Positions 1-64,000 of a DNA stretch of 64,000 nt are shown here, one piece after another (position 1 is the first letter of the stretch; every line of letters begins with the position of its first letter). The notes beneath the pieces are model-generated. The model saw only the letters and a program-made list of their open reading frames with translations, ran no database searches and had not been told where the DNA came from. The stretch covers positions 8,928,001-8,992,000 of the forward strand of contig NZ_CP108414.1 of the NCBI RefSeq assembly GCF_035978755.1, in the 5' to 3' direction. This DNA comes from Streptomyces sp. NBC_01298 (lineage in GTDB: Bacteria; Actinomycetota; Actinomycetes; Streptomycetales; Streptomycetaceae). Made by a program: the position numbers and the translations under genes.

Positions 1-1
1 G

Positions 2-1045
2 CGCCTGGACGATGGGGGAACGGGGGAGAGGTGGCGGTTCGGCTTCCCCGGCAGGGCCCGTGCCGAGGTCCACACGCGCGGCGCCCGGCTCCGTTCACTG
101 ATCCTGCCGGACCGCTGGGGCCACACCGCCGACGTGGTGCTCGCGCCCCGCGACCCCGCCGCCCGCGAGGGCTCCGCACGCTACTTCGGTGCGACGGTGG
201 GCCGTTACGCCAACCGCATCGCACGCGGCGGGCTCGTGGTCGACGGCGTCACCCACCAGCTCGCCACCCAGGAGACCGGGCACACCTTGCACGGTGGTCC
301 CGACGGGTTCGACCAGCGCCTGTGGCGGTGCGAACCCTTCCACTCGGCGCACCGCACCGGTGTCCGGCTGTTTCTGCACAGCCCCGACGGCGACCAGGGA
401 TTCCCCGGTGCCCTGAACGTGCGCCTCACCTACACGCTGGACCGCGGCGACAACCTGGCGATGTCGTACCAGGCGGTCGCCGACGCGCCGACGATCGTCA
501 ACCTCACCAACCACGCCTACTGGAACCTCGAAGGGGAGGGGCGGGGCAACGTCCTGGCCCACCACCTCCAGGTCGCGGCCCCCCTCTACACCCCCGTCGA
601 CGCCGAGTTGATCCCCGAAGGCTCCCACCGCCCGGTCAGCGACACCCCGTTCGACCTCCGCCGGCACCGGCGTCTCTCCGACGCCCTGACCCATACGGAG
701 GCGCAACTGGCCCTCGCCGGCGGAGGCTTCGATCACAACTGGGTCCTCGACGACGCCCGGCGGGACAGTCCTCGTAAGGCCGCCGTGCTGTACGCCCCCG
801 CATCCGGCCGCCGCATGGAGGTGCGCACCACGGAGCCGGGCATCCAGGTCTACACCGCGCAAGGCCTGACCGGTGACATCACGGGCAAGGCAGGCCGGCC
901 GTACCACGCCTACGCGGGGGTCGCGCTGGAGACCCAGCACTTCCCGGACTCCCCGAACCGCCCCGACTACCCGACGGTCGTCCTGCGCCCGGGCGAGCTG
1001 TACCGGTCGACCACGATCCACAGTTTCACCACGGTCGCTGCCTGA
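2..1045 (+). CDS. Aldose 1-epimerase (galactose mutarotase), 5' end cut by window
   Basis: The frame is open from base 2, so the N-terminus lies outside the window. The protein carries galactose-mutarotase motifs: GRYANRIARGG, HGGPDGFDQRLW, the catalytic-region NLTNHAYWNL, and the C-terminal GVALETQHFPDSPN with the conserved glutamate. The family interconverts alpha and beta anomers of aldoses such as galactose, arabinose and xylose in the cytoplasm. It converges on a LacI regulator and lies near araD, so a role in pentose catabolism is plausible but inferred. An ATG at 134 is too far downstream to be the true start because conserved residues precede it. Confidence 0.93.
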   Translation, partial: RLDDGGTGERWRFGFPGRARAEVHTRGARLRSLILPDRWGHTADVVLAPRDPAAREGSARYFGATVGRYANRIARGGLVVDGVTHQLATQETGHTLHGGPDGFDQRLWRCEPFHSAHRTGVRLFLHSPDGDQGFPGALNVRLTYTLDRGDNLAMSYQAVADAPTIVNLTNHAYWNLEGEGRGNVLAHHLQVAAPLYTPVDAELIPEGSHRPVSDTPFDLRRHRRLSDALTHTEAQLALAGGGFDHNWVLDDARRDSPRKAAVLYAPASGRRMEVRTTEPGIQVYTAQGLTGDITGKAGRPYHAYAGVALETQHFPDSPNRPDYPTVVLRPGELYRSTTIHSFTTVAA

Positions 1046-1065
1046 GAGGGGCGGCGGCGGCCGTA

Positions 1066-1101
1066 GCCGCTGTCCGGTGCCGGGGGGCACCGGACAGCGG
1101 C
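1066..1101. terminator. Bidirectional terminator hairpin
   Basis: A perfect 15-bp inverted repeat (1066-1080 and 1087-1101) with a 6-nt loop is followed by a short T run. It lies between the convergent epimerase and LacI genes and could end transcription from both. Confidence 0.8.
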
Positions 1102-1189
1102 TTTGGTGCCTGCGCCCGGTTTCCGCGTACGAAGACGCGCCCGGGGCCCGGCCTCCTGCGAGAGGGGCCAACGGCCGGGCACGTGGGGG

Positions 1190-2266
1190 TCATTCGCCGG
1201 GGGGAGCGATCCTGCGGGCCGTGCTGGCGCGCACGATGAGCTCGGGCGCCACCACCAGGTGGGTCGACTCGTCGGTCCTGCCCTCGATGTGGTCCAGGAG
1301 CAGCCCGATGCTGTCGCGGCCGAGCGAGGCGAAGTCCTGGCGGATCGTCGTCAGCGGGGGCGGGAAGAACTCCGCCTCGGGGATGTCGTCGAAGCCGGCG
1401 ACCGCCACGTCCTCGGGCGTCCGCAGGCCCGCTTCCCGCAGGGCCCGTAGGACACCGAGGGCCATCTGGTCGTTGGCGACGAACACCGCGGTGAGGCCGG
1501 CTCCCTGCCCTCGTGATGCCAGGACCCGCCCCGCCAGCTGCTGGCCGGCCTGGTATCCCGACAGTGGGCTCCAGTCACCTCGCAGTACGGGCGGCACCTC
1601 GGCGCCGGCATCGCGCAGCGCGTCCTGCCACCCCTGTGTGCGGGCCTCGCTCTCGAGCCAGTCGGGGGGGCCCGCCACGTGCCACACCGTGGCGTGGCCC
1701 GATGCGAGAAGGTGCTCCGTGATCATGCGGGCGCCGAGGTTCTGGTCCAGCGACACCCCCGGCAGGTCGAGGGTGTGGCCGCCTTCCACGGTGACCACGG
1801 GACACGGTGCCTCCAATGCCGCGAGGGCGCGCACCGCGGCGCGTTGCGGGGTGACGGCGACGATGCCCTCCACGCCCCATCCGGCGAGGTGCTGCATGGC
1901 CTCGGCGAGGGCCGTCTGCGTGGCGGTGCGCAGCGTGACGGCGGACGTCAGGTAGCCGCGGTCCCGAGCCGCCTCCTGCACTCCCGCCACGGTGCTGGCG
2001 GGCCCGTGCAGAGTGGTGTTCACCGCGATGACGCCCAGCGTGTGGGTCCGGCGGGTGGCCAGAGCCCGGGCCGCCGAATTGCGGCGGTACCCCAGCTGCT
2101 CGATGACCTGAGTCACCGCGGCCCGGGTCTTGGCGCTGACGTTCGGGTGGTCGCTGAGCACCCGCGAAACGGTCTGATGGGACACGCCGGCGACGCGCGC
2201 GACGTCCGTCATCGTGGGCGCTCGCGAGACGTCTGGGAGCTGGGTCAACTCTCTTCCTTTCCTCAT
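1190..2266 (-). CDS. LacI-family regulator 1, probable arabinose-gene repressor
   Basis: The N-terminal LacI helix-turn-helix reads TMTDVARVAGVSHQTVSRVL, followed by a hinge (NSAARALATRRT) and a periplasmic-binding-protein-like sugar sensor ending near DFASLGRDSIGLLLDHIEG. Length is 358 aa from the ATG at 2266, which has a GAGGGAAGG ribosome site; a TTG at 2248 with GGAAAGGAAG upstream is an alternative. It is divergent from araD. The intergenic region contains one good operator (2426-2441) and one degenerate copy (2351-2364). The same operator recurs at GH127 and GH62 arabinofuranosidase genes, so control of an arabinose regulon is inferred. Confidence 0.9.
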   Translation of the reverse strand: MRKGRELTQLPDVSRAPTMTDVARVAGVSHQTVSRVLSDHPNVSAKTRAAVTQVIEQLGYRRNSAARALATRRTHTLGVIAVNTTLHGPASTVAGVQEAARDRGYLTSAVTLRTATQTALAEAMQHLAGWGVEGIVAVTPQRAAVRALAALEAPCPVVTVEGGHTLDLPGVSLDQNLGARMITEHLLASGHATVWHVAGPPDWLESEARTQGWQDALRDAGAEVPPVLRGDWSPLSGYQAGQQLAGRVLASRGQGAGLTAVFVANDQMALGVLRALREAGLRTPEDVAVAGFDDIPEAEFFPPPLTTIRQDFASLGRDSIGLLLDHIEGRTDESTHLVVAPELIVRASTARRIAPPGE

Positions 2267-2350
2267 CGAGCGGCCTTCCCTCAAGGTACCGAACCAGCCG
2301 CGGCCCGCACACATCTCGGACCGGCCGGAGGATTGTCGACCCCGGATAGA

Positions 2351-2364
2351 TGTTTGCGTTCACA
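2351..2364. promoter_or_regulatory. Degenerate LacI operator near the regulator start
   Basis: TGTTTGCGTTCACA matches the 14-base core at 2427-2440 at 12 of 14 positions. It lies 85 bp upstream of the LacI start, a position suited to autoregulation. Its own dyad symmetry is weak. Confidence 0.4.
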
Positions 2365-2425
2365 TTATGCAGCGTAGATCGTGTGCTGGGGGCAGAAATC
2401 TCCTCGTACCTCTTGAGATTGCTGC

Positions 2426-2441
2426 TTGTTAGCGCTCACAA
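2426..2441. promoter_or_regulatory. LacI-type operator upstream of araD
   Basis: TTGTTAGCGCTCACAA is a 16-bp dyad centred on AGCGCT with one mismatched pair. Fifteen bases (TGTTAGCGCTCACAA) recur exactly at 14346-14360 upstream of GH127. A possible -35 TTGAGA starts at 2413. Confidence 0.8.
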
Positions 2442-2442
2442 T

Positions 2443-2495
2443 CTGATCGGGGCGGCCGAGGTGGGCCAGCCGCGATGTGCTGCGGCCCCGATCAG
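2443..2495. promoter_or_regulatory. Inverted repeat in the araD leader
   Basis: CTGATCGGGGC at 2443-2453 is repeated inverted at 2485-2495, with 31 nt between. It lies just past the operator and before the araD start, so it could be a leader hairpin or a second regulator site. Its function is unknown. Confidence 0.4.
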
Positions 2496-2585
2496 TCCAG
2501 TCCACTCGTGCGCGACCGCGGGGGCCCGCCGGGCGGCGGTCCCGGAGAAACCCGCCGCGCATGCCGGAGAGATGGTGAGAGCGTA

Positions 2586-3323
2586 GTGAGCGAGACCTTC
2601 CTGGGGGACCTCCGTCGTGAGGTCCTCGCAGCCAACCTGCGCATCCCGGAGGCCGGTCTGGCCACCCTCACCTGGGGAAACGTCAGCGGAGTGGACCGAG
2701 ACGCGGGCGTCTTCGTCATCAAGCCGTCCGGCGTCTCCTACGCCGACCTCACCGAGGAGGACCTCGTGGTGGTGGCGCTGGAGGACGGGCGGGTCGTCGG
2801 GGGACGCCTCAGGCCGTCCACCGACACCGAAACCCATCGGTGCCTCTACCGGGCCTTCCCCTCCATCGGCGGCGTCACCCACACGCACTCGACGCACGCC
2901 GTCGCCTTCGCTCAGGCGCGCCGCCCGATCCCCGTCCTCGGCACGACCCACGCCGACACCTTCAACGGGCCCGTTCCCGTGACGGAGGACCTCACCGCCG
3001 AGCAGTGCGCGCGGGACTACGAGTACAACACCGGACAGGTGATCGTCGCCCGGCTCGACGGGGACCCCCGGCTGGCCGACGAGGTCCCCGGAGCACTCGT
3101 TTCACGACACGGACCCTTCACCTGGGGTGCCACCGCGAAGGCGGCGCTGGAGAACGCCATCGTCTGCGAGGCCGTGGCGGAGATGGCGCTGCACACGCTG
3201 GCGCTGGGGTCCCGCCTCGGGGAAGCCTCCGAACCGCCGAAGCATCTGCTGGAGCGGCACTTCACCCGTAAGCACGGACCGGACGCCTACTACGGCAACG
3301 TCCCTCACGCCCCGGGTGCCTGA
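2586..3323 (+). CDS. araD: L-ribulose-5-phosphate 4-epimerase (class II aldolase fold)
   Basis: The 245-aa protein matches AraD: TLTWGNVSGVD near the N-terminus, substrate motif IKPSGVSY, zinc-ligand region VTHTHSTHAVAFAQ, then GTTHADTFNGPVPVT and SRHGPFTWG. AraD converts L-ribulose 5-phosphate to D-xylulose 5-phosphate, the last step linking arabinose to the pentose phosphate pathway. The GTG at 2586 is chosen because alignment to the family begins there; upstream in-frame residues look non-coding. The gene is divergent from LacI regulator 1 and has its operator upstream. Confidence 0.93.
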   Translation: MSETFLGDLRREVLAANLRIPEAGLATLTWGNVSGVDRDAGVFVIKPSGVSYADLTEEDLVVVALEDGRVVGGRLRPSTDTETHRCLYRAFPSIGGVTHTHSTHAVAFAQARRPIPVLGTTHADTFNGPVPVTEDLTAEQCARDYEYNTGQVIVARLDGDPRLADEVPGALVSRHGPFTWGATAKAALENAIVCEAVAEMALHTLALGSRLGEASEPPKHLLERHFTRKHGPDAYYGNVPHAPGA

Positions 3324-3369
3324 AACACGGCCTACTCCCGGGCAAAGGTCCCTCAACTGCCTTTTCAGG

Positions 3370-3400
3370 CAGGCGCCTTGACGTTTCCGTCGGGCGCCTG
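3370..3400 (+). terminator. Terminator hairpin after araD
   Basis: CAGGCGCC (3370-3377) pairs with GGCGCCTG (3393-3400), and an inner GACG/CGTC stem closes on a TTTC loop. It separates araD from the GH9 promoter. Confidence 0.7.
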
Positions 3401-3407
3401 GCTTGAT

Positions 3408-3421
3408 TGGGAGCGCTCCCA
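3408..3421. promoter_or_regulatory. CebR/CelR-type cellulose operator
   Basis: TGGGAGCGCTCCCA is a perfect 14-bp palindrome. It equals the operator recalled for the LacI-family regulators CelR/CebR of actinomycete cellulase genes, which respond to cellobiose or cello-oligosaccharides. It lies 36 bp upstream of the GH9 start. Confidence 0.9.
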
Positions 3422-3456
3422 CTCTGAGCCCCCACCCCCCCGAGGAAGGCTTCACC

Positions 3457-5928
3457 GTGCCTCCTGTCCCCTCGACCCGCGGCGTGCCACGTCGCGCGGC
3501 CGCTGCACTCGCCGGCCTCGCGCTGGCCGTCGGCGGCCTGTCCACGACCGCCCTGACCGTTCCTGTCGCGGCTGCCGCCACCGTGGCGGCCGCTGCCGAC
3601 ACGCCTGTACGGGTCAACCAGCTCGGCTACCTGCCCGACGGCCCCAAGCGGGCCACCGTGGCCAGCTCCGCGACAGCCCCGCTCGCCTGGCAACTGCGCG
3701 ACGCCTCCGGCGCCGTGGCCGCCACGGGCGTCACCACGGCGCGCGGTGCCGACCAGGCGTCCGGCCAGTCCACCCATATGGTGGACTTCGGCGCGTACAC
3801 CGGCGCCGGCGCCGGTTACACCCTGGTCGTCGGCGGCCAGAGCAGCCACCCCTTCGACATATCCGCCTCGCTGTACGACGGACTGCGCGCCGACAGCATG
3901 TCGTTCTTCTACCAGCAGCGCAGCGGTATCGCGATCGACGCCGCCCTGGCGGGCGGCAGCGCCTATGCCCGCCCCGCCGGGCACCTGGGCGTCGCCCCGA
4001 ACAAGGGCGACACCAGCGTCCCCTGCCAGGCCGGGGTGTGCGACTACCAAGTAGACGTGCGCGGCGGCTGGTACGACGCGGGCGACCAGGGCAAGTACGT
4101 GGTCAACGGCGGCATCTCCGTCTGGGAGATGGTCAACTCCTTCGAACGGGCCCGCCGTTCGGGCGGCGACGCGGCGCTCGGCGACGCGACGCTGCGGGTG
4201 CCGGAGCGTGGCAACGGGACGCCGGACGTGCTGGACGAGGCCCGCTGGGAGCTGGAGTTCCTGCTGCGGATGCAGGTCCCGGCGGGGAAGCCGATGGCCG
4301 GGATGGCCTTCCACAAGATGCACGACGCCAAGTGGACGGCTCTGCCGACCCGGCCCGAACTCGATTCCGAACAGCGTGAGGTGCACAAGCCGTCGACCGC
4401 CGCGACGCTGAACCTGGCCGCCTCGGCCGCGCAGTGTGCACGGGTGTACGCGCCGTACGACGCCGCGTTCGCCGCGCGCTGCCTGGACGCGGCCCGCCGT
4501 GCCTGGACGGCTGCCAAAGCGAACCCGAGCGTGCTCGCCCTGGCGAGCGACAACACCGGCGGCGGTGCGTACGAGGACGCCGACGTCTCCGACGAGTTCT
4601 ACTGGGCGGCGGCGGAACTCCTGGCCACCACGGGCGAGTCCCAGTACGGGGATGCCGTCACTTCCTCCCCGCACCATACCAAGGCCGTGGACGCGTTCTG
4701 GTGGGGCGGCACCGCGACGCCCGGCCGCATCACCCTCGCCACCGTCCCCGGCGTGGCCCTGCCCGCCGACGACGTGTCCCGGCTGCGCGGCCTGCTGACC
4801 ACGGCCGCCGACGGCCACCTGTCCACCATGGCCGGCCAGGGCTACGCCGTGCCCCTCGCCGCCACCGGGTACGTGTGGGGTTCCAACAGCTCCGTCACCA
4901 ACAACGCGATGGTGCTGGCCGTCGCCTACGAGATCACCGGGCAACAGCGCTATCGGGCCGGAGCCTTGGAGTCCCTGGACTATCTGCTCGGCCGCAACGC
5001 ACTGGACCTCTCCTACGTCACCGGCTACGGCGACCGCACTTCCGAGAACCAGCACCACCGGTTCTGGGCGCACCAGAACGACGCCTCGCTGCCGCACCCG
5101 CCGGCCGGTTCCTTCGCGGGCGGGCCGAACGCCGGCCTGGAGGACCCGGTGGCCAAGGAGAAGCTCGCGGGCTGCGCACCGGCGGCCTGCTACGTGGACG
5201 ACATCGGCTCGTACTCCACCAACGAGGTGGCCATCAACTGGAACGCCTCGCTGGCCTGGCTGGCGGCCTTCGCGGCTGAGCGGCGCAGCGCCCCGGCGGC
5301 GCCCGTGGTCCAGGTCGTACCGGCGGCCGTGACGGTCCCGGAGGGCGGCTCGGCGCCGGTGGGTGTACGGCTCTCGGCAGCGCCCGCGCAGAACGTGACG
5401 GTGACGGTGGCCCGGACCTCCGGCGACGAGGACCTGTCCGCAACCGCGACCCTGGTGTTCACCCCGGCCAACTGGGCGACGGCGCAGCAGGTTTCGGTCC
5501 TCGCCGCGCAGGACCCCGACGCGGCGTCGGGCAGCGCGACGCTCACGGCCGGTGGTCCTGGCGTGCAGTCGGCGACGTTCACGGCGACGGAGGCGGACGA
5601 CGACGCTTCGGCGGCCTCCTGCGCGGTGGCGTACCGGATCGACAACGCCTGGGGCAACGGCTTCACGGCGACGGTGACCGTGAAGAACACCGGAACCTCA
5701 ACGGTCTCCGGCTGGACCCTCGGCTGGAGCTTCGCGGGTGACCAGCGGATCACCAACGCCTGGAACGCCACGGTGAGCCAGTCGGGCAGCACGGTCACCG
5801 CCCGGGACACCGGATGGAACGGAACCCTGGCACCCGGCGGCAGCGTGAGCTTCGGCTTCCAGGCGACGTACTCGGGTACCAACGCGATGCCGGCGCGCTA
5901 CACGCTGGGCGGAGCACTCTGCTCCTGA
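3457..5928 (+). CDS. Secreted GH9 endoglucanase with CBM2
   Basis: The 823-aa protein starts at GTG 3457 behind a GAGGAAGG site. In order it has a signal peptide (to about residue 48), a CelD-N immunoglobulin-like domain ([16 protein letters not shown]), a GH9 catalytic domain and a beta-sandwich Calx-beta-like module. A C-terminal CBM2 (residues about 720-823) carries conserved W and terminal C residues. Catalytic-domain signatures are [17 protein letters not shown] with the aspartate pair, the NQHHRFW histidine motif and [12 protein letters not shown] with the late glutamate. It cleaves beta-1,4 bonds in cellulose outside the cell. A CebR-type operator upstream implies induction by cellobiose. 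Confidence 0.95.
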
Positions 5929-5965
5929 ATGACCGTCACGTCCCGCCCACCCGGCGATGGACGAC

Positions 5966-5998
5966 GGAGTGGAGCCAGGATCGTCCTGGCTCCACTCC
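5966..5998. terminator. Bidirectional terminator between GH9 and GH10
   Basis: A perfect 15-bp stem (5966-5980 with 5984-5998) closes on a 3-nt loop TCG between the convergent GH9 and GH10 genes. Confidence 0.85.
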
Positions 5999-6009
5999 AT
6001 GGCAGGTCG

Positions 6010-10164
<4,155 letters not shown>

Positions 10165-10215
10165 TCAAGTGGTTGAACGCAGAACTGCCGCCAGGGCCGG
10201 TATTGCTGTGATGGG

Positions 10216-10231
10216 TTGGAAGCGCTACCAA
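10216..10231. promoter_or_regulatory. CebR-type operator of the divergent LacI gene
   Basis: TTGGAAGCGCTACCAA is a 16-bp dyad with one mismatched pair, 104 bp upstream of the LacI start. It fits autoregulation or co-control of the divergent promoters. Confidence 0.7.
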
Positions 10232-10335
10232 ATCGAGACCAAGGGCGACATTCGTGCGTAGGTCCGAAGTCGGGGCGGCGCATGGAATCATGGCCGCTGT
10301 TCGCCGTCCGCGTGAGCCCGAGGAGCAGTTCTCTC

Positions 10336-11367
10336 ATGGAGCCGTCACCCAAGCGCATGCCGACTCTCGACGAGGTGGCCGCACGTGCCGGCGTATCGCG
10401 CACGGCGGCCTCCCGGGTGATCAACAACGCCCCGCACGTCAGCCGTGCCAAGCGGGAGGCGGTCCAACGGGCGGTGCGCGAGCTGGATTTCGTGCCCAAT
10501 CCGTCCGCGCAGGCCCTGGCGAGCCGCAGGGTCGGAGCGGTGGTGCTGGCGGTCTCCAGCGATGAACCGGGGCTGTTCGCGGACCCGTTCTTCGCGGAGG
10601 TCATCATCGGCGTCAGTGAGGCGCTGGAGCAGACCGAACTGGAACTGATCCTGCTGCTGGCCAACACTCCGCGCGGCCGGGAGAGGTTCGAGCGGTTGCT
10701 CCGTTCCCGCCGGGCCGACGGCGTCATGCTGATGGCGCTTCGGGGCGACGATCCGCTGGGCCGCCTGGGAGAGGAGGTCGATCTCCCCGTCGTCTTCGGC
10801 GGGCTCCCGCTCACCGGCGAGCCCACGTGGTACGTGGACGCCGACAACCGGGGCGGTGCCCGACTGGCCGCCGAGCACTTCGCGCGCACGGGCCGCCGAC
10901 GGCCCGTCATGATCACCGGTCAGGTGGACGCCAGGGCCGCGGTCGCGCGGGAACAGGGGTTCACCGACGGTCTGACCTTGTCCGGCCTGCCGCTGCTCGG
11001 GGTCGAGCCCGGGCAGTTCACCGAGGAGGGCGGCGCCGAGGCGATGGAGCGGCTGCTCCGGGCGCACCCCGATCCCGACGCGGTGTTCGCGGCCTCCGAC
11101 GCGATGGCCATCGGCGCTCTGCGCACCTTGCGGGAACGGGGGCTGCGGGTGCCCGAGGACGTCGCGGTGATCGGCTTCAACGACCTGGCGAGCGCCCGGC
11201 ACACCAGCCCGCCGCTGACCACCGTCCATCAGCCGGTACGGGCGCTGGGCCAGGAGATGGCCAGGATGCTGGTCAGTGCCATCGAAGGACACCGCCCCAG
11301 CCCGTTGATCCTCCCGACCCGCCTGACCGTGCGCGAGTCGGCCCCCGATCTGCCCGCGCCCGCCTGA
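10336..11367 (+). CDS. LacI-family regulator 2, CebR-like cellulase repressor
   Basis: The 343-aa protein starts at ATG 10336 behind GAGGAGCAG. The helix-turn-helix is PTLDEVAARAGVSRTAASRV, followed by a hinge (NPSAQALASRR) and a sugar-binding core ending in LPTRLTVRESAPDLPAPA. It is divergent from the GH6 operon and flanked by TGGAAGCGCT operators, so it is inferred to be the cello-oligosaccharide sensor. Its last codons lie in a 41-bp tandem duplication (11321-11402) that brought in a new stop. Without the duplication the frame would continue to PAWPTGAGGRAGPI. Confidence 0.9.
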   Translation: MEPSPKRMPTLDEVAARAGVSRTAASRVINNAPHVSRAKREAVQRAVRELDFVPNPSAQALASRRVGAVVLAVSSDEPGLFADPFFAEVIIGVSEALEQTELELILLLANTPRGRERFERLLRSRRADGVMLMALRGDDPLGRLGEEVDLPVVFGGLPLTGEPTWYVDADNRGGARLAAEHFARTGRRRPVMITGQVDARAAVAREQGFTDGLTLSGLPLLGVEPGQFTEEGGAEAMERLLRAHPDPDAVFAASDAMAIGALRTLRERGLRVPEDVAVIGFNDLASARHTSPPLTTVHQPVRALGQEMARMLVSAIEGHRPSPLILPTRLTVRESAPDLPAPA

Positions 11368-11402
11368 CCGTGCGCGAGTCGGCCCCCGATCTGCCCGCGC
11401 CC
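11321..11402 (+). repeat. 41-bp tandem duplication at the 3' end of the LacI gene
   Basis: Bases 11321-11361 are repeated directly at 11362-11402 without a visible mismatch. The unit is not a multiple of three, so the second copy is read in another frame and supplies the TGA at 11365. Confidence 0.9.
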
Positions 11403-11513
11403 GCCTGGCCGACGGGCGCGGGCGGCAGGGCCGGCCCGATCTGACGGGAGCGCCTCGCGCTCGATTTCCCGCCGCCGGGATCGGCCCCTGGCGATCGGGG
11501 GACTCGCGCCGGG

Positions 11514-14240
11514 TCAGATGAATCGCCACAGGTGGTCGTTGCTGCCGTTGTCGTCCCAGAGGACGGTCTGTGCTCCCTGGGCGGTGGAGGCGCCGGAGAC
11601 TCCGAGGACGCGGCCGCTGCTGGCGCACTGGATCCTGAAGGTGTCGCCGCCGCCGTGGCGCAGGCGCCACCGGTGGTCGGCGGCGCCGTCGTCCGCCCAC
11701 TGGACGATCCGGGCGCCGTTGGCGGCGGCGCCGTTCTCCACGGCGAGGACCTTGCCGCTGTGGGAGTTGCGCAGGCGCAGATGGCCGCCGGTGTCGACGA
11801 CGGCCGTCCAGAGATGGTCGGCGGTGCCGGTGTCGTCCCACTGGATGGCGAGGCCGCCGTCGGCGGTGGACATGTCCTTCACGCCGAGGACCCGCCCGCT
11901 GGCGACGTTCTGGATGCGCCTGGCGCCGTCGGGGAGGAACTGCCACTGTCCGGCGGGGGCGCCGGTGTCGGGTATCTGTACGGCTGCGGCGCCGTTGGCG
12001 GTGGAGCCGCCTTCGATGCCGAGCAGCTTGCCGGTGTGGACGTTCCGAAGCTTGTGGTAGCCGTTGCCGGCGTCGACGACGGTCCAGCGGTGGTCGGCGG
12101 TGCCGGTGTCGGCCCACTGGAGGACCGGGGCGTTGTCGGCGGTGGACATGTCCTTCACGCCGAGGACCTTGCCGCTGTTGAGGTTGCGCAGCCGCAGTGC
12201 GGTGCCGTCGACGAGGAGGAGCCAGTCGTGGTCGGCGGTGCCGGAGTCGGTCCACTGCAGAGCGAGGCCCCCGTCGGCGGTGGACATGTCCCGGATGCCG
12301 AGGACGAGTCCGCTGGCCGCGTTGACGAGACGGAAGCCGGGACTGTCGGTCCGCCAGTAGACGGTGTAGTTGAAGCCCTGGGCGTCGTGGAACGGGCCGA
12401 GTTCGACCTTCGTTCCGTTGGCGGTGGCCGCGAACGCGAGGGCGGTGCTGCTGGTCCGGGTGATCGAGGAGGGGTCCAGGACCGGGAGGGAGGACAGTGT
12501 GGTGCTGCCGTAGTTGCCGGCGAGGACGGCGGGGCCGTAGGTGATCGCCGCGACACCGGGGGTGTCGTTGGAGGCCTGGAGGGCCACGCGCATGGGGAGC
12601 TTCACGGTGACGGTGTCGCCGGAGGCCCAGGACCGGGTGAGCGTGGCGTAGGTGCCCGGACCGGCCGTGACGCTCTGGGCGACGCCGTTGACGCTGACGG
12701 TGGCGCCCGAGCTCCATCCGGGGATGCGGACGCGCATCGACCAGGTCCCGCCGGCGTCGCCGGTGACCTTGAGCGTCGTGGTGTCGTCTGCCGGATAGGA
12801 GGTGGTCTGGGTGACGGTGACGCCTCGCTGGGCCCAGTTCAGGACGGAGGGGAGGAACAGGTTCACGGTGAGGGTGGTGCTGCCGTCGTGGAAGTAGATG
12901 GAGTCCATCAGCTTGGTGTGGGACTCGACGCCCGTTCCCTGGCAGCACCAGAACGTGCCGTAGTCGGTGCTCCAGGTGCCGCCGCCCCACGCCGGGCCCT
13001 TGCCGCGGCGGCCGCCCGGGTTGAGGGGGGTGAAGTAGGTGACGTGTCCGTGCGGGTCGGCCGGGTTCTGGGCGCCGATGACGTGGTTGAGCAGCGCCTT
13101 CTCGTAGAAGTCGAAGTACGACGCCCGGCCGGGGTCCAGCTGCCACAGTTCTCGGGTCAGCTTGAGCATGTTGTAGGAGTTGCAGAGCTCGCAGGTGTCG
13201 GGGACGAGGAAGCCGGAGATGGCGTTCGGGGCCCGGAAGTGTTCCGCCTGGCTGTTGCCACCGATGGCGTAGGTGTGCGAAGTGGTGCAGATCGTCCACG
13301 CGTTGGCGGCGATGTCGCGGTAGCGGGTCGTCCCGGTGGCCTTGTACGCGCGGACGGCTCCGATCCACTTGGGTACCTGTGTGTTGGCGTGCAGACCGTT
13401 CAGTCGGTCCAGGTTCGCGGCGAGGGGGTCGAAGACCGCCGCATGGTCGAAGCGCTGGGCGGTGGTCAGCCAGCGTGCGTCGCCGGTCTGTTGGTGGAGG
13501 TCGGCCAGTACCTCGTTCATGCCGCCGAACTCGACGCCCAACAACGACTGCATCGTGCTCTGGCTGAGCGCGGCGGTGCGCCGGTCGACCCAGCCGGCGA
13601 GCGCGAGGAGTACGTCGCGGGCCTGCGTGTTGCCGATGAGGCGCCATACGTCGAGCAGGCCGGCCATGGTCTTGTGGACGCAGTAGTACGGCACGTTGCC
13701 GTTGGTCAGCGTGCCTGCTTCGAGGCTGTTGAAGTCGGCCTCGGGAAAGCCCGACAGGTAGCCGGCGGAGAAGCCCGCGGTGGAGTTGTTGGCCTGGCAC
13801 TTGGCGAGTTCGGCCACCATGCGGTCGGCCTTGTCGCGGCAGGTGGTGTCCCCGACCGCGGCGTAGGCCTGTGCCCATGCCGTGAGGAAGTGGCCCTGTA
13901 CGTGGGTGCGGAAGGGGAACGCCGGGTCGTCCCATCCTCCGGTCGGGGTCGCGGCGTTGGTGGAGAGCCGGTGGTTGGCGCGGAAGTTGTACAGCAGGCG
14001 GTCGACGTCGATGAAGCGGAGATAGGCCAGGGTGCGGTTCTGGTTGTCGAGCCATCGGCTGCTGGTGAGCTGGACCTGACCCAGGTCGAACGGGAACGCC
14101 GACACTCCGACGTCGGACCCGACCGGGGGCGTCTGGGCCGCGGCGGAGACGGTGTTGAGTACGGGGCCGACAGCCGCGGCCACGGCCGCGACGCCGGTCG
14201 CCTTGATCATGGCACGGCGGCCTAAGGGGGGAACCGGCAT
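11514..14240 (-). CDS. Secreted GH127-type beta-L-arabinofuranosidase with CBM13 domains
   Basis: The 908-aa protein starts at ATG 14240. Its N-terminus (GRRAMIKATGVAAVAAAVG) looks like a Tat signal. The large catalytic domain matches the GH127/DUF1680 family: VEFGGMNEVLADL with the glutamate, PDTCELCNSYNMLKLTREL and FWCCQGTGVESH supply the zinc-binding cysteines, one of which is the nucleophile. Two ricin-type beta-trefoil regions with repeated VLGVKDMSTADGG and QWxDxGTADHxW motifs fill the C-terminal 300 residues. The family releases beta-linked L-arabinose. An arabinose-type operator overlaps its promoter. Confidence 0.92.
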   Translation of the reverse strand: MPVPPLGRRAMIKATGVAAVAAAVGPVLNTVSAAAQTPPVGSDVGVSAFPFDLGQVQLTSSRWLDNQNRTLAYLRFIDVDRLLYNFRANHRLSTNAATPTGGWDDPAFPFRTHVQGHFLTAWAQAYAAVGDTTCRDKADRMVAELAKCQANNSTAGFSAGYLSGFPEADFNSLEAGTLTNGNVPYYCVHKTMAGLLDVWRLIGNTQARDVLLALAGWVDRRTAALSQSTMQSLLGVEFGGMNEVLADLHQQTGDARWLTTAQRFDHAAVFDPLAANLDRLNGLHANTQVPKWIGAVRAYKATGTTRYRDIAANAWTICTTSHTYAIGGNSQAEHFRAPNAISGFLVPDTCELCNSYNMLKLTRELWQLDPGRASYFDFYEKALLNHVIGAQNPADPHGHVTYFTPLNPGGRRGKGPAWGGGTWSTDYGTFWCCQGTGVESHTKLMDSIYFHDGSTTLTVNLFLPSVLNWAQRGVTVTQTTSYPADDTTTLKVTGDAGGTWSMRVRIPGWSSGATVSVNGVAQSVTAGPGTYATLTRSWASGDTVTVKLPMRVALQASNDTPGVAAITYGPAVLAGNYGSTTLSSLPVLDPSSITRTSSTALAFAATANGTKVELGPFHDAQGFNYTVYWRTDSPGFRLVNAASGLVLGIRDMSTADGGLALQWTDSGTADHDWLLLVDGTALRLRNLNSGKVLGVKDMSTADNAPVLQWADTGTADHRWTVVDAGNGYHKLRNVHTGKLLGIEGGSTANGAAAVQIPDTGAPAGQWQFLPDGARRIQNVASGRVLGVKDMSTADGGLAIQWDDTGTADHLWTAVVDTGGHLRLRNSHSGKVLAVENGAAANGARIVQWADDGAADHRWRLRHGGGDTFRIQCASSGRVLGVSGASTAQGAQTVLWDDNGSNDHLWRFI

Positions 14241-14344
14241 CGCGAACTCCGTGGTCCGTGAGAGATGGGGGCGCCGGGCACAAGGGCTGTTGGGCTTCGC
14301 CCGGCGGTTGCGAGGTCGGTGCTGCGGCCGCCTGCTGCGCATGA

Positions 14345-14372
14345 GTGTTAGCGCTCACAATTGACGTGTCAA
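14345..14372 (-). promoter_or_regulatory. GH127 promoter with overlapping LacI operator
   Basis: On the minus strand TTGACA (14372-14367) is followed after 16 bp by TAACAC (14350-14345), a plausible -35/-10 pair. The operator GTGTTAGCGCTCACAA (14345-14360) covers the spacer and -10, as expected for repression. It shares 15 identical bases with the araD operator. The rest of the 331-bp gap before GH43 shows no gene. Confidence 0.7.
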
Positions 14373-14571
14373 TACTTTCGACGGGCGGCGCCGACAAGGC
14401 CGGCCGGCGCACCGCGCACCGCGCGCAGCTGCTCCGGGCGGCCGATCCGCTCCGGCGGCGTGCATCGCGGCCACGTACACCGCGGTCACATGGGGTCGGC
14501 TGGGCGGGCGGTGAGTGCGAGCCGGCAGGTGGCGGACGTGGACCGCCACCTGGCCGCTGCATCAGCGGTGT

Positions 14572-16116
14572 TCAGGGCCTGCCCGGCGGTTGCTTCGGGC
14601 TCGGGCTCGGGATCGGGTACGTGATGTCGAACCACGCGAAGTGGGCTTGGCCGGTGGAGGGGCGGCCGTTGGAGGTGGCGTAGAGGCCGAGCTGGATGCC
14701 GGTGAACAGCGGGGTGAGGAAGGTGGCTTCGACGGTGGTCAGGTCCTGCCAGGCTCCGTCGGGTGTCGCGCGGGCGAAGGTGTGGCTGAAGCCGCGGATG
14801 CGGACCCGCAGGCGAACGGGGCCCGGGGGGACGGGAACGCCGGCCAGTACCTCGGCCCCGCGGCGGAGGCTGAGTCCTTCCGCGGTGCGGAGGAAGAGGA
14901 GATGGGTGTCGTCGTCGAGGACGACGGCGAGGCCCGCCTCCTCGTCCGGTGCGGCGGGGGCGAAGTGCAGTTCGGTGGAGACGTCGCAGTCGGGCTGTTC
15001 CTGGGGTCGGGCCAGGAGGGACGGGGTGGTGCGGTCGCCGAGGCGTTCGGGTCGGAGCTGGAGGCGGAGCCCGTCGCCGGTGGTCCAGAACCGCTCCGGT
15101 GGTGTGCGCAGGCTGCTCCAGTCCGCGCAGAGCATGGCGAAGTCGTCGTGGACGGGGCGGCGTGGGTCGGTGTGGGCGACGGGGGAGAAGACCGGCCAGC
15201 CCGCGTCCCAGGTGATCCGGCTGAGGAAGGTCTCGCGGCCGAGGGCGGAGCCGGGGCGGACGCCCAGGAGGACGGCCCGCCAGTCGCCGTACGGGGTTTG
15301 CACGAGGTCGGCGTGCCCGGTGCAGGTGACCGGCCCCTCGGCGGGTGGGAGCACCGGGTTGCCGGGGGCGCCCTCGTAGGGCCCGGTCACGTGATCGGCG
15401 CGGGCGGCCACCACGCTGTGGTCCACATCGGTGCCGCCCTCGGCGGTGAGCAGCAGGTAGCTGCCGTCGATCTTGTAGAGGTGCGGGGCTTCCGACCAGC
15501 GGGCGCCCGGGTGGCTTCCCGACCACAGGACGTGCTCGGGTCCCGTCAGCCGTCGTTCCTGGGGAAGGTATTCGCGCATCCAGATCTCGGTGCGGCCCGC
15601 GGCTTCGTCCACGACTCGTGCGGCGGTGAACCAGGCCCGGCCATCGCCGCCGTCCCCCTGCCCGTTGCCGTCGCCGTCGCCGTCGCCGTCGTCCGGCCCG
15701 TCGTCGAAGAACAGCGACGGGTCGAAGCCCTCGCCGTCCAGCCAGTTCGGCTGAGACCACGGCCCCGCCGGGTCGGTCGCCGTGACGACGAAATGGCCGG
15801 GGCCGTCCATCAGCGTGCAGACGAGATGGAAGACCCCGTCATGGTGCCGGATCGTCGGTGCGAACAGCCCCCGGGAGGGCTCGCACCCGTCGAGATCGAG
15901 CTGAGAAGCCCGGTCGAGCGCGGAGCCGATGCGCCGCCAGTTCAGGAGGTCGCGGCTGTGGAACACGGGAAGCCCCGGGAACCATTCGAAGCTGGACGTC
16001 ACCAGGTAGTAGTCCGCGCCCACGCGGCAGACGGACGGGTCGGGCCGGAACCCGGGCAGCACGGGGTCACCGAAGACGGGGTCACCGAAGACGGGATCAT
16101 CGAACGACGTGGTCAT
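14572..16116 (-). CDS. GH43 arabinofuranosidase/xylosidase, probably cytoplasmic
   Basis: The 514-aa protein starts at ATG 16116, overlapping the GH3 stop in ATGA. No signal peptide is evident. The five-bladed GH43 domain shows the catalytic aspartate in PGFRPDPSVCRVG, the middle aspartate near EGFDPSLFFDD and the acid glutamate in RWSEAPHLYKIDG. A C-terminal beta-sandwich (about residues 315-500) is typical of the xylosidase/arabinofuranosidase subfamilies. Two oddities are a GDPVF tandem repeat at the N-terminus and an Asp-Gly-rich insertion after the middle aspartate. With GH3 it likely trims imported xylo- or arabino-oligosaccharides. Confidence 0.92.
   Translation of the reverse strand: MTTSFDDPVFGDPVFGDPVLPGFRPDPSVCRVGADYYLVTSSFEWFPGLPVFHSRDLLNWRRIGSALDRASQLDLDGCEPSRGLFAPTIRHHDGVFHLVCTLMDGPGHFVVTATDPAGPWSQPNWLDGEGFDPSLFFDDGPDDGDGDGDGNGQGDGGDGRAWFTAARVVDEAAGRTEIWMREYLPQERRLTGPEHVLWSGSHPGARWSEAPHLYKIDGSYLLLTAEGGTDVDHSVVAARADHVTGPYEGAPGNPVLPPAEGPVTCTGHADLVQTPYGDWRAVLLGVRPGSALGRETFLSRITWDAGWPVFSPVAHTDPRRPVHDDFAMLCADWSSLRTPPERFWTTGDGLRLQLRPERLGDRTTPSLLARPQEQPDCDVSTELHFAPAAPDEEAGLAVVLDDDTHLLFLRTAEGLSLRRGAEVLAGVPVPPGPVRLRVRIRGFSHTFARATPDGAWQDLTTVEATFLTPLFTGIQLGLYATSNGRPSTGQAHFAWFDITYPIPSPSPKQPPGRP
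15649..15705 (-). repeat. Hexanucleotide repeat encoding an Asp-Gly insertion in GH43
   Basis: Repeats of GCCGTC on the plus strand encode DDGDGDGDGNGQGDGGDG-like residues between the second and third GH43 blades. The composition suggests slippage expansion in a surface loop. Confidence 0.8.
16061..16105 (-). repeat. 15-bp tandem repeat at the GH43 N-terminus
   Basis: ACGGGGTCACCGAAG occurs at 16061 and 16076, with a diverged third unit at 16091. It encodes GDPVF repeats directly before the conserved PGFRPDP. Confidence 0.85.
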
Positions 16117-18332
16117 GGAACGGGGACGATCTGGACCGGCACGGACAGCACCCGGTCGGCCACCGGGTGGCGTACGGGGCCCTCCAGAGTGAAGGAGCCC
16201 TGGAGCGGAAGATCGCCGCTGGACCGTCCGACGGCCACGCCGATCTCCCCGGGCTCCACTCTTCTGCGCAGGTCGAGCCCGGTGAACGAAGTCCGGTCGG
16301 CGTGGACGGAGAAGGTGATCCGGGCGGCCGCGCCCGGCCGCAGTTCGACCCTGGCGAATCCGGCGAGCCACCGCTGCGGCCGGACGACGGACGCCACGGG
16401 GTCCGAGAGGTACAGCTGCACCACCTCCGTCCCCGCCACCTCGCCGACGTTGCGCACGGTGACCGAGACGGAGACGGCCCCGTCCGTCGCGGCGACGGGA
16501 TCCACGGAGAGCTCCGAGCAGGTGAAGCTGGTCCAGCTCAGTCCGTGTCCGAAGGGGAACAACGGGGTCGGGTCCACCGAGCTCCAGTCGGAGTGCCCGC
16601 CGAGCCTCGCGTGCAGGTAGGTGCCGGGCTGGCCGCCGACCTGGCGGGGGATGGAGACGGGCAGCCGCCCGGACGGTTCCGCGGCCCCGCTGATGATCCG
16701 GGCCAGCGCCGTCCCGCCCTCCTCACCGGGGAAGAAGGCCTGCACCACGGCCGATGCGCGCTCGGCCAGCGTGCCGAGCGCGTAGGGCCGTCCGGAGACG
16801 AGGACCAGGACGGTCGGTACCCCGGAGTCCAGAACGGCGGAGGCGAGTGCGGCCTGGTCGCCGGGCAGGTCGAGGGTCTCGGCGTCGCAGCCCTCTCCGG
16901 AGGTGCCCCGGCCGAACATGCCGGCCCGGTCCCCGAGCACCAGGACGTTCACGTCCGGATCGTCCGCGGTCACCGTGAACCCGGCAGCGGTGAGCGCCTC
17001 GCCGAGCGTCGGGATCTCCAGCCCGAGGTCGCCGGGCAGCGCGACGTGGTTGGGGAAGGAGTAGCAGCCGAGGAAGGACTGGGGGTCGTCGGCGTACGGC
17101 CCGCTGACCGCCACGCGGCACGGTCGCAGCGGCAGGATGCCGTCGTTGGCGAGCAGCACGGTGGACCGTTCGGCCAGGAGCCTGGCCAGTGCCCGGTTCT
17201 CCGGCGGGTCGAGGTCGACCGGCTCGGCCTTGACGGGTTCCCAGTCGGGGTCGAGCAGGCCGAGTTCGGCCTTCTGTAGCAGGACCCGTTCCGCGGCCCG
17301 GTCGATGAGCTCCTCGGACACGGCTCCCGACCGGACGAGTCCGGTCAGCGGTTCGCCGTAGCAGCGGGCCGTGGGCAGCTCGACGTCGATTCCGGCGGTC
17401 AACGCCAGCGCGCCGGCCGCGCCCCGCGATCCGGTGACGCCGTGCCGGGTCTCCAGGAAGGAGACGGCGTAGTAGTCGGCGACGACCACACCGCTGAAAC
17501 CGAGCTCGCCTCTCAGTAGCTCGGTCAGCAGCCGTGCGTCGGCGGCCACCGGAACGCCGTCCACGTCGGTGTAGCTGTTCATCACCGACCGGGCGCCCCC
17601 CTCGTGCAGCGCCCGTACGAAGGGCTCGACCAGTACGTCGGCGAACTCGCGCGGCCCCGAGGAGACGGGGGCCATGTTCCGGCCGCCGCGCGAGGCCGAG
17701 TACCCGGCGAAGTGCTTGAGCGTCGCCACGATCCCGGCGCCTTCCAAGCCCTGCACGTAGGCGGTGCCGATCGCTCCGACGAGATAGGGGTCCTCGCCGA
17801 TGCACTCCTCGGTCCTGCCCCACCGGTAGTCGCGGACCACGTCGAGCACCGGAGCCAGCCCTTGGTGTACGCCGACCCGCCGCATCCCCGCGCCGATGGC
17901 GGCGGCCATCCGGCGCACGAGCCCGGGATCGAAGGATGCACCCCAGGCCAGCGGCCCGGGGAAGACCGTCGCCCCGAACGTCATGAACCCGGTCAGGCAT
18001 TCCTCGTGGGCGATCGCCGGGATCCCGAACCGGCCGGATCCGGTCACCTGCCGCTGGAGCGAGGCGAGCCGCTCCATCCCGGCCTCCGCGGTGATCGGCG
18101 CGGTGCCGTACACCCGGGTGAGCTGGCCGAGCCCGTGGGCGACGATGTCGTCGAGGCCGGGCGCGGTCTCGCCGGAATCGTCCTCCATCGGCGCGACCGG
18201 TGCGCCCGGATCCGAGGGCAGCGCCCAGAAGCCGGTGAGCTGCCCCGCCTTCTCCTCCAGAGTCATCCGTTTCAGCAGATCGGCGACCCGTACGGACGCG
18301 GGTATGAGGGGGTCGCGCCAGGGCTCGGGCAA
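16113..18332 (-). CDS. GH3 beta-glycosidase (beta-xylosidase or beta-glucosidase)
   Basis: The 739-aa protein starts at TTG 18332 behind TAGGAG. It has the GH3 N-terminal barrel (LAPVLDVVRDYRWGRTEE, GIVATLKHFAGYSASRGGRN), nucleophile aspartate in GVVVADYYAV, the alpha/beta sandwich (LVLGDRAGMFGRGTSGEG) and a fibronectin-III-like tail (FPFGHGLSWTSF onward). No signal peptide is seen, so it acts on imported oligosaccharides. Gene order LacI, GH3, GH43 beside a sugar importer resembles the bxl xylobiose locus of other streptomycetes, making beta-xylosidase the best guess. A MITE-like element sits 12 bp upstream of the start. Confidence 0.92.
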   Translation of the reverse strand: MPEPWRDPLIPASVRVADLLKRMTLEEKAGQLTGFWALPSDPGAPVAPMEDDSGETAPGLDDIVAHGLGQLTRVYGTAPITAEAGMERLASLQRQVTGSGRFGIPAIAHEECLTGFMTFGATVFPGPLAWGASFDPGLVRRMAAAIGAGMRRVGVHQGLAPVLDVVRDYRWGRTEECIGEDPYLVGAIGTAYVQGLEGAGIVATLKHFAGYSASRGGRNMAPVSSGPREFADVLVEPFVRALHEGGARSVMNSYTDVDGVPVAADARLLTELLRGELGFSGVVVADYYAVSFLETRHGVTGSRGAAGALALTAGIDVELPTARCYGEPLTGLVRSGAVSEELIDRAAERVLLQKAELGLLDPDWEPVKAEPVDLDPPENRALARLLAERSTVLLANDGILPLRPCRVAVSGPYADDPQSFLGCYSFPNHVALPGDLGLEIPTLGEALTAAGFTVTADDPDVNVLVLGDRAGMFGRGTSGEGCDAETLDLPGDQAALASAVLDSGVPTVLVLVSGRPYALGTLAERASAVVQAFFPGEEGGTALARIISGAAEPSGRLPVSIPRQVGGQPGTYLHARLGGHSDWSSVDPTPLFPFGHGLSWTSFTCSELSVDPVAATDGAVSVSVTVRNVGEVAGTEVVQLYLSDPVASVVRPQRWLAGFARVELRPGAAARITFSVHADRTSFTGLDLRRRVEPGEIGVAVGRSSGDLPLQGSFTLEGPVRHPVADRVLSVPVQIVPVP

Positions 18333-18344
18333 GGAGTTCTCCTA

Positions 18345-18504
18345 GGGGGTGTCTTGTCGATCGGGCCGGATCAGGGAGCGGCGTCTGGTGCCGTGCATCG
18401 CAAGGCGGAGGAGGCAGTCGATGCGGAGCATCGGCGAGTGACGACAACGCGGCGAGGCGCGGTGCCAGACACCGCGAGCCCGGCCTGATCGGCAAGACAC
18501 CCCC
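18345..18504. mobile_element. MITE-like 160-bp terminal-inverted-repeat element
   Basis: Ends GGGGGTGTCTTG (18345-18356) and CAAGACACCCCC (18493-18504) are perfect 12-bp inverted repeats. Similarity continues inward with few mismatches (about 23 of 25), and inner GCGGYGTCTGG arms and a central CGATGC-GGA-GCATCG hairpin complete the fold. The whole element can fold into one long stem. It carries no coding sequence and lies between the LacI 3 and GH3 genes, which share a strand. Elements with this type of end are common in streptomycete intergenic DNA as I recall. Confidence 0.75.
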
Positions 18505-18525
18505 TGGGGACTTCGACGACACGGC

Positions 18526-19539
18526 CTAGAGACGGGGCGGGGCGGTGGAGAGCCGGACCTTGAGCTCGGTCGAGAGCTCCATCCGGGGGCTGACCAGCGG
18601 CTGGCCGTCCAGGAGCTGGAAGAGCGTGCGGGCCGCGAGTCGGCCCATCTCCTCCAGCGGCTGGCGCACCGTCGTCAGTGGCGGTGACAGCCATTCGCAC
18701 ATCGGCAGGTCGTCGAAGCCGGCCACGCTGAGGTCCTGCGGGATGCTCAGCCCACCCTGCCGGGCGGCCTCGTAGACGCCCATGGCCTGCTGGTCACTGC
18801 CTGCGAAGACGGCGGTCGGCGGATCGGGCAGGGCGAGCAGCTCCCGGGCGCGCTGGAACCCGCCCTCGTGCTGGAAGTCGCCGAACCGGATCAGGTCGCG
18901 GTCGACCTCGATCCCGGCCCGCTCCAGCGCGGCCCGGTACCCGTCGATGCGGGCCTGGCTGCAGAGCATCTCCTTGCGCCCGCCGATCGCGGCGATCCGG
19001 CGGTGCCCCAGTTCCAGCAGGTGCTCCGTGGCGGCGAGGCCGCCCGCCCAGTTGGTCGCGCCGATGCTCGGCACACCGTTGCCCGGCAGGTCGATCGGGT
19101 CGATGACGACCAGCGCCACCCCGGCCTGTTCGACCTGGGCGCGCTGAGCCTGGGTGACCGAGGCGGTGACGAGGATGACGCCGTCGCTGTGGTGCAGGAC
19201 CGGCAGCGCGGCCCAGCTCGACGGCGTGGCCTCGCCCGGCGGGACGAGCGACACGACGGTGCCGACGCTCCGCTGGGCGCACTCGGCCTCGACGCCGCGC
19301 AGGATCTCCACCGCCCACGCGCTGTCCAGACCGCCGATGATCAGGTCGACCAGGCCTGACCTGCGGGCCCTGGCCTGCCCGCCGGGGTGGAGGTAGTTGT
19401 GGGAGCGCAGCAGGCCCTCGATCCGCTCTCGCGTCGAGGGCGCGACATCGGAGCGGCCGTTGACCACTTTCGACACGGTGGCCTGGGAAACTCCCGCCTC
19501 CGCGGCGATGAGGGCCAGGGTCGGACGCTGCTCGGTCAA
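18526..19539 (-). CDS. LacI-family regulator 3, probable xylan/xylobiose repressor
   Basis: The 337-aa protein starts at TTG 19539 behind GAGGAGAGAAG. The helix-turn-helix is LALIAAEAGVSQATVSKVV, followed by a hinge (HPGGQARARRSG) and a sugar-sensor domain (AATEHLLELGHRRIAAIGG, VAGFDDLPMCEWLSPPLTT). It is divergent from the ABC importer and upstream of GH3-GH43 on its own strand. The shared intergenic region contains CGAAACAGTTTCG, also found in related form at the GH10 promoter. By analogy to BxlR of other streptomycetes it is inferred to sense xylobiose or a related sugar. Confidence 0.88.
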   Translation of the reverse strand: MTEQRPTLALIAAEAGVSQATVSKVVNGRSDVAPSTRERIEGLLRSHNYLHPGGQARARRSGLVDLIIGGLDSAWAVEILRGVEAECAQRSVGTVVSLVPPGEATPSSWAALPVLHHSDGVILVTASVTQAQRAQVEQAGVALVVIDPIDLPGNGVPSIGATNWAGGLAATEHLLELGHRRIAAIGGRKEMLCSQARIDGYRAALERAGIEVDRDLIRFGDFQHEGGFQRARELLALPDPPTAVFAGSDQQAMGVYEAARQGGLSIPQDLSVAGFDDLPMCEWLSPPLTTVRQPLEEMGRLAARTLFQLLDGQPLVSPRMELSTELKVRLSTAPPRL

Positions 19540-19723
19540 CTTCTCTCCTCTGCGCGAACGGCTTGGGCTCACGACGGTTATCGCAAACTTTCGAAGAGTT
19601 TCCGGTCGGCGTGACCAGGTTGTCAAGCTCCAAGTGCGGTGCTGCCCAAGGGAAATCGGTAAGAAGGCTTGACCGGGGGGCCGCGCGTTCCTAGTTTGTG
19701 GCAGCACCGAATCGAGGATGTTG

Positions 19724-19736
19724 CGAAACAGTTTCG
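19724..19736. promoter_or_regulatory. Xylan-type operator at the importer promoter
   Basis: CGAAAC-A-GTTTCG is a perfect odd palindrome, 35 bp upstream of the binding-protein start. A looser related pair (CAAACT and AGTTTC near 19584-19602) lies nearer the LacI start. Confidence 0.75.
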
Positions 19737-19770
19737 AAGTCGAACCGCATTCCCCCACCCCGGAGGTCCC

Positions 19771-21063
19771 ATGGCCAGCACACCCCCGAGCCGACGAAGC
19801 TTCCTGGCGCTCTCGGGCCTGACCGCTCTGTCCGTCGCGCTGACCGCGGCCTGTGGAGGCGGGGACACCGGCTCCGGGCCGGCGGCCGACGGCAAGGTGA
19901 CCTTCGCGTGGTGGAACATCGCCACGACGGAGCCGGGAAAGTCCCTCTTCCCCCAGATCTCCTCGGCGTTCACGGCCGCCCACCCCAACATCACGATCAG
20001 CACGACCTCGTTGGAGAACGAGGCGTTCAAGTCCAAGCTGGCTGCCACCACCTCGTCGGGCAAGCTCCCCGACGTCTTCCAGACCTGGGGTGGCGGCGTG
20101 CTGCAGCAGCAGGTCGACGCGGGGCTGGTCGAGGACCTCACCGACGTGCTCGGCTGGTCTTCCGAGCTCACCCCGGTCTCGCTGCAGGCCTATCAGTTCG
20201 AGGGCCGGACCTACGGGGTGCCCTACGACGTCGGCATGGTCGGCTTCTGGTACAACAAGAAGCTCTTCGCCCATGCCGGGATCACCGCTCCGCCGGCCAC
20301 CTGGGCCGAGTTCCTGGAAGACGTCAAGAAGCTCAAGGCGGCGGGCGTCACACCGATCGCCCTCGCGGGCAAGGAGAAATGGCCCGGCCACTTCTACTGG
20401 GCCTACCTCGCGATGCGGGTCGCAGGGCTCCCCGCACTGGAGCGGGCCGCGGCCACCAAGGACTTCTCGGGCGCCGGCTTCGTCCAGGCGGGCACCCACC
20501 TCAAGGAGCTGGTCGACCTCCAGCCGTTCCAGACGGGCTTCCTCGGCGCCGGCTACGCGACCCCCGGAGGCCAGGCCGCGACCATGGGCAACGGCAAGGC
20601 CGCCATGGAGCTGATGGGGCAGTGGGGGCCATCGGTACAGAAGGACGCGGGCGCCGATCTCGGAGCGGACCTGGGCTTCTTCCCCTTCCCGACGGTCGGC
20701 GGCGGGGTCGGCCGCGCCACCGACGTGCTCGGCGGTGGCGGTGCCTTCGCGCTGCGCAAGGGAGCGCCGAAGGAGGCGCTGGCCTTTCTGAAGTTCTTCG
20801 TCCTGGAGAACGAGTCCAAACTGCTCGCCTCCAACGGCTACCTGCCGGTGGTCAAGGGCGCGGAGAGCCAGGTCGCCGACCCGAACCGGAAGGCGGTGGC
20901 CGAGAGTCTGGTCAAGGCGACGGACTTCCAGCTCTACCTCGACCAGGCCTACCCGCCGGCGGTCGGTCAGGAGATCAACGACAGCGTCGCCGACCTCATC
21001 GCGGGCAAGAAGACGCCCGGGCAGGTCACCAAGTCGATCACCGAGGCCGCGAAGGGTGCCTAG
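19771..21063 (+). CDS. Sugar ABC transporter solute-binding lipoprotein
   Basis: The 430-aa protein starts at ATG 19771 behind CGGAGG. A twin-arginine-like start (PPSRRSFLALSG) leads to lipobox LTAAC near residue 28, so it is exported and lipid-anchored. The rest is a family-1 solute-binding fold (VTFAWWNIATTEPG, LPDVFQTWGGG, YGVPYDVGMVGFWYNKK). It captures an oligosaccharide for the two permeases that follow. No ATPase gene is present, as in other streptomycete sugar importers that share the MsiK ATPase encoded elsewhere. Substrate is probably xylo- or arabino-oligosaccharide. Confidence 0.92.
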   Translation: MASTPPSRRSFLALSGLTALSVALTAACGGGDTGSGPAADGKVTFAWWNIATTEPGKSLFPQISSAFTAAHPNITISTTSLENEAFKSKLAATTSSGKLPDVFQTWGGGVLQQQVDAGLVEDLTDVLGWSSELTPVSLQAYQFEGRTYGVPYDVGMVGFWYNKKLFAHAGITAPPATWAEFLEDVKKLKAAGVTPIALAGKEKWPGHFYWAYLAMRVAGLPALERAAATKDFSGAGFVQAGTHLKELVDLQPFQTGFLGAGYATPGGQAATMGNGKAAMELMGQWGPSVQKDAGADLGADLGFFPFPTVGGGVGRATDVLGGGGAFALRKGAPKEALAFLKFFVLENESKLLASNGYLPVVKGAESQVADPNRKAVAESLVKATDFQLYLDQAYPPAVGQEINDSVADLIAGKKTPGQVTKSITEAAKGA

Positions 21064-21067
21064 CTCC

Positions 21068-22045
21068 GTGTCCACCCTGACCAAGGAGCGGACGCAGGAC
21101 GCCGGGCCGGTGCGCCCGCCCACCCCGTCACGGTCGCGCCTGCGCGGTTTGGCAGGCTGGGCGTCGGTCGCCTGGTTCCTCGTCCCGGCTCTGGTCCTCT
21201 TCCTCGTCTTCGTCCTCGCGCCCATCGCGGTCGCCGTCTACACCGGCTTCTTCAAGTGGGGCGGGGTCGGCCCCCTGGAGGACTTCGTCGGCTTCGGGAA
21301 CTACGCCAACCTCTTCAGGGACCAGGTCTTCCTCGGCGATCTGGAGCGCGGGCTGTACCTGATTGCGCTGTCGGTCACGGTCCAGTTGCCGTTCGCACTG
21401 TTCACCGCCGTCCTGCTCAACCAGAGGCTGCGCGGCCGGGCCGTCTACCGGATGCTGTTCTTCGCGCCGTACGTCCTGTCCGAAGTGGTCACGGCGGTCC
21501 TCTTCACGATGATCTTCCTTCCCGGTGGCGGCATGGCCGACCATCTCGCGGGCGCCCTCGGCCTGGAGGGGCTGCAGGGCAAATGGCTCGCGGATCCCTC
21601 GACGGTCATGCCGACCCTGTTCGTGGTCATGACCTGGAAGTACTTCGGGTTCCACATGATGCTCTTCCTCGCCGGGCTGCAAAGCATCCCGGGCGAGATC
21701 CTCGAGGCCGCCTCCATCGACGGCGCCGGCGCCTGGCAGCGCTTCCGGCACGTGACGCTGCCGTTGCTCGGCCCGACGATCCGGATCAGCGTCTTCCTTT
21801 CGGTCATCGGTGCCATCCAGCTCTTCGACCTCGTCTGGGTCATGACAGCCGGCGGGCCCAACCACTCCTCCGAGACGATGGCGATCTCGATGTTCCAGTT
21901 CGGGTTCAAGCGCTACCAGGTCGGCTACGCCAGCGCGATCAGCGTGGTGCTGTTCATGATCAGTCTGGTCTTCTCCCTCTTCTACCAGCGCTACGTACTG
22001 CGCCGTGACCTGAGCGGGGCCGTCACCTCGGGAGGTGGCCGATGA
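21068..22045 (+). CDS. Sugar ABC transporter permease 1 (MalF-like)
   Basis: The 325-aa protein has six predicted membrane helices and the permease EAA-type loop GEILEAASIDGAGAWQRFRHVTLPLL that docks the ATPase. GTG 21068 gives VSTLTKERTQ and lies 11 nt after GAAGGG; GTG 21056, overlapping the binding-protein gene, is possible. It forms the channel with permease 2, whose ATG overlaps its stop. Confidence 0.92.
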   Translation: MSTLTKERTQDAGPVRPPTPSRSRLRGLAGWASVAWFLVPALVLFLVFVLAPIAVAVYTGFFKWGGVGPLEDFVGFGNYANLFRDQVFLGDLERGLYLIALSVTVQLPFALFTAVLLNQRLRGRAVYRMLFFAPYVLSEVVTAVLFTMIFLPGGGMADHLAGALGLEGLQGKWLADPSTVMPTLFVVMTWKYFGFHMMLFLAGLQSIPGEILEAASIDGAGAWQRFRHVTLPLLGPTIRISVFLSVIGAIQLFDLVWVMTAGGPNHSSETMAISMFQFGFKRYQVGYASAISVVLFMISLVFSLFYQRYVLRRDLSGAVTSGGGR

Positions 22046-22872
22046 ACGCACGCAGAACGGCACGCGGCCTGTCGCTGCACGCCGTGGTCTGGCTGATCGG
22101 CGCGTTCGTCGTCGTGCCGCTGGTCTACGCGGTGATCTCCGGGTTCAAGAGCACCGGCGAGCTGACGACCAACCCGTTCGGGCTGCCGGAGCACTGGAAG
22201 ACCGGCAACTACGCCGGCATTCTCGGCGACGGAATGTTCTGGCGGCAGATCGCCAACAGCGCGGGCATCGCGATCGGCACGGCATGCTGCACGGTGATGG
22301 TCGCGGCGATGGCGGCGTTCGTACTGGCCCGCTACGCCTTCCGGGGCAGGGAGCTGTTCTACACCCTGTTCACGATCGGGCTGATGTTCCCGTTCGCGGT
22401 GGCCGTCCTGCCGCTGTTCCTGCTGCTGCGCAACTTCGACCTGCTCGACAACCCGCTCGGAGTGATCCTCCCGCAGGCGGCCTTCGGGCTCCCCATGACG
22501 ATCATCATTCTGCGCGGCTTCTTCCGGACCATCCCGGCAGAGGTCGAGGAGGCTGCCGTCATGGACGGCTGCGGCAAGTTCCGCTTCTTCTGGAAGATCC
22601 TGCTGCCGATGGCACGTCCGGCGCTCGGCACGGTCTCGGTGCTCGCGATCGTCGCGAGCTGGAACAACTTCTTCCTGCCGCTGCTGGTGTTCAACGACCC
22701 TCAATGGCAGACGATCCCGGTCGGCGTCCAGCAGTTCCAGGGTCAGTACTCGACCGACTACGCGCTCGTTCTCGCCTACGTCGTGCTCGCGATGGTTCCC
22801 GCCCTCGCCTTCTACGCCGTCGCCGAACGGCAGTTGATCGGCGGACTCGCAGCGGGCGCCACCAAGGGCTGA
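22042..22872 (+). CDS. Sugar ABC transporter permease 2 (MalG-like)
   Basis: The 276-aa membrane protein starts at ATG 22042, overlapping the previous stop by ATGA, which suggests translational coupling. Six helices and the EAA loop EVEEAAVMDGCGKFRFFWKI identify the MalG-type subunit. It ends the importer operon, although a ribosome site and signal-peptide stub follow at 22909. Confidence 0.92.
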   Translation: MNARRTARGLSLHAVVWLIGAFVVVPLVYAVISGFKSTGELTTNPFGLPEHWKTGNYAGILGDGMFWRQIANSAGIAIGTACCTVMVAAMAAFVLARYAFRGRELFYTLFTIGLMFPFAVAVLPLFLLLRNFDLLDNPLGVILPQAAFGLPMTIIILRGFFRTIPAEVEEAAVMDGCGKFRFFWKILLPMARPALGTVSVLAIVASWNNFFLPLLVFNDPQWQTIPVGVQQFQGQYSTDYALVLAYVVLAMVPALAFYAVAERQLIGGLAAGATKG

Positions 22873-22908
22873 ACCGTTCCGCATGACCTCCACCCCCGAG
22901 GAGACGCC

Positions 22909-22971
22909 GTGAAACGCCTGGTCGCATCGACCGCAATATTGTTAGCGCTAACAGTTCAGGCTGTGGCGGCG
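22909..22971 (+). pseudogene. Signal-peptide stub of a lost operon gene
   Basis: A good ribosome site (GAGGAG, six bases from GTG 22909) starts [10 protein letters not shown] and a signal-peptide-like stretch, 36 bp after permease 2. The frame then drifts into non-coding sequence before the GH62 start. The codons ATA TTG TTA GCG CTA are very atypical here and coincide with an AGCGCT operator. It is best read as the 5' remnant of a secreted-enzyme gene into which the GH62 promoter was joined. Confidence 0.45.
22940..22953. promoter_or_regulatory. Arabinose-type LacI operator upstream of GH62
   Basis: TGTTAGCGCTAACA is a perfect 14-bp palindrome. It is the symmetric form of the sites at 2427 and 14346 and lies about 190 bp upstream of the GH62 start. 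Confidence 0.8.
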
Positions 22972-23142
22972 CGAGCACCTCTCTCATCTGGACCTCGGCG
23001 AAGTGTCACGCCTGGAGTGCCCGGAGCGCCATCGCTTCGGCAGGTGCGGCCGTCTGCACGCCCATCCCGTCCCAGACCCCCTGACGCGGCCGCTCGGCGT
23101 TCGTCGGGGTCACCTCACCCCGCCCCCAAAGGAGCTCTTCAG

Positions 23143-24624
23143 ATGTGGTTTCGCCATCCGCCACGGGTCCTGAGACTCGTACTCGCGGTCCTTTCGTCCT
23201 TGCTGCTCGGGGCTGCTCTCCTCGGTACCCAGCCCGCCGTCGCCGCCGCCGCGGCGAGCGTCGACCCCAACGCCTCGTACGTGCTGGTCAACCGCGGCAG
23301 CGGTAAGGCCCTGGACGTCTACAACCTGGCGACCAACGACGGCGCGCGCATCACCCAGTGGACCAGGAACGATCAGAACCAGCAGCAGTGGCAGTTCGTC
23401 GACTCGGGCGACGGCTACTACCGCGTCAAGTCCCGGCACTCCGGCAAGGTGCTCGACGTCCAGGGCAAGTCCACGGCCAACGGCGCCCCGATCGTCCAGT
23501 GGGCCGACGCGAACGGCACCAACCAGCAGTGGCGGCTGGCCGACAGCCCGGACGGCTACGTGAGGCTCATCGCGCGCCATAGCGACAAGGCCCTCGAAGT
23601 ACAGGGCGCCTCCACCGCCGACAACGCGAACATCGTCCAGTACGACGACTGGGCCGGCACCAACCAGCAGTGGCAACTCGTCAAGGTCGGCAGCGGCAAC
23701 CCCGGCGCCTGCGAGCTTCCGTCGACCTACCGCTGGACGTCGACGGGCGCGCTGGCGCAGCCCAAGGCAGGGTGGGCCTCGCTCAAGGACTTCACCGTCG
23801 CCCCCTACAACGGCAAGCAGCTCGTCTATGCGACGACGCACGGCGCGGGACCGGGAACGGGCTGGGGTTCGATGAACTTCGGCCTGTTCACCAACTGGCC
23901 GGAGATGGCATCAGCGAGCCAGAACACGATGTCGAACTCCGTTGTCGCGCCCACGCTCTTCTACTTCGCGCCGAAGAACATCTGGGTGCTCGCCTACCAG
24001 TGGGGAGGTGGGAGCGCCTTCTCCTACCGGACGTCCAGCGACCCCTCCAACCCCAACGGCTGGTCGTCACAACAGGTGCTCTTCTCCGGAACCATCACCG
24101 GCTCCGGAACAGGACCCATCGACCAGGCGCTCATCGCTGACGGCACGAACATGTACCTGTTCTTCGCGGGTGACAACGGCAAGATCTACCGGGCCGGCAT
24201 GCCGATCGGGAACTTCCCGGGCAGTTTCGGATCGGCGTACACGACGGTCATGAGCGATACGACGAACAACCTGTTCGAAGCCCCGCAGGTCTACAAGCTT
24301 CAGGGCCAGGACCGCTACCTCATGATCGTCGAGGCGATCGGCTCGCAGGGGCGCTACTTCCGCTCGTTCACGGCCACCAGCCTGGACGGCTCATGGACAC
24401 CCCAGGCCGCGACCGAGAGCAACCCCTTCGCCGGCAAGGCCAACAGTGGCGCCACCTGGACCAACGACATCAGCCATGGCGAACTGATCCGCACCAGCGC
24501 CGATCAGACCTTCACCGTCGATCCCTGCAACCTGCGGTTCCTCTACCAGGGACGCGACCCCAACTCCGGCGGTGACTACGGCCAATGGCCCTACCGGCCG
24601 GGTCTGCTGACACTGCAGCGCTGA
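23143..24624 (+). CDS. Secreted CBM13-GH62 alpha-L-arabinofuranosidase
   Basis: The 493-aa protein starts at ATG 23143 behind AAAGGAG. A signal peptide (to about residue 41) is followed by an N-terminal ricin-type CBM13 with three GTNQQW/NQQQW repeats. The GH62 domain follows: [31 protein letters not shown] with catalytic aspartate, [21 protein letters not shown] with the acid glutamate and a C-terminal [13 protein letters not shown]62 enzymes remove arabinose side chains from arabinoxylan outside the cell. The order CBM13 then GH62 is known in Streptomyces. An arabinose-type operator precedes it. Confidence 0.95.
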
Positions 24625-24636
24625 CGACGTGACACA

Positions 24637-24661
24637 GGTCGGCTCCGATGAGGAGCCGACC
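24637..24661 (+). terminator. Terminator hairpin after GH62
   Basis: GGTCGGCTCC and GGAGCCGACC form a perfect 10-bp stem with a 5-nt loop, 12 bases after the stop. Confidence 0.8.
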
Positions 24662-24670
24662 CTGAGCACC

Positions 24671-24705
24671 GGGTTCACGGGGTGGCCGACCCGCCCCGTG
24701 AACCC
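24671..24705 (+). terminator. Second terminator-like hairpin
   Basis: GGGTTCACGGGG and CCCCGTGAACCC form a perfect 12-bp stem with an 11-nt loop followed by GTTCTTCG. It is tandem to the first hairpin and directly precedes a truncated gene. Confidence 0.65.
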
Positions 24706-24734
24706 GTTCTTCGATTCACCAAGGAGCGATCCTC

Positions 24735-24902
24735 ATGCGCAGGACACACAACCGCGCGCTGCTGACCATGTCGGCGCTGGCCCTGGCCTCCACGCTCACC
24801 TCCGCCCCCCAAGCTCAAGCGCTCGACAACGGCGTGGGCCGCCCCACCGGCGGGGCGTCCCGAAGGGTTACGCAGGCACCGCACCACCGGCTCGCTGTTT
24901 GA
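24735..24902 (+). pseudogene. 5' remnant of a secreted glycosidase, possibly GH27
   Basis: AAGGAG precedes ATG 24735, which encodes a convincing signal peptide ending APQAQA and then LDNGVGR. That tail resembles the start of mature GH27 alpha-galactosidases (LDNGLARTPPMGW). After about 36 codons similarity is lost and a TGA follows at 24900. Total 55 codons. Confidence 0.5.
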
Positions 24903-24974
24903 GGTCCCTCGTACGGGCCAGACGGGAAGGGATCGCGCATCCGAATGCGGTGCGCATCCGATGGAGGTTCCGAG

Positions 24975-25280
24975 GTGGGAAACGTGTCGCGTCTGCCCGG
25001 TCGTGCCGAGCACCACTGGTTGTGGCAGGAGGGGGCCGCTTGCCGTGAACTGGGCTCGCGCCTGTTCTTCCACCCCAGGGGCGAGCAGGGGCCGGACCGC
25101 GAACGGCGGGACGAGGCGGCGAAAGAGGTGTGCGCGCTGTGCCCGGTGCAACGCGACTGCCTGCGGCACGCGCTGCGGGTCGCCGAGCCGTTCGGGATAT
25201 GGGGTGGCCTCACCGAGCGCGAGAGGCGCCGGTTGCGCACCGAGGAAGCGGAGCGGGCGGGTCTGTCTTCCACAGCTTGA
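24975..25280 (+). CDS. WhiB-like iron-sulfur transcription factor
   Basis: The 101-aa protein starts at GTG 24975 behind GGAGG. It has the four cluster-binding cysteines (C23, C53, C56, C62; the last three in CALCPVQRDC), the GIWGG turn and a basic C-terminal tail (TERERRRL). WhiB-like proteins bind a [4Fe-4S] cluster and act with the principal sigma factor. The paralogue is not resolved by eye. It converges on the flavin-reductase-like gene. Confidence 0.93.
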   Translation: MGNVSRLPGRAEHHWLWQEGAACRELGSRLFFHPRGEQGPDRERRDEAAKEVCALCPVQRDCLRHALRVAEPFGIWGGLTERERRRLRTEEAERAGLSSTA

Positions 25281-25411
25281 CCTTCGCCGACCGCGGGGAG
25301 GTGTTCGGGACGCGGCGCGGTCCCGGCGTTTCGGGGCCGCGCCCAGCTCCGCGGTCTCAGCACCGGTGAACGTATCGCGCAGCCGCACGGAGTCGCGTAC
25401 TCCGCGCTGCG

Positions 25412-25431
25412 GCTGCGGCCGCGGCCGCAGC
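25412..25431. terminator. Palindromic terminator between convergent genes
   Basis: GCTGCGGCC-GC-GGCCGCAGC is a perfect 20-nt palindrome between the WhiB-like gene and the convergent flavin-reductase-like gene. Confidence 0.5.
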
Positions 25432-25462
25432 TGACGGCGAAGGCGTGAGTCGGATCAGACAA

Positions 25463-25960
25463 TCAGGCAGGGTGCCCCGGTGAGATGTCGGCGATATCGC
25501 TGAACCGGAGCAGGGACGGCTCGTCGCTCCGCCCGGGCGGGCTCTGGTCCACGGGCTCGAGCAGAAAGCCGACGTGGTCCCCGTCGCTTTCCACGTGCCC
25601 TCGCACCCGGCCGACGAACCAGGCGAGGCAGTCTGTGAGGACCGGTGCGCCCCCTTTTTCGGACCGCCAAGCCACTCGCTCGAACTTGTCGACGTCGTCG
25701 CCGGTCCGCCCGCCGAACCAGTCTGCCGTGGGCTCCTGCTCGCGACGCAGGACGTGGACCGCGACGTGCGAGGCGCGGCGTGCGACGCGATACGTCCGGT
25801 TGGACGTGGAGATCCACACCATGAAACGGGGCGGGTCGATCGAGCACTGCGAACCGAATCCCACCAGGCAGCCGGCCTGTTCGCCATCGGCCGCCGCCGT
25901 CACGACGTACATCGGATAATCGAGGACGTCGGTGAAGCTGTCCAGTCCGGGTCCGGTCAC
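25463..25960 (-). CDS. Flavin-reductase-like FMN-binding protein
   Basis: The 165-aa protein starts at GTG 25960, chosen for GAGGAGC upstream and because homologues start near this point; the frame stays open to 26059. The split-barrel fold shows DYPMYVVTAAADGEQAGCLVGF, SIDPPRFMVWISTSNRTYRVA and CLAWFVGRVRGHVESDGDHV, the usual sequence of the flavin reductase-like domain. It probably binds FMN, but substrate and partner are unknown. Confidence 0.8.
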   Translation of the reverse strand: MTGPGLDSFTDVLDYPMYVVTAAADGEQAGCLVGFGSQCSIDPPRFMVWISTSNRTYRVARRASHVAVHVLRREQEPTADWFGGRTGDDVDKFERVAWRSEKGGAPVLTDCLAWFVGRVRGHVESDGDHVGFLLEPVDQSPPGRSDEPSLLRFSDIADISPGHPA

Positions 25961-26110
25961 GTAAAGCTCCTCGGGTGAGCAGCAGAATTTCCGCCGCAGA
26001 AGTTCAGGGCCGACCGACAGATAAGGGCGAAATTCTCGGGTACACGCGATCTGAAGCACTCGGGCGGATCAACTGTTTCATCGAATTTTCGACATGAGAA
26101 TGAGGAAACC

Positions 26111-26266
26111 ATGATTTTCGCCGGACTCATCCTCCTGCTCATCGGATTCCTGACCGGAATCTCGATTCTGTGGACCATCGGGATCATTCTGCTCGTGGTG
26201 GGCGCGGTACTGTGGATTCTGGGCTCGGTCGGGCACGCGGTCGGCGGACGACGTCACTACTGGTAA
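26111..26266 (+). CDS. Small two-helix membrane protein (DUF6131-like)
   Basis: A 51-aa protein starts at ATG 26111 behind TGAGGAAACC. It is nearly all membrane: MIFAGLILLLIGFLTGISI and WTIGIILLVVGAVLWILG, ending in a polar VGGRRHYW tail. It matches my memory of a conserved actinobacterial family of about 50 residues. Function unknown. Confidence 0.8.
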   Translation: MIFAGLILLLIGFLTGISILWTIGIILLVVGAVLWILGSVGHAVGGRRHYW

Positions 26267-26378
26267 CCCTGTGCGCCACGGCGCAGGGCCGGTAGCCGCA
26301 CCCACGGCCCTCCGTACCGGCAGTCGGACACCCGGAACTTCACGGCACGCCGAAGGCCCTGGAAAGGGATGCCCGATC

Positions 26379-27440
26379 ATGAACTCTTTGGAGAAGGTGC
26401 GGCCCCCGCCCGCAGGGGCGGAAGCGGGCAGTGATTTCGCACGGCTGTCCAAGAAGATCCAGGCGGCCGGACTGATGGGCCGGCGCCCGGGCTACTACGC
26501 ATTGCGCATCACAACCGTGACGCTCCTCTACGTCCTGGGTTGCACGGCCTTCGTGCTGATCGGGGACAGCTGGTGGACCCTGCTCGCCGCCGGATTCCTG
26601 GCCGTGGTCTTCGGGCAGGTGGCGCTGTTGGCGCACGACATCGCGCACCGGCAGGTCTTCCGCCTGCGCAGGTCCAGCGAGCTGTCCGGGCGGCTCGCCG
26701 GGAACCTCGGCATCGGGATGGGATACGGCTGGTGGCAGGACAAGCACAGCCGCCACCATGCCAACCCGAACCACGAGGACCTCGACCCCGATCTCGATCC
26801 GGACATCCTCGTCTGGACACAGGGCCAGGCCCGGGCCGCGAAGGGGCTGCCGCGGCTCCTGGGGCGCTCCCAGGCGTTCTTGTTCTTCCCGCTGCTCACG
26901 CTGGAAGGCTTCAACTTGCACGTGTCCGGGATCCGCTCCCTTGCCAACGGCGCTCTGAAGAGCCGGGTATGGGAGGGCTTGCTCCTCTTCACGCACATCG
27001 CGGTCTATCTCGGCGCGCTGTTCCTGGTGCTTCCGCCCGGCAAGGCGATCGCGTTCCTGGTGGTCCACCAGTGCCTCTTCGGCATCTACCTCGGATCCAT
27101 CTTTGCCCCGAACCACAAGGGCATGCCGACCCTGCGAGGCGCGGACCGGCCGGACTTCCTGCGCCGCCAGGTGCTGACCTCCCGCGACGTGCGGGGAGGC
27201 CGGTTCACCGACATCGTGCTCGGCGGCCTGAACTACCAGATCGAGCACCACCTCTTCCCGAGCATGCCCAGCCCGCACCTGCGCCGGGCCCAGGTCATCG
27301 TCCGCGGTCACTGCCAGGAGCTCGGAGTGAGCTACCTGGAGACCAGCCTGATCAACTCCTACCGCCAGACCCTGGCCAGCCTCCACCACGCCGGCGCCCC
27401 TCTGCGGCAGCCCCGCCTGCGCCAGCCCCGCACCACCTGA
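26379..27440 (+). CDS. Membrane fatty acid desaturase
   Basis: The 353-aa protein starts at ATG 26379 behind GGAAAGGG. Three histidine boxes that bind the di-iron centre are present: HDIAH, HSRHH and QIEHH. Several hydrophobic segments lie between them. The QIEHH form of the third box is typical of front-end or acyl-lipid desaturases. It probably introduces double bonds into membrane acyl chains, affecting fluidity. The redox partner is not encoded nearby. Confidence 0.93.
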   Translation: MNSLEKVRPPPAGAEAGSDFARLSKKIQAAGLMGRRPGYYALRITTVTLLYVLGCTAFVLIGDSWWTLLAAGFLAVVFGQVALLAHDIAHRQVFRLRRSSELSGRLAGNLGIGMGYGWWQDKHSRHHANPNHEDLDPDLDPDILVWTQGQARAAKGLPRLLGRSQAFLFFPLLTLEGFNLHVSGIRSLANGALKSRVWEGLLLFTHIAVYLGALFLVLPPGKAIAFLVVHQCLFGIYLGSIFAPNHKGMPTLRGADRPDFLRRQVLTSRDVRGGRFTDIVLGGLNYQIEHHLFPSMPSPHLRRAQVIVRGHCQELGVSYLETSLINSYRQTLASLHHAGAPLRQPRLRQPRTT

Positions 27441-27664
27441 TCCAGCTCGCCCTGCGGGCGATGACGGGAAACGCCGGGGAAACCCGACGAACGCAGGCTC
27501 GCACCTCCCCTGCGGCTGCACCCACCACCTCACGGCGGGCCCCTTTGGGGCATCCGGCGCCCGGCCGCCGCGCGGCGCGGGTACGTGTGCGGCACGTTCG
27601 GGATATCTCTGGTCGCAGATTGGCGGTCGGCGTGGCCGCCACTGTCCGGAAAGGCCGGTGGCCG

Positions 27665-28153
27665 GTGACTGTCCAGCCCGTTCCCGAGGGGTATCCGCGC
27701 GTCACGCCGTACCTCTGTATCGACGGCGCCGCGGCCGCGATCGACTTCTACGTCTCCGTGCTCGGCGCACGGGAGCGGATGAGGATGGCCGCACCCGGCG
27801 GCAAGATCGGCCATGCCGAGCTGGAGCTCGGAAGCTCGGTCATCATGCTCGCGGACGAGCACCCCGCCATCGGCTTCCGCTCACCGAAGTCGATGGGCGG
27901 GACGCCCGTGACCCTGCATGTGTACGCCGAAGACGTCGACGCGGTCTTTGCCAAGGCCCTCGCCCGGGGTGCCACCGAGCTGCGGCCGGTCAGGGACGAG
28001 TTCTACGGGGACCGCACCGGCCAGTTCGAGGACCCGTTCGGACATCGCTGGAGCATCGCCACGCACATCGAGGAGGTTCCGCCGGATGAGATGGAGAGGC
28101 GTTCTGAGGAAGCCGAGCGCGCCATGGAGTCCAAGCCGCCGGGCGGCGAGTGA
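27665..28153 (+). CDS. VOC-superfamily (PhnB/glyoxalase-like) protein
   Basis: The 162-aa protein starts at GTG 27665. It shows the paired beta-alpha-beta-beta-beta pattern: VTPYLCIDGAAAAIDFYVSVLGARE, GHAELELGSSVIMLADE, VTLHVYAEDVDAVFAKALA and DRTGQFEDPFGHRWSIATH. The closest types are PhnB-like and glyoxalase/bleomycin-resistance proteins. Substrate unknown. The 224-bp gap before it holds no recognisable gene. Confidence 0.87.
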   Translation: MTVQPVPEGYPRVTPYLCIDGAAAAIDFYVSVLGARERMRMAAPGGKIGHAELELGSSVIMLADEHPAIGFRSPKSMGGTPVTLHVYAEDVDAVFAKALARGATELRPVRDEFYGDRTGQFEDPFGHRWSIATHIEEVPPDEMERRSEEAERAMESKPPGGE

Positions 28154-28307
28154 GGGAACCCTCCGCACCGACCCCGTGAAGGAGGGCCGTCCGCGCACCA
28201 GCGACGGCCTGTCGACCAGCCGGCCGCCGTCGGCCTGCTACCGCTCACCATCTTCAAGCTGATCCGGCGGCCATGACCTTGGCCCCCTCTCGCTGACGAC
28301 CCGGATG

Positions 28308-28490
28308 TCAGCGCCTGCGGCCCCGTCCGCGTGATGCCCACCCGGTTCCGATGCCGGCGACGTGCAGTGCGAGCGCGGCGAGGCCGAGCAGCATGAAGTT
28401 GGAGGAGCTCAGTACGTCGTTGGTGGCGATGTTGGCCGCGTTGATCAGGAACGCGATGAAGAACAGCACTGCGGCGATGATGCCGAGCAT
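28308..28490 (-). CDS. Small two-helix membrane protein
   Basis: A 60-aa protein starts at ATG 28490 behind AAGGGGG. Two hydrophobic helices (IIAAVLFFIAFLINAANI and NFMLLGLAALALHVAGIG) are followed by a basic RGRGRRR tail, which suggests the C-terminus is cytoplasmic. Function unknown. Confidence 0.7.
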   Translation of the reverse strand: MLGIIAAVLFFIAFLINAANIATNDVLSSSNFMLLGLAALALHVAGIGTGWASRGRGRRR

Positions 28491-28804
28491 GTCCTTACCC
28501 CCTTCGGTAGATGACGGCCGTGTTCCCCGTACGGGCCGGATCATGAGCCGCTTCCGGGACTGGCTACGCGGTGGCCGGTGGCCGGTGGCCTCTACCGAAG
28601 GCCCGACCGGCACGCTCGACGAGCAATGGGCCAGAGCAACGCCTCCTTCCTCTCACCTGGAGAGGCACGTGACGGGATGGAGCGGACCCGTGCCGGGCCG
28701 ACGTGTGAGTCCCGGGTCTCGGGGCAGTCGCCTGGCCGAGGCACCCGCCCTCCGCCGGACAACAGGGGAGCGGGTGCGCAGAGCAGGCGAAGAAGGAGAC
28801 ACCC
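28491..28804. other. Intergenic region without a supported gene
   Basis: This 314-bp divergent region holds the promoters of the small membrane protein and the PRC-barrel gene. I see no operator palindrome or RNA gene in it. Confidence 0.5.
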
Positions 28805-29155
28805 GTGAACATGAACGTGTGGAGCTACCGCGAGACTTCGGGCCGTCTGGAGGCGATCGACCTGCGCGGGTTCAACGTCGAGGCGGCTGACGGGAGCATC
28901 GGCAAGGTGAGCAAGCACTCAGACGAGGTCGGCTCCTCGTACGTCGTGGTGGACACCGGGCCCTGGATCTTCGGCCGAGAGGTGCTCCTGCCGGCGGGCA
29001 CGGTCACCCATGTCGACGTGGAGGGCGAGAAGATCTACGTCGACCGCACCAAGGACCAGATCAAGGCCGCTCCCGAGTTCGTCAGCGAGAAGCACATCGG
29101 GGACACGGACTACTACAGCCGGATCGGTGGCTACTACGGCGGCTTCATCGGCTGA
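28805..29155 (+). CDS. PRC-barrel domain protein
   Basis: The 116-aa protein starts at GTG 28805 (ATG 28811 is also possible) behind AAGGAG. The PRC-barrel pattern is clear: FNVEAADGSIGKVSKHSDE, SSYVVVDTGPWIFGREVLLP and VTHVDVEGEKIYVDRTKDQI. The tail is tyrosine- and glycine-rich. Such stand-alone PRC proteins are common and often stress-related in Streptomyces; the partner is unknown. Confidence 0.88.
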   Translation: MNMNVWSYRETSGRLEAIDLRGFNVEAADGSIGKVSKHSDEVGSSYVVVDTGPWIFGREVLLPAGTVTHVDVEGEKIYVDRTKDQIKAAPEFVSEKHIGDTDYYSRIGGYYGGFIG

Positions 29156-29280
29156 GACCTCGTCCGCCGAGCCGTCCCGCCGCCCGGGGTTCCGCAGCAG
29201 GGACCCGTAGGTGCACGGCATTGCGCAAATTGTCCACGCCGCCGGCGCCGCGGGACTGCCGCGGGCACGCGCTGTGGCGG

Positions 29281-29312
29281 GTGCCGGACCGGAGAGTGGG
29301 AGGGTCCGGCAC
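29281..29312. terminator. Terminator hairpin between convergent genes
   Basis: GTGCCGGACC (29281-29290) pairs with GGTCCGGCAC (29303-29312) across a 12-nt loop, between the PRC gene and the cyanophycinase gene. Confidence 0.7.
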
Positions 29313-29322
29313 TCACCGTGCC

Positions 29323-30756
29323 TCAGCTCTTCGTCAGCGTGCAGGTGTAAGGAGAGCTGCCCGAGCTTTGATATGCGTCGAGCTCGATGTAGTAGGTGCC
29401 GCTTCCGGCGGCGGTTCGGGTGAAGGTGAGGTTCTCGTCGGCGCCCACTCCATCGTTCACGGAACGGTCGACGGTGCTGCCGCCGGAGTCGAGCAGGTAG
29501 AGGTCGGCGTCATAGGCGCCGTCCGGAATGGCGCACTGGATACCGACCCGCTCGCCGGCCGAGAAGGAGACGCGGAAGTAGTCGCGGTCGGTGGTCGACT
29601 TCATGCTGCCGGTGAGTGAGGCGGGGTAGGCCAGCGCGGTGGCGTCATCGGCGGTGGCGCGGGTGTCGTTCGTTTCGGTTTCCGTCAGGGTGTTCGTGCC
29701 TCCGGGCGGGGTGCAGTCGCTCTGAGGGCTGCCGGTGTACAGGTTGGGGTCGGTGACTCCGCTGGTGACGCTGCGGAGGTAGTAGCCGCAGGTGGGTCGG
29801 TTCTTGAAGTCGTAGGTCTGCCCGGGGCCCAGGCGCCAGATCTTGTAGTTGGAGAAGGTCAGTGGTTTGCCCGAGGACGCCTGCTCCGGCTGGTGGTCGC
29901 CCAGGACGACGTAGGCCTCTTTGCCGTAGAGGGTGGCTGCTCCGTTCTTGTCGAGGAACAGTGAGCTGCCTTCCTCGACCCCTACGCCCCAGGCCTTGCC
30001 TCCGGAGGTCCGGCCGTCCTTGATGGCGCGGGCGACGAAGGCCATGGTGCGCCCCATCCGGTCGCGGGTGGTGAAGTGGGAGTCGTTGATGACCCCGCCG
30101 TAGTTCGCCCAGTCGAACATGCCGGTGGTGAAGGTGATGTAGCTGTCGTACGGGTTGGCGAGGGCTTCTGGGCTGGTGACGCTTCCCTTGCAGGCGTCGT
30201 AGACCACGGGGCTGTTGATGTGGTGGCCGGCGCTGCCGCCGCCCGCGCCGCCGCCCTTGGCCACGACGGACTCGACCGATGCCTCCAGCGCGCTGCCCTT
30301 CCAGGCGGTGTAGCGGCACTGGTCACCGCCGGCGAAGTAGACGAATTCGGCGTTGCGGATGTCGGTGTTGACCTGGCTGTTGTTGCCGTCCGCGGCGGCG
30401 GTCAGGGTCCAGGTGGTACAGGAGTTGACGCCGGGAAGCGCCATGGCGGCGTCGCATTCGGGCGTGGCGCTGCCCGAGGTGGGGGCGGAGCCGGCCAGTA
30501 CGACGACGTCCAGGCTGCCGGTGCCGCCGCGTACGGCGTCGATGGCGGCCGACATCGAACCGGGGATGATCTTGCCGTCGCCGTTCATGGTGAAGGCGGG
30601 CCCCTGCCATGACGTGCGGCTGACGTCCGAGCCGCTGCCCGAGCGGACCCGCGTGGTGGCCGCCTGCGCGCTGCTGGTCGAAGTGAGCGTGGCGGCAAGT
30701 GTGAGCAGTGCTACGGCGGTCGAGGTCAGCGAGGCATGTCTGATCCGTGTGCCCAT
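29323..30756 (-). CDS. Secreted cyanophycinase 1 (peptidase S51) with PPC domain
   Basis: The 477-aa protein starts at ATG 30756 behind TTGGAG. A signal peptide ends near SSAQAATT. The S51 domain keeps a Ser-His-Glu set: serine in AGGGSAGHHIN, histidine in VINDSHFTTRDRMGRTM and glutamate in VGVEEGSSLFLD. A C-terminal PPC domain (ETNDTRATADDATAL to the end) is typical of exported peptidases. Cyanophycinases cut the Asp-Arg storage polymer to beta-Asp-Arg dipeptides. It is divergent from an amino-acid importer operon that contains a second cyanophycinase. Confidence 0.82.
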   Translation of the reverse strand: MGTRIRHASLTSTAVALLTLAATLTSTSSAQAATTRVRSGSGSDVSRTSWQGPAFTMNGDGKIIPGSMSAAIDAVRGGTGSLDVVVLAGSAPTSGSATPECDAAMALPGVNSCTTWTLTAAADGNNSQVNTDIRNAEFVYFAGGDQCRYTAWKGSALEASVESVVAKGGGAGGGSAGHHINSPVVYDACKGSVTSPEALANPYDSYITFTTGMFDWANYGGVINDSHFTTRDRMGRTMAFVARAIKDGRTSGGKAWGVGVEEGSSLFLDKNGAATLYGKEAYVVLGDHQPEQASSGKPLTFSNYKIWRLGPGQTYDFKNRPTCGYYLRSVTSGVTDPNLYTGSPQSDCTPPGGTNTLTETETNDTRATADDATALAYPASLTGSMKSTTDRDYFRVSFSAGERVGIQCAIPDGAYDADLYLLDSGGSTVDRSVNDGVGADENLTFTRTAAGSGTYYIELDAYQSSGSSPYTCTLTKS

Positions 30757-30984
30757 GGCTTCTCCAAGGGGTGGGGGAGGGGTGGGGTATCCGCGGGAGG
30801 CAGGGCGTGGCGACGCCCTGAGCGGCGCTTGGGGAGGTGCGCCGTCCTGTAGGTGCAGTAGCGGAACTTACAAGCCGGTCCGAATGGGCGGTAGATGTAG
30901 AGCGAGAATCGCTTCACTCTTGCGGTGCGTGGGCGGTTTCGTCAGCTCAAGTGTCAGCTCGAAGGGCTCTCGCGGCCGACAAGG

Positions 30985-31010
30985 CGCTCGTTACCTCAAT
31001 GTAACGAGCG
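30985..31010. promoter_or_regulatory. Operator-like inverted repeat in the divergent promoter region
   Basis: CGCTCGTTAC-CTCAAT-GTAACGAGCG is a perfect 10-bp inverted repeat with a 6-nt spacer, 97 bp upstream of the binding-protein start. It is the only strong dyad in the 350-bp gap between cyanophycinase 1 and the importer, so it may be the site of the RpiR regulator. Confidence 0.6.
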
Positions 31011-31106
31011 ATACATCTAGCCATCAGTCGCATGCGTCTGTAATTTTCGGGTTGTAGTCGACGGCGAACACCCCGTCGGCCCGAAGACCGGAGAGGCATA
31101 CGCCTG

Positions 31107-32060
31107 ATGAACACCCGTTTGTCCAGAAACCTGATCGCGGCGCTGACGGCCGCGACCGCGCTGGCCACGCTCACTTCCTGTTCGGACTCCGCCGCCGACA
31201 CCGCCAAGGCCACCGGCGGACAGCCGGCCACTGTCGCGGGGGTGGCGGTCGCGAAGGACGCCGCGCTGTACGACGCACTGCCCGACGCGATCAAGAAGTC
31301 GGGCACCGTCCGCGTGGCCACGGACGTGCCCTACGCGCCGTTCGAGATGTTCGTGGCCGAGGGCAAGCCCGAGCTCACCGGGCTCGATTACGACCTGGGA
31401 CAGGCGCTGGGAGCCAAGCTGGGCGTGAAGTTCGAGTTCGCGCCTCAGAAGTTCGACGGGATCGTGCCGGCCATTCAGGCCGGGAAGTTCGACGCGGCGA
31501 TGTCGGCGATGACGGACAACAAGGAGCGCCAGGCGGTCGTCGACTTCGTCGACTACTCCGTCTCCGGGTCCGGAATCATGGTGATCAAGGGCAACCCCGA
31601 GAAGATCACCACTCTCGATGACCTGTGCGGCAAGAAGGCCGCGGTGCAGGCGGCGACCAACCAGCTGGACCTCCTCAAGGAAAACCAGGCGAAGTGCAAG
31701 GCCGCCGGGAAGAGCGAGATCGACATCCAGACCTTCCCCAAGGACTCCGACGCGCAGCTCGCCCTGCGCTCCGGCAAGGTCGTCGCCCAGGTGCAGACCA
31801 AGCCCGCCGCGGGCTGGACGGCCAAGACCGCCGACGGCGGCAACGCCTTCCAGATCGTCGACGATCCGGCTGCCGCGGGCGGCTACGGGGCCTCGCCGAA
31901 CGGGATCGCGGTCTCCAAGAAGCTGCCCCAGCTCAGCGACGCGATCCTCAAGGCCTTGCAGGCTCTGATCGACGACGGAACCGTGACCAAGATCTTCGAC
32001 AAGTACGGTGTCGCCTCGATCGCCGTCAAGGAGGCCACCAAGAACGCGGCGGTGGACTAG
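31107..32060 (+). CDS. Polar amino-acid ABC transporter binding lipoprotein
   Basis: The 317-aa protein starts at ATG 31107 behind CGGAGAGG. The signal ends in lipobox LTSC (cysteine about residue 25). The family-3 solute-binding fold is clear: [55 protein letters not shown] and the C-terminal [14 protein letters not shown]. It heads an operon with permease, ATPase, M20 peptidase and cyanophycinase 2. The proposed ligand is beta-Asp-Arg or arginine, by context only. Confidence 0.92.
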
Positions 32061-32062
32061 AA

Positions 32063-33037
32063 ATGACCACCACCACAGCTCCCGCCGACATCGATCGCCC
32101 GGCCCCCGAGCAGCTCACCGTCGTACCGCTGCGCCACTACGGCCGTTGGATCGCCGCTGTCGCGGCCATGACCGCACTCGTCGGCGTGGCCGGATCACTG
32201 GCGAAGAACGGCAATCTCCACTGGGAGGTCATCGGGCGTTTCCTCTTCGCCGACCTGATCTTCTCCGGCCTCGTCACGACCCTGTGGCTCACCGTGGCGG
32301 CGATGGCCCTCGGACTTCTTCTGGGCACGCTGGTCGCCGTGATGCGGCTGTCGTCCAACCCGGTTCTCTACGGCATGTCCTCGCTGTTCGTCTGGTTCTT
32401 CCGCGGCACCCCGCTGCTGGTCCAGATCATCTTCTGGGGATACGCCGCCGCCCTCTACCAGTACGTGAAGATCGGCATCCCGTTCACCAGCGTCACCTTC
32501 CTCCAGGTCGAGACGAACTCCCTCCTCACCCCGGCCGTCGCAGCCCTGCTGGCCCTCGGTCTCAACGAGGCCGCGTACGCCTCGGAGATCGTCCGCGCCG
32601 GCATCCAGTCGGTGGACCCCGGCCAGAGCGAAGCCGCGCACTCCCTCGGCATGCGACCCGCCCAGACGATGCGCAGGATCGTGCTGCCCCAAGCCATGCG
32701 GGTGATCATCCCGCCGATGGGCAACGAGTCGATCAACATGCTGAAGATGACCGCCCTGGTATCGATCATCTCGGCGCACGACCTGATGTCCAACATCCAG
32801 GACGTATACGCGCAGAACTACCAGGTCATCCCCATGCTCGTCGTCGCCAGCCTCTGGTACCTGGGACTGGTCACCCTGCTCGGCATCCCGCAGGCATGGC
32901 TGGAGCGCCGCTACGGCCGCGGAACCGACCGCGGCGGCCACGCCTCACCTCTCCGTCGCATGCTCACCGGCGCACTGGCCCAGCCTGCCGGCCGGCCCGC
33001 CCGCACGAAGAAGAACACCAAGGAGGCGGCAGCGTGA
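32063..33037 (+). CDS. Polar amino-acid ABC transporter permease
   Basis: The 324-aa membrane protein starts two bases after the binding-protein stop. It has the HisM/GlnP-type region [35 protein letters not shown] and the EAA loop [23 protein letters not shown]. The N-terminal and C-terminal tails are polar and Thr/Lys-rich. It probably works as a homodimer because only one permease gene is present. Confidence 0.93.
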
Positions 33038-33798
33038 ACGTCCCCATGGTCCACGCCCAAGGCGTGCGCAAGCACTTCGGGAAACTCGAAGTCCTCAAGG
33101 GCATCGACCTGACCGTCCAACGCGGCCAGGTGTGCTGTCTGCTGGGCCCCTCCGGCTCAGGCAAGTCGACGTTCCTGCGCTGCATCAACCACCTCGACAG
33201 AGTCGACGGCGGGAAGCTCGCGGTCGACGGCGACCTGGTCGGGTACCGCCAGAGCGGATCGCGGCTCCACGAACTCCGGGAGAAGGAGGTCGCCGCGAGA
33301 CGACGCGACATCGGCATGGTCTTCCAGCGCTTCAACCTGTTCCCTCACATGACCGCCCTGGACAACGTCATGGAAGCCCCCGTCAACGTCTGCAAGACCG
33401 ACAGGTCGCAGGCCAGGGACGAGGCTCGGCACCTGCTGGAACAGGTGGGTCTCGGGGATCGGGCGGGCCACTACCCGGCCCAGCTCTCGGGCGGGCAGCA
33501 GCAGCGCGTCGCCATCGCGCGAGCCCTGGCGATGAAACCCAAACTCATGCTTTTCGACGAACCCACCTCCGCGCTCGACCCGGAACTGGTCGGAGACGTC
33601 CTGGACGTGATGCGCCGGCTCGCGGCAGACGGCATGACGATGGTCGTGGTCACCCACGAAATCGGCTTTGCCCGCGAGGTCGGTGACACCGCCGTCTTCA
33701 TGGACGACGGCGTCGTCGTCGAATCCGGTGACCCGCGGCAGGTCCTTGTCGAACCCCGGCAGGAACGCACCCGCGCGTTCCTCTCGAAGGTCCTGTGA
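33034..33798 (+). CDS. Polar amino-acid ABC transporter ATPase
   Basis: The 254-aa protein starts at GTG 33034, overlapping the permease stop by GTGA, behind AAGGAGG. Walker A is GPSGSGKST, the ABC signature [15 protein letters not shown], Walker [14 protein letters not shown] and the switch histidine VVVTHE. These define a GlnQ/HisP-type ATPase. Confidence 0.95.
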
Positions 33799-35009
33799 CC
33801 GCCCCCTCACGGGAGCAGCCGCACACCAACGAGCTGCTTCCGTATGCCGAGGCGCGTCTGGAAGGCTACCTGTCCGACCTGGCCGGCCTGGTCGCCATCG
33901 ACTCGGGCTCCTACAGCCCCGTCGGCGTGAACCAGATGGCCGACTGGACCCAGAACCGGCTGCTGAGGCTCGGATTCGCCGTCGAGCGCGTGGCTCCCGA
34001 CCCCACTCACGGGCACCCTGTCGGCGATGTGATCCTCGCCCGGAAACAGGGCGACCTTCCGGTCGAGCAGGGCGGACGACGCCTCCTGCTCGTCGCGCAC
34101 CTCGACACCGTCTTCGACGACGGAACCGCCGCGGCGAGGCCCTTTCAGCTCGACGGCCACACGGCGCGCGGCCCCGGTGTCAGCGATGACAAGGCCGGAC
34201 TGCTGGCCGGTATCACCGCTCTGGAGATCCTGGAGGAGACCGGGGCGGGGCAGTACGCGGAGCTCGTCTTCCTCGCCACCCCGGACGAGGAGATCGGCTC
34301 ACCGGCGAGCCGCCCGGTGACCGAAGCGGCAGCCCGTGGTGTCCACTTCGCCCTGGCCCTGGAATGTGCCCGGGAGAACGGAGACCTGGTCATCGCCCGC
34401 AAAGGTGTCGCCGACTTCCGCGTGAGCGTCACCGGCCGGGCAGCGCACGCCGGCATCGAGCCGGAGCGCGGAGCGAACGCGGCTCTGACCGCCGCCCACC
34501 TCGTCGTGGCTCTGCAGTCCCTCAACGGCCACTGGGACGACGTCACCGTCAACGTCGGTGTCGTACGGGCCGGCAGCCGCACCAACATCGTCTGCCCGGA
34601 AGCCGAACTGCGCGTCGAGGTGCGCTCGGCGACAGCCGCCGGACTCGCCGCGGCCCACCGTGCGATCGAGTCCGCCGCCGCACGGCCCGCCGTGACCGGT
34701 ACGACGGCGACGGTCGAGCAGCTGGACCTGTGCCCGCCCATGGAGGACACACCCGCCTCACGCCGCATGTTCGACCAGGCCAGACGCATTGCCGCAGGCC
34801 TGGGGATCAGCCTGCACGGTGCGGCGACCGGCGGCGTCGGGGACGCCAACTTCATCGCGGGTCTCCGCGTGCCCACCCTGGACGGCCTCGGCCCGGTCGG
34901 CGGCGCCGACCACACCCCGGAGGAATGGCTGGACACCTCGACCGTCCCGGCCCGCGTCGCCCTCCTGGCTTCACTCGTCGCCGAACTCGGCGACAGCCGC
35001 ACCGGCTGA
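33795..35009 (+). CDS. M20-family metallopeptidase (carboxypeptidase G2-like)
   Basis: The 404-aa protein starts at GTG 33795, overlapping the ATPase stop by GTGA. Zinc-site motifs are [40 protein letters not shown] and [12 protein letters not shown]; an inserted dimerisation domain ([15 protein letters not shown]) follows the M20A pattern. No signal peptide is seen. Carboxypeptidase G2-type enzymes cleave C-terminal residues from acyl-amino acids and dipeptides. Coupling to an importer and to a cyanophycinase gene suggests it splits imported beta-Asp-Arg; that is inference. Confidence 0.9.
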
Positions 35010-35022
35010 CACCCCCAAGGAC

Positions 35023-35063
35023 GTCCCGTACCGGTTTGATCGCGCCATTGCCCGGTACGGGAC
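35023..35063 (+). promoter_or_regulatory. Hairpin between the M20 and cyanophycinase 2 genes
   Basis: GTCCCGTACCGG (35023-35034) pairs perfectly with CCGGTACGGGAC (35052-35063) over a 17-nt loop. It could be a terminator, an attenuator or a transcript-stabilising element inside the operon. No T run follows. Confidence 0.6.
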
Positions 35064-35181
35064 CCAGCCCCGGCAGCCCCTCCCACCAGGCACCGGGCTG
35101 CCGGCCCGCGCCGGGACCGCGGCCGCCACCAGCCGCCGCGGTCCCGGCCACCACCCGACCCCACCCACAGGAGCCATGCCC

Positions 35182-36471
35182 ATGCGCGTCCCGACCGGAG
35201 CCCGCCGTACCGCACTGGCGGGCAGCACCGCTCTCCTTCTCGGCCTCACCCTCGCCCCGGCCGCCCAGGCCCACACCGCCAAGTCAGCCAACGGCGGTGG
35301 CTCGCTCGTCCTGATCGGCGGCGGCCTGAAGGCCGACAACACGCAGGTCTACGGCGAGATCATCAAGCGTGCGGGTGGATCGAAAGCCCGCATCGGTGTC
35401 CTCACCGCCGCTTCGGTCCCCGCCAGCCAGGATCCCGACGCGGGCGACCCCGAGAACTGCGGCAACTCCGTTTGCAACGGCGCCTACTACGCCGGACTCT
35501 TCAAGCAGCACGGTGCCGCCGACGCCCAATGGATCCCCATCGACCTCGACCACATCGCCCATGCCGACTCCGACGAGGTCGTACGGCAGGTCAACTCCAT
35601 GACCGGCTTCTTCTTCGGCGGCGGCGACCAGTACCGCTACGTCACCACTTTGCTCCACGGCTCCGCCCACACCGACTCCAAGGTTCTCGCCGCCATCCGG
35701 GCGAAGCTCGCCGCCGGGGCGGTCGTATCCGGATCCAGCGCCGGAGCACAGATAGCGGCCGGAGCCGACATGGTCACCGGAGGCGACTCCTACGAAGCAC
35801 TGCGCGACGGCAGCAGCCCGGGCTATTTCGACGACCCGGCCCGGCTCGGCTACCTCCCCGAAGGCGGCTTCGGCTTCCTGCGCTCCGGACTGATCGACAC
35901 CCACACCGGAACGAACGGACGCGAAGGCAGGGCCCTGCGGCTCGCCGCCGACACCGGACACGACCGCGTGTACGCACTGGAAGAGAACACCGCCCTCGTC
36001 GTCGAGGATCCCAGCACCCCGCGCGAGCGACTGCGCGTCCTGGGCCCGCAAGGCGTCGCCATCCTGGACCTCCGCCAAGCCCGAACCGGCAAGAACCCAC
36101 AGGCCGGATGGAGCCTGAGCGGCGCCCGCTACACCTACCTCTCGAACGGAGACCGCTACGACCCGAACCGCTGGCAGATCCTGCCCGCCGACGGCAAGCG
36201 GCCCCTGATCCCGCTGACAGCCTCACCGATACCCGCCAACTCGGACGTCTTCTACTCCCCGGCCAACCCCGCGGGCGTCCCCTACTCCTTCCTGAACACC
36301 GCCCGCGCCCTCGCCGCGAGTACCCGGCGCACCACCACGGCCGCCACATTCGAGAGCGGCCCCCGATTCACCGTCACCTTCACCAAGCAACCCGGATTCA
36401 CCGCCTGGACCAGCGACGACGCCACCGCGCACACCGTCACCGGCCTGCGGATAGCCGTCGCTCCGGAGTGA
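35182..36471 (+). CDS. Secreted cyanophycinase 2 (peptidase S51)
   Basis: The 429-aa protein starts at ATG 35182 (AGGAG 8 bases upstream; ATG 35176 is too close to it). A signal peptide ends AAQAHT. S51 motifs are strong: GGSLVLIGGG, GFFFGGGDQYRYV, nucleophile serine in VVSGSSAGAQI, histidine in GLIDTHTGTNGREGRALRL and glutamate in RVYALEENTALVVED. These match the cyanophycinase Ser, His and ENTA signatures. It lacks the PPC domain of cyanophycinase 1 and instead has a 130-residue C-terminal region of unknown type. Confidence 0.88.
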   Translation: MRVPTGARRTALAGSTALLLGLTLAPAAQAHTAKSANGGGSLVLIGGGLKADNTQVYGEIIKRAGGSKARIGVLTAASVPASQDPDAGDPENCGNSVCNGAYYAGLFKQHGAADAQWIPIDLDHIAHADSDEVVRQVNSMTGFFFGGGDQYRYVTTLLHGSAHTDSKVLAAIRAKLAAGAVVSGSSAGAQIAAGADMVTGGDSYEALRDGSSPGYFDDPARLGYLPEGGFGFLRSGLIDTHTGTNGREGRALRLAADTGHDRVYALEENTALVVEDPSTPRERLRVLGPQGVAILDLRQARTGKNPQAGWSLSGARYTYLSNGDRYDPNRWQILPADGKRPLIPLTASPIPANSDVFYSPANPAGVPYSFLNTARALAASTRRTTTAATFESGPRFTVTFTKQPGFTAWTSDDATAHTVTGLRIAVAPE

Positions 36472-36499
36472 CTCTGCCCTGACGCACTCCGGGCGACCG

Positions 36500-36531
36500 G
36501 GCCGGCCGGAACCCGGGGGTTCCGGCCGGCC
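36500..36531 (+). terminator. Terminator hairpin after cyanophycinase 2
   Basis: GGCCGGCCGGAACCC (36500-36514) and its exact complement (36517-36531) form a 15-bp stem with a tight loop. It separates the operon from the RpiR gene. Confidence 0.75.
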
Positions 36532-36611
36532 ACACCGCTCACGATCGCCAGTAGGCTCGACCTCAACCTTGACCGCCCAAGCACCCACGCATACGAAGGA
36601 AGACCCAGCGC

Positions 36612-37481
36612 ATGGCCCCTGGCACGCTCGCCGACGAGATCCGCCTCAAGCTGGGCGACGCCAGCCCCGCCGAACGGAAAGTCGCACGCGTGCTACTCGC
36701 CGGCTATCCCGCGGCCGGTTTCGAAACCATGGCAGTCCTCGCGGAACGCGCCGCCGTCAGCACCCCGACCGTCCTGCGCTTCATCAACCGGCTCGGCTAC
36801 CGCGGCTTCCCCGACTTCCAGGCCGCGCTCCGCGCAGAGCTCGACGAACGCAACGCCTCCCCCCTCTCCCTCTACGAGGCAACCGACTACGGCCGCGGCC
36901 ACGACGGAGGCGAGGACCTTTCCCTCCTCCAGCGCGGCAGCAACCTCTTCAGCGCCGCCGTGGCCCAGACCCTCGCCGAACTACCCCCGCACGATCTCGA
37001 ACACGCGATCGCACTGCTCTCCGACGGAAAACGCCGCATCACCCTGGCCGGCGGCCGGTTCACGAACCTCTTCGCCCAGTACCTCGGCCTGCACCTCATG
37101 CAGGTACGCGACGACGTCCGGTTCCTGCCGGACCGGGACGTCGAACGGACCGCCCAGCTCGCAGCGGTGAACCGACGTGACGTCTTCGTACTGTTCGACT
37201 ACCGGCGCTACGAGCCGGACAAGGTCTCCGTGGCCGAACTCGTCCAGGAGCAGGGCGGCAAGGTCATCCTCTTCACCGACGTATGGCTTTCACCCGCGGC
37301 CGCCCACGCACAGGTGGTCCTGCCGAGCCAGGTGGCCGCACCCTCCCCGTACGACAGCCTGGTCCCCACCCTCGCCATCATCGAAACCGTCGTCGCCGGC
37401 GTGCTCACCGCCCTCGGTGAAGGCGCCCGCCAGCGGATGCAGCGCGGAGAGGACACCGCCCGCCGGATGGGCCTGTACTGA
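36612..37481 (+). CDS. RpiR/MurR-family transcriptional regulator
   Basis: The 289-aa protein starts at ATG 36612 behind AAGGAAG. The N-terminal HTH_6 domain reads LGDASPAERKVARVLLAGYP and MAVLAERAAVSTPTVLRFINRLGYRGFPDFQAAL. A SIS domain follows (ITLAGGRFTNLFAQYLGLHL, DVFVLFDYRRY). RpiR regulators usually sense phosphosugars, but some control amino-acid or peptide use. It sits directly after the cyanophycinase operon and is the likely regulator of the 30985-31010 dyad. Confidence 0.9.
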   Translation: MAPGTLADEIRLKLGDASPAERKVARVLLAGYPAAGFETMAVLAERAAVSTPTVLRFINRLGYRGFPDFQAALRAELDERNASPLSLYEATDYGRGHDGGEDLSLLQRGSNLFSAAVAQTLAELPPHDLEHAIALLSDGKRRITLAGGRFTNLFAQYLGLHLMQVRDDVRFLPDRDVERTAQLAAVNRRDVFVLFDYRRYEPDKVSVAELVQEQGGKVILFTDVWLSPAAAHAQVVLPSQVAAPSPYDSLVPTLAIIETVVAGVLTALGEGARQRMQRGEDTARRMGLY

Positions 37482-37614
37482 GCCCCTTCCCGCGCCCTGC
37501 GTGCGGGGCCGCGGCTCCCCGGAACTCCTGTCCGCGTGACGGCTCGCCGGCATGAGCGCCCGCTAGGCGCGGTCTAGCATGGCCATGGGGCAGAGCCACG
37601 AAGGGTGGATGGTG

Positions 37615-37935
37615 ATGGGCCGCGGCCAAGGCTGGAAGGTGGCACCGGACGGCGGGCGTCCACGCGGGCGGACCTGCACCCACGCCGCCGCACTGCCGCC
37701 TCTACCGGCACCGGGTGCGGACGCAGGCTGTGCGCAGTGCCGGTCACGCGGATGGAACTGGGTCCGCTTGCGCGTGTGTCTGAGCTGTGGGCACGTCGGT
37801 TGTTGTGACAGTTCCCGAGGCCACCACGCCCATGATCACTACGTGGGGACAGGACATCCCGTCGCGGTTTCCATTGCCCCTGACGAGGACTGGGCATGGT
37901 GTTTCCCCGACGAGGTCTTCTTGGTCCGCGCCTGA
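37615..37935 (+). CDS. UBP-type zinc finger protein
   Basis: The protein has the bacterial UBP zinc-finger pattern: CTH, CAQCRSRGWNWVRLRVCLSCGHVGCCDSSRG, HHAHDHYVGTGHPVAVS and W-WCFPDE at the C-terminus. In eukaryotes the fold binds ubiquitin C-termini; its bacterial role is unknown. The start is uncertain: ATG 37615 has AAGGG 9 bases upstream, but ATGs at 37579, 37585 and 37609 are in frame. Confidence 0.82.
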   Translation: MGRGQGWKVAPDGGRPRGRTCTHAAALPPLPAPGADAGCAQCRSRGWNWVRLRVCLSCGHVGCCDSSRGHHAHDHYVGTGHPVAVSIAPDEDWAWCFPDEVFLVRA

Positions 37936-38086
37936 CGGCGGACGGGTGGCTTTCCCCGGCCGCGACGGAACACCTCCTCTTGGTGCGTCACGCCGTTGAA
38001 CTCGAAGCATTCGCGCTGGAGGGTGGCCTGGATCCGGGTGCCGCTGCCGCCGGACCCAGGCGGGTGAACGTCCCGGGGGTGCGATG

Positions 38087-38914
38087 TCACAGCTGGGGGA
38101 CGTACGGGGCGATGCCGATGATGAGGATGGACCGTTCGCCCGGCCCGGGCTCGGAGCCCGCTCGGACCGGGCCGACGTAGTGGCTGACCTTGTGGTCGTG
38201 GACGGCGTACCCGTCCAGTGGGTCGGTGAGGGTGAAGCGCGCGTGGATGTCCGTCCACGGGTCCTCGGGTTTGAGGCCCGCGCTGCCCGGTGTGGCGATG
38301 ACGTTCTGCCCGCCGGTGACGTTGGTACGGCTGATCAGGTGAGCGAAAGTGAACGTGCTGGCCGAACCTCCGTCCTGGTGCAGGCAGTCCGGGGAGGAAA
38401 CGGCGTCCTGGCCGAGATGGTCGACGCCGAGCTTGATCAGGTGGACACCGGCCCACAGGGGCCGCCTCCCCAGATCCTTCAGCGACAGCACCTGGTCGAT
38501 GTCCCAGCGCAGGAGTCGCAGCAGCAGAGCGTTGCCGCGCAGCGCCTCGGGGATGCCGGGGAGCACGCGCCCTGTGCGCGGGTGGGCAGGGTCGTCATCG
38601 CCCTGGGAGAAGTCGGTGACCGTTCCGTGCACGGGGTCGGGGGTTCCGGGAATCCAGGACAGTTCGTCCTTCCACGGCAGGTACACGGCGTGGGAGTACC
38701 GGCGGAACCGATTGGTTCCCGGCGCGTACGGGTCGGGTGGCAGAGACGTGAAGACCTCCCGGATCCCGGCCAAGTCCCTCGCCGTGGAGCCGGTCGGGAC
38801 GATACCGAGTTGCTCCGCGCCGTAGCGGGCGAACCCGCGCTCGCGCAGACCGTTCAACCCGTCACCCAGACCACCCGCATCAGAGTGCGACCGTCGCCGG
38901 GTATCAGTCTCCAC
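38087..38914 (-). CDS. 2-oxoglutarate/Fe(II) dioxygenase family protein
   Basis: The 275-aa protein starts at GTG 38914 behind GGGAGGAAG. It resembles the 2OG-Fe_Oxy_2 family, which includes free-amino-acid hydroxylases: FRRYSHAVYLPWKDEL, iron ligands in CLHQDGGSASTFTFAHL and a later histidine in YAVHDHKVSHYVGPV. It lies downstream of and convergent with the UBP gene. Substrate cannot be told from sequence. Confidence 0.78.
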   Translation of the reverse strand: METDTRRRSHSDAGGLGDGLNGLRERGFARYGAEQLGIVPTGSTARDLAGIREVFTSLPPDPYAPGTNRFRRYSHAVYLPWKDELSWIPGTPDPVHGTVTDFSQGDDDPAHPRTGRVLPGIPEALRGNALLLRLLRWDIDQVLSLKDLGRRPLWAGVHLIKLGVDHLGQDAVSSPDCLHQDGGSASTFTFAHLISRTNVTGGQNVIATPGSAGLKPEDPWTDIHARFTLTDPLDGYAVHDHKVSHYVGPVRAGSEPGPGERSILIIGIAPYVPQL

Positions 38915-39109
38915 GTCTTCCTCCCACAAGGTCACCGCCCGGAGCGTGGCGCCCACGGCTCGTGCCGACCTTACGCACACCCTGGGCCGCGCCGATCCGC
39001 CCGGTGGACATCTCGCGCGACCGGACGGGAGAGACGGAGCTGCGCGTGTGCGGCCAGGACGAGCCAGGCCCGGCGGAGGAAGGCCCACCAGCACCGGTCT
39101 ACTGGCCAG

Positions 39110-39559
39110 TCAGGGAGTAGGGACGGGGCCGCCGGGCCGGAACCGCTCCACCCCTACGATGTGCCGCACCTTGATGGGGCGCACGATCACCGAGACTCGC
39201 TGTTCCCCGGGCATGAGCCACTCGTAGCGCTCTTTGTCCAGGTACTTGCGGGCCAGCTGGTCCATCCGATCGTGTGCCTCTTTGCCCTCGATGAACCGGG
39301 CCACCACACCGCTGATTTGGACTCGGTCGAAGGGGTTGGTGGCGTCCGCGTGCGACAGATAGACGCGGGGGTCGAGGCGCAGGTTTTCCTCCTTCACCCG
39401 GCCCGCTGAGGTGGTGAACGTCAGCTCCCCCTCACCCTCCAGATCCACCCACATCGGGCTGACCTGCGGTGCTCCGTCGGCGAATACGGTGCCGACGTAC
39501 CAGATGTTGGGGGCTTGTAGCCGGGCTCGGACAGCATGGTCGAATGTCACAGCAGTCAT
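39110..39559 (-). CDS. PPOX-class F420-dependent oxidoreductase-like protein
   Basis: The 149-aa protein starts at ATG 39559. Split-barrel motifs include LQAPNIWYVGTVFADGAPQV, MWVDLEGEGELTFTTS, RVKEENLRLDPRVYLS and IRPIKVRHIVGVERFRPGG-like C-terminal strands. Such proteins use F420 or flavin. A 59-bp piece of this gene (39358-39416) recurs almost exactly at 55663-55721. Confidence 0.85.
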   Translation of the reverse strand: MTAVTFDHAVRARLQAPNIWYVGTVFADGAPQVSPMWVDLEGEGELTFTTSAGRVKEENLRLDPRVYLSHADATNPFDRVQISGVVARFIEGKEAHDRMDQLARKYLDKERYEWLMPGEQRVSVIVRPIKVRHIVGVERFRPGGPVPTP

Positions 39560-39772
39560 TCTGTGAAGCTAGCAACCCTGCGCGGCGCGACAGCTATAAC
39601 TGGCAAAACTCACGCCGGCCCGGGTCCGCCGGGGGTTCAGGAACCTGCGCGCGAAGACGGGCACGCCAGCCGGTGCACCGAAACCCACCAGGCCCGGCCC
39701 CGGCCGGCCGCTGGGCTCGGAGAACCGCCACCCCCGTTCATCGCCACGATCCCGGCGATGTTGGATAGCGGC

Positions 39773-40072
39773 ATGGTGAGACGCAAGAAGGAGAAGAAGA
39801 AGCGGCACGCCTGGGGCATTCCGAAGGGGATCGTCCTCTTGGCGACGCCGGAGGGCTGGCGCTTCAGCATCCAACCCGTGGAAGGCGGCATGCTCTGCGG
39901 GCGCCTGGACATTCCGATCAACACCGACCCGCAAGACGCGCGAGCCGCCGCGGCGGCCATGGTGGTGGAACTGGCACGCGACGTCCACGACACCGACGTC
40001 GAGGTGACCTGGGATCCGCCCCCGGAGCCCTGGTCATGGACCGCCCAAGTATCCCTCGCCACCGGCCTCTAA
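39773..40072 (+). CDS. Hypothetical protein
   Basis: A 99-aa protein of unknown family. It begins with a very basic stretch (RRKKEKKKRHAWG), then a compact alpha/beta region (GIVLLATPEGWRFSIQP, ARAAAAAMVVELARDV). Codon third positions are GC-rich as expected for a real gene. The start is uncertain; ATG 39758 and GTG 39776 are in frame and no ribosome site is convincing. Confidence 0.5.
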   Translation: MVRRKKEKKKRHAWGIPKGIVLLATPEGWRFSIQPVEGGMLCGRLDIPINTDPQDARAAAAAMVVELARDVHDTDVEVTWDPPPEPWSWTAQVSLATGL

Positions 40073-40260
40073 CCTCCCTCGCCAGCCACCGGAGGTTGGA
40101 CGGCAAGCTGATTTCCTGTTTGCAATCCGGAGCTGCCGGAGCCCGGATGGTCTGACGCCCTTGGGGTGCCCTGCCTGGGGGTGGCGGCCCGTCCTGAGAG
40201 CGATTGGACCTGACGGACCGGCTGGTCGGAGCGATCTGGCACTCTGCTCAGAATGGCGGG

Positions 40261-40404
40261 ATGGGTTTCGAGGGCGAAGTCTGGCGACTGATGGGGCAGG
40301 AGGAACTGCTCGGCGAGATCGTCATCGACGAGGCCGACTTCCCATGGCTGAACGGTCGCTTCGTTCCAACGCCGACGTTCATAGTCGAAGCTGATCGGCT
40401 GGAC
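40261..40404 (+). pseudogene. N-terminal fragment of a conserved hypothetical gene
   Basis: ATG 40261 starts MGFEGEVWRL and LLGEIVIDEADFPWLNGRF, which resembles a streptomycete hypothetical family I recall (DEADFPWLxGRF). After about 48 codons the frame becomes Pro/His/Arg-rich and non-coding in character, so the gene appears truncated. Confidence 0.45.
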
Positions 40405-40854
40405 ACCCACCGGCACGGCTGTCGAGTCAGGCACAGCCCACCCCCATGCGCCGTCGGGACCGCACACAGGATGTCCCCCGAGCGTCACACACCGTATGGG
40501 CGCGAGGGCATCCAAAGGCCAGCGGATTGTGTCGCTCTGGGAGCTTTACTCTTCGCGCTTCGGGCGGTCATTCCGCGGGCCACGGATCCCGAACTGGTGC
40601 AGGAGCCCTTCAACGGGTTCTTTCCCGGTCGCCCGGAGAACCTCGTCGTCAGTGATCGGTGGCAGTTCCGTGGTGGCCGGACGTACGTGCAGGGGTTGCC
40701 GTGCCGCTCGATCGGTCGGGGTTGACCGCCGCCGTATTCGTAGGGCAGGAAGCGCATTGCAGAAGTCCGGCGTACAACCTTCGGCATGCCTCGCAGGTCA
40801 GAGTCCCCGAAGGTTCCAGCAGGCAGCAGTCGAGCAGGTTGTACAGGGGGATGC
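40405..40854. other. Degenerate intergenic region
   Basis: No frame here looks like a real protein. Reading continues open on the plus strand to 40725 but with no recognisable motif. It separates the fragment above from the secreted-protein/PBP pair. Confidence 0.4.
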
Positions 40855-41163
40855 GTGAAGGGGTTCAGAACGGCGGTGACCGTCGTCGGTGCGGCGGTTG
40901 CTCTCGGGATCGTGGGGACTGCCGTGGCTCCGGTCGCGGCCGTCGCCGCGCCGGCGGCGCGGGCGGCTGTCGTCGCGGGCGCGGCGCCGGATGCCTGGAT
41001 GGAGGTGTACGAATCCGACACGGTCGGCTCCGAGGAGCCGTACATCGGCTGGTACGAGGCCGACGGGACCTGGCGCGTACGCCACGTCGACACCGACGCC
41101 CAGCACTTCGCTTCCACCAGCCACACGGTCCACCTGGACGTCAGGGGAGGGACTGCACCATGA
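40855..41163 (+). CDS. Small secreted protein upstream of the penicillin-binding protein
   Basis: A 102-aa protein starts at GTG 40855 behind CAGGGGG. The signal peptide (FRTAVTVVGAAVALGIVGTA) leads to a short mature region containing EVYESDTVGSEEPYIGWYEA and WRVRHVDTDAQHF, unknown to me. Its stop overlaps the penicillin-binding protein ATG (ATGA), so the two are probably translated together and may act together at the envelope. Confidence 0.72.
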   Translation: MKGFRTAVTVVGAAVALGIVGTAVAPVAAVAAPAARAAVVAGAAPDAWMEVYESDTVGSEEPYIGWYEADGTWRVRHVDTDAQHFASTSHTVHLDVRGGTAP

Positions 41164-42788
41164 GCAGCAGAGTGAAGACCGCCTTCTTCGGCGGCGTGTT
41201 CGTCCTGGTGGCGGGCGGGGTGGGGTTCGCGGGCTACGAGATGCTCGGCGGGGACTCGGACGCCGCGTCGCTGAACGCATCCGGATCCGGGGCCGGGGAG
41301 GTTACGGCCCAGGACGTCGAGCGGACATCGCGGGACTTCCTCGCGGCGTGGGCCCGCGGGGACGCGGACGCGGCGGGGACGCTGACCGACGACCCGGCGG
41401 CGGCCGCGGAGGCGCTGCGCGGCTTCCGGGAGACCGGGCACGTGGAGAACGCCGTGGTCACGCCGGGCGCGGCGAGCGGCGCAACGGTGCGGTACACGGT
41501 GAAGGCGACCATCAGTTTCGAGGGGCACGAGAAGGAGCTGGCGTACGCCTCGGAGCTGACCGTGGTGCGGGGCAAGAACAGTGGGCGGGCGCTGGTGGAC
41601 TGGCGGCCGGCGGTGCTGCACCCGAAGCTGATCGAGGGCGCGACCCTGCGGACCGGTGCGACGACGAGGGGCTCGATCCTGGCGGTGGACCGCGAGGGCC
41701 GTGAGCTGACCGCCGAGAAGTATCCGTCGCTGGCCCCCGTGCTGGACACCCTGCGTACCCGGTACGCGGACGGAGCCGCGGGCGAGCCCGGCGTCGAGAC
41801 CTGGATCGAGGCGGCCGACGCCGCCGCGCCGAACCAGACGCTGCTCACCCTGGTCAAGGGAAAGACGAAGAAGGTCCAGACGACGCTGGACGCCGACGTA
41901 CAGGCGGCCGCCGAGCTGGCGGTGAAGAAGTACGACCGGGCCTCGGTGGTCGCCGTCCGGCCCAGCACCGGCGAGATCAGCGCGGTCGCCAACAGCCCGG
42001 TCAGCGGGTTCAACGTGGCGATGGAGGGGGCGCAGGCCCCCGGCTCCACGATGAAGGTCGTGACCGCGGCGATGATGCTGGAGCACGGCCTGGTCGGCGG
42101 ACCGACCTCCCCGGTCGAGTGTCCGAAGGAGGTGACCTGGTCGGGCCGGACCTTCCACAACAACAAGAACTTCTTCATCGAGAACGGCACCTTCCGGGAC
42201 AGCTTCCGCCGCTCCTGCAACACCTTCTTCATGAAGGCGCTGGGCCCGCTGAACGCCAAAGGCGTGGAGGACACCGCCCTGAGCCAGACGGCCCGCAAGT
42301 ACTTCGGCCTGGGCGGGGTGTGGTCTGTCGGGATCGCCTCCACCGACGCCGGCATCCCGGTCTCGAAGGGCCCCGAGACGGCCGCCTCCTACATCGGCCA
42401 GGGCAAGGTCACCATGAACGCCCTCAGCATCGCCTCCCTCTCGGCGACCGTGAAAAACGGCGCGTTCCGCCAGCCGGTGATCGTGCCCAGGGAGATGATC
42501 AAGGGCAAGCTGACCACCGCCCAGCCGCTGCCCAAGAACATGGCCGCCACCCTGCGCAGCCTGATGGGCGCCGCCGCGACCGACGGCACCGCCGCCAAGG
42601 CGATGTCCGCGGTCAGCGGAGACAAGGGAGCCAAGACCGGGTCGGCCGAGGTCGATGGGCAGAGCGACTCCAACAGCTGGTTCACCGGCTACGCGGACGA
42701 CCTGGCCGCCGGCTCGGTCGTCCAGTCCGGCGGCTACGGCAGCGGGCCGGCGGGCGACGTCGTCGCGTCCGTGCTGAACGCACGGTAG
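41160..42788 (+). CDS. Penicillin-binding protein with MecA_N-like domain
   Basis: The 542-aa protein has one N-terminal membrane anchor (residues 7-27) and an NTF2-like MecA_N domain (about 50-150). A linker follows, then a transpeptidase domain with SxxK at S296-K299 (STMK), SxN at S352-N354 (SCN) and KTG at K492-G494. It cross-links peptidoglycan outside the membrane. MecA_N-type PBPs often have low beta-lactam affinity. The transpeptidase domain is short for a class B enzyme. Confidence 0.9.
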   Translation: MSSRVKTAFFGGVFVLVAGGVGFAGYEMLGGDSDAASLNASGSGAGEVTAQDVERTSRDFLAAWARGDADAAGTLTDDPAAAAEALRGFRETGHVENAVVTPGAASGATVRYTVKATISFEGHEKELAYASELTVVRGKNSGRALVDWRPAVLHPKLIEGATLRTGATTRGSILAVDREGRELTAEKYPSLAPVLDTLRTRYADGAAGEPGVETWIEAADAAAPNQTLLTLVKGKTKKVQTTLDADVQAAAELAVKKYDRASVVAVRPSTGEISAVANSPVSGFNVAMEGAQAPGSTMKVVTAAMMLEHGLVGGPTSPVECPKEVTWSGRTFHNNKNFFIENGTFRDSFRRSCNTFFMKALGPLNAKGVEDTALSQTARKYFGLGGVWSVGIASTDAGIPVSKGPETAASYIGQGKVTMNALSIASLSATVKNGAFRQPVIVPREMIKGKLTTAQPLPKNMAATLRSLMGAAATDGTAAKAMSAVSGDKGAKTGSAEVDGQSDSNSWFTGYADDLAAGSVVQSGGYGSGPAGDVVASVLNAR

Positions 42789-43057
42789 GGCGGAAACGGC
42801 CCGGCCGGCAGCCCGGAGACGGCCGGACGGGCCGAGGCGCACTGTGAATGCGCGGGCTGGTGGCAGCGGCTGGGCGTCAGCACGGCTATGAGGGCTGTTC
42901 CTGCTCATGGCTGCGCGCCGGTAGTGATCATGGCTGTCAGGGGGTGACCAAGCTGCTGCCACCAGGTGGCCATCGTGGAGATGGCTGGCTGTCCTGGGAG
43001 TGCATTTTCGAAGCCGCGTACATGGTCTGGACACATCGCCGCGAAGGGTGTTCTAGA
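42789..43057. other. Intergenic region without a supported gene
   Basis: Nothing in the six frames has recognisable motifs. It lies between the PBP gene and minus-strand gene debris. Confidence 0.4.
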
Positions 43058-43285
43058 TCATTTGCGTCTGTGGCAGCCGTCTCGCCGCTCCTTGCACGAG
43101 TTGGTCACGAGCCACAGGACGCCCAAGATCACGGCTCCGGCCAGCCACAGAAACACGATTGCCCCCACGCCGAGGACGGCTCCCACATCGCTGTCTACTC
43201 TGCGGGCGTCCTGGACCTCGGGAGACTTCGTGGCACAGGTGTCATTGCTGGCCTCAGCGATTCCGAAGATCAGCCACAGCAGCAT
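43058..43285 (-). CDS. Possible small membrane protein
   Basis: A 75-aa frame from ATG 43285 has two hydrophobic stretches (MLLWLIFGIAEA and VGAIVFLWLAGAVILGVLWLV) and a basic tail. Hydrophobic residues continue upstream of the ATG (GILAFSLL) with no other start codon, so the start or the whole gene is doubtful. The ATG overlaps the preceding stop as TGATG. Confidence 0.3.
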   Translation of the reverse strand: MLLWLIFGIAEASNDTCATKSPEVQDARRVDSDVGAVLGVGAIVFLWLAGAVILGVLWLVTNSCKERRDGCHRRK

Positions 43286-43779
43286 CAGCAGGCTGAACGC
43301 GAGGATTCCCCTCCCGGACGGGCCGGCGTCGGCCCGCGCGGAGTGTGCGGAGTGTGCGGTGCGACAGGCCGGAACGGCGGCACTGGTCGTGCATCGTCAC
43401 GACCGGGCCAGTCCAGCCCGAGGTCGCCGAGCGCGGCGAGCCGCCCGGGGTCGAGCCGGTCGCGGCGCTGGTAGCCGAGGGGGGGCGACGACATCAGCCA
43501 CGAGGGCCAACGTTGCCTGATCCGGCACCCAGCAACCGGAGCACCCGGTCGTTGGCGAGGGCGTGCCCCTTCGCGTGCCGGCCACGGCGGCCCGCCGGGT
43601 TGGCGGGGGAGGAGGGCGCGTACGGTCTTGCCGCCTTCGGGCCCGGGTGTGATGACGGTGGCGAGGGCGAGGTCGTTGACCATGTGCCAGCCGAATCCGC
43701 CGGTCTCATCCCGCAGGTCGGGGCCGGCGACGAGAGCGCCGCTGCGCCGTTCGTTGCCGATCAGACGGACGCATGTCAT
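43285..43779 (-). pseudogene. Debris of a HATPase-type regulator joined to a helicase-associated-domain piece
   Basis: ATG 43779 overlaps the NACHT stop. The first 55 codons end in GGFGWHMVNDLAL and GPEGGKTVRALLP, which resembles the C-terminal end of anti-sigma-type histidine-kinase-like ATPases without its N-terminal half. Near 43410-43480 the same strand reads GYQRRDRLDPGRLAALGDLG, which resembles the helicase-associated domain repeat. The middle is Pro/Arg-rich filler. Confidence 0.4.
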
Positions 43780-46712
43780 CGACGGACCCGGTACAGGTCG
43801 AGAGTGGTCAGCGCGGTCGCTGCCTTGGTCCGAATTGCCTTGCCTGCCCGAGGGTCATTGGCCAACGCGGCCAGGAACCGCATGCCCGCGGCGCGGTGGG
43901 TGTCCAGCATGGCGAGGGAGCTCGCGGCAGTGATCTTGAGGTCCACGGGGGTCGTGGGGTCCGTGGCGAAGGCCGACAGGAGGTCGGCGGAGCGTTCTTC
44001 TCCCCACTGGGCCAGTCTGGAGACCGCGCTGACCCTGTCCCACAGTTCGACGCCCCCGTCCCGTGCGATGCAGAGGAGCAGGACGACCGCCTCTTCGCGG
44101 TGCCCGTCCACCTCCGCCAGCGCCTCTGCGGCAGCCATGCGGTGGTGCGCTTCCATCGCCCGGTCGGATGCGATATCGGCAAGTGGTCGAGCGGCCTCGC
44201 CCTGGTGGGTGGTGGAGCGGGTCAGGAGTTGGAGTGCGCGCCGGCGGTTGTCCGGGTGGCTGCTGCGGCCGGTCACGACGGGCAGAATCAGTTCCGCGGC
44301 TGCTTCCGCGTCTACCTCGGCAAGCCTTTCGGCGGCCGTCAGTTGGGAGTGGCTTCCAGGTATCGACTCCCGGGCCAGCTCGGTGAGCAGACGGACTGCG
44401 CGGTCCTGGTAACCGGCCACCCCGGCCAGTGCCAGGGCTGCCCTCGCCCGGTCATCCGGTGTCCTGGTGCTGATTCCCGCCAACGCGGTGAGCAGGCCAA
44501 CTCCGTCTTCCCGGTGGGGCTGGTCCATCTCGGACAGGTACTGAGCAGCGGTGACGGACCCGTACTGGGCGAGGTTGAGCAGCAGAGCGGCGCCGGACTC
44601 GCGATGCCCCTCCAGCTCAGTGAGGTGATGGGCTGCCGTGCAGCGAAGGTAGTCCGTGCTCTCGGGGTCCATGGCGCACTCGGTGAGCAGCTGCACCCCG
44701 AGGAGGCCATGACTGGGCAACCGGGCCAGTACCCGGGCGCCGGCGAGAAGGTTGTCGGGGTCGTTGTGAGGCGCCTGCTCCTCGATGAGCTGGAGGAGCA
44801 GTGTGGCCCCGGCCGTCTCGTGGCCCTCCAGCCCGGCCAGGATCTCGGCGGCCCAACTTCGGTGGTCCGGTTGCAGCGCGCGGTCACCGGCGAGACGGGT
44901 CAGGAGCCGCGCGCCCTCATCGAGGTGGCCCTCCAGCTCAGCGAGGTCCCAGGCGGCCTCCACACGACTGCGGTCGTCCCCGGCGGGGCTGTTCGCGAAC
45001 GCGGTCAGCCACTGTGCGACCTTCGGACGCGGGAGGCTGCTGCCGAGCTGGAGTTGCGCCTTGAGCAGGTAGTACCCCGTGATCTCGGCGGATCCGAACA
45101 GGGCCTCCATGGCCCGCAGCGTGGCCCTTGCCAGCGGCCCCTCCGAGGCCAGCAACGCGTCGAGAAGGAAGCCCAGGTAGGACGGTTCCAGACCGAGCGG
45201 ATCCAGGGGCTTGATGCCGGACGTGCGCCGGCTCGCCCGGCGAAGTCTGTCGCGCAGCCGCTGTGCGGGAAACAGCCGGTCGAAGAGCAGCGTGCGGGTC
45301 TGAGGGTCGCGGGTGGCGTGACGCGCGGCGTGGTACTCCAGGAGTGTGCGGTGCAGGAACTCGACGTCGCCGCCCTGGCCGGCCAACAAGCCGCAGGAGC
45401 GCAGAAGCGAAGCCAGTAGAGCATCCCACAGCGGTGGTTTGACCTTTTCCGGTCGTCGGGCGTGCGGGTGCGCGGTGAGGATCGCGGTGGCCGGAGCCCG
45501 GTTCCCGCTGATCCTTTCGTGGGCCAGGTGATCGATGAGGAGCGGCAGGTGTTCCCGGGCGCGCTCTGCGGCCTTCTCCACGGTGCGGCGGTCCTCGGGG
45601 ATCTGATAGCGGCTGACCAGGGTGTGGATAGCACGGTCGTGCAGGTCACTGACGCCCTTGTGGACGTTCTCCTCATAGAGCAGTTCGACGAAGGATCGGA
45701 AGACTCCGGCCCGGCCGTCGGGAAGGGGGCGATCGGTGTCGGCCTCGTACAGATGGCACAGCATGGCGGTCATCAGCGGGATGCGGGCCAGTTCTTCCAG
45801 CCGGGTCCGCCGGACACCGTGCAGGAACGCCCGGACGTGACGGTCGGCATCGGGCAGCGCGTGCAGACGTTTGTGCACGTAAGTGCGCACGTCGGCGTCC
45901 GTGAAGGGCTCCAGCGTGAAGTGGTCGGCGGCGCGGGGCAGCCGGTCGAGTTCGCCGTGGGGAAGGGGGCGGGTTGCGACGAGGAACAGGTAGGGCGTGT
46001 CCGTCTGCCCGGCTTCGCGAGCAAGGCGGTCGAGGAGGGACAGCCGGGCCGTCCGGTCGGGCACCTCGTCAAGGCCGTCGACCATCACCAGCCACCGCGC
46101 GCCGAGACGCGGAGGGAGGCGGAAGAAGTCCTCGTTCAACACCTCGCGAAGCCCGAAGGGACCGTACTCCTCGGTCACCGCGTGCGCCAGGGCGGGCGCC
46201 AGCAGGGGCGCACCGACCAGGTCGCCGGCCCTGATGAGTACCGGGAAGGCGAGTGCCGAGGAAGCGGGGTCGGCCTCCGTCGTCAGCAGGTGCCGAGAGG
46301 CGGACAGCAGGTGCTGCCGCAGAAGCGTCGACTTGCCGTGGCCCGGTCCGGCCAGCAGGACCCGGATCGGGTCGTCGCCGGCGAAGACCTGTTCGGCGGC
46401 CGCGGGAGCCCGCGCGGCCCGGGCCGAGGTGCGCCGCGCCACATAGACATCGGCCAGCGCCGGCGCGTCGAGCTCCGGCGCCAGCCCCGGGTGAGGAAGT
46501 TGATCGGCTGCCGACCGGACGGCCCGCAGGTACGAGCCGAGCCGGTGATCGGGGCCGCCCGGTCGCGTGGCGCGGTGACCGTCCCCGGGCTCCGGCGCGG
46601 AGGCGTAGTACGTGATGTTGTCGGCGTGCCCGACCGCGAATCCACCCGTGGTGGCCGAGATGATCGTGTCTGCCGTGACGTGCTGGGCCTTACCATCTCC
46701 GAGCCCGCTCAG
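43776..46712 (-). CDS. NACHT-type NTPase with HEAT-like repeats
   Basis: The 978-aa reading assumes an unusual CTG start at 46712 that overlaps the upstream stop as CTGA. The first 90 residues (FAVGHADNITYY, LGSYLRAVRSAADQLPHPGL) look genuine and precede the GTG at 46442. Walker A is AGPGHGKST (about 121-129) and Walker B VMVDGLDEV (about 210-217). A helical region follows, then about 450 residues of repeated pairs such as LAELEGHLDEGARLLTRLA and LTELEGHRESGAALLLNLA, typical of HEAT/ARM sensor repeats. Such STAND proteins often sense a ligand and trigger an effector. No effector domain is obvious. Confidence 0.82.
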   Translation of the reverse strand: MSGLGDGKAQHVTADTIISATTGGFAVGHADNITYYASAPEPGDGHRATRPGGPDHRLGSYLRAVRSAADQLPHPGLAPELDAPALADVYVARRTSARAARAPAAAEQVFAGDDPIRVLLAGPGHGKSTLLRQHLLSASRHLLTTEADPASSALAFPVLIRAGDLVGAPLLAPALAHAVTEEYGPFGLREVLNEDFFRLPPRLGARWLVMVDGLDEVPDRTARLSLLDRLAREAGQTDTPYLFLVATRPLPHGELDRLPRAADHFTLEPFTDADVRTYVHKRLHALPDADRHVRAFLHGVRRTRLEELARIPLMTAMLCHLYEADTDRPLPDGRAGVFRSFVELLYEENVHKGVSDLHDRAIHTLVSRYQIPEDRRTVEKAAERAREHLPLLIDHLAHERISGNRAPATAILTAHPHARRPEKVKPPLWDALLASLLRSCGLLAGQGGDVEFLHRTLLEYHAARHATRDPQTRTLLFDRLFPAQRLRDRLRRASRRTSGIKPLDPLGLEPSYLGFLLDALLASEGPLARATLRAMEALFGSAEITGYYLLKAQLQLGSSLPRPKVAQWLTAFANSPAGDDRSRVEAAWDLAELEGHLDEGARLLTRLAGDRALQPDHRSWAAEILAGLEGHETAGATLLLQLIEEQAPHNDPDNLLAGARVLARLPSHGLLGVQLLTECAMDPESTDYLRCTAAHHLTELEGHRESGAALLLNLAQYGSVTAAQYLSEMDQPHREDGVGLLTALAGISTRTPDDRARAALALAGVAGYQDRAVRLLTELARESIPGSHSQLTAAERLAEVDAEAAAELILPVVTGRSSHPDNRRRALQLLTRSTTHQGEAARPLADIASDRAMEAHHRMAAAEALAEVDGHREEAVVLLLCIARDGGVELWDRVSAVSRLAQWGEERSADLLSAFATDPTTPVDLKITAASSLAMLDTHRAAGMRFLAALANDPRAGKAIRTKAATALTTLDLYRVRR

Positions 46713-47182
46713 CCCTGCTGCGGACCCGGCTGTGGAGGGGTTCCGACGGTGACGTCACGCATCTGCACCGCTGCCGCGGAACCGTGATCGGCCCGGATGT
46801 CCACGTTGCCGCGGATCATCGGGCCGTCGGCGGGCGCCTCCGCTCCGTCCGCCGGGGCATGCCTCTGCAACAGGGCCTCCAGGATTTCGGCGGCCTCATC
46901 GCGCTCGGAGTCGCTCAGGTTCTCCAGCGCCTGCTCGAAGCGTGCCTGCCAGGCTCCTTGCTGGCCGCTGCGCACGCCAGCCTGCTCGTCGTCCTGTGCT
47001 GTTTCCAGGGCGGCCGCACTACGGTCGAGCCGTTCCAGCTCGACGCGCTGACGCGCCCCGTCGCCCCGGGCGAACCATTGCGCAACCGACTGCTGCAAGC
47101 CCTGCCAGGCGCTGGTTCCGGCTGCCTGGACGACCGCAGCACCTCCGGCCGCGGCCAGCGCCGCCAGCCCCTCCGCCAACAT
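46709..47182 (-). CDS. Small partner protein of the NACHT NTPase
   Basis: The 157-aa protein from ATG 47182 begins with a hydrophobic stretch (AEGLAALAAAGGAAVVQAAG), then a charged helical region (ERLDRSAAALETAQDDEQAG). It ends with MIRGNVDIRADHGSAAAVQMRDVTVG. The last part resembles short beta repeats that also open the NACHT protein (IISATTGGFAVGHADNITYY), suggesting the two once shared a module. In streptomycetes similar small genes often precede NACHT genes, as I recall. ATG 47254 is an alternative start. Confidence 0.65.
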   Translation of the reverse strand: MLAEGLAALAAAGGAAVVQAAGTSAWQGLQQSVAQWFARGDGARQRVELERLDRSAAALETAQDDEQAGVRSGQQGAWQARFEQALENLSDSERDEAAEILEALLQRHAPADGAEAPADGPMIRGNVDIRADHGSAAAVQMRDVTVGTPPQPGPQQG

Positions 47183-47402
47183 CCAACGGACCCCGTTCGT
47201 AACCGTGTTCGACAGGCGAGACGGTAGCGCACGGCGCGGTACGCCACCTCTCATTCCACAGGATTCATACCGGGCGGGGGCGCGGTCCGCGCCGCTGAGT
47301 GGGGTCAAGGCTGGCAAGAAGTAGGTCTCCATCGACCTGGTCCAGGACTCCCGCACATCCCGATCGCCGCCGGCGCCAGCGGCGGCAAGTCGACCATCCT
47401 GT

Positions 47403-47522
47403 GTGGCCCACGGCTCCGGAGTGGGCAAGGTGCGCTCGGTGGTCGAGCGCACCTTCGACTGGCTGCACCAGTTCAAACGCCTGCGCACCCGCTACGAACG
47501 ACGGCCCGATTTCCATGGTCTC
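47403..47522 (+). mobile_element. IS5-family transposase C-terminal fragment
   Basis: The frame reads KVRSVVERTFDWLHQFKRLR and TRYERRPDFHGL, the characteristic C-terminal VERTFxWLxxxRRL motif of IS5-group transposases. The rest of the gene is missing. Its end coincides with the 3' end of the 241-aa gene at 47521. Confidence 0.8.
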
Positions 47523-48246
47523 AGACGGCGGCCGGTACGGGCTCCCCGGCCTTGGCCTCATCCGCGGGCACGGGGGTGGCCTCGGTTACGGGCCAGGTGT
47601 AGAACACCGTGCCCTGCTGGCTGACCCTCTCGAGCTCGCCCTTCTTCACGAGACTCTGCAGGGCATTACGGATCGTCTGGACTGAGGTGTCCCGCTCGGG
47701 GTGCGTCGCTTCGAACTCGCTCTGGATCTCGCTGACCTTCTTGGGCTCGCCGGGCTGCTGGGACAGGATTGCGCCAAGGAGCCGGCCAAGTGTGGGCCCG
47801 GCCGTCGTTGGGTGCTTGGCTTCAACAGCCGCGGTCTTCGGGGCAGCCGTCTGCTTGGTGGCCACGGTCTTCTTCGCGGGCGTGGCCCCGGCCTTGGCTG
47901 TGGCCTTCTTGGCGGCCGTCTTCCTGGGTGCGGTCGACTCCTTAACCGGAACCGCGTCGGCAGCGGTCTTCGCTGCCCTCGGCGCGGGCACGGCCGCCGC
48001 GTCTGTGCCTGCGCCGACCGTCGGAGTGCTGCGTGCGATCTGGACAGGCGCCGGTGCCGGTGCCGGCTCAGCACCAGCATCCTGCGGAGTGTCCGCGAGC
48101 GCCGCGGTGAGCCACTTCTCCTCCCCCTGGAGCTTGCTCAGACGCTCGGTGAGGATCGCCTGCTCGGCCTGGTTGGCTGCGAGGGCGGCGGCCAGGTGGT
48201 CCGTGTACTTGCTCTGGGTCGGGGTGCTGACCGGCTCATTTGCCAC
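47521..48246 (-). CDS. Ala/Lys/Pro-rich protein with C-terminal winged helix
   Basis: The 241-aa protein starts at GTG 48246 behind AAGGAG. A coiled-coil-like N-terminus (NQAEQAILTERLSKLQGEEK) is followed by a long low-complexity linker with KKATAKAG and PAKKTVATK repeats like histone H1-type tails. A winged-helix-like region then follows (LGRLLGAILSQQPGEPKKVS, VQTIRNALQSLVKKGELERV, GTVFYTWP). DNA binding is likely. It is flanked on both sides by IS5 fragments, and its stop abuts one of them. Confidence 0.7.
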   Translation of the reverse strand: MANEPVSTPTQSKYTDHLAAALAANQAEQAILTERLSKLQGEEKWLTAALADTPQDAGAEPAPAPAPVQIARSTPTVGAGTDAAAVPAPRAAKTAADAVPVKESTAPRKTAAKKATAKAGATPAKKTVATKQTAAPKTAAVEAKHPTTAGPTLGRLLGAILSQQPGEPKKVSEIQSEFEATHPERDTSVQTIRNALQSLVKKGELERVSQQGTVFYTWPVTEATPVPADEAKAGEPVPAAV

Positions 48247-48567
48247 TATGGTCCACGCTCCTTCTGGAGGGATGTGCGTTGATTCGGGATGCTACTCGGC
48301 GCAGGCCGGGGCCGGTTGGTGTATCGCCCCAGCTCACGCCGGAACGGTCGGGCCTACCCATGTGAGGCGCGCGCCTCCCAACGAAACCGGGTACGGTTCG
48401 GCACCCGGCACGGAGGCCAGTGGGACGGCACGTGGGTACGTACCGGATGACGTCGTGATCACGTCCTTTTCTGATCCCGGTCTCTCGGAAGGAAGCAGGG
48501 GCATCGTCAAGGTGGTCTACCCCGACCCGGTCGACCGTGTCGACGTCCGGTTCGCAGCAGGTCTGGT

Positions 48568-48714
48568 CGACAGCGCTGGGCCGTCGAGCGCACCATGTCC
48601 TGGCTTGGCGGCGGCCGCCGGCTGCACCGACGTTACGAGCGCAAGCCCGAGCACCTTCTCGCCTTCACCACCATGGCCACGAGCCTGATCAACTATCGCC
48701 GACTCACCGAGTGA
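48568..48714 (+). mobile_element. IS5-family transposase C-terminal fragment
   Basis: The frame reads RQRWAVERTMSWLGGGRRLH and RRYERKPEHLLAFTTMATSL, ending INYRRLTE and TGA. This is a complete IS5-type C-terminus without upstream coding sequence. Confidence 0.85.
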
Positions 48715-49001
48715 AGGCCGCACGGGCGGAGGCGGCTTGCGCTGATCGTCCTGATAAGTGCGCGGCTCTGGACGAGTTGGTGGACGAGGCCGGCCAGGGT
48801 ACGCAGGCGGCTGTATGAGGTGTGGAGGGGCAATCGGACCTCTCATCACTGTCCGCGGCCCGCCGACGCCCGCCTCCCGGCGGACGTATCACCCCGCTCT
48901 GCGGCACCACCCGCCGAACAGCTCCCCGAACTCCTCAGGCACGGTCCACTCAACAAGGCTCGCCATGTCCTGGACAACGAGCCACTACGCCAGACGAAAC
49001 G

Positions 49002-49172
49002 ATGTCCAAAGGGGGCTCCCGAAGCGGACTGAGCCCGGTTGGCCGTGGCAGGAACGGCACCAAGTACCACCTGATCACCGACGCCACCGGCATTGCGGTT
49101 GCCGCCACCCTGACCGGCGGCAACCGCAACTGCTCGCTCATCTGCTGGCGACGCCTGAAGTCATTCCGATAG
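49002..49172 (+). mobile_element. IS5-family transposase central fragment
   Basis: The frame reads GLSPVGRGRNGTKYHLITDA and VAATLTGGNRN, matching the SPVDRGRxGSKHHLI and LTGGNRND motifs around the catalytic core. Both sides are degraded. The flanks 48715-49001 and 49173-49389 contain no intact gene. Confidence 0.8.
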
Positions 49173-49389
49173 CAGTTCTCAACCGTGTAGTGACTGGTGC
49201 GTCAGCCGGGGTCGTTGGCCGGTGGAGCTGCGAAGTCGTCGGGTCTCTGTTCTGGCGTTGCGCCGCTGGCTGCCCCCGACGAACTCGCGGGCACGCGCCG
49301 CGACCGATCAGGGACGCCAGCAGGGCCGGCCCCGCCGCGAAACTGGGCGCGTTTCCGGCGGTCGGCACGGCTTGCGGGGGGTGCGGGGC

Positions 49390-50181
49390 CTATTGCTCCC
49401 AGGGCGGCTTCCCCTCAAATGCCAGGTGGTGTACGTCGAAGAGGATCGCTGCCTCGACACCGAGCGCGGGGCCCCCCATCCGCGCCGCCCAAGTCAAAAA
49501 CGGGCGGGGTTCGAAGCTCTGCTCTCCCAGTCCGCTGGTGTATTCGGCGTGGGCGGACAGTGACGCGATGCCGCGTTCCAGGGGTTGGCCGGTGACGTCC
49601 ACGGCGTGGGTGGGGTGTTCGGGGCCGGCCATACACACCAGGCGGACGCCGCCCCAGGGATCAAGGCCTTCGTCGGTCAGTTCCGGGAAGATCCAGCGGT
49701 TGCCCGCGTCCCTCGCGGCGTCCAGGGTGGCGAGGCCGACCGCGCGGTGATCGGCCTGGTTGGTGACACCGGCGATCATCCGAACGGTGAACGCGCCGGT
49801 CACCACTACCTCGGGCCGGTGCCGGCGGATCGCGCGCACGATGTCGCGGCGCAGGTCGGGGCCGTACTCCACCACGCCGTCGCGATGGTCGAGGAACTCC
49901 ACCGTGTCCACGCCGACCTCGCGGGCTCCGGCCCGCTCCTCGGCCTCGCGCAGCGGTCCGGCCTCGGCGGGGTGCAGAGCGTCGATGCCTGCTTCACCAC
50001 GGGTGGCGAGGAGGTACGTCACCCGCTTGCCCTGAGCGGTCCAGCGGGCGACGGCCGAGGCCGCCCCGTACTCGATGTCGTCCGGATGCGCGGCCACGGC
50101 CAGACACCGCTCCCAGTCCTCCGGAAGCGGCGGCAGCAGGCTCTGCGGGCCGAACGCGGCCGTTTCGTCTCGCGTCGTCAT
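49390..50181 (-). CDS. PIG-L family deacetylase (LmbE-like)
   Basis: The 263-aa protein starts at ATG 50181. The zinc site is AVAAHPDDIEYGAAS near the N-terminus, with a further histidine in VTNQADHRAVGLATLDAARD. LLATRGEAGIDALHPAEAG also fits the LmbE fold. The family deacetylates N-acetylglucosaminyl groups in mycothiol synthesis, antibiotics or other glycoconjugates. The gene lies in a debris-rich region but looks intact. Confidence 0.9.
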   Translation of the reverse strand: MTTRDETAAFGPQSLLPPLPEDWERCLAVAAHPDDIEYGAASAVARWTAQGKRVTYLLATRGEAGIDALHPAEAGPLREAEERAGAREVGVDTVEFLDHRDGVVEYGPDLRRDIVRAIRRHRPEVVVTGAFTVRMIAGVTNQADHRAVGLATLDAARDAGNRWIFPELTDEGLDPWGGVRLVCMAGPEHPTHAVDVTGQPLERGIASLSAHAEYTSGLGEQSFEPRPFLTWAARMGGPALGVEAAILFDVHHLAFEGKPPWEQ

Positions 50182-50385
50182 GCACTGATAGTGGCGGTCC
50201 GACTTCCCCGATCCGCAGAGGCGCGCGTGTTGGCTGTCCTCCGGGGCGTACGGGGCGACGCAGCCGCGTAGTGGCCTTCCGGAGAGGCGAAGGTCCTGTG
50301 AACAGGGGGCCGGACCGGTCGGGAACCGTTCGGCGGGATCGGGCGTGAGATCGGGATGGGCGGTCGGCTGGTGGAGGGGAATCTG

Positions 50386-50721
50386 ATGACGTCGCGAGCG
50401 ATGGCGGGCGCGGCAGCTGTTTCGGCATGCGTGGCGCTGCTGACGTGCGGGTGCGGTCCGGACGAAGCGAAGGAGAGCGCCGTCGCGAAGCCTTCGCCGC
50501 CGTCCGCGTCCACACCATCGAACGTTCCGTCGGGCACGCCGTCCGCGTCCGCCGGAACCGGACAGCCATCGGCCCCCGTGGGCGCTGACCTGCCCGCGCC
50601 CAGGACGAAGGAGCGCGCGATCCAGCGGTACGAGCAGTACCTCCACGCCCTCGGTCGTGAGGACATCGGCACGGTCTGCGAGGTGTCAGGGCCAGGAGCG
50701 AACATCACCGACGGGAAGTAG
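50386..50721 (+). CDS. Lipoprotein-like protein, probably truncated
   Basis: ATG 50386 behind GGAGGGG gives 111 aa: a signal with cysteines LLTCGCGPDE, a Pro/Ser/Thr-rich linker, then a start of a folded domain (AIQRYEQYLHALGREDIGTV) that stops abruptly at ITDGK. The helix followed by EVSGPGA suggests a longer ancestral domain, so the C-terminus is probably lost. Confidence 0.5.
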   Translation: MTSRAMAGAAAVSACVALLTCGCGPDEAKESAVAKPSPPSASTPSNVPSGTPSASAGTGQPSAPVGADLPAPRTKERAIQRYEQYLHALGREDIGTVCEVSGPGANITDGK

Positions 50722-50984
50722 CGCTCCATTCGCGGAGACCCGCCAGAGGCTCCAGGCTCCAGGCTGCCGAGGCCGAACGGCCGGCGCCCGGCCCGGCTGG
50801 TGATCACTCCAGCAGGTTCACGGGGTGCTCGAACGGGCCGGGGAAGGCGGGCCGCGCGCCGTGGTGATGCGCGGAGCGAGCCGGGCTGCTCTATCCCACA
50901 GCTGGGACGTCGTCAGGAGCGTGAGCGGTCGCCGCTGAGAAGGCTGCCTGTAGACGATGACGGCAGGCGCAGGAGCCGGCCGAT

Positions 50985-51176
50985 CCCCCTGCCGTCTCCA
51001 GACTGTCTTCAGGCAGCGGGACTTCCGGGAGCTCGGGCTCCGAGGGCAGGGGTGGTGGCAGCGTCCACTACCAGAACTGCACAGCTGTCCGGGATGCTGG
51101 CGCGGCGCCGATCCGGCGTGGCGATGCCGGGTACGGCTCACACCTCGACCGGGACGGCGACGGCGTGGCCTGCGAG
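50985..51176 (+). pseudogene. Excalibur calcium-binding domain remnant
   Basis: A Gly/Ser linker leads to VHYQNCTAVRDAGAAPI and GSHLDRDGDGVACE, the Excalibur (DxDxDGxxCE) motif. There is no in-frame start after the TGA near 50957, and the usual stop after CE is replaced by TGG, so reading runs on to about 51350. The N-terminal half is in other frames or lost. Confidence 0.7.
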
Positions 51177-51396
51177 TGGCGACCCGCTGACCGCCCACTC
51201 TCTGCCCGGCCGTCTGTCCAGCCTGCGTCCGGCCGACTGCAGGGCGCGTTGGGTCCGAAGGGGCGGCGCAGCGTCCGGCCGCTGAAAGGGGGTCTGGGAA
51301 AATTTTGGCGCACACCCGCCAGTAAGCGGGCAGACCGCTTGCGGATTTGATAGTTCTGGCCCGAGCTGGCGGACCGGTTGCGCCGTCGGGATTGGG

Positions 51397-51582
51397 GTGA
51401 GGGCCGTGCGCGAGGCTGCCCGTCCGCGGGTTGTTGTCTGCCCGTACTGCAAGGCCACGGACCGGGACGGCGACGCGAGGACGCTGTTCGCTGCCGGCGG
51501 TGTGCTGTCGGTGACCTGGCACGTCCGCGGATGTCCGCACTTGGCTGCCGACCGGATCCTCGCCGAGGCGCCCGGCCGGTGA
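51397..51582 (+). CDS. Small hypothetical protein with possible zinc knuckle
   Basis: A 61-aa frame from GTG 51397 contains VVVCPYCKATDRDGD and WHVRGCPHLAADRI, a CxxC plus CxH arrangement that could bind zinc. No family recognised. Confidence 0.45.
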   Translation: MRAVREAARPRVVVCPYCKATDRDGDARTLFAAGGVLSVTWHVRGCPHLAADRILAEAPGR

Positions 51583-51791
51583 CCGGCCTGACGAAGCGAC
51601 TGCGCCTGCAGCCGGATCACGCTGCCGGCTCCCAGCCATGCCCGGGCCCTGGTGCATCAGCCGTTTGGCCGAGGGCTGGGTCGACTTGAGGAACGTGTCC
51701 AAGTCCGAACCGGCTGCGTGTGCGCATTGATCTCCTTCGTGTGAGCAGAAGCGATGGAACGAGCCGCTTACCCCCTTGGAGGGCAAAGACG

Positions 51792-52106
51792 ATGGCAGAC
51801 GACACGCAGACGGGGAATGTCTCCTCGGACGGCATTCCCGCGGGCGAGCAGATCATTGCCGCGCTGGACAGGCTTCCCGCACCCATGGTGGTGGCCCTGA
51901 AGCAGTTGATGCTCTCGTTCGGTTTCCCGGCGTCGGGCACCGTCAATGAGATGCCTCCCGGTGTCGCCCCCGCGCTGACCGCGATCGCGGACGCGTTCTA
52001 CGGAAGCACCTCGGGCGGGCGGGCGGGCTCGCCGGGTGGGGGAACTCCGGCCTTCCCCAGCACGCCCCCGCTGCCTCCGCCCCCTCCCGGTGTGATCACC
52101 GGCTAG
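51792..52106 (+). CDS. Small hypothetical protein with proline-rich tail
   Basis: ATG 51792 with GGAGG upstream gives 104 aa. A helical region (EQIIAALDRLPAPMVVALKQ) is followed by a Gly/Pro tail (PPLPPPPPGVITG). No signal peptide. Family unknown. Confidence 0.6.
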   Translation: MADDTQTGNVSSDGIPAGEQIIAALDRLPAPMVVALKQLMLSFGFPASGTVNEMPPGVAPALTAIADAFYGSTSGGRAGSPGGGTPAFPSTPPLPPPPPGVITG

Positions 52107-52370
52107 AGGCAGCGGAGGAATCAGACGCGTTCGCTGCTGGCCTGTCTTGGACGCTGGACCCCAAATCCCCCTGTAAGGACGGCCGGAGCGGCGGCCACCC
52201 CGGCCGACGCGCGACGAAGGACCCGGGCCGGCTCCGCCGATCAGCGTGCCAGTCCGGTCTCCGTGGACAGGATGGCCACGCTGCGACTGACCAGGGGGCC
52301 GGTCCGCGGTTTTGGGGTCGTGGAGTAGTGGGAGCTGCGGATGTGCCGGGGTCGTGGTGGCATCGGTGGG

Positions 52371-52550
52371 GTGAAGGATCCATTCGGTTGTGATGAGCCG
52401 GCGCTGTTGGCCCGGGCGGCGGGCGTGGACCGGGCTGCCGCCCGTCGCGCCGTCGCCTCCCGGGCTGTCGATGTCGCCGACCTCGACGTTCTGCTGGACA
52501 TCCTCGGCTTGCGGCCCGAGGACGACCCTCCGGAAGAAGGCGGGCCCTGA
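52371..52550 (+). CDS. Possible small helical protein
   Basis: A 59-aa frame from GTG 52371 encodes ALLARAAGVDRAAARRAV and ADLDVLLDILGLRPEDDPP, plausible for a short HTH-like protein. There is no supporting homology. Confidence 0.35.
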   Translation: MKDPFGCDEPALLARAAGVDRAAARRAVASRAVDVADLDVLLDILGLRPEDDPPEEGGP

Positions 52551-52810
52551 CTGGACGGGCCCGGGCGCCGGGGGAGTGGGCGTGCGGTGTGCCTACGGGA
52601 AAGGGCGTGGGCCGGTTGCCCGGGACACGCCTGCGCAGCTGTCGCCGGTCGGGTGGTGTCGCTGTCGTGCGCTGGGGCAGGCGCGACGCGCAGGGGGAGA
52701 AATTCTCCTGCCCGCCGATCGCCGGCGGGGATCCGAGTACGGGACGGACTTCTTCGATGTCGCAGGTGAAGGAATCGATCGAGGTTGATGTGCCGGTGAC
52801 GACGGCCTAA

Positions 52811-52990
52811 GGACTGTCCCGTAAATGATCTTCTGGTTGCCTCAGGCATGGTGGGCCGCCGTGCGGCTCACTTCCCTATGAGGCGCGGGCGAGGTTGTGC
52901 ATCCGGCGATCCCGAGCATGGCGTGGTGGACGCCATCGCCCTTGAGGCGGCAGTCGCGGAGGATCTTCCAGGTCTTCACACCCCTCGCCG
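52811..52990 (-). mobile_element. IS5-family element end with frameshifted transposase C-terminus
   Basis: On the minus strand GVKTWKILRDCRLKGDGVHH and AMLGIA match a transposase C-terminus I recall. One base is then missing before a frame reading RMHNLARAS and TAG. The plus-strand sequence GGACTGTCCCGTAAATGATC from 52813 looks like the terminal inverted repeat. Confidence 0.75.
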
Positions 52991-52991
52991 A

Positions 52992-53608
52992 TCACCGGAT
53001 GCGCCGCATCCGCCGCGCTCCTGGTGGTGGGGGAATCTGGTAGGCGTACGCCCAGGGCTCGTCGTGGTGCTGCTCCAGTTCTCCGGCGGTCGCTGGGGCC
53101 GCCTCCAGGCGGCCTCTTGCTTCCCTCGGCATCGATACGGCCACGCACGCCAGACTCGTGCCTTCGTAGTGGAGGCCTGCCAAAGCGTCGACGAGTCCTA
53201 CGTCCGCCTGCACGGGTGTTCGCTCCACCAGGGTCAGCCCGCGCACTCCTGCGGGCGTCTCGAACAGGGCGGGTACCGGTCCGGCCAGGCCGAGCCGCCC
53301 GGTGACCAGCACCCAACCGGATGTTTCAGGGATCCGCACCGGCAGCGGAAGGGCCCGCGCAATGTCCGGCCGGTCGGACCAGACGGCTCCCCACGACGCG
53401 GTTGTCCCGTCCTGTAGCGAGTCCACGACATGCCGAGCCGGCTCGGCAACCACACGCGGTGCCCCGAGACCGCCGCCCGGTGCAGGGGCCGCCCTCCGCT
53501 CCACGCTTCCGGATCGGCACCCTCATCAAGGGCCGTGCCACGTCGGCGTGGTCTGCCCTGCCCTCCCATCCAGGCATCCTTACGACCCGTCACCGGTCCT
53601 TCTTCCAT
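52992..53608 (-). pseudogene. Frameshifted ankyrin-repeat protein gene
   Basis: One frame carries DEGADPEAWSGGRPLHRAAV and SGH (53459-53536), a clear ankyrin repeat. Similarity then continues in another frame (VVAEPARHVVDSLQDGTTAS, GLAGPVPALFETPAGV, GLHYEGTSLACVAVSM) to 52992, where it runs into the IS fragment. The shift lies near 53455-53465. This matches a streptomycete ankyrin family I recall. Confidence 0.6.
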
Positions 53609-53675
53609 GCGAATCGGGCCGGCTGTCGGATGAGTGGAGCGCGGCCCGGTGTCCTCGACCCCGTCAGCGTCCGGC

Positions 53676-54419
53676 TCACAGGATCAGGCGGGAGCCAAGT
53701 ATGGGCAGCAGCCGGTCCGTCAGTATGCGGCGGGCTGGTTCGGAGGACAGCCACAGGAGTTTGTGGCGGCTGCCGTCCGTCATCCTCATGGAAAGGCCGG
53801 ACGCGGTGAGACCGCGGTGCAGACGGGCGTGGGTGATGCCGTCGAAGGGGATGATCTTGTTGGTGTGGTGGCCTCTTAGGACGGCCGCCGGGTCGTAGCC
53901 GATCACGGTGGTGGCGGTGTGTTCCGGCACGCCGGGGCTAAGTGAGTGCACGACGGAGTCGAGGGATCCGCCACGCATGCGGACCAGGGAGTCCGGCAGC
54001 AGCCACAACTCGCCGTGCAACCAGTCGAGCCAGCCCGTTGTGCAACTGGTGGCAAGCAACTGGGCATGCTGCAGCTTCAGGCCGTTTGCGCGCTGGACGG
54101 CGTGGTCCAGAAGGGTGTCCCATGCTTCGAGTGAGCGGACACTTACGCGCTCCTTCACCCACCCCACGGGTGCGTGGTAGGCCAGACTTGCCGTCCCGTC
54201 GGGCTGCAACTCGATGGACAGGACCACGCCCCAGTCCGGTCCTGTCATCTGTACGGCAAGGCCGTCTGGGTCCGTAGCCGGCCCGTGCTCGGCCGGTGCA
54301 TAGGAATCCGTTTGATGCCGCCACAGGGCAGGCGATACGTACAAGCCCTCCGCGAGCCACCGCTCCCTGTGGAGGGCCAGGCGTGCGCCGGCCAGATGCA
54401 TGTCTATTCGCTGTTTCAT
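53676..54419 (-). CDS. Hypothetical protein
   Basis: The 247-aa protein from ATG 54419 has no recognised family. Features include LHRERWLAEGLYVSPALWRH, GPDWGVVLSIELQPDGTASL and a C-terminal GLSMRMTDGSRHKLLWLSSE resembling a PH-like or GRAM-like strand pair. Its ATG overlaps the stop of the 47-aa gene upstream. Confidence 0.6.
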   Translation of the reverse strand: MKQRIDMHLAGARLALHRERWLAEGLYVSPALWRHQTDSYAPAEHGPATDPDGLAVQMTGPDWGVVLSIELQPDGTASLAYHAPVGWVKERVSVRSLEAWDTLLDHAVQRANGLKLQHAQLLATSCTTGWLDWLHGELWLLPDSLVRMRGGSLDSVVHSLSPGVPEHTATTVIGYDPAAVLRGHHTNKIIPFDGITHARLHRGLTASGLSMRMTDGSRHKLLWLSSEPARRILTDRLLPILGSRLIL

Positions 54420-54559
54420 CCCCACGGCGTCGTCTTGTCGAGAGGAACCACAAGGCCGACACCGTCGTCCGCGATGGCGAGCGTGAAGTTCATGTACTGA
54501 TTGGCCACCGACCGCCCGGTGTCCTCGAGGTCGGCAGCGGTGGCCCCCGAAAGCTCCAT
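54416..54559 (-). CDS. Small 47-aa protein coupled to the next gene
   Basis: ATG 54559 starts MELSGATAADLEDTGRSVAN and continues QYMNFTLAIADDGVGLVVPL to a TGA overlapping the next ATG (ATGA). The composition is unlike the Arg/Pro-rich shadow frames here. A real small gene translationally coupled to the 247-aa gene is likely. Confidence 0.5.
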   Translation of the reverse strand: MELSGATAADLEDTGRSVANQYMNFTLAIADDGVGLVVPLDKTTPWG

Positions 54560-54794
54560 GGCCAAACGGTACCCTTCCCCGTCGTTCGACCGTCGAGAGA
54601 ACCCTCGGCTGGCTCATGAACCACCGCAGCCTCGCCCGCGACTAGGAAAGGTGCCCACACCGCTCCGAAGCCATGATCCACCTCACGATGAACAACAGCG
54701 CGACCCGCAGACTCACCGCCGAATCCACCCCGGCTTGGCGTGGACTATGAATCGCACTCAACCCGGCAACCTGGGATGAAACATCGGACGAAAG

Positions 54795-54938
54795 TGACCT
54801 CTTAGGCGGTCGCTCCGAGTGCAACGGGGCCCGCACCGTGTTGCGGGCCACCCCCAGTCGCCGCGAGGTCTCCTTGATGGGCACACCTTCCGCTCGATGC
54901 AGTCGGCGTATCTCTGCCCAGTCCTCCACGTTCAGCAC
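54795..54938 (-). mobile_element. IS21-family IstA N-terminal fragment
   Basis: From GTG 54938 the frame reads MLNVEDWAEIRRLHRAEGVP and IKETSRRLGVARNTVRAPLH, the N-terminal HTH of IstA transposases. Similarity ends after about 48 residues. Confidence 0.8.
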
Positions 54939-55433
54939 CCTCCAAGAGTCCGGAGGGGGTCAAGATTCGGAGACTGCCAGGGGGTCAGTTTTCACGAAGC
55001 AGCGACAACGGCCGCCGCAGTCCTTCGTGGAGGCCGTGCTCGCTGTCGCCCTTGACACATGGGCCGCCACACGGTGGCCCGACGTCCTCTTTCCCGGGGT
55101 TCCGGATGACGCCGCACGCATGCTGGAGTAGCAGCGAGCGCGGTCACGTCCGCAGTGAGAGCCGGATCGAGGCGACCCTAGCCGTCCCGCGAAAAAGGTA
55201 GGCACGCTTTTCCCTGCCCGCACACTCCGCCTACCGAGACGCAGACCTCGGCGCACCCGCCGACGGCGGCCCGGTAGCGGGTCCCTTTCAGGTCTACCAT
55301 CCGTCGGGCAAGGCCTTGCTCGCTCCTTCCGCGCGAGGCTCCGCGGCAGAGCCGCCAGTCCTTCATGTGGGCGCGGCTCACGTTGCGGCGGCGTGCGCCG
55401 CGCGGGGCAGCCCGGCAGGGGGGATCCTTGAGT
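54939..55433. other. Degenerate region with a short C-terminal gene scrap
   Basis: A plus-strand frame around 55023-55131 reads VEAVLAVALDTWAATRWPDV and ends LFPGVPDDAARMLE before TAG; it looks like the end of a lost gene, family unknown. No other frame is convincing. Confidence 0.35.
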
Positions 55434-55667
55434 ATGGTCACCATCCGCTACCCGGGGGGATGCGGCATTGGCCGGCGTCTGGCTGGCTTCGTCGCCGTAG
55501 CTTTCCTCGCGGCGGTGGGCGGTTTTGCCGGACCCTCCGCGGTAGCCCATCCGGCCACCGCGGCATCGGGCCTGGCCTGGGGGCAGTCATACACCTACGC
55601 GAACGGGCTGGCCGTCACCGTCGCACCGCCCGCACCTTTCAGTCCCAGTGAAACCTCCGCAGGATAG
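55434..55667 (+). pseudogene. N-terminal fragment of a secreted protein gene
   Basis: ATG 55434 gives a 77-aa frame with a signal-peptide-like segment (LAGFVAVAFLAAVGGFAG) and LAWGQSYTYANGLAVTVAPP, resembling the start of DUF4352-type domains. The stop TAG at 55665-55667 lies in sequence copied from the PPOX gene, so the gene was cut at that junction. Confidence 0.55.
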
Positions 55668-55721
55668 ACGCGGGGGTCGAGGCGCAGGTTTTCCTCCTTC
55701 ACCCGGCCTACTGAGGTGGTG
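55663..55721 (-). repeat. 59-bp copy of an internal PPOX-gene segment
   Basis: Bases 55663-55721 match 39358-39416 at 57 of 59 positions (two adjacent-region substitutions near the end). Similarity ends sharply on both sides. Confidence 0.9.
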
Positions 55722-55788
55722 TCGGCGTGTACATGAACGTGCTCAGCCACGTACGAATGAACGTGCCCACTTCCTGACGTGGTGAGGG

Positions 55789-55986
55789 TTGCGGCTGGGC
55801 AGCCCCTACACCGTCAAGAACGAGACCCGCTACGAGGTACCCGCCGGCGCGTGGGGAAGTGTGCAGGCCTACCCTCTATGCGATCTGTCCCAGGGCGAGG
55901 TCTACAACCTGTGGGGTCCGGACACAGGGAAGGACGCCTACGGCTACAAGCCGGTGGGCGTCTGCTTCAATTCGTGGAACCAGTGA
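55789..55986 (+). CDS. Possible small secreted-protein fragment
   Basis: A 65-aa frame (TTG 55789) contains TVKNETRYEVPAGAWGSVQA and YGYKPVGVCFNSWNQ with two cysteines. No start or ribosome site is good and no signal peptide is present, so it may be the C-terminal piece of a lost secreted protein. Confidence 0.35.
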   Translation: MRLGSPYTVKNETRYEVPAGAWGSVQAYPLCDLSQGEVYNLWGPDTGKDAYGYKPVGVCFNSWNQ

Positions 55987-56025
55987 TCAGAGTCTGACCA
56001 TACGACGTAAGTAAGGGTGGCCTTG

Positions 56026-56637
56026 ATGGCTAAGATAATGAGGACTTTAGCCATCGGGGCTGCCCTGATTGCGCTGACAGCTGGATGCGATTCCGGTAAA
56101 TCGCCTGACGGGAACTCTACTCCGAGCGGAGAACGCAACACTCCACTGACCGAGTTGAATTCGATTTCGGTGGATGACGATCCGCTAGGCGATCTGAAGG
56201 ATCACCCTCATATCCTGTCTGAGGTTCAGTACGGAGACGTCCGTCTCATCGCCTACGCGACCAGCGACTCCTGCGGAATCGTCGCCACCCCGAAAAGCGA
56301 CCCCCAGCACAGTGATATCCACCTCGTGTCGAAGTGGCCCTCACAGGGGCAGGGAACGGCCCCCTACCCGGCTGGCCCCTACAACAGCGCTTCGGGCAAC
56401 GGCAGCGCGAAGGCCTGGGCCTCCCTGCTCTGCAGCAAGGACGCGATGGTGATCGAGTACGCCCTGGACTCGGCCAGTAGCAGCCCCGCAGAGATCCGCG
56501 GAGAAGCTACCGCCACGCCAGTGCCTGACAATCGGGCAGTCTCACGGATCATCATCGGAGATCCCGCGACCCGGCTGCAGATCCAGCACCAAGCCGACAA
56601 AACGGGGATCAACACCCCCAGTACCGGGCCGCGCTAG
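56026..56637 (+). CDS. Putative lipoprotein of low GC content
   Basis: The 203-aa protein starts at ATG 56026 behind AAGGGTGG. The signal ends in lipobox LTAGC (MRTLAIGAALIALTAGCDSG). The mature part (LSEVQYGDVRLIAYATSDSC, GIVATPKSDPQHSDIHLV, AWASLLCSKDAMVIEYALDS) has two further cysteines. The first 200 bases use A/T-ending codons much more than the neighbours, suggesting transfer. Family unknown. Confidence 0.7.
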   Translation: MAKIMRTLAIGAALIALTAGCDSGKSPDGNSTPSGERNTPLTELNSISVDDDPLGDLKDHPHILSEVQYGDVRLIAYATSDSCGIVATPKSDPQHSDIHLVSKWPSQGQGTAPYPAGPYNSASGNGSAKAWASLLCSKDAMVIEYALDSASSSPAEIRGEATATPVPDNRAVSRIIIGDPATRLQIQHQADKTGINTPSTGPR

Positions 56638-56694
56638 AAGAGGCCATCGCCTCGATAGCTGACACCGGGGCACGTGAGGCGGCCTAAGGACGGA

Positions 56695-56893
56695 GTACTA
56701 CGGCCTGGCCATCGCGAAGATGCGGGCCGAGGGCCGCGCGGTCGACGACGAGCTCCTCGCGGACATCTCCCCGGCCCGCAGCGAGAACGTGAACTTCTTC
56801 GGCACCATCAACGTCGAGGTCGACACCGAGCTCGCCAAGCTCGACCCGGCCGGCTATCTGCCGCTGCGGCCCCGCCGACCGGACCGGCCCTGA
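56695..56893 (+). mobile_element. Probable Tn3-family transposase C-terminal fragment
   Basis: The frame reads EYYGLAIAKMRAEGRAVDDE and LLADISPARSENVNFFGTIN, then ELAKLDPAGYLPLRP and TGA. The ISPAxxENVNFFG motif matches my memory of the end of streptomycete Tn3-type transposases. Everything upstream is missing. The following 248 bp to 57141 has no gene. Confidence 0.5.
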
Positions 56894-57141
56894 AGCCATG
56901 GCCGATGTCGGGGTGCCGGGGCCGCCGAGAAGGAGAACCCGACGACCCGTCACCGAGGATCGAGATCAGAAGTTTGTGACTCCGGCGATCTGCCAGGGTG
57001 CTCCGACGCGGGTGGGGCTGCCGCCCTCCTCAACCACGCTCTGCAGTCCGGCGAAGCGGTTGCCGGACACGCGCGGTGATCAGCCGCTTGAACCGCGGAC
57101 ACGCGTGGCGGCTTTTGGGTTCACCTTGGCTGGCCCCCCAT

Positions 57142-58026
57142 TCAGCGGGCGGCCCGGTCTGCAGCTTCTCGGGTGATGTCGGCGTAGAGGCGGAAGAGGA
57201 CCGGGCGGGCTTCGCCGCCGTCTCGTTCGTGCAGGGCCGCCCAGCACCGGGCGATGAGCTCCCGGGCCTGGGTGCCGGGCCAGGGCTGGGGCAGGAGCTG
57301 AGGCGGCAACAGCGGGTCGGGCTCCATGGCGCGGGTGAGTTCGGCGGCAAGCTCGACCGCGATGGTGAGCAGTGCGGACGCGGGGAGTCCGGCAGGGCCG
57401 GTGAGCCGGGCGAGGCGGGGCCGGGCGATGCGGCTGAGGCGGTGGTAGCGGTCGGCGATCTCCGGCAGGGACCACAGCCGGCGGGCGAGTTCGACAGGCT
57501 CTTGGGTGTCGCCCCTGCGCAGGTCGGTCGTGGTGAGGAGGGTGAGCGCACTCTGGGCGCCGAGGCGTTGGGCCGCCTCTTCCACGTACGGTTCCCAGGC
57601 GTTGGCGCAGGCGTACAGTCCGCCCTGGAGCGGGGCGCCGCCGAGGTGGACGAGGGTTTCACGCAGGGCGTCCCGGGCCGTGCGCGCCGATTCGGGCACC
57701 GCGAAGGCGGCCAGGTGCCAGACACCGTCCCAGGGCGCGAGTCCGGCGTCCTGCCGGAACGCGTGCCGGAGGAAGTCCGCGTTGGGAGCCAGGGCCCGCG
57801 TGGTGTCCTCGGTCGCGTACAGCTGCGCCTTGCGGCCACGGCCCTCGTGGGTGAAGCGGCCCTCGGCCACGAGGCGTTTGACGCACAGCCGCACCTGCTG
57901 GTCGCTCATGCCCAGGGTGTTGGCGACGGTGTAGAGCTCGTCCGCGCCGACGGTGCCGTCCTCGCGGATCAGCGCGTGGACGAGCATGCGGGTGGGGACC
58001 TCGACGTGGTCCGCCTCGGTGCTCAC
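57142..58026 (-). CDS. PaaX-family transcriptional regulator
   Basis: The 294-aa protein starts at GTG 58026, overlapping the GNAT stop by GTGA. It has the winged-helix N-terminus (VHALIREDGTVGADELYTVA, MSDQQVRLCVKRLVAEGRF), the middle domain (PWDGVWHLAAFAVPESARTA) and the C-terminal PaaX domain (RCWAALHERDGGEARPVLFR). PaaX regulators repress aromatic-acid catabolism in response to CoA thioesters. No such catabolic genes are visible here. Confidence 0.85.
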   Translation of the reverse strand: MSTEADHVEVPTRMLVHALIREDGTVGADELYTVANTLGMSDQQVRLCVKRLVAEGRFTHEGRGRKAQLYATEDTTRALAPNADFLRHAFRQDAGLAPWDGVWHLAAFAVPESARTARDALRETLVHLGGAPLQGGLYACANAWEPYVEEAAQRLGAQSALTLLTTTDLRRGDTQEPVELARRLWSLPEIADRYHRLSRIARPRLARLTGPAGLPASALLTIAVELAAELTRAMEPDPLLPPQLLPQPWPGTQARELIARCWAALHERDGGEARPVLFRLYADITREAADRAAR

Positions 58027-58658
58027 AGTTCTTTCGCCCCTCTCGTTGCGACGGCGCGACGCATGGTGGTCACCGCGCCGAACCCCAGTAGCCCGCGCAG
58101 GTAGGGCATGTGCTCGGTCCTTACGGCCGTGAAGCCGCGCCGCTCGTACAGTGCCCTGGCGCGCGGATTGGTGTCGATCACATCCAGTCTGATCTCCCGG
58201 CAGTGCTGCTCCGCCGCGACGGCGGCCACTTCCTCGATGAGCAGGCTCCCGACGCCACGCCCGCGCATGCCCGGGTCCACGGCGATGCCGTCCATGACGA
58301 GCTGTCCGGGGGCCGGATGGCGTTCGAACAGGGCGAGAAGCAGGAGCCGGGGCAGCCCCCGCAGGTGTCCGTACGCGCGCAGCACGGCGGAGGCAGATCC
58401 CCCGGTGAGGGCACGGCCACCGAGCTGGTAGCCGGCGAGGCCGACGAGCTGCCCGTCGAGGAGTGCGCACACCGCGCGATCAGCGTTCAGGTGGGCGGCG
58501 ATGAAGGGCACCGCCTTGTCCGGCGGGTTCAGCGCGGGGCCGAGTTTCCGGCCGAAAGCCTCCCAGTACAGCTCGGCCGCCCGCCGCTCGGCGCCGGCCG
58601 GAAGGCCCCGCCGGACCGTCAGCGGTCCAGTACCGGCGCCTGCCGTGTCCAGTCCCAT
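58023..58658 (-). CDS. GNAT-family N-acetyltransferase
   Basis: The 211-aa protein starts at ATG 58658 behind AGAGGG. The acetyl-CoA site is VDPGMRGRGVGSLLIEEVAAVA, and EIRLDVIDTNPRARALYERRGF is the usual C-terminal motif. It is translated just ahead of the PaaX regulator and divergent from an alpha/beta hydrolase. Substrate unknown. Confidence 0.92.
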   Translation of the reverse strand: MGLDTAGAGTGPLTVRRGLPAGAERRAAELYWEAFGRKLGPALNPPDKAVPFIAAHLNADRAVCALLDGQLVGLAGYQLGGRALTGGSASAVLRAYGHLRGLPRLLLLALFERHPAPGQLVMDGIAVDPGMRGRGVGSLLIEEVAAVAAEQHCREIRLDVIDTNPRARALYERRGFTAVRTEHMPYLRGLLGFGAVTTMRRAVATRGAKEL

Positions 58659-58696
58659 GCCGTGCCCTCTTCTCCTCCACTGCAACGCGGAACTCA

Positions 58697-58738
58697 AAAC
58701 TATCATTCCTATGACGATCGTGCTCGCAGTGATAGTTT
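58697..58738. promoter_or_regulatory. Operator-like inverted repeat between GNAT and hydrolase genes
   Basis: AAACTATCA (58697-58705) and TGATAGTTT (58730-58738) are perfect 9-bp inverted repeats 24 nt apart, in an AT-rich spot of the divergent promoter. A site for the PaaX regulator is plausible. Confidence 0.55.
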
Positions 58739-58774
58739 CCAGACTGGTTCACCGAACAGAGGCGGTCCGATCCC

Positions 58775-59839
58775 ATGCATCCGAAGATCCAGCCCCGACG
58801 GCGCGGGCTCCGCATAGCCGTGTGGTCACTCGTCACGGCCCTGTTCGTGGCGGCCGGTCTCGGCGGTGTCGTGCTGTGGCAGAACTCCTACGCCATGGAC
58901 GAGCAGCGGGTATCGATCCGTCATGGCGGCCACACCCTCAACGGGGTACTGGCCACCCCCAAGGACAGCCGAAAACGCCACGGCCTGGTCGTGTACGTCC
59001 ACGGCGACGGCCCCGTCGACGCCACCCATGACGACGGGTACAAGCCCCTGTGGGAAGCGAACGCAAAGGCCGGCTACGCCTCACTGTCCTGGGACAAGCC
59101 CGGCGTCGCGGGCGCGCCCGGGAACTGGCTCGGTCAGTCCATGGACGACCGGGCCGACGAGGCGGCCGCCGCCATCGCCTGGGCGCGCGCCCGCCCGGAC
59201 ATCGACGGTGACCGAATCGGCCTCTGGGGCGTCAGCCAGGCGGGCTGGGTCCTGCCGAAGATCGCCGCCAAGACGCCCGTCAGCTTCGTCATCGCCGTCT
59301 CGCCCGCGATCAACTGGCTCCAGCAGGGCCGCTACAACCTCCTCGCCGAGCTGCGCGCCGACGGCGCGTCAGCAGCCCGTACCGACGCGGCGATCGCCCG
59401 GAGTGACACCACCCGACGGCTGCTGGAACGCCGCGCGGCCTTCGAGGAGTACGTCAAGGCCATGGGTGGCGACGCGGAGGGCATGACCGCCGACCGCTGG
59501 GGCTTCATCTCCAAGAACTACACCGCGGACGCCACGCAAGACCTTCGCGCCCTGCGCGGCGTACCGGTGCTGCTGGCCCTCGCGGGTCATGACATCAACG
59601 TGGACATCGCCGACACGGAGCGCGTCTACCGCGAGGTGCTGGACACGGGCGGTGCATTGACGGCCGAGCGCTACCCGGACGCGACCCATTCATTGCTCAA
59701 GCAGTCCGTCGAGCAGTCGGACCTCAAGCTCACGCTCACCGCGCTCTTCTCGCCCCGCTCGCTCTTCGCGGACGGATTCCTGGACGGCCAACGACGGTTC
59801 CTCAAGGATCTCGACCGAGGCGGCAAGGCCACTCCGTGA
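58775..59839 (+). CDS. Membrane-anchored or secreted alpha/beta hydrolase
   Basis: The 354-aa protein from ATG 58775 has an N-terminal hydrophobic segment (VWSLVTALFVAAGLGGVVLW). A serine hydrolase domain follows, with YVHGDGPVDATHDDGYKPLW, nucleophile in GLWGVSQAGWVLP, aspartate in LALAGHDINVD and histidine in YPDATHSLLK. It resembles the dienelactone hydrolase/S9-like group. No ribosome site is clear. Confidence 0.87.
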   Translation: MHPKIQPRRRGLRIAVWSLVTALFVAAGLGGVVLWQNSYAMDEQRVSIRHGGHTLNGVLATPKDSRKRHGLVVYVHGDGPVDATHDDGYKPLWEANAKAGYASLSWDKPGVAGAPGNWLGQSMDDRADEAAAAIAWARARPDIDGDRIGLWGVSQAGWVLPKIAAKTPVSFVIAVSPAINWLQQGRYNLLAELRADGASAARTDAAIARSDTTRRLLERRAAFEEYVKAMGGDAEGMTADRWGFISKNYTADATQDLRALRGVPVLLALAGHDINVDIADTERVYREVLDTGGALTAERYPDATHSLLKQSVEQSDLKLTLTALFSPRSLFADGFLDGQRRFLKDLDRGGKATP

Positions 59840-60029
59840 CAGTCGGGAGAAGTCCGCGCCGGCCCGGAGGCGCCCTCCCCAGCCCTCCGCCCCGCTGGAC
59901 GTGGAACGGCTGCCGCCGAGCTCTCCCTCGCCCACCCAGCTCCTCGACGGCCTTGACGGCCTCGACCAGCGTTCCCAGTCTGCGAAGCCTGCCGCTCCGG
60001 CGTTCGGGCCGAACCGCTAATTTGGTCCG

Positions 60030-60959
60030 ATGGAACACGATGTCGCCGCAGGGCTGGTCGAGGAGTGGCTGGCGGGGCCGAACTCCGAGGCCAGCGGCCA
60101 CTTCAGCTACCAGGCCATCGAGCACTACCGGCCGGCCGTCCTGCACTGGCTCACCACCGGCCGCGGCACCGGCGACGGGAGCCCGGACCCCGAGGTCCAC
60201 CTCCGGCCGACCCCGGCGGCCCTGCAGGACTGGGCCGTCGGCTATGCCGGCGCCGCCCGCTCACGCGACGCCGCCTGCGGGGCCGTAGGGTCCTTCTACC
60301 GCTGGCTCGAAACCCCGGCGGGCGCGGGCGGACCGGGCCTCGTGCCGGCCGGGACCGCCAAGTCGCTCCAGTTCCAGCGCGGCGGGAACTTCGCCGCCGG
60401 GCTGCCCGGCCGCGAGCTGTGGACCCCCGACCAGTGCCGCTGGCTCGCCCAGGCCGCCGACCGCTACCAGGGCACCCGGCGCGAGGGCCCGCACCGCGCC
60501 CGGGCCCTCGTCTACCTCTGCCTCAACCACTACCTCTGGGGCCGGAGCTCGGAGGCCGACGTTCTACGGCCCGGCCAGATCGCCGCGATGCGGCTGAGCG
60601 GCCGCCACCAGGAACAGCACCGCACCACCTGGGACGTCCCCCAGAAGAACGCCGCCAGCGACGCCACCCACCTACAGCCCGTCCACCACGACGCCGTCCG
60701 CGCCATCGACGAGTACCTGCCCCACCGCGCGGCCGCCCTCCCCGACACCGGCCACCTCTTCACGACCGTCAACGGCCGCCCCCTCGAACCCCAGTCCCTG
60801 CTGCGGATCCTGCGCACCGTGGCCGCCACCCACCCGGACCTGGGAGAGACCGCCCGCACCCTGTCCGCCGACGCGGTCACGCACTCGCCGGCGGACCCTG
60901 CCCGCCCCGCGGCGGGTTCGTCCGGGGACGGCCCGAACACCGGAGGCACCCGTGCATGA
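60030..60959 (+). CDS. Degenerate tyrosine-recombinase-like protein
   Basis: The 309-aa protein has an N-terminal region like a core-binding domain and a second half with recombinase-like spacing: ARALVYLCLNHYLWGRSSEA, TTWDVPQKNAASDATH and LFTTVNGRPLEPQSLLRILR. The HxxR and C-terminal tyrosine motifs are not found; the end is Pro/Ala-rich. It overlaps the next gene by 8 bases. It is probably an inactive or repurposed recombinase; the family call is uncertain. Confidence 0.45.
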   Translation: MEHDVAAGLVEEWLAGPNSEASGHFSYQAIEHYRPAVLHWLTTGRGTGDGSPDPEVHLRPTPAALQDWAVGYAGAARSRDAACGAVGSFYRWLETPAGAGGPGLVPAGTAKSLQFQRGGNFAAGLPGRELWTPDQCRWLAQAADRYQGTRREGPHRARALVYLCLNHYLWGRSSEADVLRPGQIAAMRLSGRHQEQHRTTWDVPQKNAASDATHLQPVHHDAVRAIDEYLPHRAAALPDTGHLFTTVNGRPLEPQSLLRILRTVAATHPDLGETARTLSADAVTHSPADPARPAAGSSGDGPNTGGTRA

Positions 60960-61308
60960 AGACCTCATCGCCGCGCGGGCGAGGGAGTACGAGAGGGCGT
61001 ACGAGGAGCTCCTCGCCCTCGCCGACCGCCTCGATGTGCTCCGCCACCTACAGGAGGGGGTCGAGCCACGCGCCGGCGCGGCCCTGCACGCGGTCCGGTT
61101 CGCCGCCTCCATCCTGCGGGCCACCGATCCGGACACCCCTGTGCCCGGCTTTCGTCAGGACACCGGACGCCTGCTCGCACTGGCCGCCAACTGGCGCGAG
61201 GCGGTATTCGAGATCGGCGAGTTCGCCCTGCCGGACACGGAACCCGCTGAGCCTCCGGCCGTTGCCCCGCCCCTGCGCCTCGTCACCGATCCGAGTACGC
61301 CGTCGTAA
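60952..61308 (+). CDS. Small helical hypothetical protein
   Basis: The 118-aa protein starts at GTG 60952 behind GGAGG, inside the end of the upstream gene. It is almost all helical (IAARAREYERAYEELLALAD, ALHAVRFAASILRATDPDTP). Translational coupling suggests it works with the recombinase-like protein. Family unknown. Confidence 0.6.
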   Translation: MHEDLIAARAREYERAYEELLALADRLDVLRHLQEGVEPRAGAALHAVRFAASILRATDPDTPVPGFRQDTGRLLALAANWREAVFEIGEFALPDTEPAEPPAVAPPLRLVTDPSTPS

Positions 61309-61377
61309 AACGCCGCGCTGAAACCGGGAGGGTGCCCTGGCCGCCTCGCTCCGGCACCCGCCCGCCCCGCGCGGTCT

Positions 61378-62277
61378 TCAGAGCACCCGCGCCTTCGCGA
61401 TGCGTTCCGCGACCACCGGCTTGTCGAGGTAGCGGCGGACGTCGTGGGCATTCAGCGTGCCGTTGTCCACCTTCACGTCCGTGACCCCGGCCGCGAGGTG
61501 GGACAGACCCCCGCGCCTGCTCACCAGGTCGTTCCCCGCGTAAAGGTTCGTCCACTCCACCCCGTCCGGAACGGCCAGCGGGGCACCGCCCGTGTGGACG
61601 CCCTTCCTGACGGCCAGCCAGCCCAGCGGGGACCCGCAGGTGATCAAGGAGGTCATTGCCGGGCCGCTCCCGTCCGTGGCGGCCGGGACCTCGCCGCGGC
61701 TCAGCATGTCGTAGAACACGACGCTGCCCAGGGAGTGCGCGATGACCATACGGGCGCCCGTGGCCGTCAGTGCGGCTCGGATCTCGGCGCGTACGGCGGC
61801 CCCCGTCTCCTCCTGACGCAAGTAGCCGTGCGCCTCGCGCACCAGCCACAGCAGACGGTCGGTCACCCCCCTGCCGGCCACTCGGTCCACGGCGCGGGCG
61901 CGCCTGAGGATCCGGGGCGTGAGCCGGCCCTCTCCCGGGCCCAGCGTCTGGCCGGCCATGGGGGAGTCGTCCTCCTCGGCCACGGCCGACGGGGCGTACG
62001 CGGCCAGGGACCGGAGGATGAACTCCTCTTCCTCCTCGCCGACGGGTGTGTCCTCGTCCGGACCGGCGGTGTCCGGGCCCAACCGCATGTGCCGGGTCAT
62101 CGTCTGCGGGTAGACGCCCTGGTACGAAGGGACGGTGAGCCTGACCGGGCCCGCCGTCGCGGCATGCCCCGAGTCGGCCAGCCCTTCGTCCACCGGTACC
62201 TGCCAAGTGCGGCTCAGGGTGGCTGTCGTGGCCGACTTGCCCTGCTTGATGCCGTGCACGCCGACGATCTGCAGCAT
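61378..62277 (-). CDS. Lipase-like alpha/beta hydrolase
   Basis: The 299-aa protein starts at ATG 62277 with GGGGGAAG eight bases upstream (GTG 62283 is too close to that site). IVGVHGIKQGK resembles an oxyanion-hole segment and GARMVIAHSLGSVVFYDML holds the nucleophile serine; NAHDVRRYLD near the end may give the histidine. An acidic stretch (PVGEEEEEF) lies in the middle. It is divergent from a caspase-STAND gene and may be an effector or target-processing enzyme in the same system. Confidence 0.8.
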   Translation of the reverse strand: MLQIVGVHGIKQGKSATTATLSRTWQVPVDEGLADSGHAATAGPVRLTVPSYQGVYPQTMTRHMRLGPDTAGPDEDTPVGEEEEEFILRSLAAYAPSAVAEEDDSPMAGQTLGPGEGRLTPRILRRARAVDRVAGRGVTDRLLWLVREAHGYLRQEETGAAVRAEIRAALTATGARMVIAHSLGSVVFYDMLSRGEVPAATDGSGPAMTSLITCGSPLGWLAVRKGVHTGGAPLAVPDGVEWTNLYAGNDLVSRRGGLSHLAAGVTDVKVDNGTLNAHDVRRYLDKPVVAERIAKARVL

Positions 62278-62450
62278 CTTCACGCTTCCCCCGTTGCGCC
62301 GTTGAGCCGTTCCGCCGGGCCCGTTCCGTCCGGCCCCGCCCCAGAGGCGATCGTATCCGCGGCAACCCTCCGGCCGCCGTCGCTGCCGCGGATAGGCTGG
62401 GGCAGCCGTGCGCCGCACCTCGCGCGCGGGCCAGGGGGAGAGCTGTGGGT

Positions 62451-64000
62451 ATGGAAGAGTTGGGCGGGAGCATCCGGCGGCGGCGGCTGATCGTGGTCGC
62501 GGTCGACGGTTACGAGGAGAGCCCCGTCGGGTTCGACGAGGCGATAGCCGCCCAGGTGGAGCGGATCACGGGCTGGCTCGCCGACCCGGAACTCGACGCG
62601 CAGCGCCGCTTCGAGGTGAGCCGTGCGCCCTCGGTGCGTTCGGCGGCAGAGTTGCGCGAGTTCCTGCGCAAGGAGGACCTCGCCGCGGCAAGCTACCGCG
62701 ACGCCGTCGTCGTCTACATCACCGGTCACGGCATGCAGCGCGGCGCGGCGCACCGCCATTTCCTCATGCTCCCCGAGACCAAACCCAATCGTCTGTTCGC
62801 CACGGCCTTCCCCACGAGCGAGCTCATCACGGAGGTTCTGGACAGCCACTCCGAGCACGTGCTGGTGCTCGTGGACTCGTGCTTCTCCGGCATCCTCGAC
62901 GCCGAGCTGACCGGCCTGCTCCTCGCCCTGTCCGAGGAGCGTCGGAACCTCACCGGTGCGGCCGTCGTCACAGCCGGCGACTACGACGAGCAGCCCCTGG
63001 TCGGCTCGTTCACCGAGCGGGTGGCCCTGGCCTGCGCCCGCATGCGGGACGAGGCTGCCGGATTTACCGCATCGCACTTGTCGTTCGCGGAGTGGGCGAA
63101 GCTCCTGGACGACGTCGGACGCGACGCGCACGGCATCGAGAAGGACCTCGTCGACGCCGAGTGGGTCGTCCCGAGGAAGTTCCGGCACGGCCCAAGCGCC
63201 TGTCTGCCCAATCCCCGTTACCGGGCGCCCGTCAGCACGGTCGCTCCCGCTCTGCGGCAACTGGCCCTGCCCTCGATGGCGGATGTACCCGCCGAAGCAG
63301 ACGCAGCCGACACAGACACAGGCACAGATGCAGCGCTGACCGATCTTCCGATCCCGGGATCCCTGGACGATTTCTGGATCGACCGCGCCTCGGGACGCGC
63401 CGCCGACGACGACATGGGCTGGTACTTCAGCGGCCGGACCGCACAGATGACCCGCCTGACCGGCTTCCTACGAGGCTCCGAGGAAGCTCTCGTGGTCACG
63501 GGTGCCGCCGGCTCCGGGAAGTCCGCGCTGCTGGCCCGTCTGGTCACCCTCTCCGACCCGGGGTTCGTCGCGGATCCGCGGAACGCGGCCGTGGTGGCGG
63601 ACACTCCCGCCGGACTGCGGCCGGAACCGGGGTCGGTCGACGTCGCCGTGCTGGCCCGCAACAAGCCCGCCCAGGTGATCGTCCGCGACCTGCTCAACGG
63701 CCTCGATACCCGGCTCGGTAGCCTCTTCAGCCCCGAGCACTGGGCCCCCGCCCCGTCGCTGCGCCAGGAAACGGCACCGCCCCTCCAGGCCCTGCTCCAG
63801 CGGGTGCTGGACCGGGCCACGGCCGCGGTGCGTCCCGTCGTCGTGGTCATCGACGCGCTGGACGAGGCCGACGACCCGCTCGCCGTCTTCAACGACGTGA
63901 TCCTGCCACTCGCCCGTCTGCGGGGCCCGGGCGGGGGCCGCCTGGTCCGTCTCCTCCTCGGCATCCGCAGCTCCCCTGACCTCGCCGACACAGCCGACGC
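62451..64000 (+). CDS. Caspase-STAND NTPase fusion, 3' end outside window
   Basis: The frame is open from ATG 62451 (GTG 62445 also possible) to the window end, at least 516 codons. The N-terminal peptidase C14 domain shows VVVAVDGYEESPVGFDEA, catalytic histidine H93 in VYITGHG and cysteine C144 in VLVLVDSCFSG. An Asp/Thr-rich linker leads to a STAND-type NTPase: Walker A VVTGAAGSGKSALLARLV near residue 350 and Walker B VVVIDALDEADD. Sensor repeats probably follow outside the window. Such fusions are proposed immunity or cell-death switches in bacteria. Confidence 0.88.
   Translation, partial: MEELGGSIRRRRLIVVAVDGYEESPVGFDEAIAAQVERITGWLADPELDAQRRFEVSRAPSVRSAAELREFLRKEDLAAASYRDAVVVYITGHGMQRGAAHRHFLMLPETKPNRLFATAFPTSELITEVLDSHSEHVLVLVDSCFSGILDAELTGLLLALSEERRNLTGAAVVTAGDYDEQPLVGSFTERVALACARMRDEAAGFTASHLSFAEWAKLLDDVGRDAHGIEKDLVDAEWVVPRKFRHGPSACLPNPRYRAPVSTVAPALRQLALPSMADVPAEADAADTDTGTDAALTDLPIPGSLDDFWIDRASGRAADDDMGWYFSGRTAQMTRLTGFLRGSEEALVVTGAAGSGKSALLARLVTLSDPGFVADPRNAAVVADTPAGLRPEPGSVDVAVLARNKPAQVIVRDLLNGLDTRLGSLFSPEHWAPAPSLRQETAPPLQALLQRVLDRATAAVRPVVVVIDALDEADDPLAVFNDVILPLARLRGPGGGRLVRLLLGIRSSPDLADTAD

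Follow-up and report, generated by a model that had tools for sequence, protein, structure and literature searches.

The aot operon of Pseudomonas, which encodes CphZ/AotO, reportedly brings beta-Asp-Arg into the cell by ABC transport and has a dedicated metallopeptidase that hydrolyses it there. A cyanophycin utilization locus has also been described (Ben Hania et al., cited in PMC10206079) in which, according to the excerpted text of PMC10206079, genes for a cyanophycinase, a transporter and a dipeptidase are clustered without cphA1; the dipeptidase is IadA, or IaaA in the PMC10206079 survey. The same excerpt describes the isoaspartyl dipeptidases of the Firmicutes and Bacteroidota as still undiscovered. 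Within the open-licence literature, the M20 family is not known for beta-Asp-Arg cleavage. Here we describe a conserved seven-gene set from Streptomyces sp. NBC_01298 that probably serves to scavenge foreign cyanophycin, by breakdown of the polymer, import and intracellular splitting by an M20 peptidase.

Results

All seven genes are open within positions 29323-37481 of the window, the whole 64-kb stretch of DNA that was analysed (Table 1). Their frames and domains agree with the gene content proposed in an earlier interpretation made without database searches (the sequence-only reading), namely two unlike S51 proteins, one with a PPC domain and one without, a one-permease importer, an M20 peptidase and an RpiR regulator. 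The gene layout also agrees with the proposed coupling of the M20 gene to the importer: the ATPase and M20 genes overlap by 4 bases in the window, and of 87 other such gene pairs, among which some genomes are represented twice, 75 show an overlap of this length. The overlap is 1 base in eight pairs. Gaps of 1, 55 and 231 bases separate the genes in three more, and in the remaining one (L081) a single frame runs across both.

Table 1. Features of the locus (positions in the window).
Feature	Position	Strand	Domains and remarks
S51A, cyanophycinase-like serine peptidase	29323-30756	-	C-terminal PPC
Conserved element GTAGCGGAACWTACAAG	30858-30874	+	~100 bp upstream of S51A
Operator-like element	30989-31020	+	Gap between S51A and binding protein genes; candidate RpiR site
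Solute-binding lipoprotein, polar amino-acid family	31107-32060	+	SBP_bac_3
Single ABC permease	32063-33037	+	BPD_transp_1
ABC ATPase	33034-33798	+	ABC_tran; GTG start; 4-base overlap with permease gene
M20 metallopeptidase	33795-35009	+	Peptidase_M20 and M20_dimer; GTG start; 4-base overlap with ATPase gene
S51B, second cyanophycinase-like peptidase	35176 or 35182 (start)-36471	+	PF03575; without PPC
RpiR-family regulator	36612-37481	+	HTH_6 and SIS

In profile searches the PPC domain of S51A was over the cut-off, there was no Pfam S51 match to this protein at E 0.001, and its score against the NCBIfam cyanophycinase model TIGR02069 was 51.4 bits, below the equivalog cut-off of 126.6. S51B was over the cut-off for PF03575 and scored 89.8 bits against TIGR02069, also below 126.6. 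By eye, both N-termini are signal-like. The nearest solved structures for both proteins are cyanophycinases. The Ser, His and Glu motifs noticed earlier are present in both window proteins (S175, H227 and E262 in S51A; S188, H243 and E270 in S51B), and among relatives the Glu is not strict, being found in 66 of 76 S51A and 66 of 71 S51B sequences.

The CphB pocket, as given in the excerpted part of PMC3235067, consists of Gln101, Asp172, Arg178, Arg180 and Arg183. All five positions are kept in the S51A alignment (Q146, D225, R231, R233 and R236), and the only pocket residue described in that part of the paper that is changed is CphB Gln173, here Ser226, a position that is likewise not kept in CphE, which has Thr223 (PMC3235067). 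The S51A pocket is intact in all 76 relatives save for one D225G. S51B keeps four of the five described positions (Q152, D241, R249 and R252) and has N247 at that of CphB Arg178. The equivalent of Arg178 is Arg in 14 of 18 Micromonosporaceae S51B sequences and in 0 of 53 others, the Streptomyces S51B included, and Phe follows the His in all 18 from the Micromonosporaceae. A predicted structure of S51A (AlphaFold2, 10-sequence alignment, mean pLDDT 51.6) was set aside. Twin-arginine export of S51B was considered and is not claimed, because the motif occurs in just 49 of 71 sequences and is absent from most of those from the Micromonosporaceae.

A lipobox-like motif is found in 79 of 82 relatives of the binding protein. 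R141, at a position that we take to be that of the Arg for the ligand carboxylate in amino-acid binding proteins, is Arg in 82/82. By contrast, the Asp presumed to meet the ligand ammonium is replaced: T231, at the corresponding Asp column of AncQR, is Thr in 82/82.

The M20 protein, which by eye is without a signal peptide, has the carboxypeptidase G2 fold and keeps all metal ligands (H102, D131, E165, E166 and E190 in 78/78 sequences; H373 in 77/78, with one gap). Fold and dinuclear metal ligands are common to it and to carboxypeptidase G2, PahZ2, CN2 and PM20D2. Relatives of the protein include hydrolases of N-acyl and of C-terminal glutamate substrates. Its nearest solved and characterised relative, at 30% identity, is carboxypeptidase G2, which removes C-terminal glutamate; against the glutamate carboxypeptidase subfamily model PRK06133 it scored 273.9 bits and did not reach the curated cut-off of 349. 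The Lys208 and Arg324 columns of carboxypeptidase G2 (numbering counted on the alignment) are occupied in the locus M20 by Asp197 and by Cys313 or Thr, respectively, and residues equivalent to Arg324 have been linked to recognition of the C-terminal end of the substrate. The change from Lys208 to Asp197 was rejected as proof of an Arg-binding pocket because PepT (3gb0) has Glu in the same column. M20 enzymes are often broad in substrate, and the fold leaves the substrate undecided.

Family models were used to look in 37 genomes (17 of Streptomyces and 20 of other genera) for the known cleavers of beta-Asp-Arg, which the sequence-only reading had taken to be absent from the window. At genome level the absence holds for IaaA (0/37) and for IadA over the cut-off (0/37). 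For the CphZ type, weak M14 matches were obtained in 13 of the 37 genomes; nine of these exceeded the cut-off, which was low, and the highest score was 33.7 bits. The remaining 24 had no M14 match at E 0.001. The match in the genome of the window is a frame with a signal-like N-terminus (by eye), far from the locus. The M14 model, PF24827, is broad, so absence of CphZ is not claimed. The lack of a cyanophycin synthetase, noted for the window, extends to the genomes: CphA1 was over the cut-off in none of the 17 Streptomyces genomes that carry the M20 gene (best 136 bits against 850).

A lack of conserved gene order in relatives had been named as grounds for refuting the proposal; instead, the set recurs both in Streptomyces and in other genera. 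Its carriers include Streptomyces virginiae (L105) and S. flavotricini (L032). Among 199 Streptomyces genomes, S51A is present in 10 (leaving out a match in G126 of 33% over residues 326-392), S51B in 12 and M20 in 17, the three being strictly nested. In all 17 the M20 gene lies within a binding protein-permease-ATPase-M20 unit and is accompanied by RpiR. M20 is also present in 71 of the 76 loci found through S51A, including those of the Micromonosporaceae, which have a different gene order. The 76 loci come from 72 genomes, four being represented twice, and two pairs (L080/L102 and L087/L101) overlap on one contig so that the same M20 gene is counted twice; with duplicates dropped by record name, the 71 loci correspond to 68 named genomes. 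Several of the 72 genomes are the same strains as in the Streptomyces set, and the counts over 199 genomes and over 76 loci are therefore not independent. M20 is the only other peptidase of the recurrent set. With core antisense frames masked, comparison of the flanks of 32 loci revealed one gene family that recurs in five and none in more than five (frames of at least 130 residues, E 1e-20, 30% identity).

The importer-M20 core was found with no S51 gene nearby in seven loci (L025-L029, L124 and L126), genome-wide absence of S51 covering L025-L029 of these, which suggests that the core has some use without S51. The reverse, S51 without the core, occurs only in L094, L107 and L030 when contig breaks (L041, L061 and L077) are set aside. 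The genome of L094 nevertheless carries a full locus (L055), and L030 is a broken second copy in G162 that adjoins part of M20. L107, from Gemmatimonas, encodes a distant S51A relative (39%); five of the ten frames scanned there matched (receptor plug, DUF4249, transposase, response regulator and amidase), and its genome has no M20 at E 1e-20.

The operator-like element consists of CGTTAC-n6-GTAACG overlapping TGTAAC-n4-GATACA, followed by TCTAG, and is a candidate site for the RpiR protein, which we infer to be what binds there. When 19 Micromonosporaceae loci were scanned with a matrix trained on Streptomyces, the top-scoring site lay upstream of S51A in 18 and, in the other one, upstream of the importer; two of the 19 scores were within the range of shuffled sequence, in a control that preserved base content only. 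The 16-base palindrome with up to two mismatches occurs in 23 of 100 shuffled windows. Of 81 upstream regions, 35 contain the anchor of the GTAGCGGAACWTACAAG-type element, and GTAGCGGAACWTACAAG may itself be a degenerate, weak version of the operator-like site. The set is conserved across genera despite rearrangement, with a shared cis element. The usual ligands of RpiR regulators are sugar phosphates.

Discussion

In the proposed route, S51A and S51B would be exported and would cut the poly-Asp backbone to beta-Asp-Arg, as suggested by their family, pocket residues and signal-like N-termini. The lipoprotein would bind the dipeptide, the permease/ATPase pair would import it, and the cytoplasmic M20 enzyme would split it to Asp and Arg, replacing IadA, IaaA or CphZ. 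RpiR would control the set via a TGTAAC-n4-GTTACA-like element. As a prediction from the sequences, the extracellular polymer step is fairly firm, and the extracellular degradation and uptake of cyanophycin first put forward in the sequence-only reading are well supported by the pocket residues, the cross-genus set, the cis element and the lack of a synthetase. The M20 protein is a putative beta-Asp-Arg dipeptidase by association and elimination. The genome-wide absence of IaaA and IadA, together with linkage in 71/76 loci, makes this role more likely; we nevertheless only infer it, because the core also occurs without S51 and the nearest characterised relative is carboxypeptidase G2.

Against scavenging of foreign cyanophycin by this set stand the scores of both S51 proteins under the NCBIfam cut-off, the missing pocket Arg of Streptomyces S51B, the variable triad Glu, the seven S51-less core loci, the Cys or Thr of M20 at the Arg324 position of carboxypeptidase G2, the M14 matches over the cut-off in 9/37 genomes, the usual sugar-phosphate ligands of RpiR regulators and the cis-element scores that lie partly in the shuffled range. 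The M14 matches, the breadth of many M20 enzymes and the relationship to carboxypeptidase G2 would suit a scheme in which cyanophycin is scavenged while M20 does other work, such as trimming imported peptides, and beta-Asp-Arg is cut by an enzyme encoded elsewhere, such as an M14 or an unrelated isoaspartyl peptidase. We consider this unlikely, given that M20 is the sole other peptidase in the set and its gene overlaps that of the ATPase, that neither IaaA nor IadA over the cut-off was found in the 37 genomes, and that 24 of these have no M14 match at E 0.001, while the match in the genome of the window is a frame with a signal-like N-terminus remote from the locus.

The S51 pair and importer might instead serve another isoaspartyl or Asp-backbone pool (modified cyanophycin, or isoaspartyl-rich cell-wall or protein peptides). 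Such a substrate could account for the loss of the Arg178 equivalent outside the Micromonosporaceae and for the scores under the equivalog cut-off, and the ligand of the binding protein is itself a prediction; the near-invariant S51A pocket, the cyanophycinases as nearest solved structures, and the Arg and Phe kept in Micromonosporaceae S51B make it rather improbable. Hardest to credit is a general N-acyl or gamma-glutamyl amino-acid system with S51 neighbours by chance. The S51-less core loci and the N-acyl and C-terminal glutamate hydrolases among M20 relatives would agree with it, but S51 genes away from the core are confined to the three loci above, and the association persists through several rearrangements along with the shared cis element.

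Cyanophycin scavenging with M20 as the dipeptidase could be extended further. M20 would add a fourth class to the hydrolases of cyanophycin dipeptides, with no relationship to IadA, IaaA or CphZ. Its substrate would arrive through a Gram-positive ABC importer devoted to this task, in whose binding protein Thr has replaced the ammonium-binding Asp so that beta-Asp-Arg, an N-acylated arginine, can be accepted. RpiR would sense the dipeptide or its product, and some Streptomyces with importer, M20 and RpiR only would live on the dipeptide of their neighbours. Taken jointly these proposals are tentative and fall just short of probable. M20 is a clear candidate for the final step of cyanophycin breakdown, with orthologues in the loci of 68 named genomes and a defined operon. 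If the scheme is true, soil actinobacteria would live in part on cyanophycin from other producers, and a single genus would contain both carriers of the depolymerases and species that use the dipeptide only, a cheater-like split visible in gene content.

Like the aot operon of Pseudomonas, whose import part is reported, the proposed route joins ABC import to an intracellular metallopeptidase. The catalytic domain of CphZ is of the M14/AstE-AspA type, annotated as M14/succinylglutamate desuccinylase, whereas the locus enzyme is an M20 protein with the carboxypeptidase G2 fold. Pseudomonas CphE, as far as the excerpted part of PMC3235067 describes it, resembles the S51 proteins in its GXSXG serine, His and Glu triad and secretion signal, and its pocket Gln, Asp and three Arg are all kept in S51A. 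It differs in having Thr223 where S51A has Ser; S51A often carries PPC and Streptomyces S51B is minus one Arg. Both also differ from the cyanophycinase equivalogs in scoring under the NCBIfam cut-off. With the cyanophycin utilization locus, as excerpted in PMC10206079, the set shares a clustered amino-acid transporter and the lack of cphA1 (none over the cut-off in 17/17 genomes). Unlike that locus as excerpted, it has two dissimilar S51 genes, a regulator gene of the RpiR family and an ABC importer of the polar amino-acid type with one permease, and no iaaA, and no iadA over the cut-off, was found in the genome, M20 taking that place. The locus is a new form of the already known cyanophycin utilization locus, with an M20 enzyme in the dipeptidase place.

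Gene content of the locus

The window lies in a 9.7-Mb Streptomyces genome, and the seven genes that a sequence-only reading had assigned to extracellular cyanophycin degradation and dipeptide uptake are all open and placed as described. S51A and S51B are predicted to be exported, their N-termini having been judged by eye.

Features of the window (domains from Pfam and NCBIfam)
Feature	Position	Strand	Content
S51A	29323-30756	-	PPC domain; sub-threshold cyanophycinase match, 51.4 bits (cut-off 126.6)
Binding protein			family 3 solute-binding protein
Permease			one gene
ATPase			one gene
M20	33795-35009	+	M20 peptidase with dimer domain
S51B	to 36471	+	PF03575 above its cut-off; cyanophycinase match, 89.8 bits (cut-off 126.6)
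RpiR			RpiR regulator with SIS domain
TGTAAC-n4-GTTACA	31000-31015		one mismatch
CGTTAC-n6-GTAACG	30989-31006		perfect; overlaps the preceding site
GTAGCGGAACWTACAAG	30858-30874		second conserved element, upstream of S51A

Recurrence and gene order

Among 199 Streptomyces genomes, S51A is carried by 10, S51B by 12 and M20 by 17, the window's own genome being part of each count (E thresholds 0.001, 1e-20 and 1e-60; a 67-residue S51A piece in genome G126 was left out of the count). The three genome sets are strictly nested, with hypergeometric P values, uncorrected for kinship, of 9e-13 (S51A within M20) and 1e-15 (S51B within M20). In the window and 16 other genomes, M20 directly follows the binding protein, permease and ATPase genes, and an RpiR gene lies close by. 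The set of G178 is divided between two contigs, L021 and L031. Neither S51 gene is present in 5 of the 17 M20 genomes, and the depolymerase genes never occur there without the importer and M20, whereas the reverse does occur. This one-way nesting is what pathway logic predicts, as a depolymerase without uptake would feed others, while uptake without a depolymerase could live on the work of others. Decay or assembly error may account for an extra copy in G162 (L030:7321-9387; partial M20 and split S51B, importer absent) and for the S51B of G057 (L022:12821-14063), which is spread over two frames.

Searching named genomes with the S51A alignment identified 76 loci in 72 genomes, four genomes being represented twice. 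Their partners are the binding protein (73 loci), permease (72), ATPase (72), M20 (71 loci, 68 genomes), S51B (68) and RpiR (68). Of the loci lacking M20, L041 and L061 end before it, and each genome has M20 near the edge of another contig, adjoining the ATPase and S51B; L094 is the second S51A of a genome that also has a complete locus, L055; and L077 is cut by a contig end, with just a 39% partial M20 elsewhere. The Gemmatimonas genome of L107, a 39% S51A relative, contained no M20 at E 1e-20; within 10 kb of L107 are a receptor-plug protein, a transposase and an amidase, and the cassette is absent. In a class-wide draw of 394 genomes, 9 genomes from 4 of 137 genera carried M20 at E 1e-70; the eight others all have the importer core, with S51B in 5, S51A in 3 and RpiR in 7, the locus without RpiR (L123) stopping at a contig edge.

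Across 102 loci, redundancy included, the set persists while its order varies by lineage. In the flanks of 32 loci (1582 frames, core paralogues counted as core), one additional gene family reaches 5 loci and no other is more widespread; the unit is therefore these seven genes, with binding-protein or RpiR paralogues added in some loci.

Gene orders
Lineage or loci	Loci (n)	Order
Streptomyces, commonest	23	S51A divergent from binding protein-permease-ATPase-M20-S51B-RpiR
Streptomyces, second	16	as above, RpiR turned
Micromonospora	12	S51B-S51A-RpiR-binding protein-permease-ATPase-M20
Catellatospora and Hamadaea	4	Micromonospora order, S51B turned
Dactylosporangium	2	importer-M20, turned S51B, S51A, RpiR
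L129, L130		RpiR in front, S51A absent
L127		S51B (40% identity) after RpiR

A second binding protein, 50-59% identical to that of the window, lies beside the set in L016, L018, L035, L044, L048, L055, L058, L080, L085, L087, L099, L100 and L106, and an additional RpiR gene is found in several Streptomyces loci; these perhaps serve a second ligand. In L081 (Micromonospora; 14318-16153) a single open frame spans the ATPase and M20, reflecting gene fusion or a sequencing error.

A shared upstream element

The motif ACATCTA is found upstream of the binding-protein gene in 51 of 63 regions outside the Micromonosporaceae, usually some 100 bases ahead of it and inside the consensus CGTTAC-n6-GTAACG...TACATCTAG. 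A weight matrix built on those 51 regions was applied to 19 Micromonosporaceae loci (8-21 kb), and in 18 the best site fell at most 250 bases upstream of S51A; in the 19th, L086, it is at 4504, just ahead of the binding-protein gene at 4559. Scores ranged from -2.9 to 35.1, against a maximum of 3.7 and a mean of -6.0 in loci shuffled with base content kept. The weakest, L077 (-2.9) and L086 (2.4), are below the shuffled maximum and so stand out by place, not score.

The core common to both groups, TGTAAC-n4-GTTACA, has a single match in the window at up to two mismatches, weak when taken alone (0.25 expected; 23 of 100 shuffles contain one); for the overlapping CGTTAC-n6-GTAACG, 0.04 are expected at up to one mismatch. 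The element supports the seven genes as one unit, with RpiR as its candidate reader. The anchor of GTAGCGGAACWTACAAG occurs in 35 of 81 upstream regions, and this element could be the operator-like site in weaker form.

The S51 enzymes and the binding protein

The closest solved structures to both S51A and S51B are cyanophycinases, and among the 120 of 696 S51B relatives listed, public names, where given, are mostly 'cyanophycinase'. PMC3235067 lists Gln101, Asp172, Gln173, Arg178, Arg180 and Arg183 of CphB, beside Ser132, as critical for activity or the pocket. S51A has Q146, D225, S226, R231, R233, R236 and S175 at these positions, unvarying across 76 relatives except for one D225G. S51B keeps Q152, D241, T242, H243, R249, R252 and S188 in 71 of 71. 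At the Arg178 position, 14 of 18 Micromonosporaceae have Arg (0/53 others), Phe follows the His in 18/18 (0/53 others), and the triad Glu is kept in 13/18 against 53/53 others. From this conservation S51A looks like a true cyanophycinase, and S51B appears to be of the same line, its pocket having drifted outside the Micromonosporaceae. In some Streptomyces (L020:7514-8584, L021:4005-5051 and L022:7478-8503) S51A ends near residue 349 without a PPC domain, which thus seems dispensable.

Ancestral amino-acid binding proteins give the best alignment to the binding protein. The Arg that binds the ligand's carboxylate is retained (R141, 82/82), but Thr231 replaces, in 82/82, the Asp with which AncQR binds the ligand's ammonium. 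As the Arg nitrogen is acylated in beta-Asp-Arg, loss of that Asp fits this dipeptide as a possible ligand and is no proof of it.

The candidate dipeptidase and known systems

IaaA (PF01112) was absent from the 17 genomes and from 20 further ones (0/37), in a search that detected it in 5 of 14 known genomes, Escherichia coli included. No IadA match (TIGR01975) in the 17 exceeded the cut-off of 331, weak matches occurring in all (best 40.5 bits), and none was found in the further 20 at E 1e-15; E. coli was above cut-off in the stricter search. CphZ-type M14 (PF24827) gave weak matches in 13 of 37 genomes, 9 above a low cut-off (best 33.7 bits); that of the window's own genome is about 8.5 Mb from the locus, in a frame with an N-terminus that looks signal-like by eye. 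These searches suggest that a known isoaspartyl dipeptidase is not available; the proposed absence of known beta-Asp-Arg cleavers stands for IaaA and IadA and less firmly for CphZ. Cyanophycin synthetase, CphA1 (TIGR02068), was not found above cut-off in the 17 genomes, all with weak matches.

The locus probably carries out cyanophycin-type depolymerisation and uptake; that M20 is the beta-Asp-Arg dipeptidase is more likely than not, though unproven. Within the open-licence listings and passages searched, we found no paper linking M20 to cyanophycin, nor any on cyanophycinase and Micromonospora. PMC10206079 describes 52 genomes that have cyanophycinase together with IaaA or IadA but lack CphA1, with clustering in 45, and refers to the cyanophycin utilization locus from Ben Hania et al. 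The window locus is the same kind of system, but the dipeptidase that defines the utilization locus was not found in it, and we therefore class it as a functionally similar variant rather than a member.
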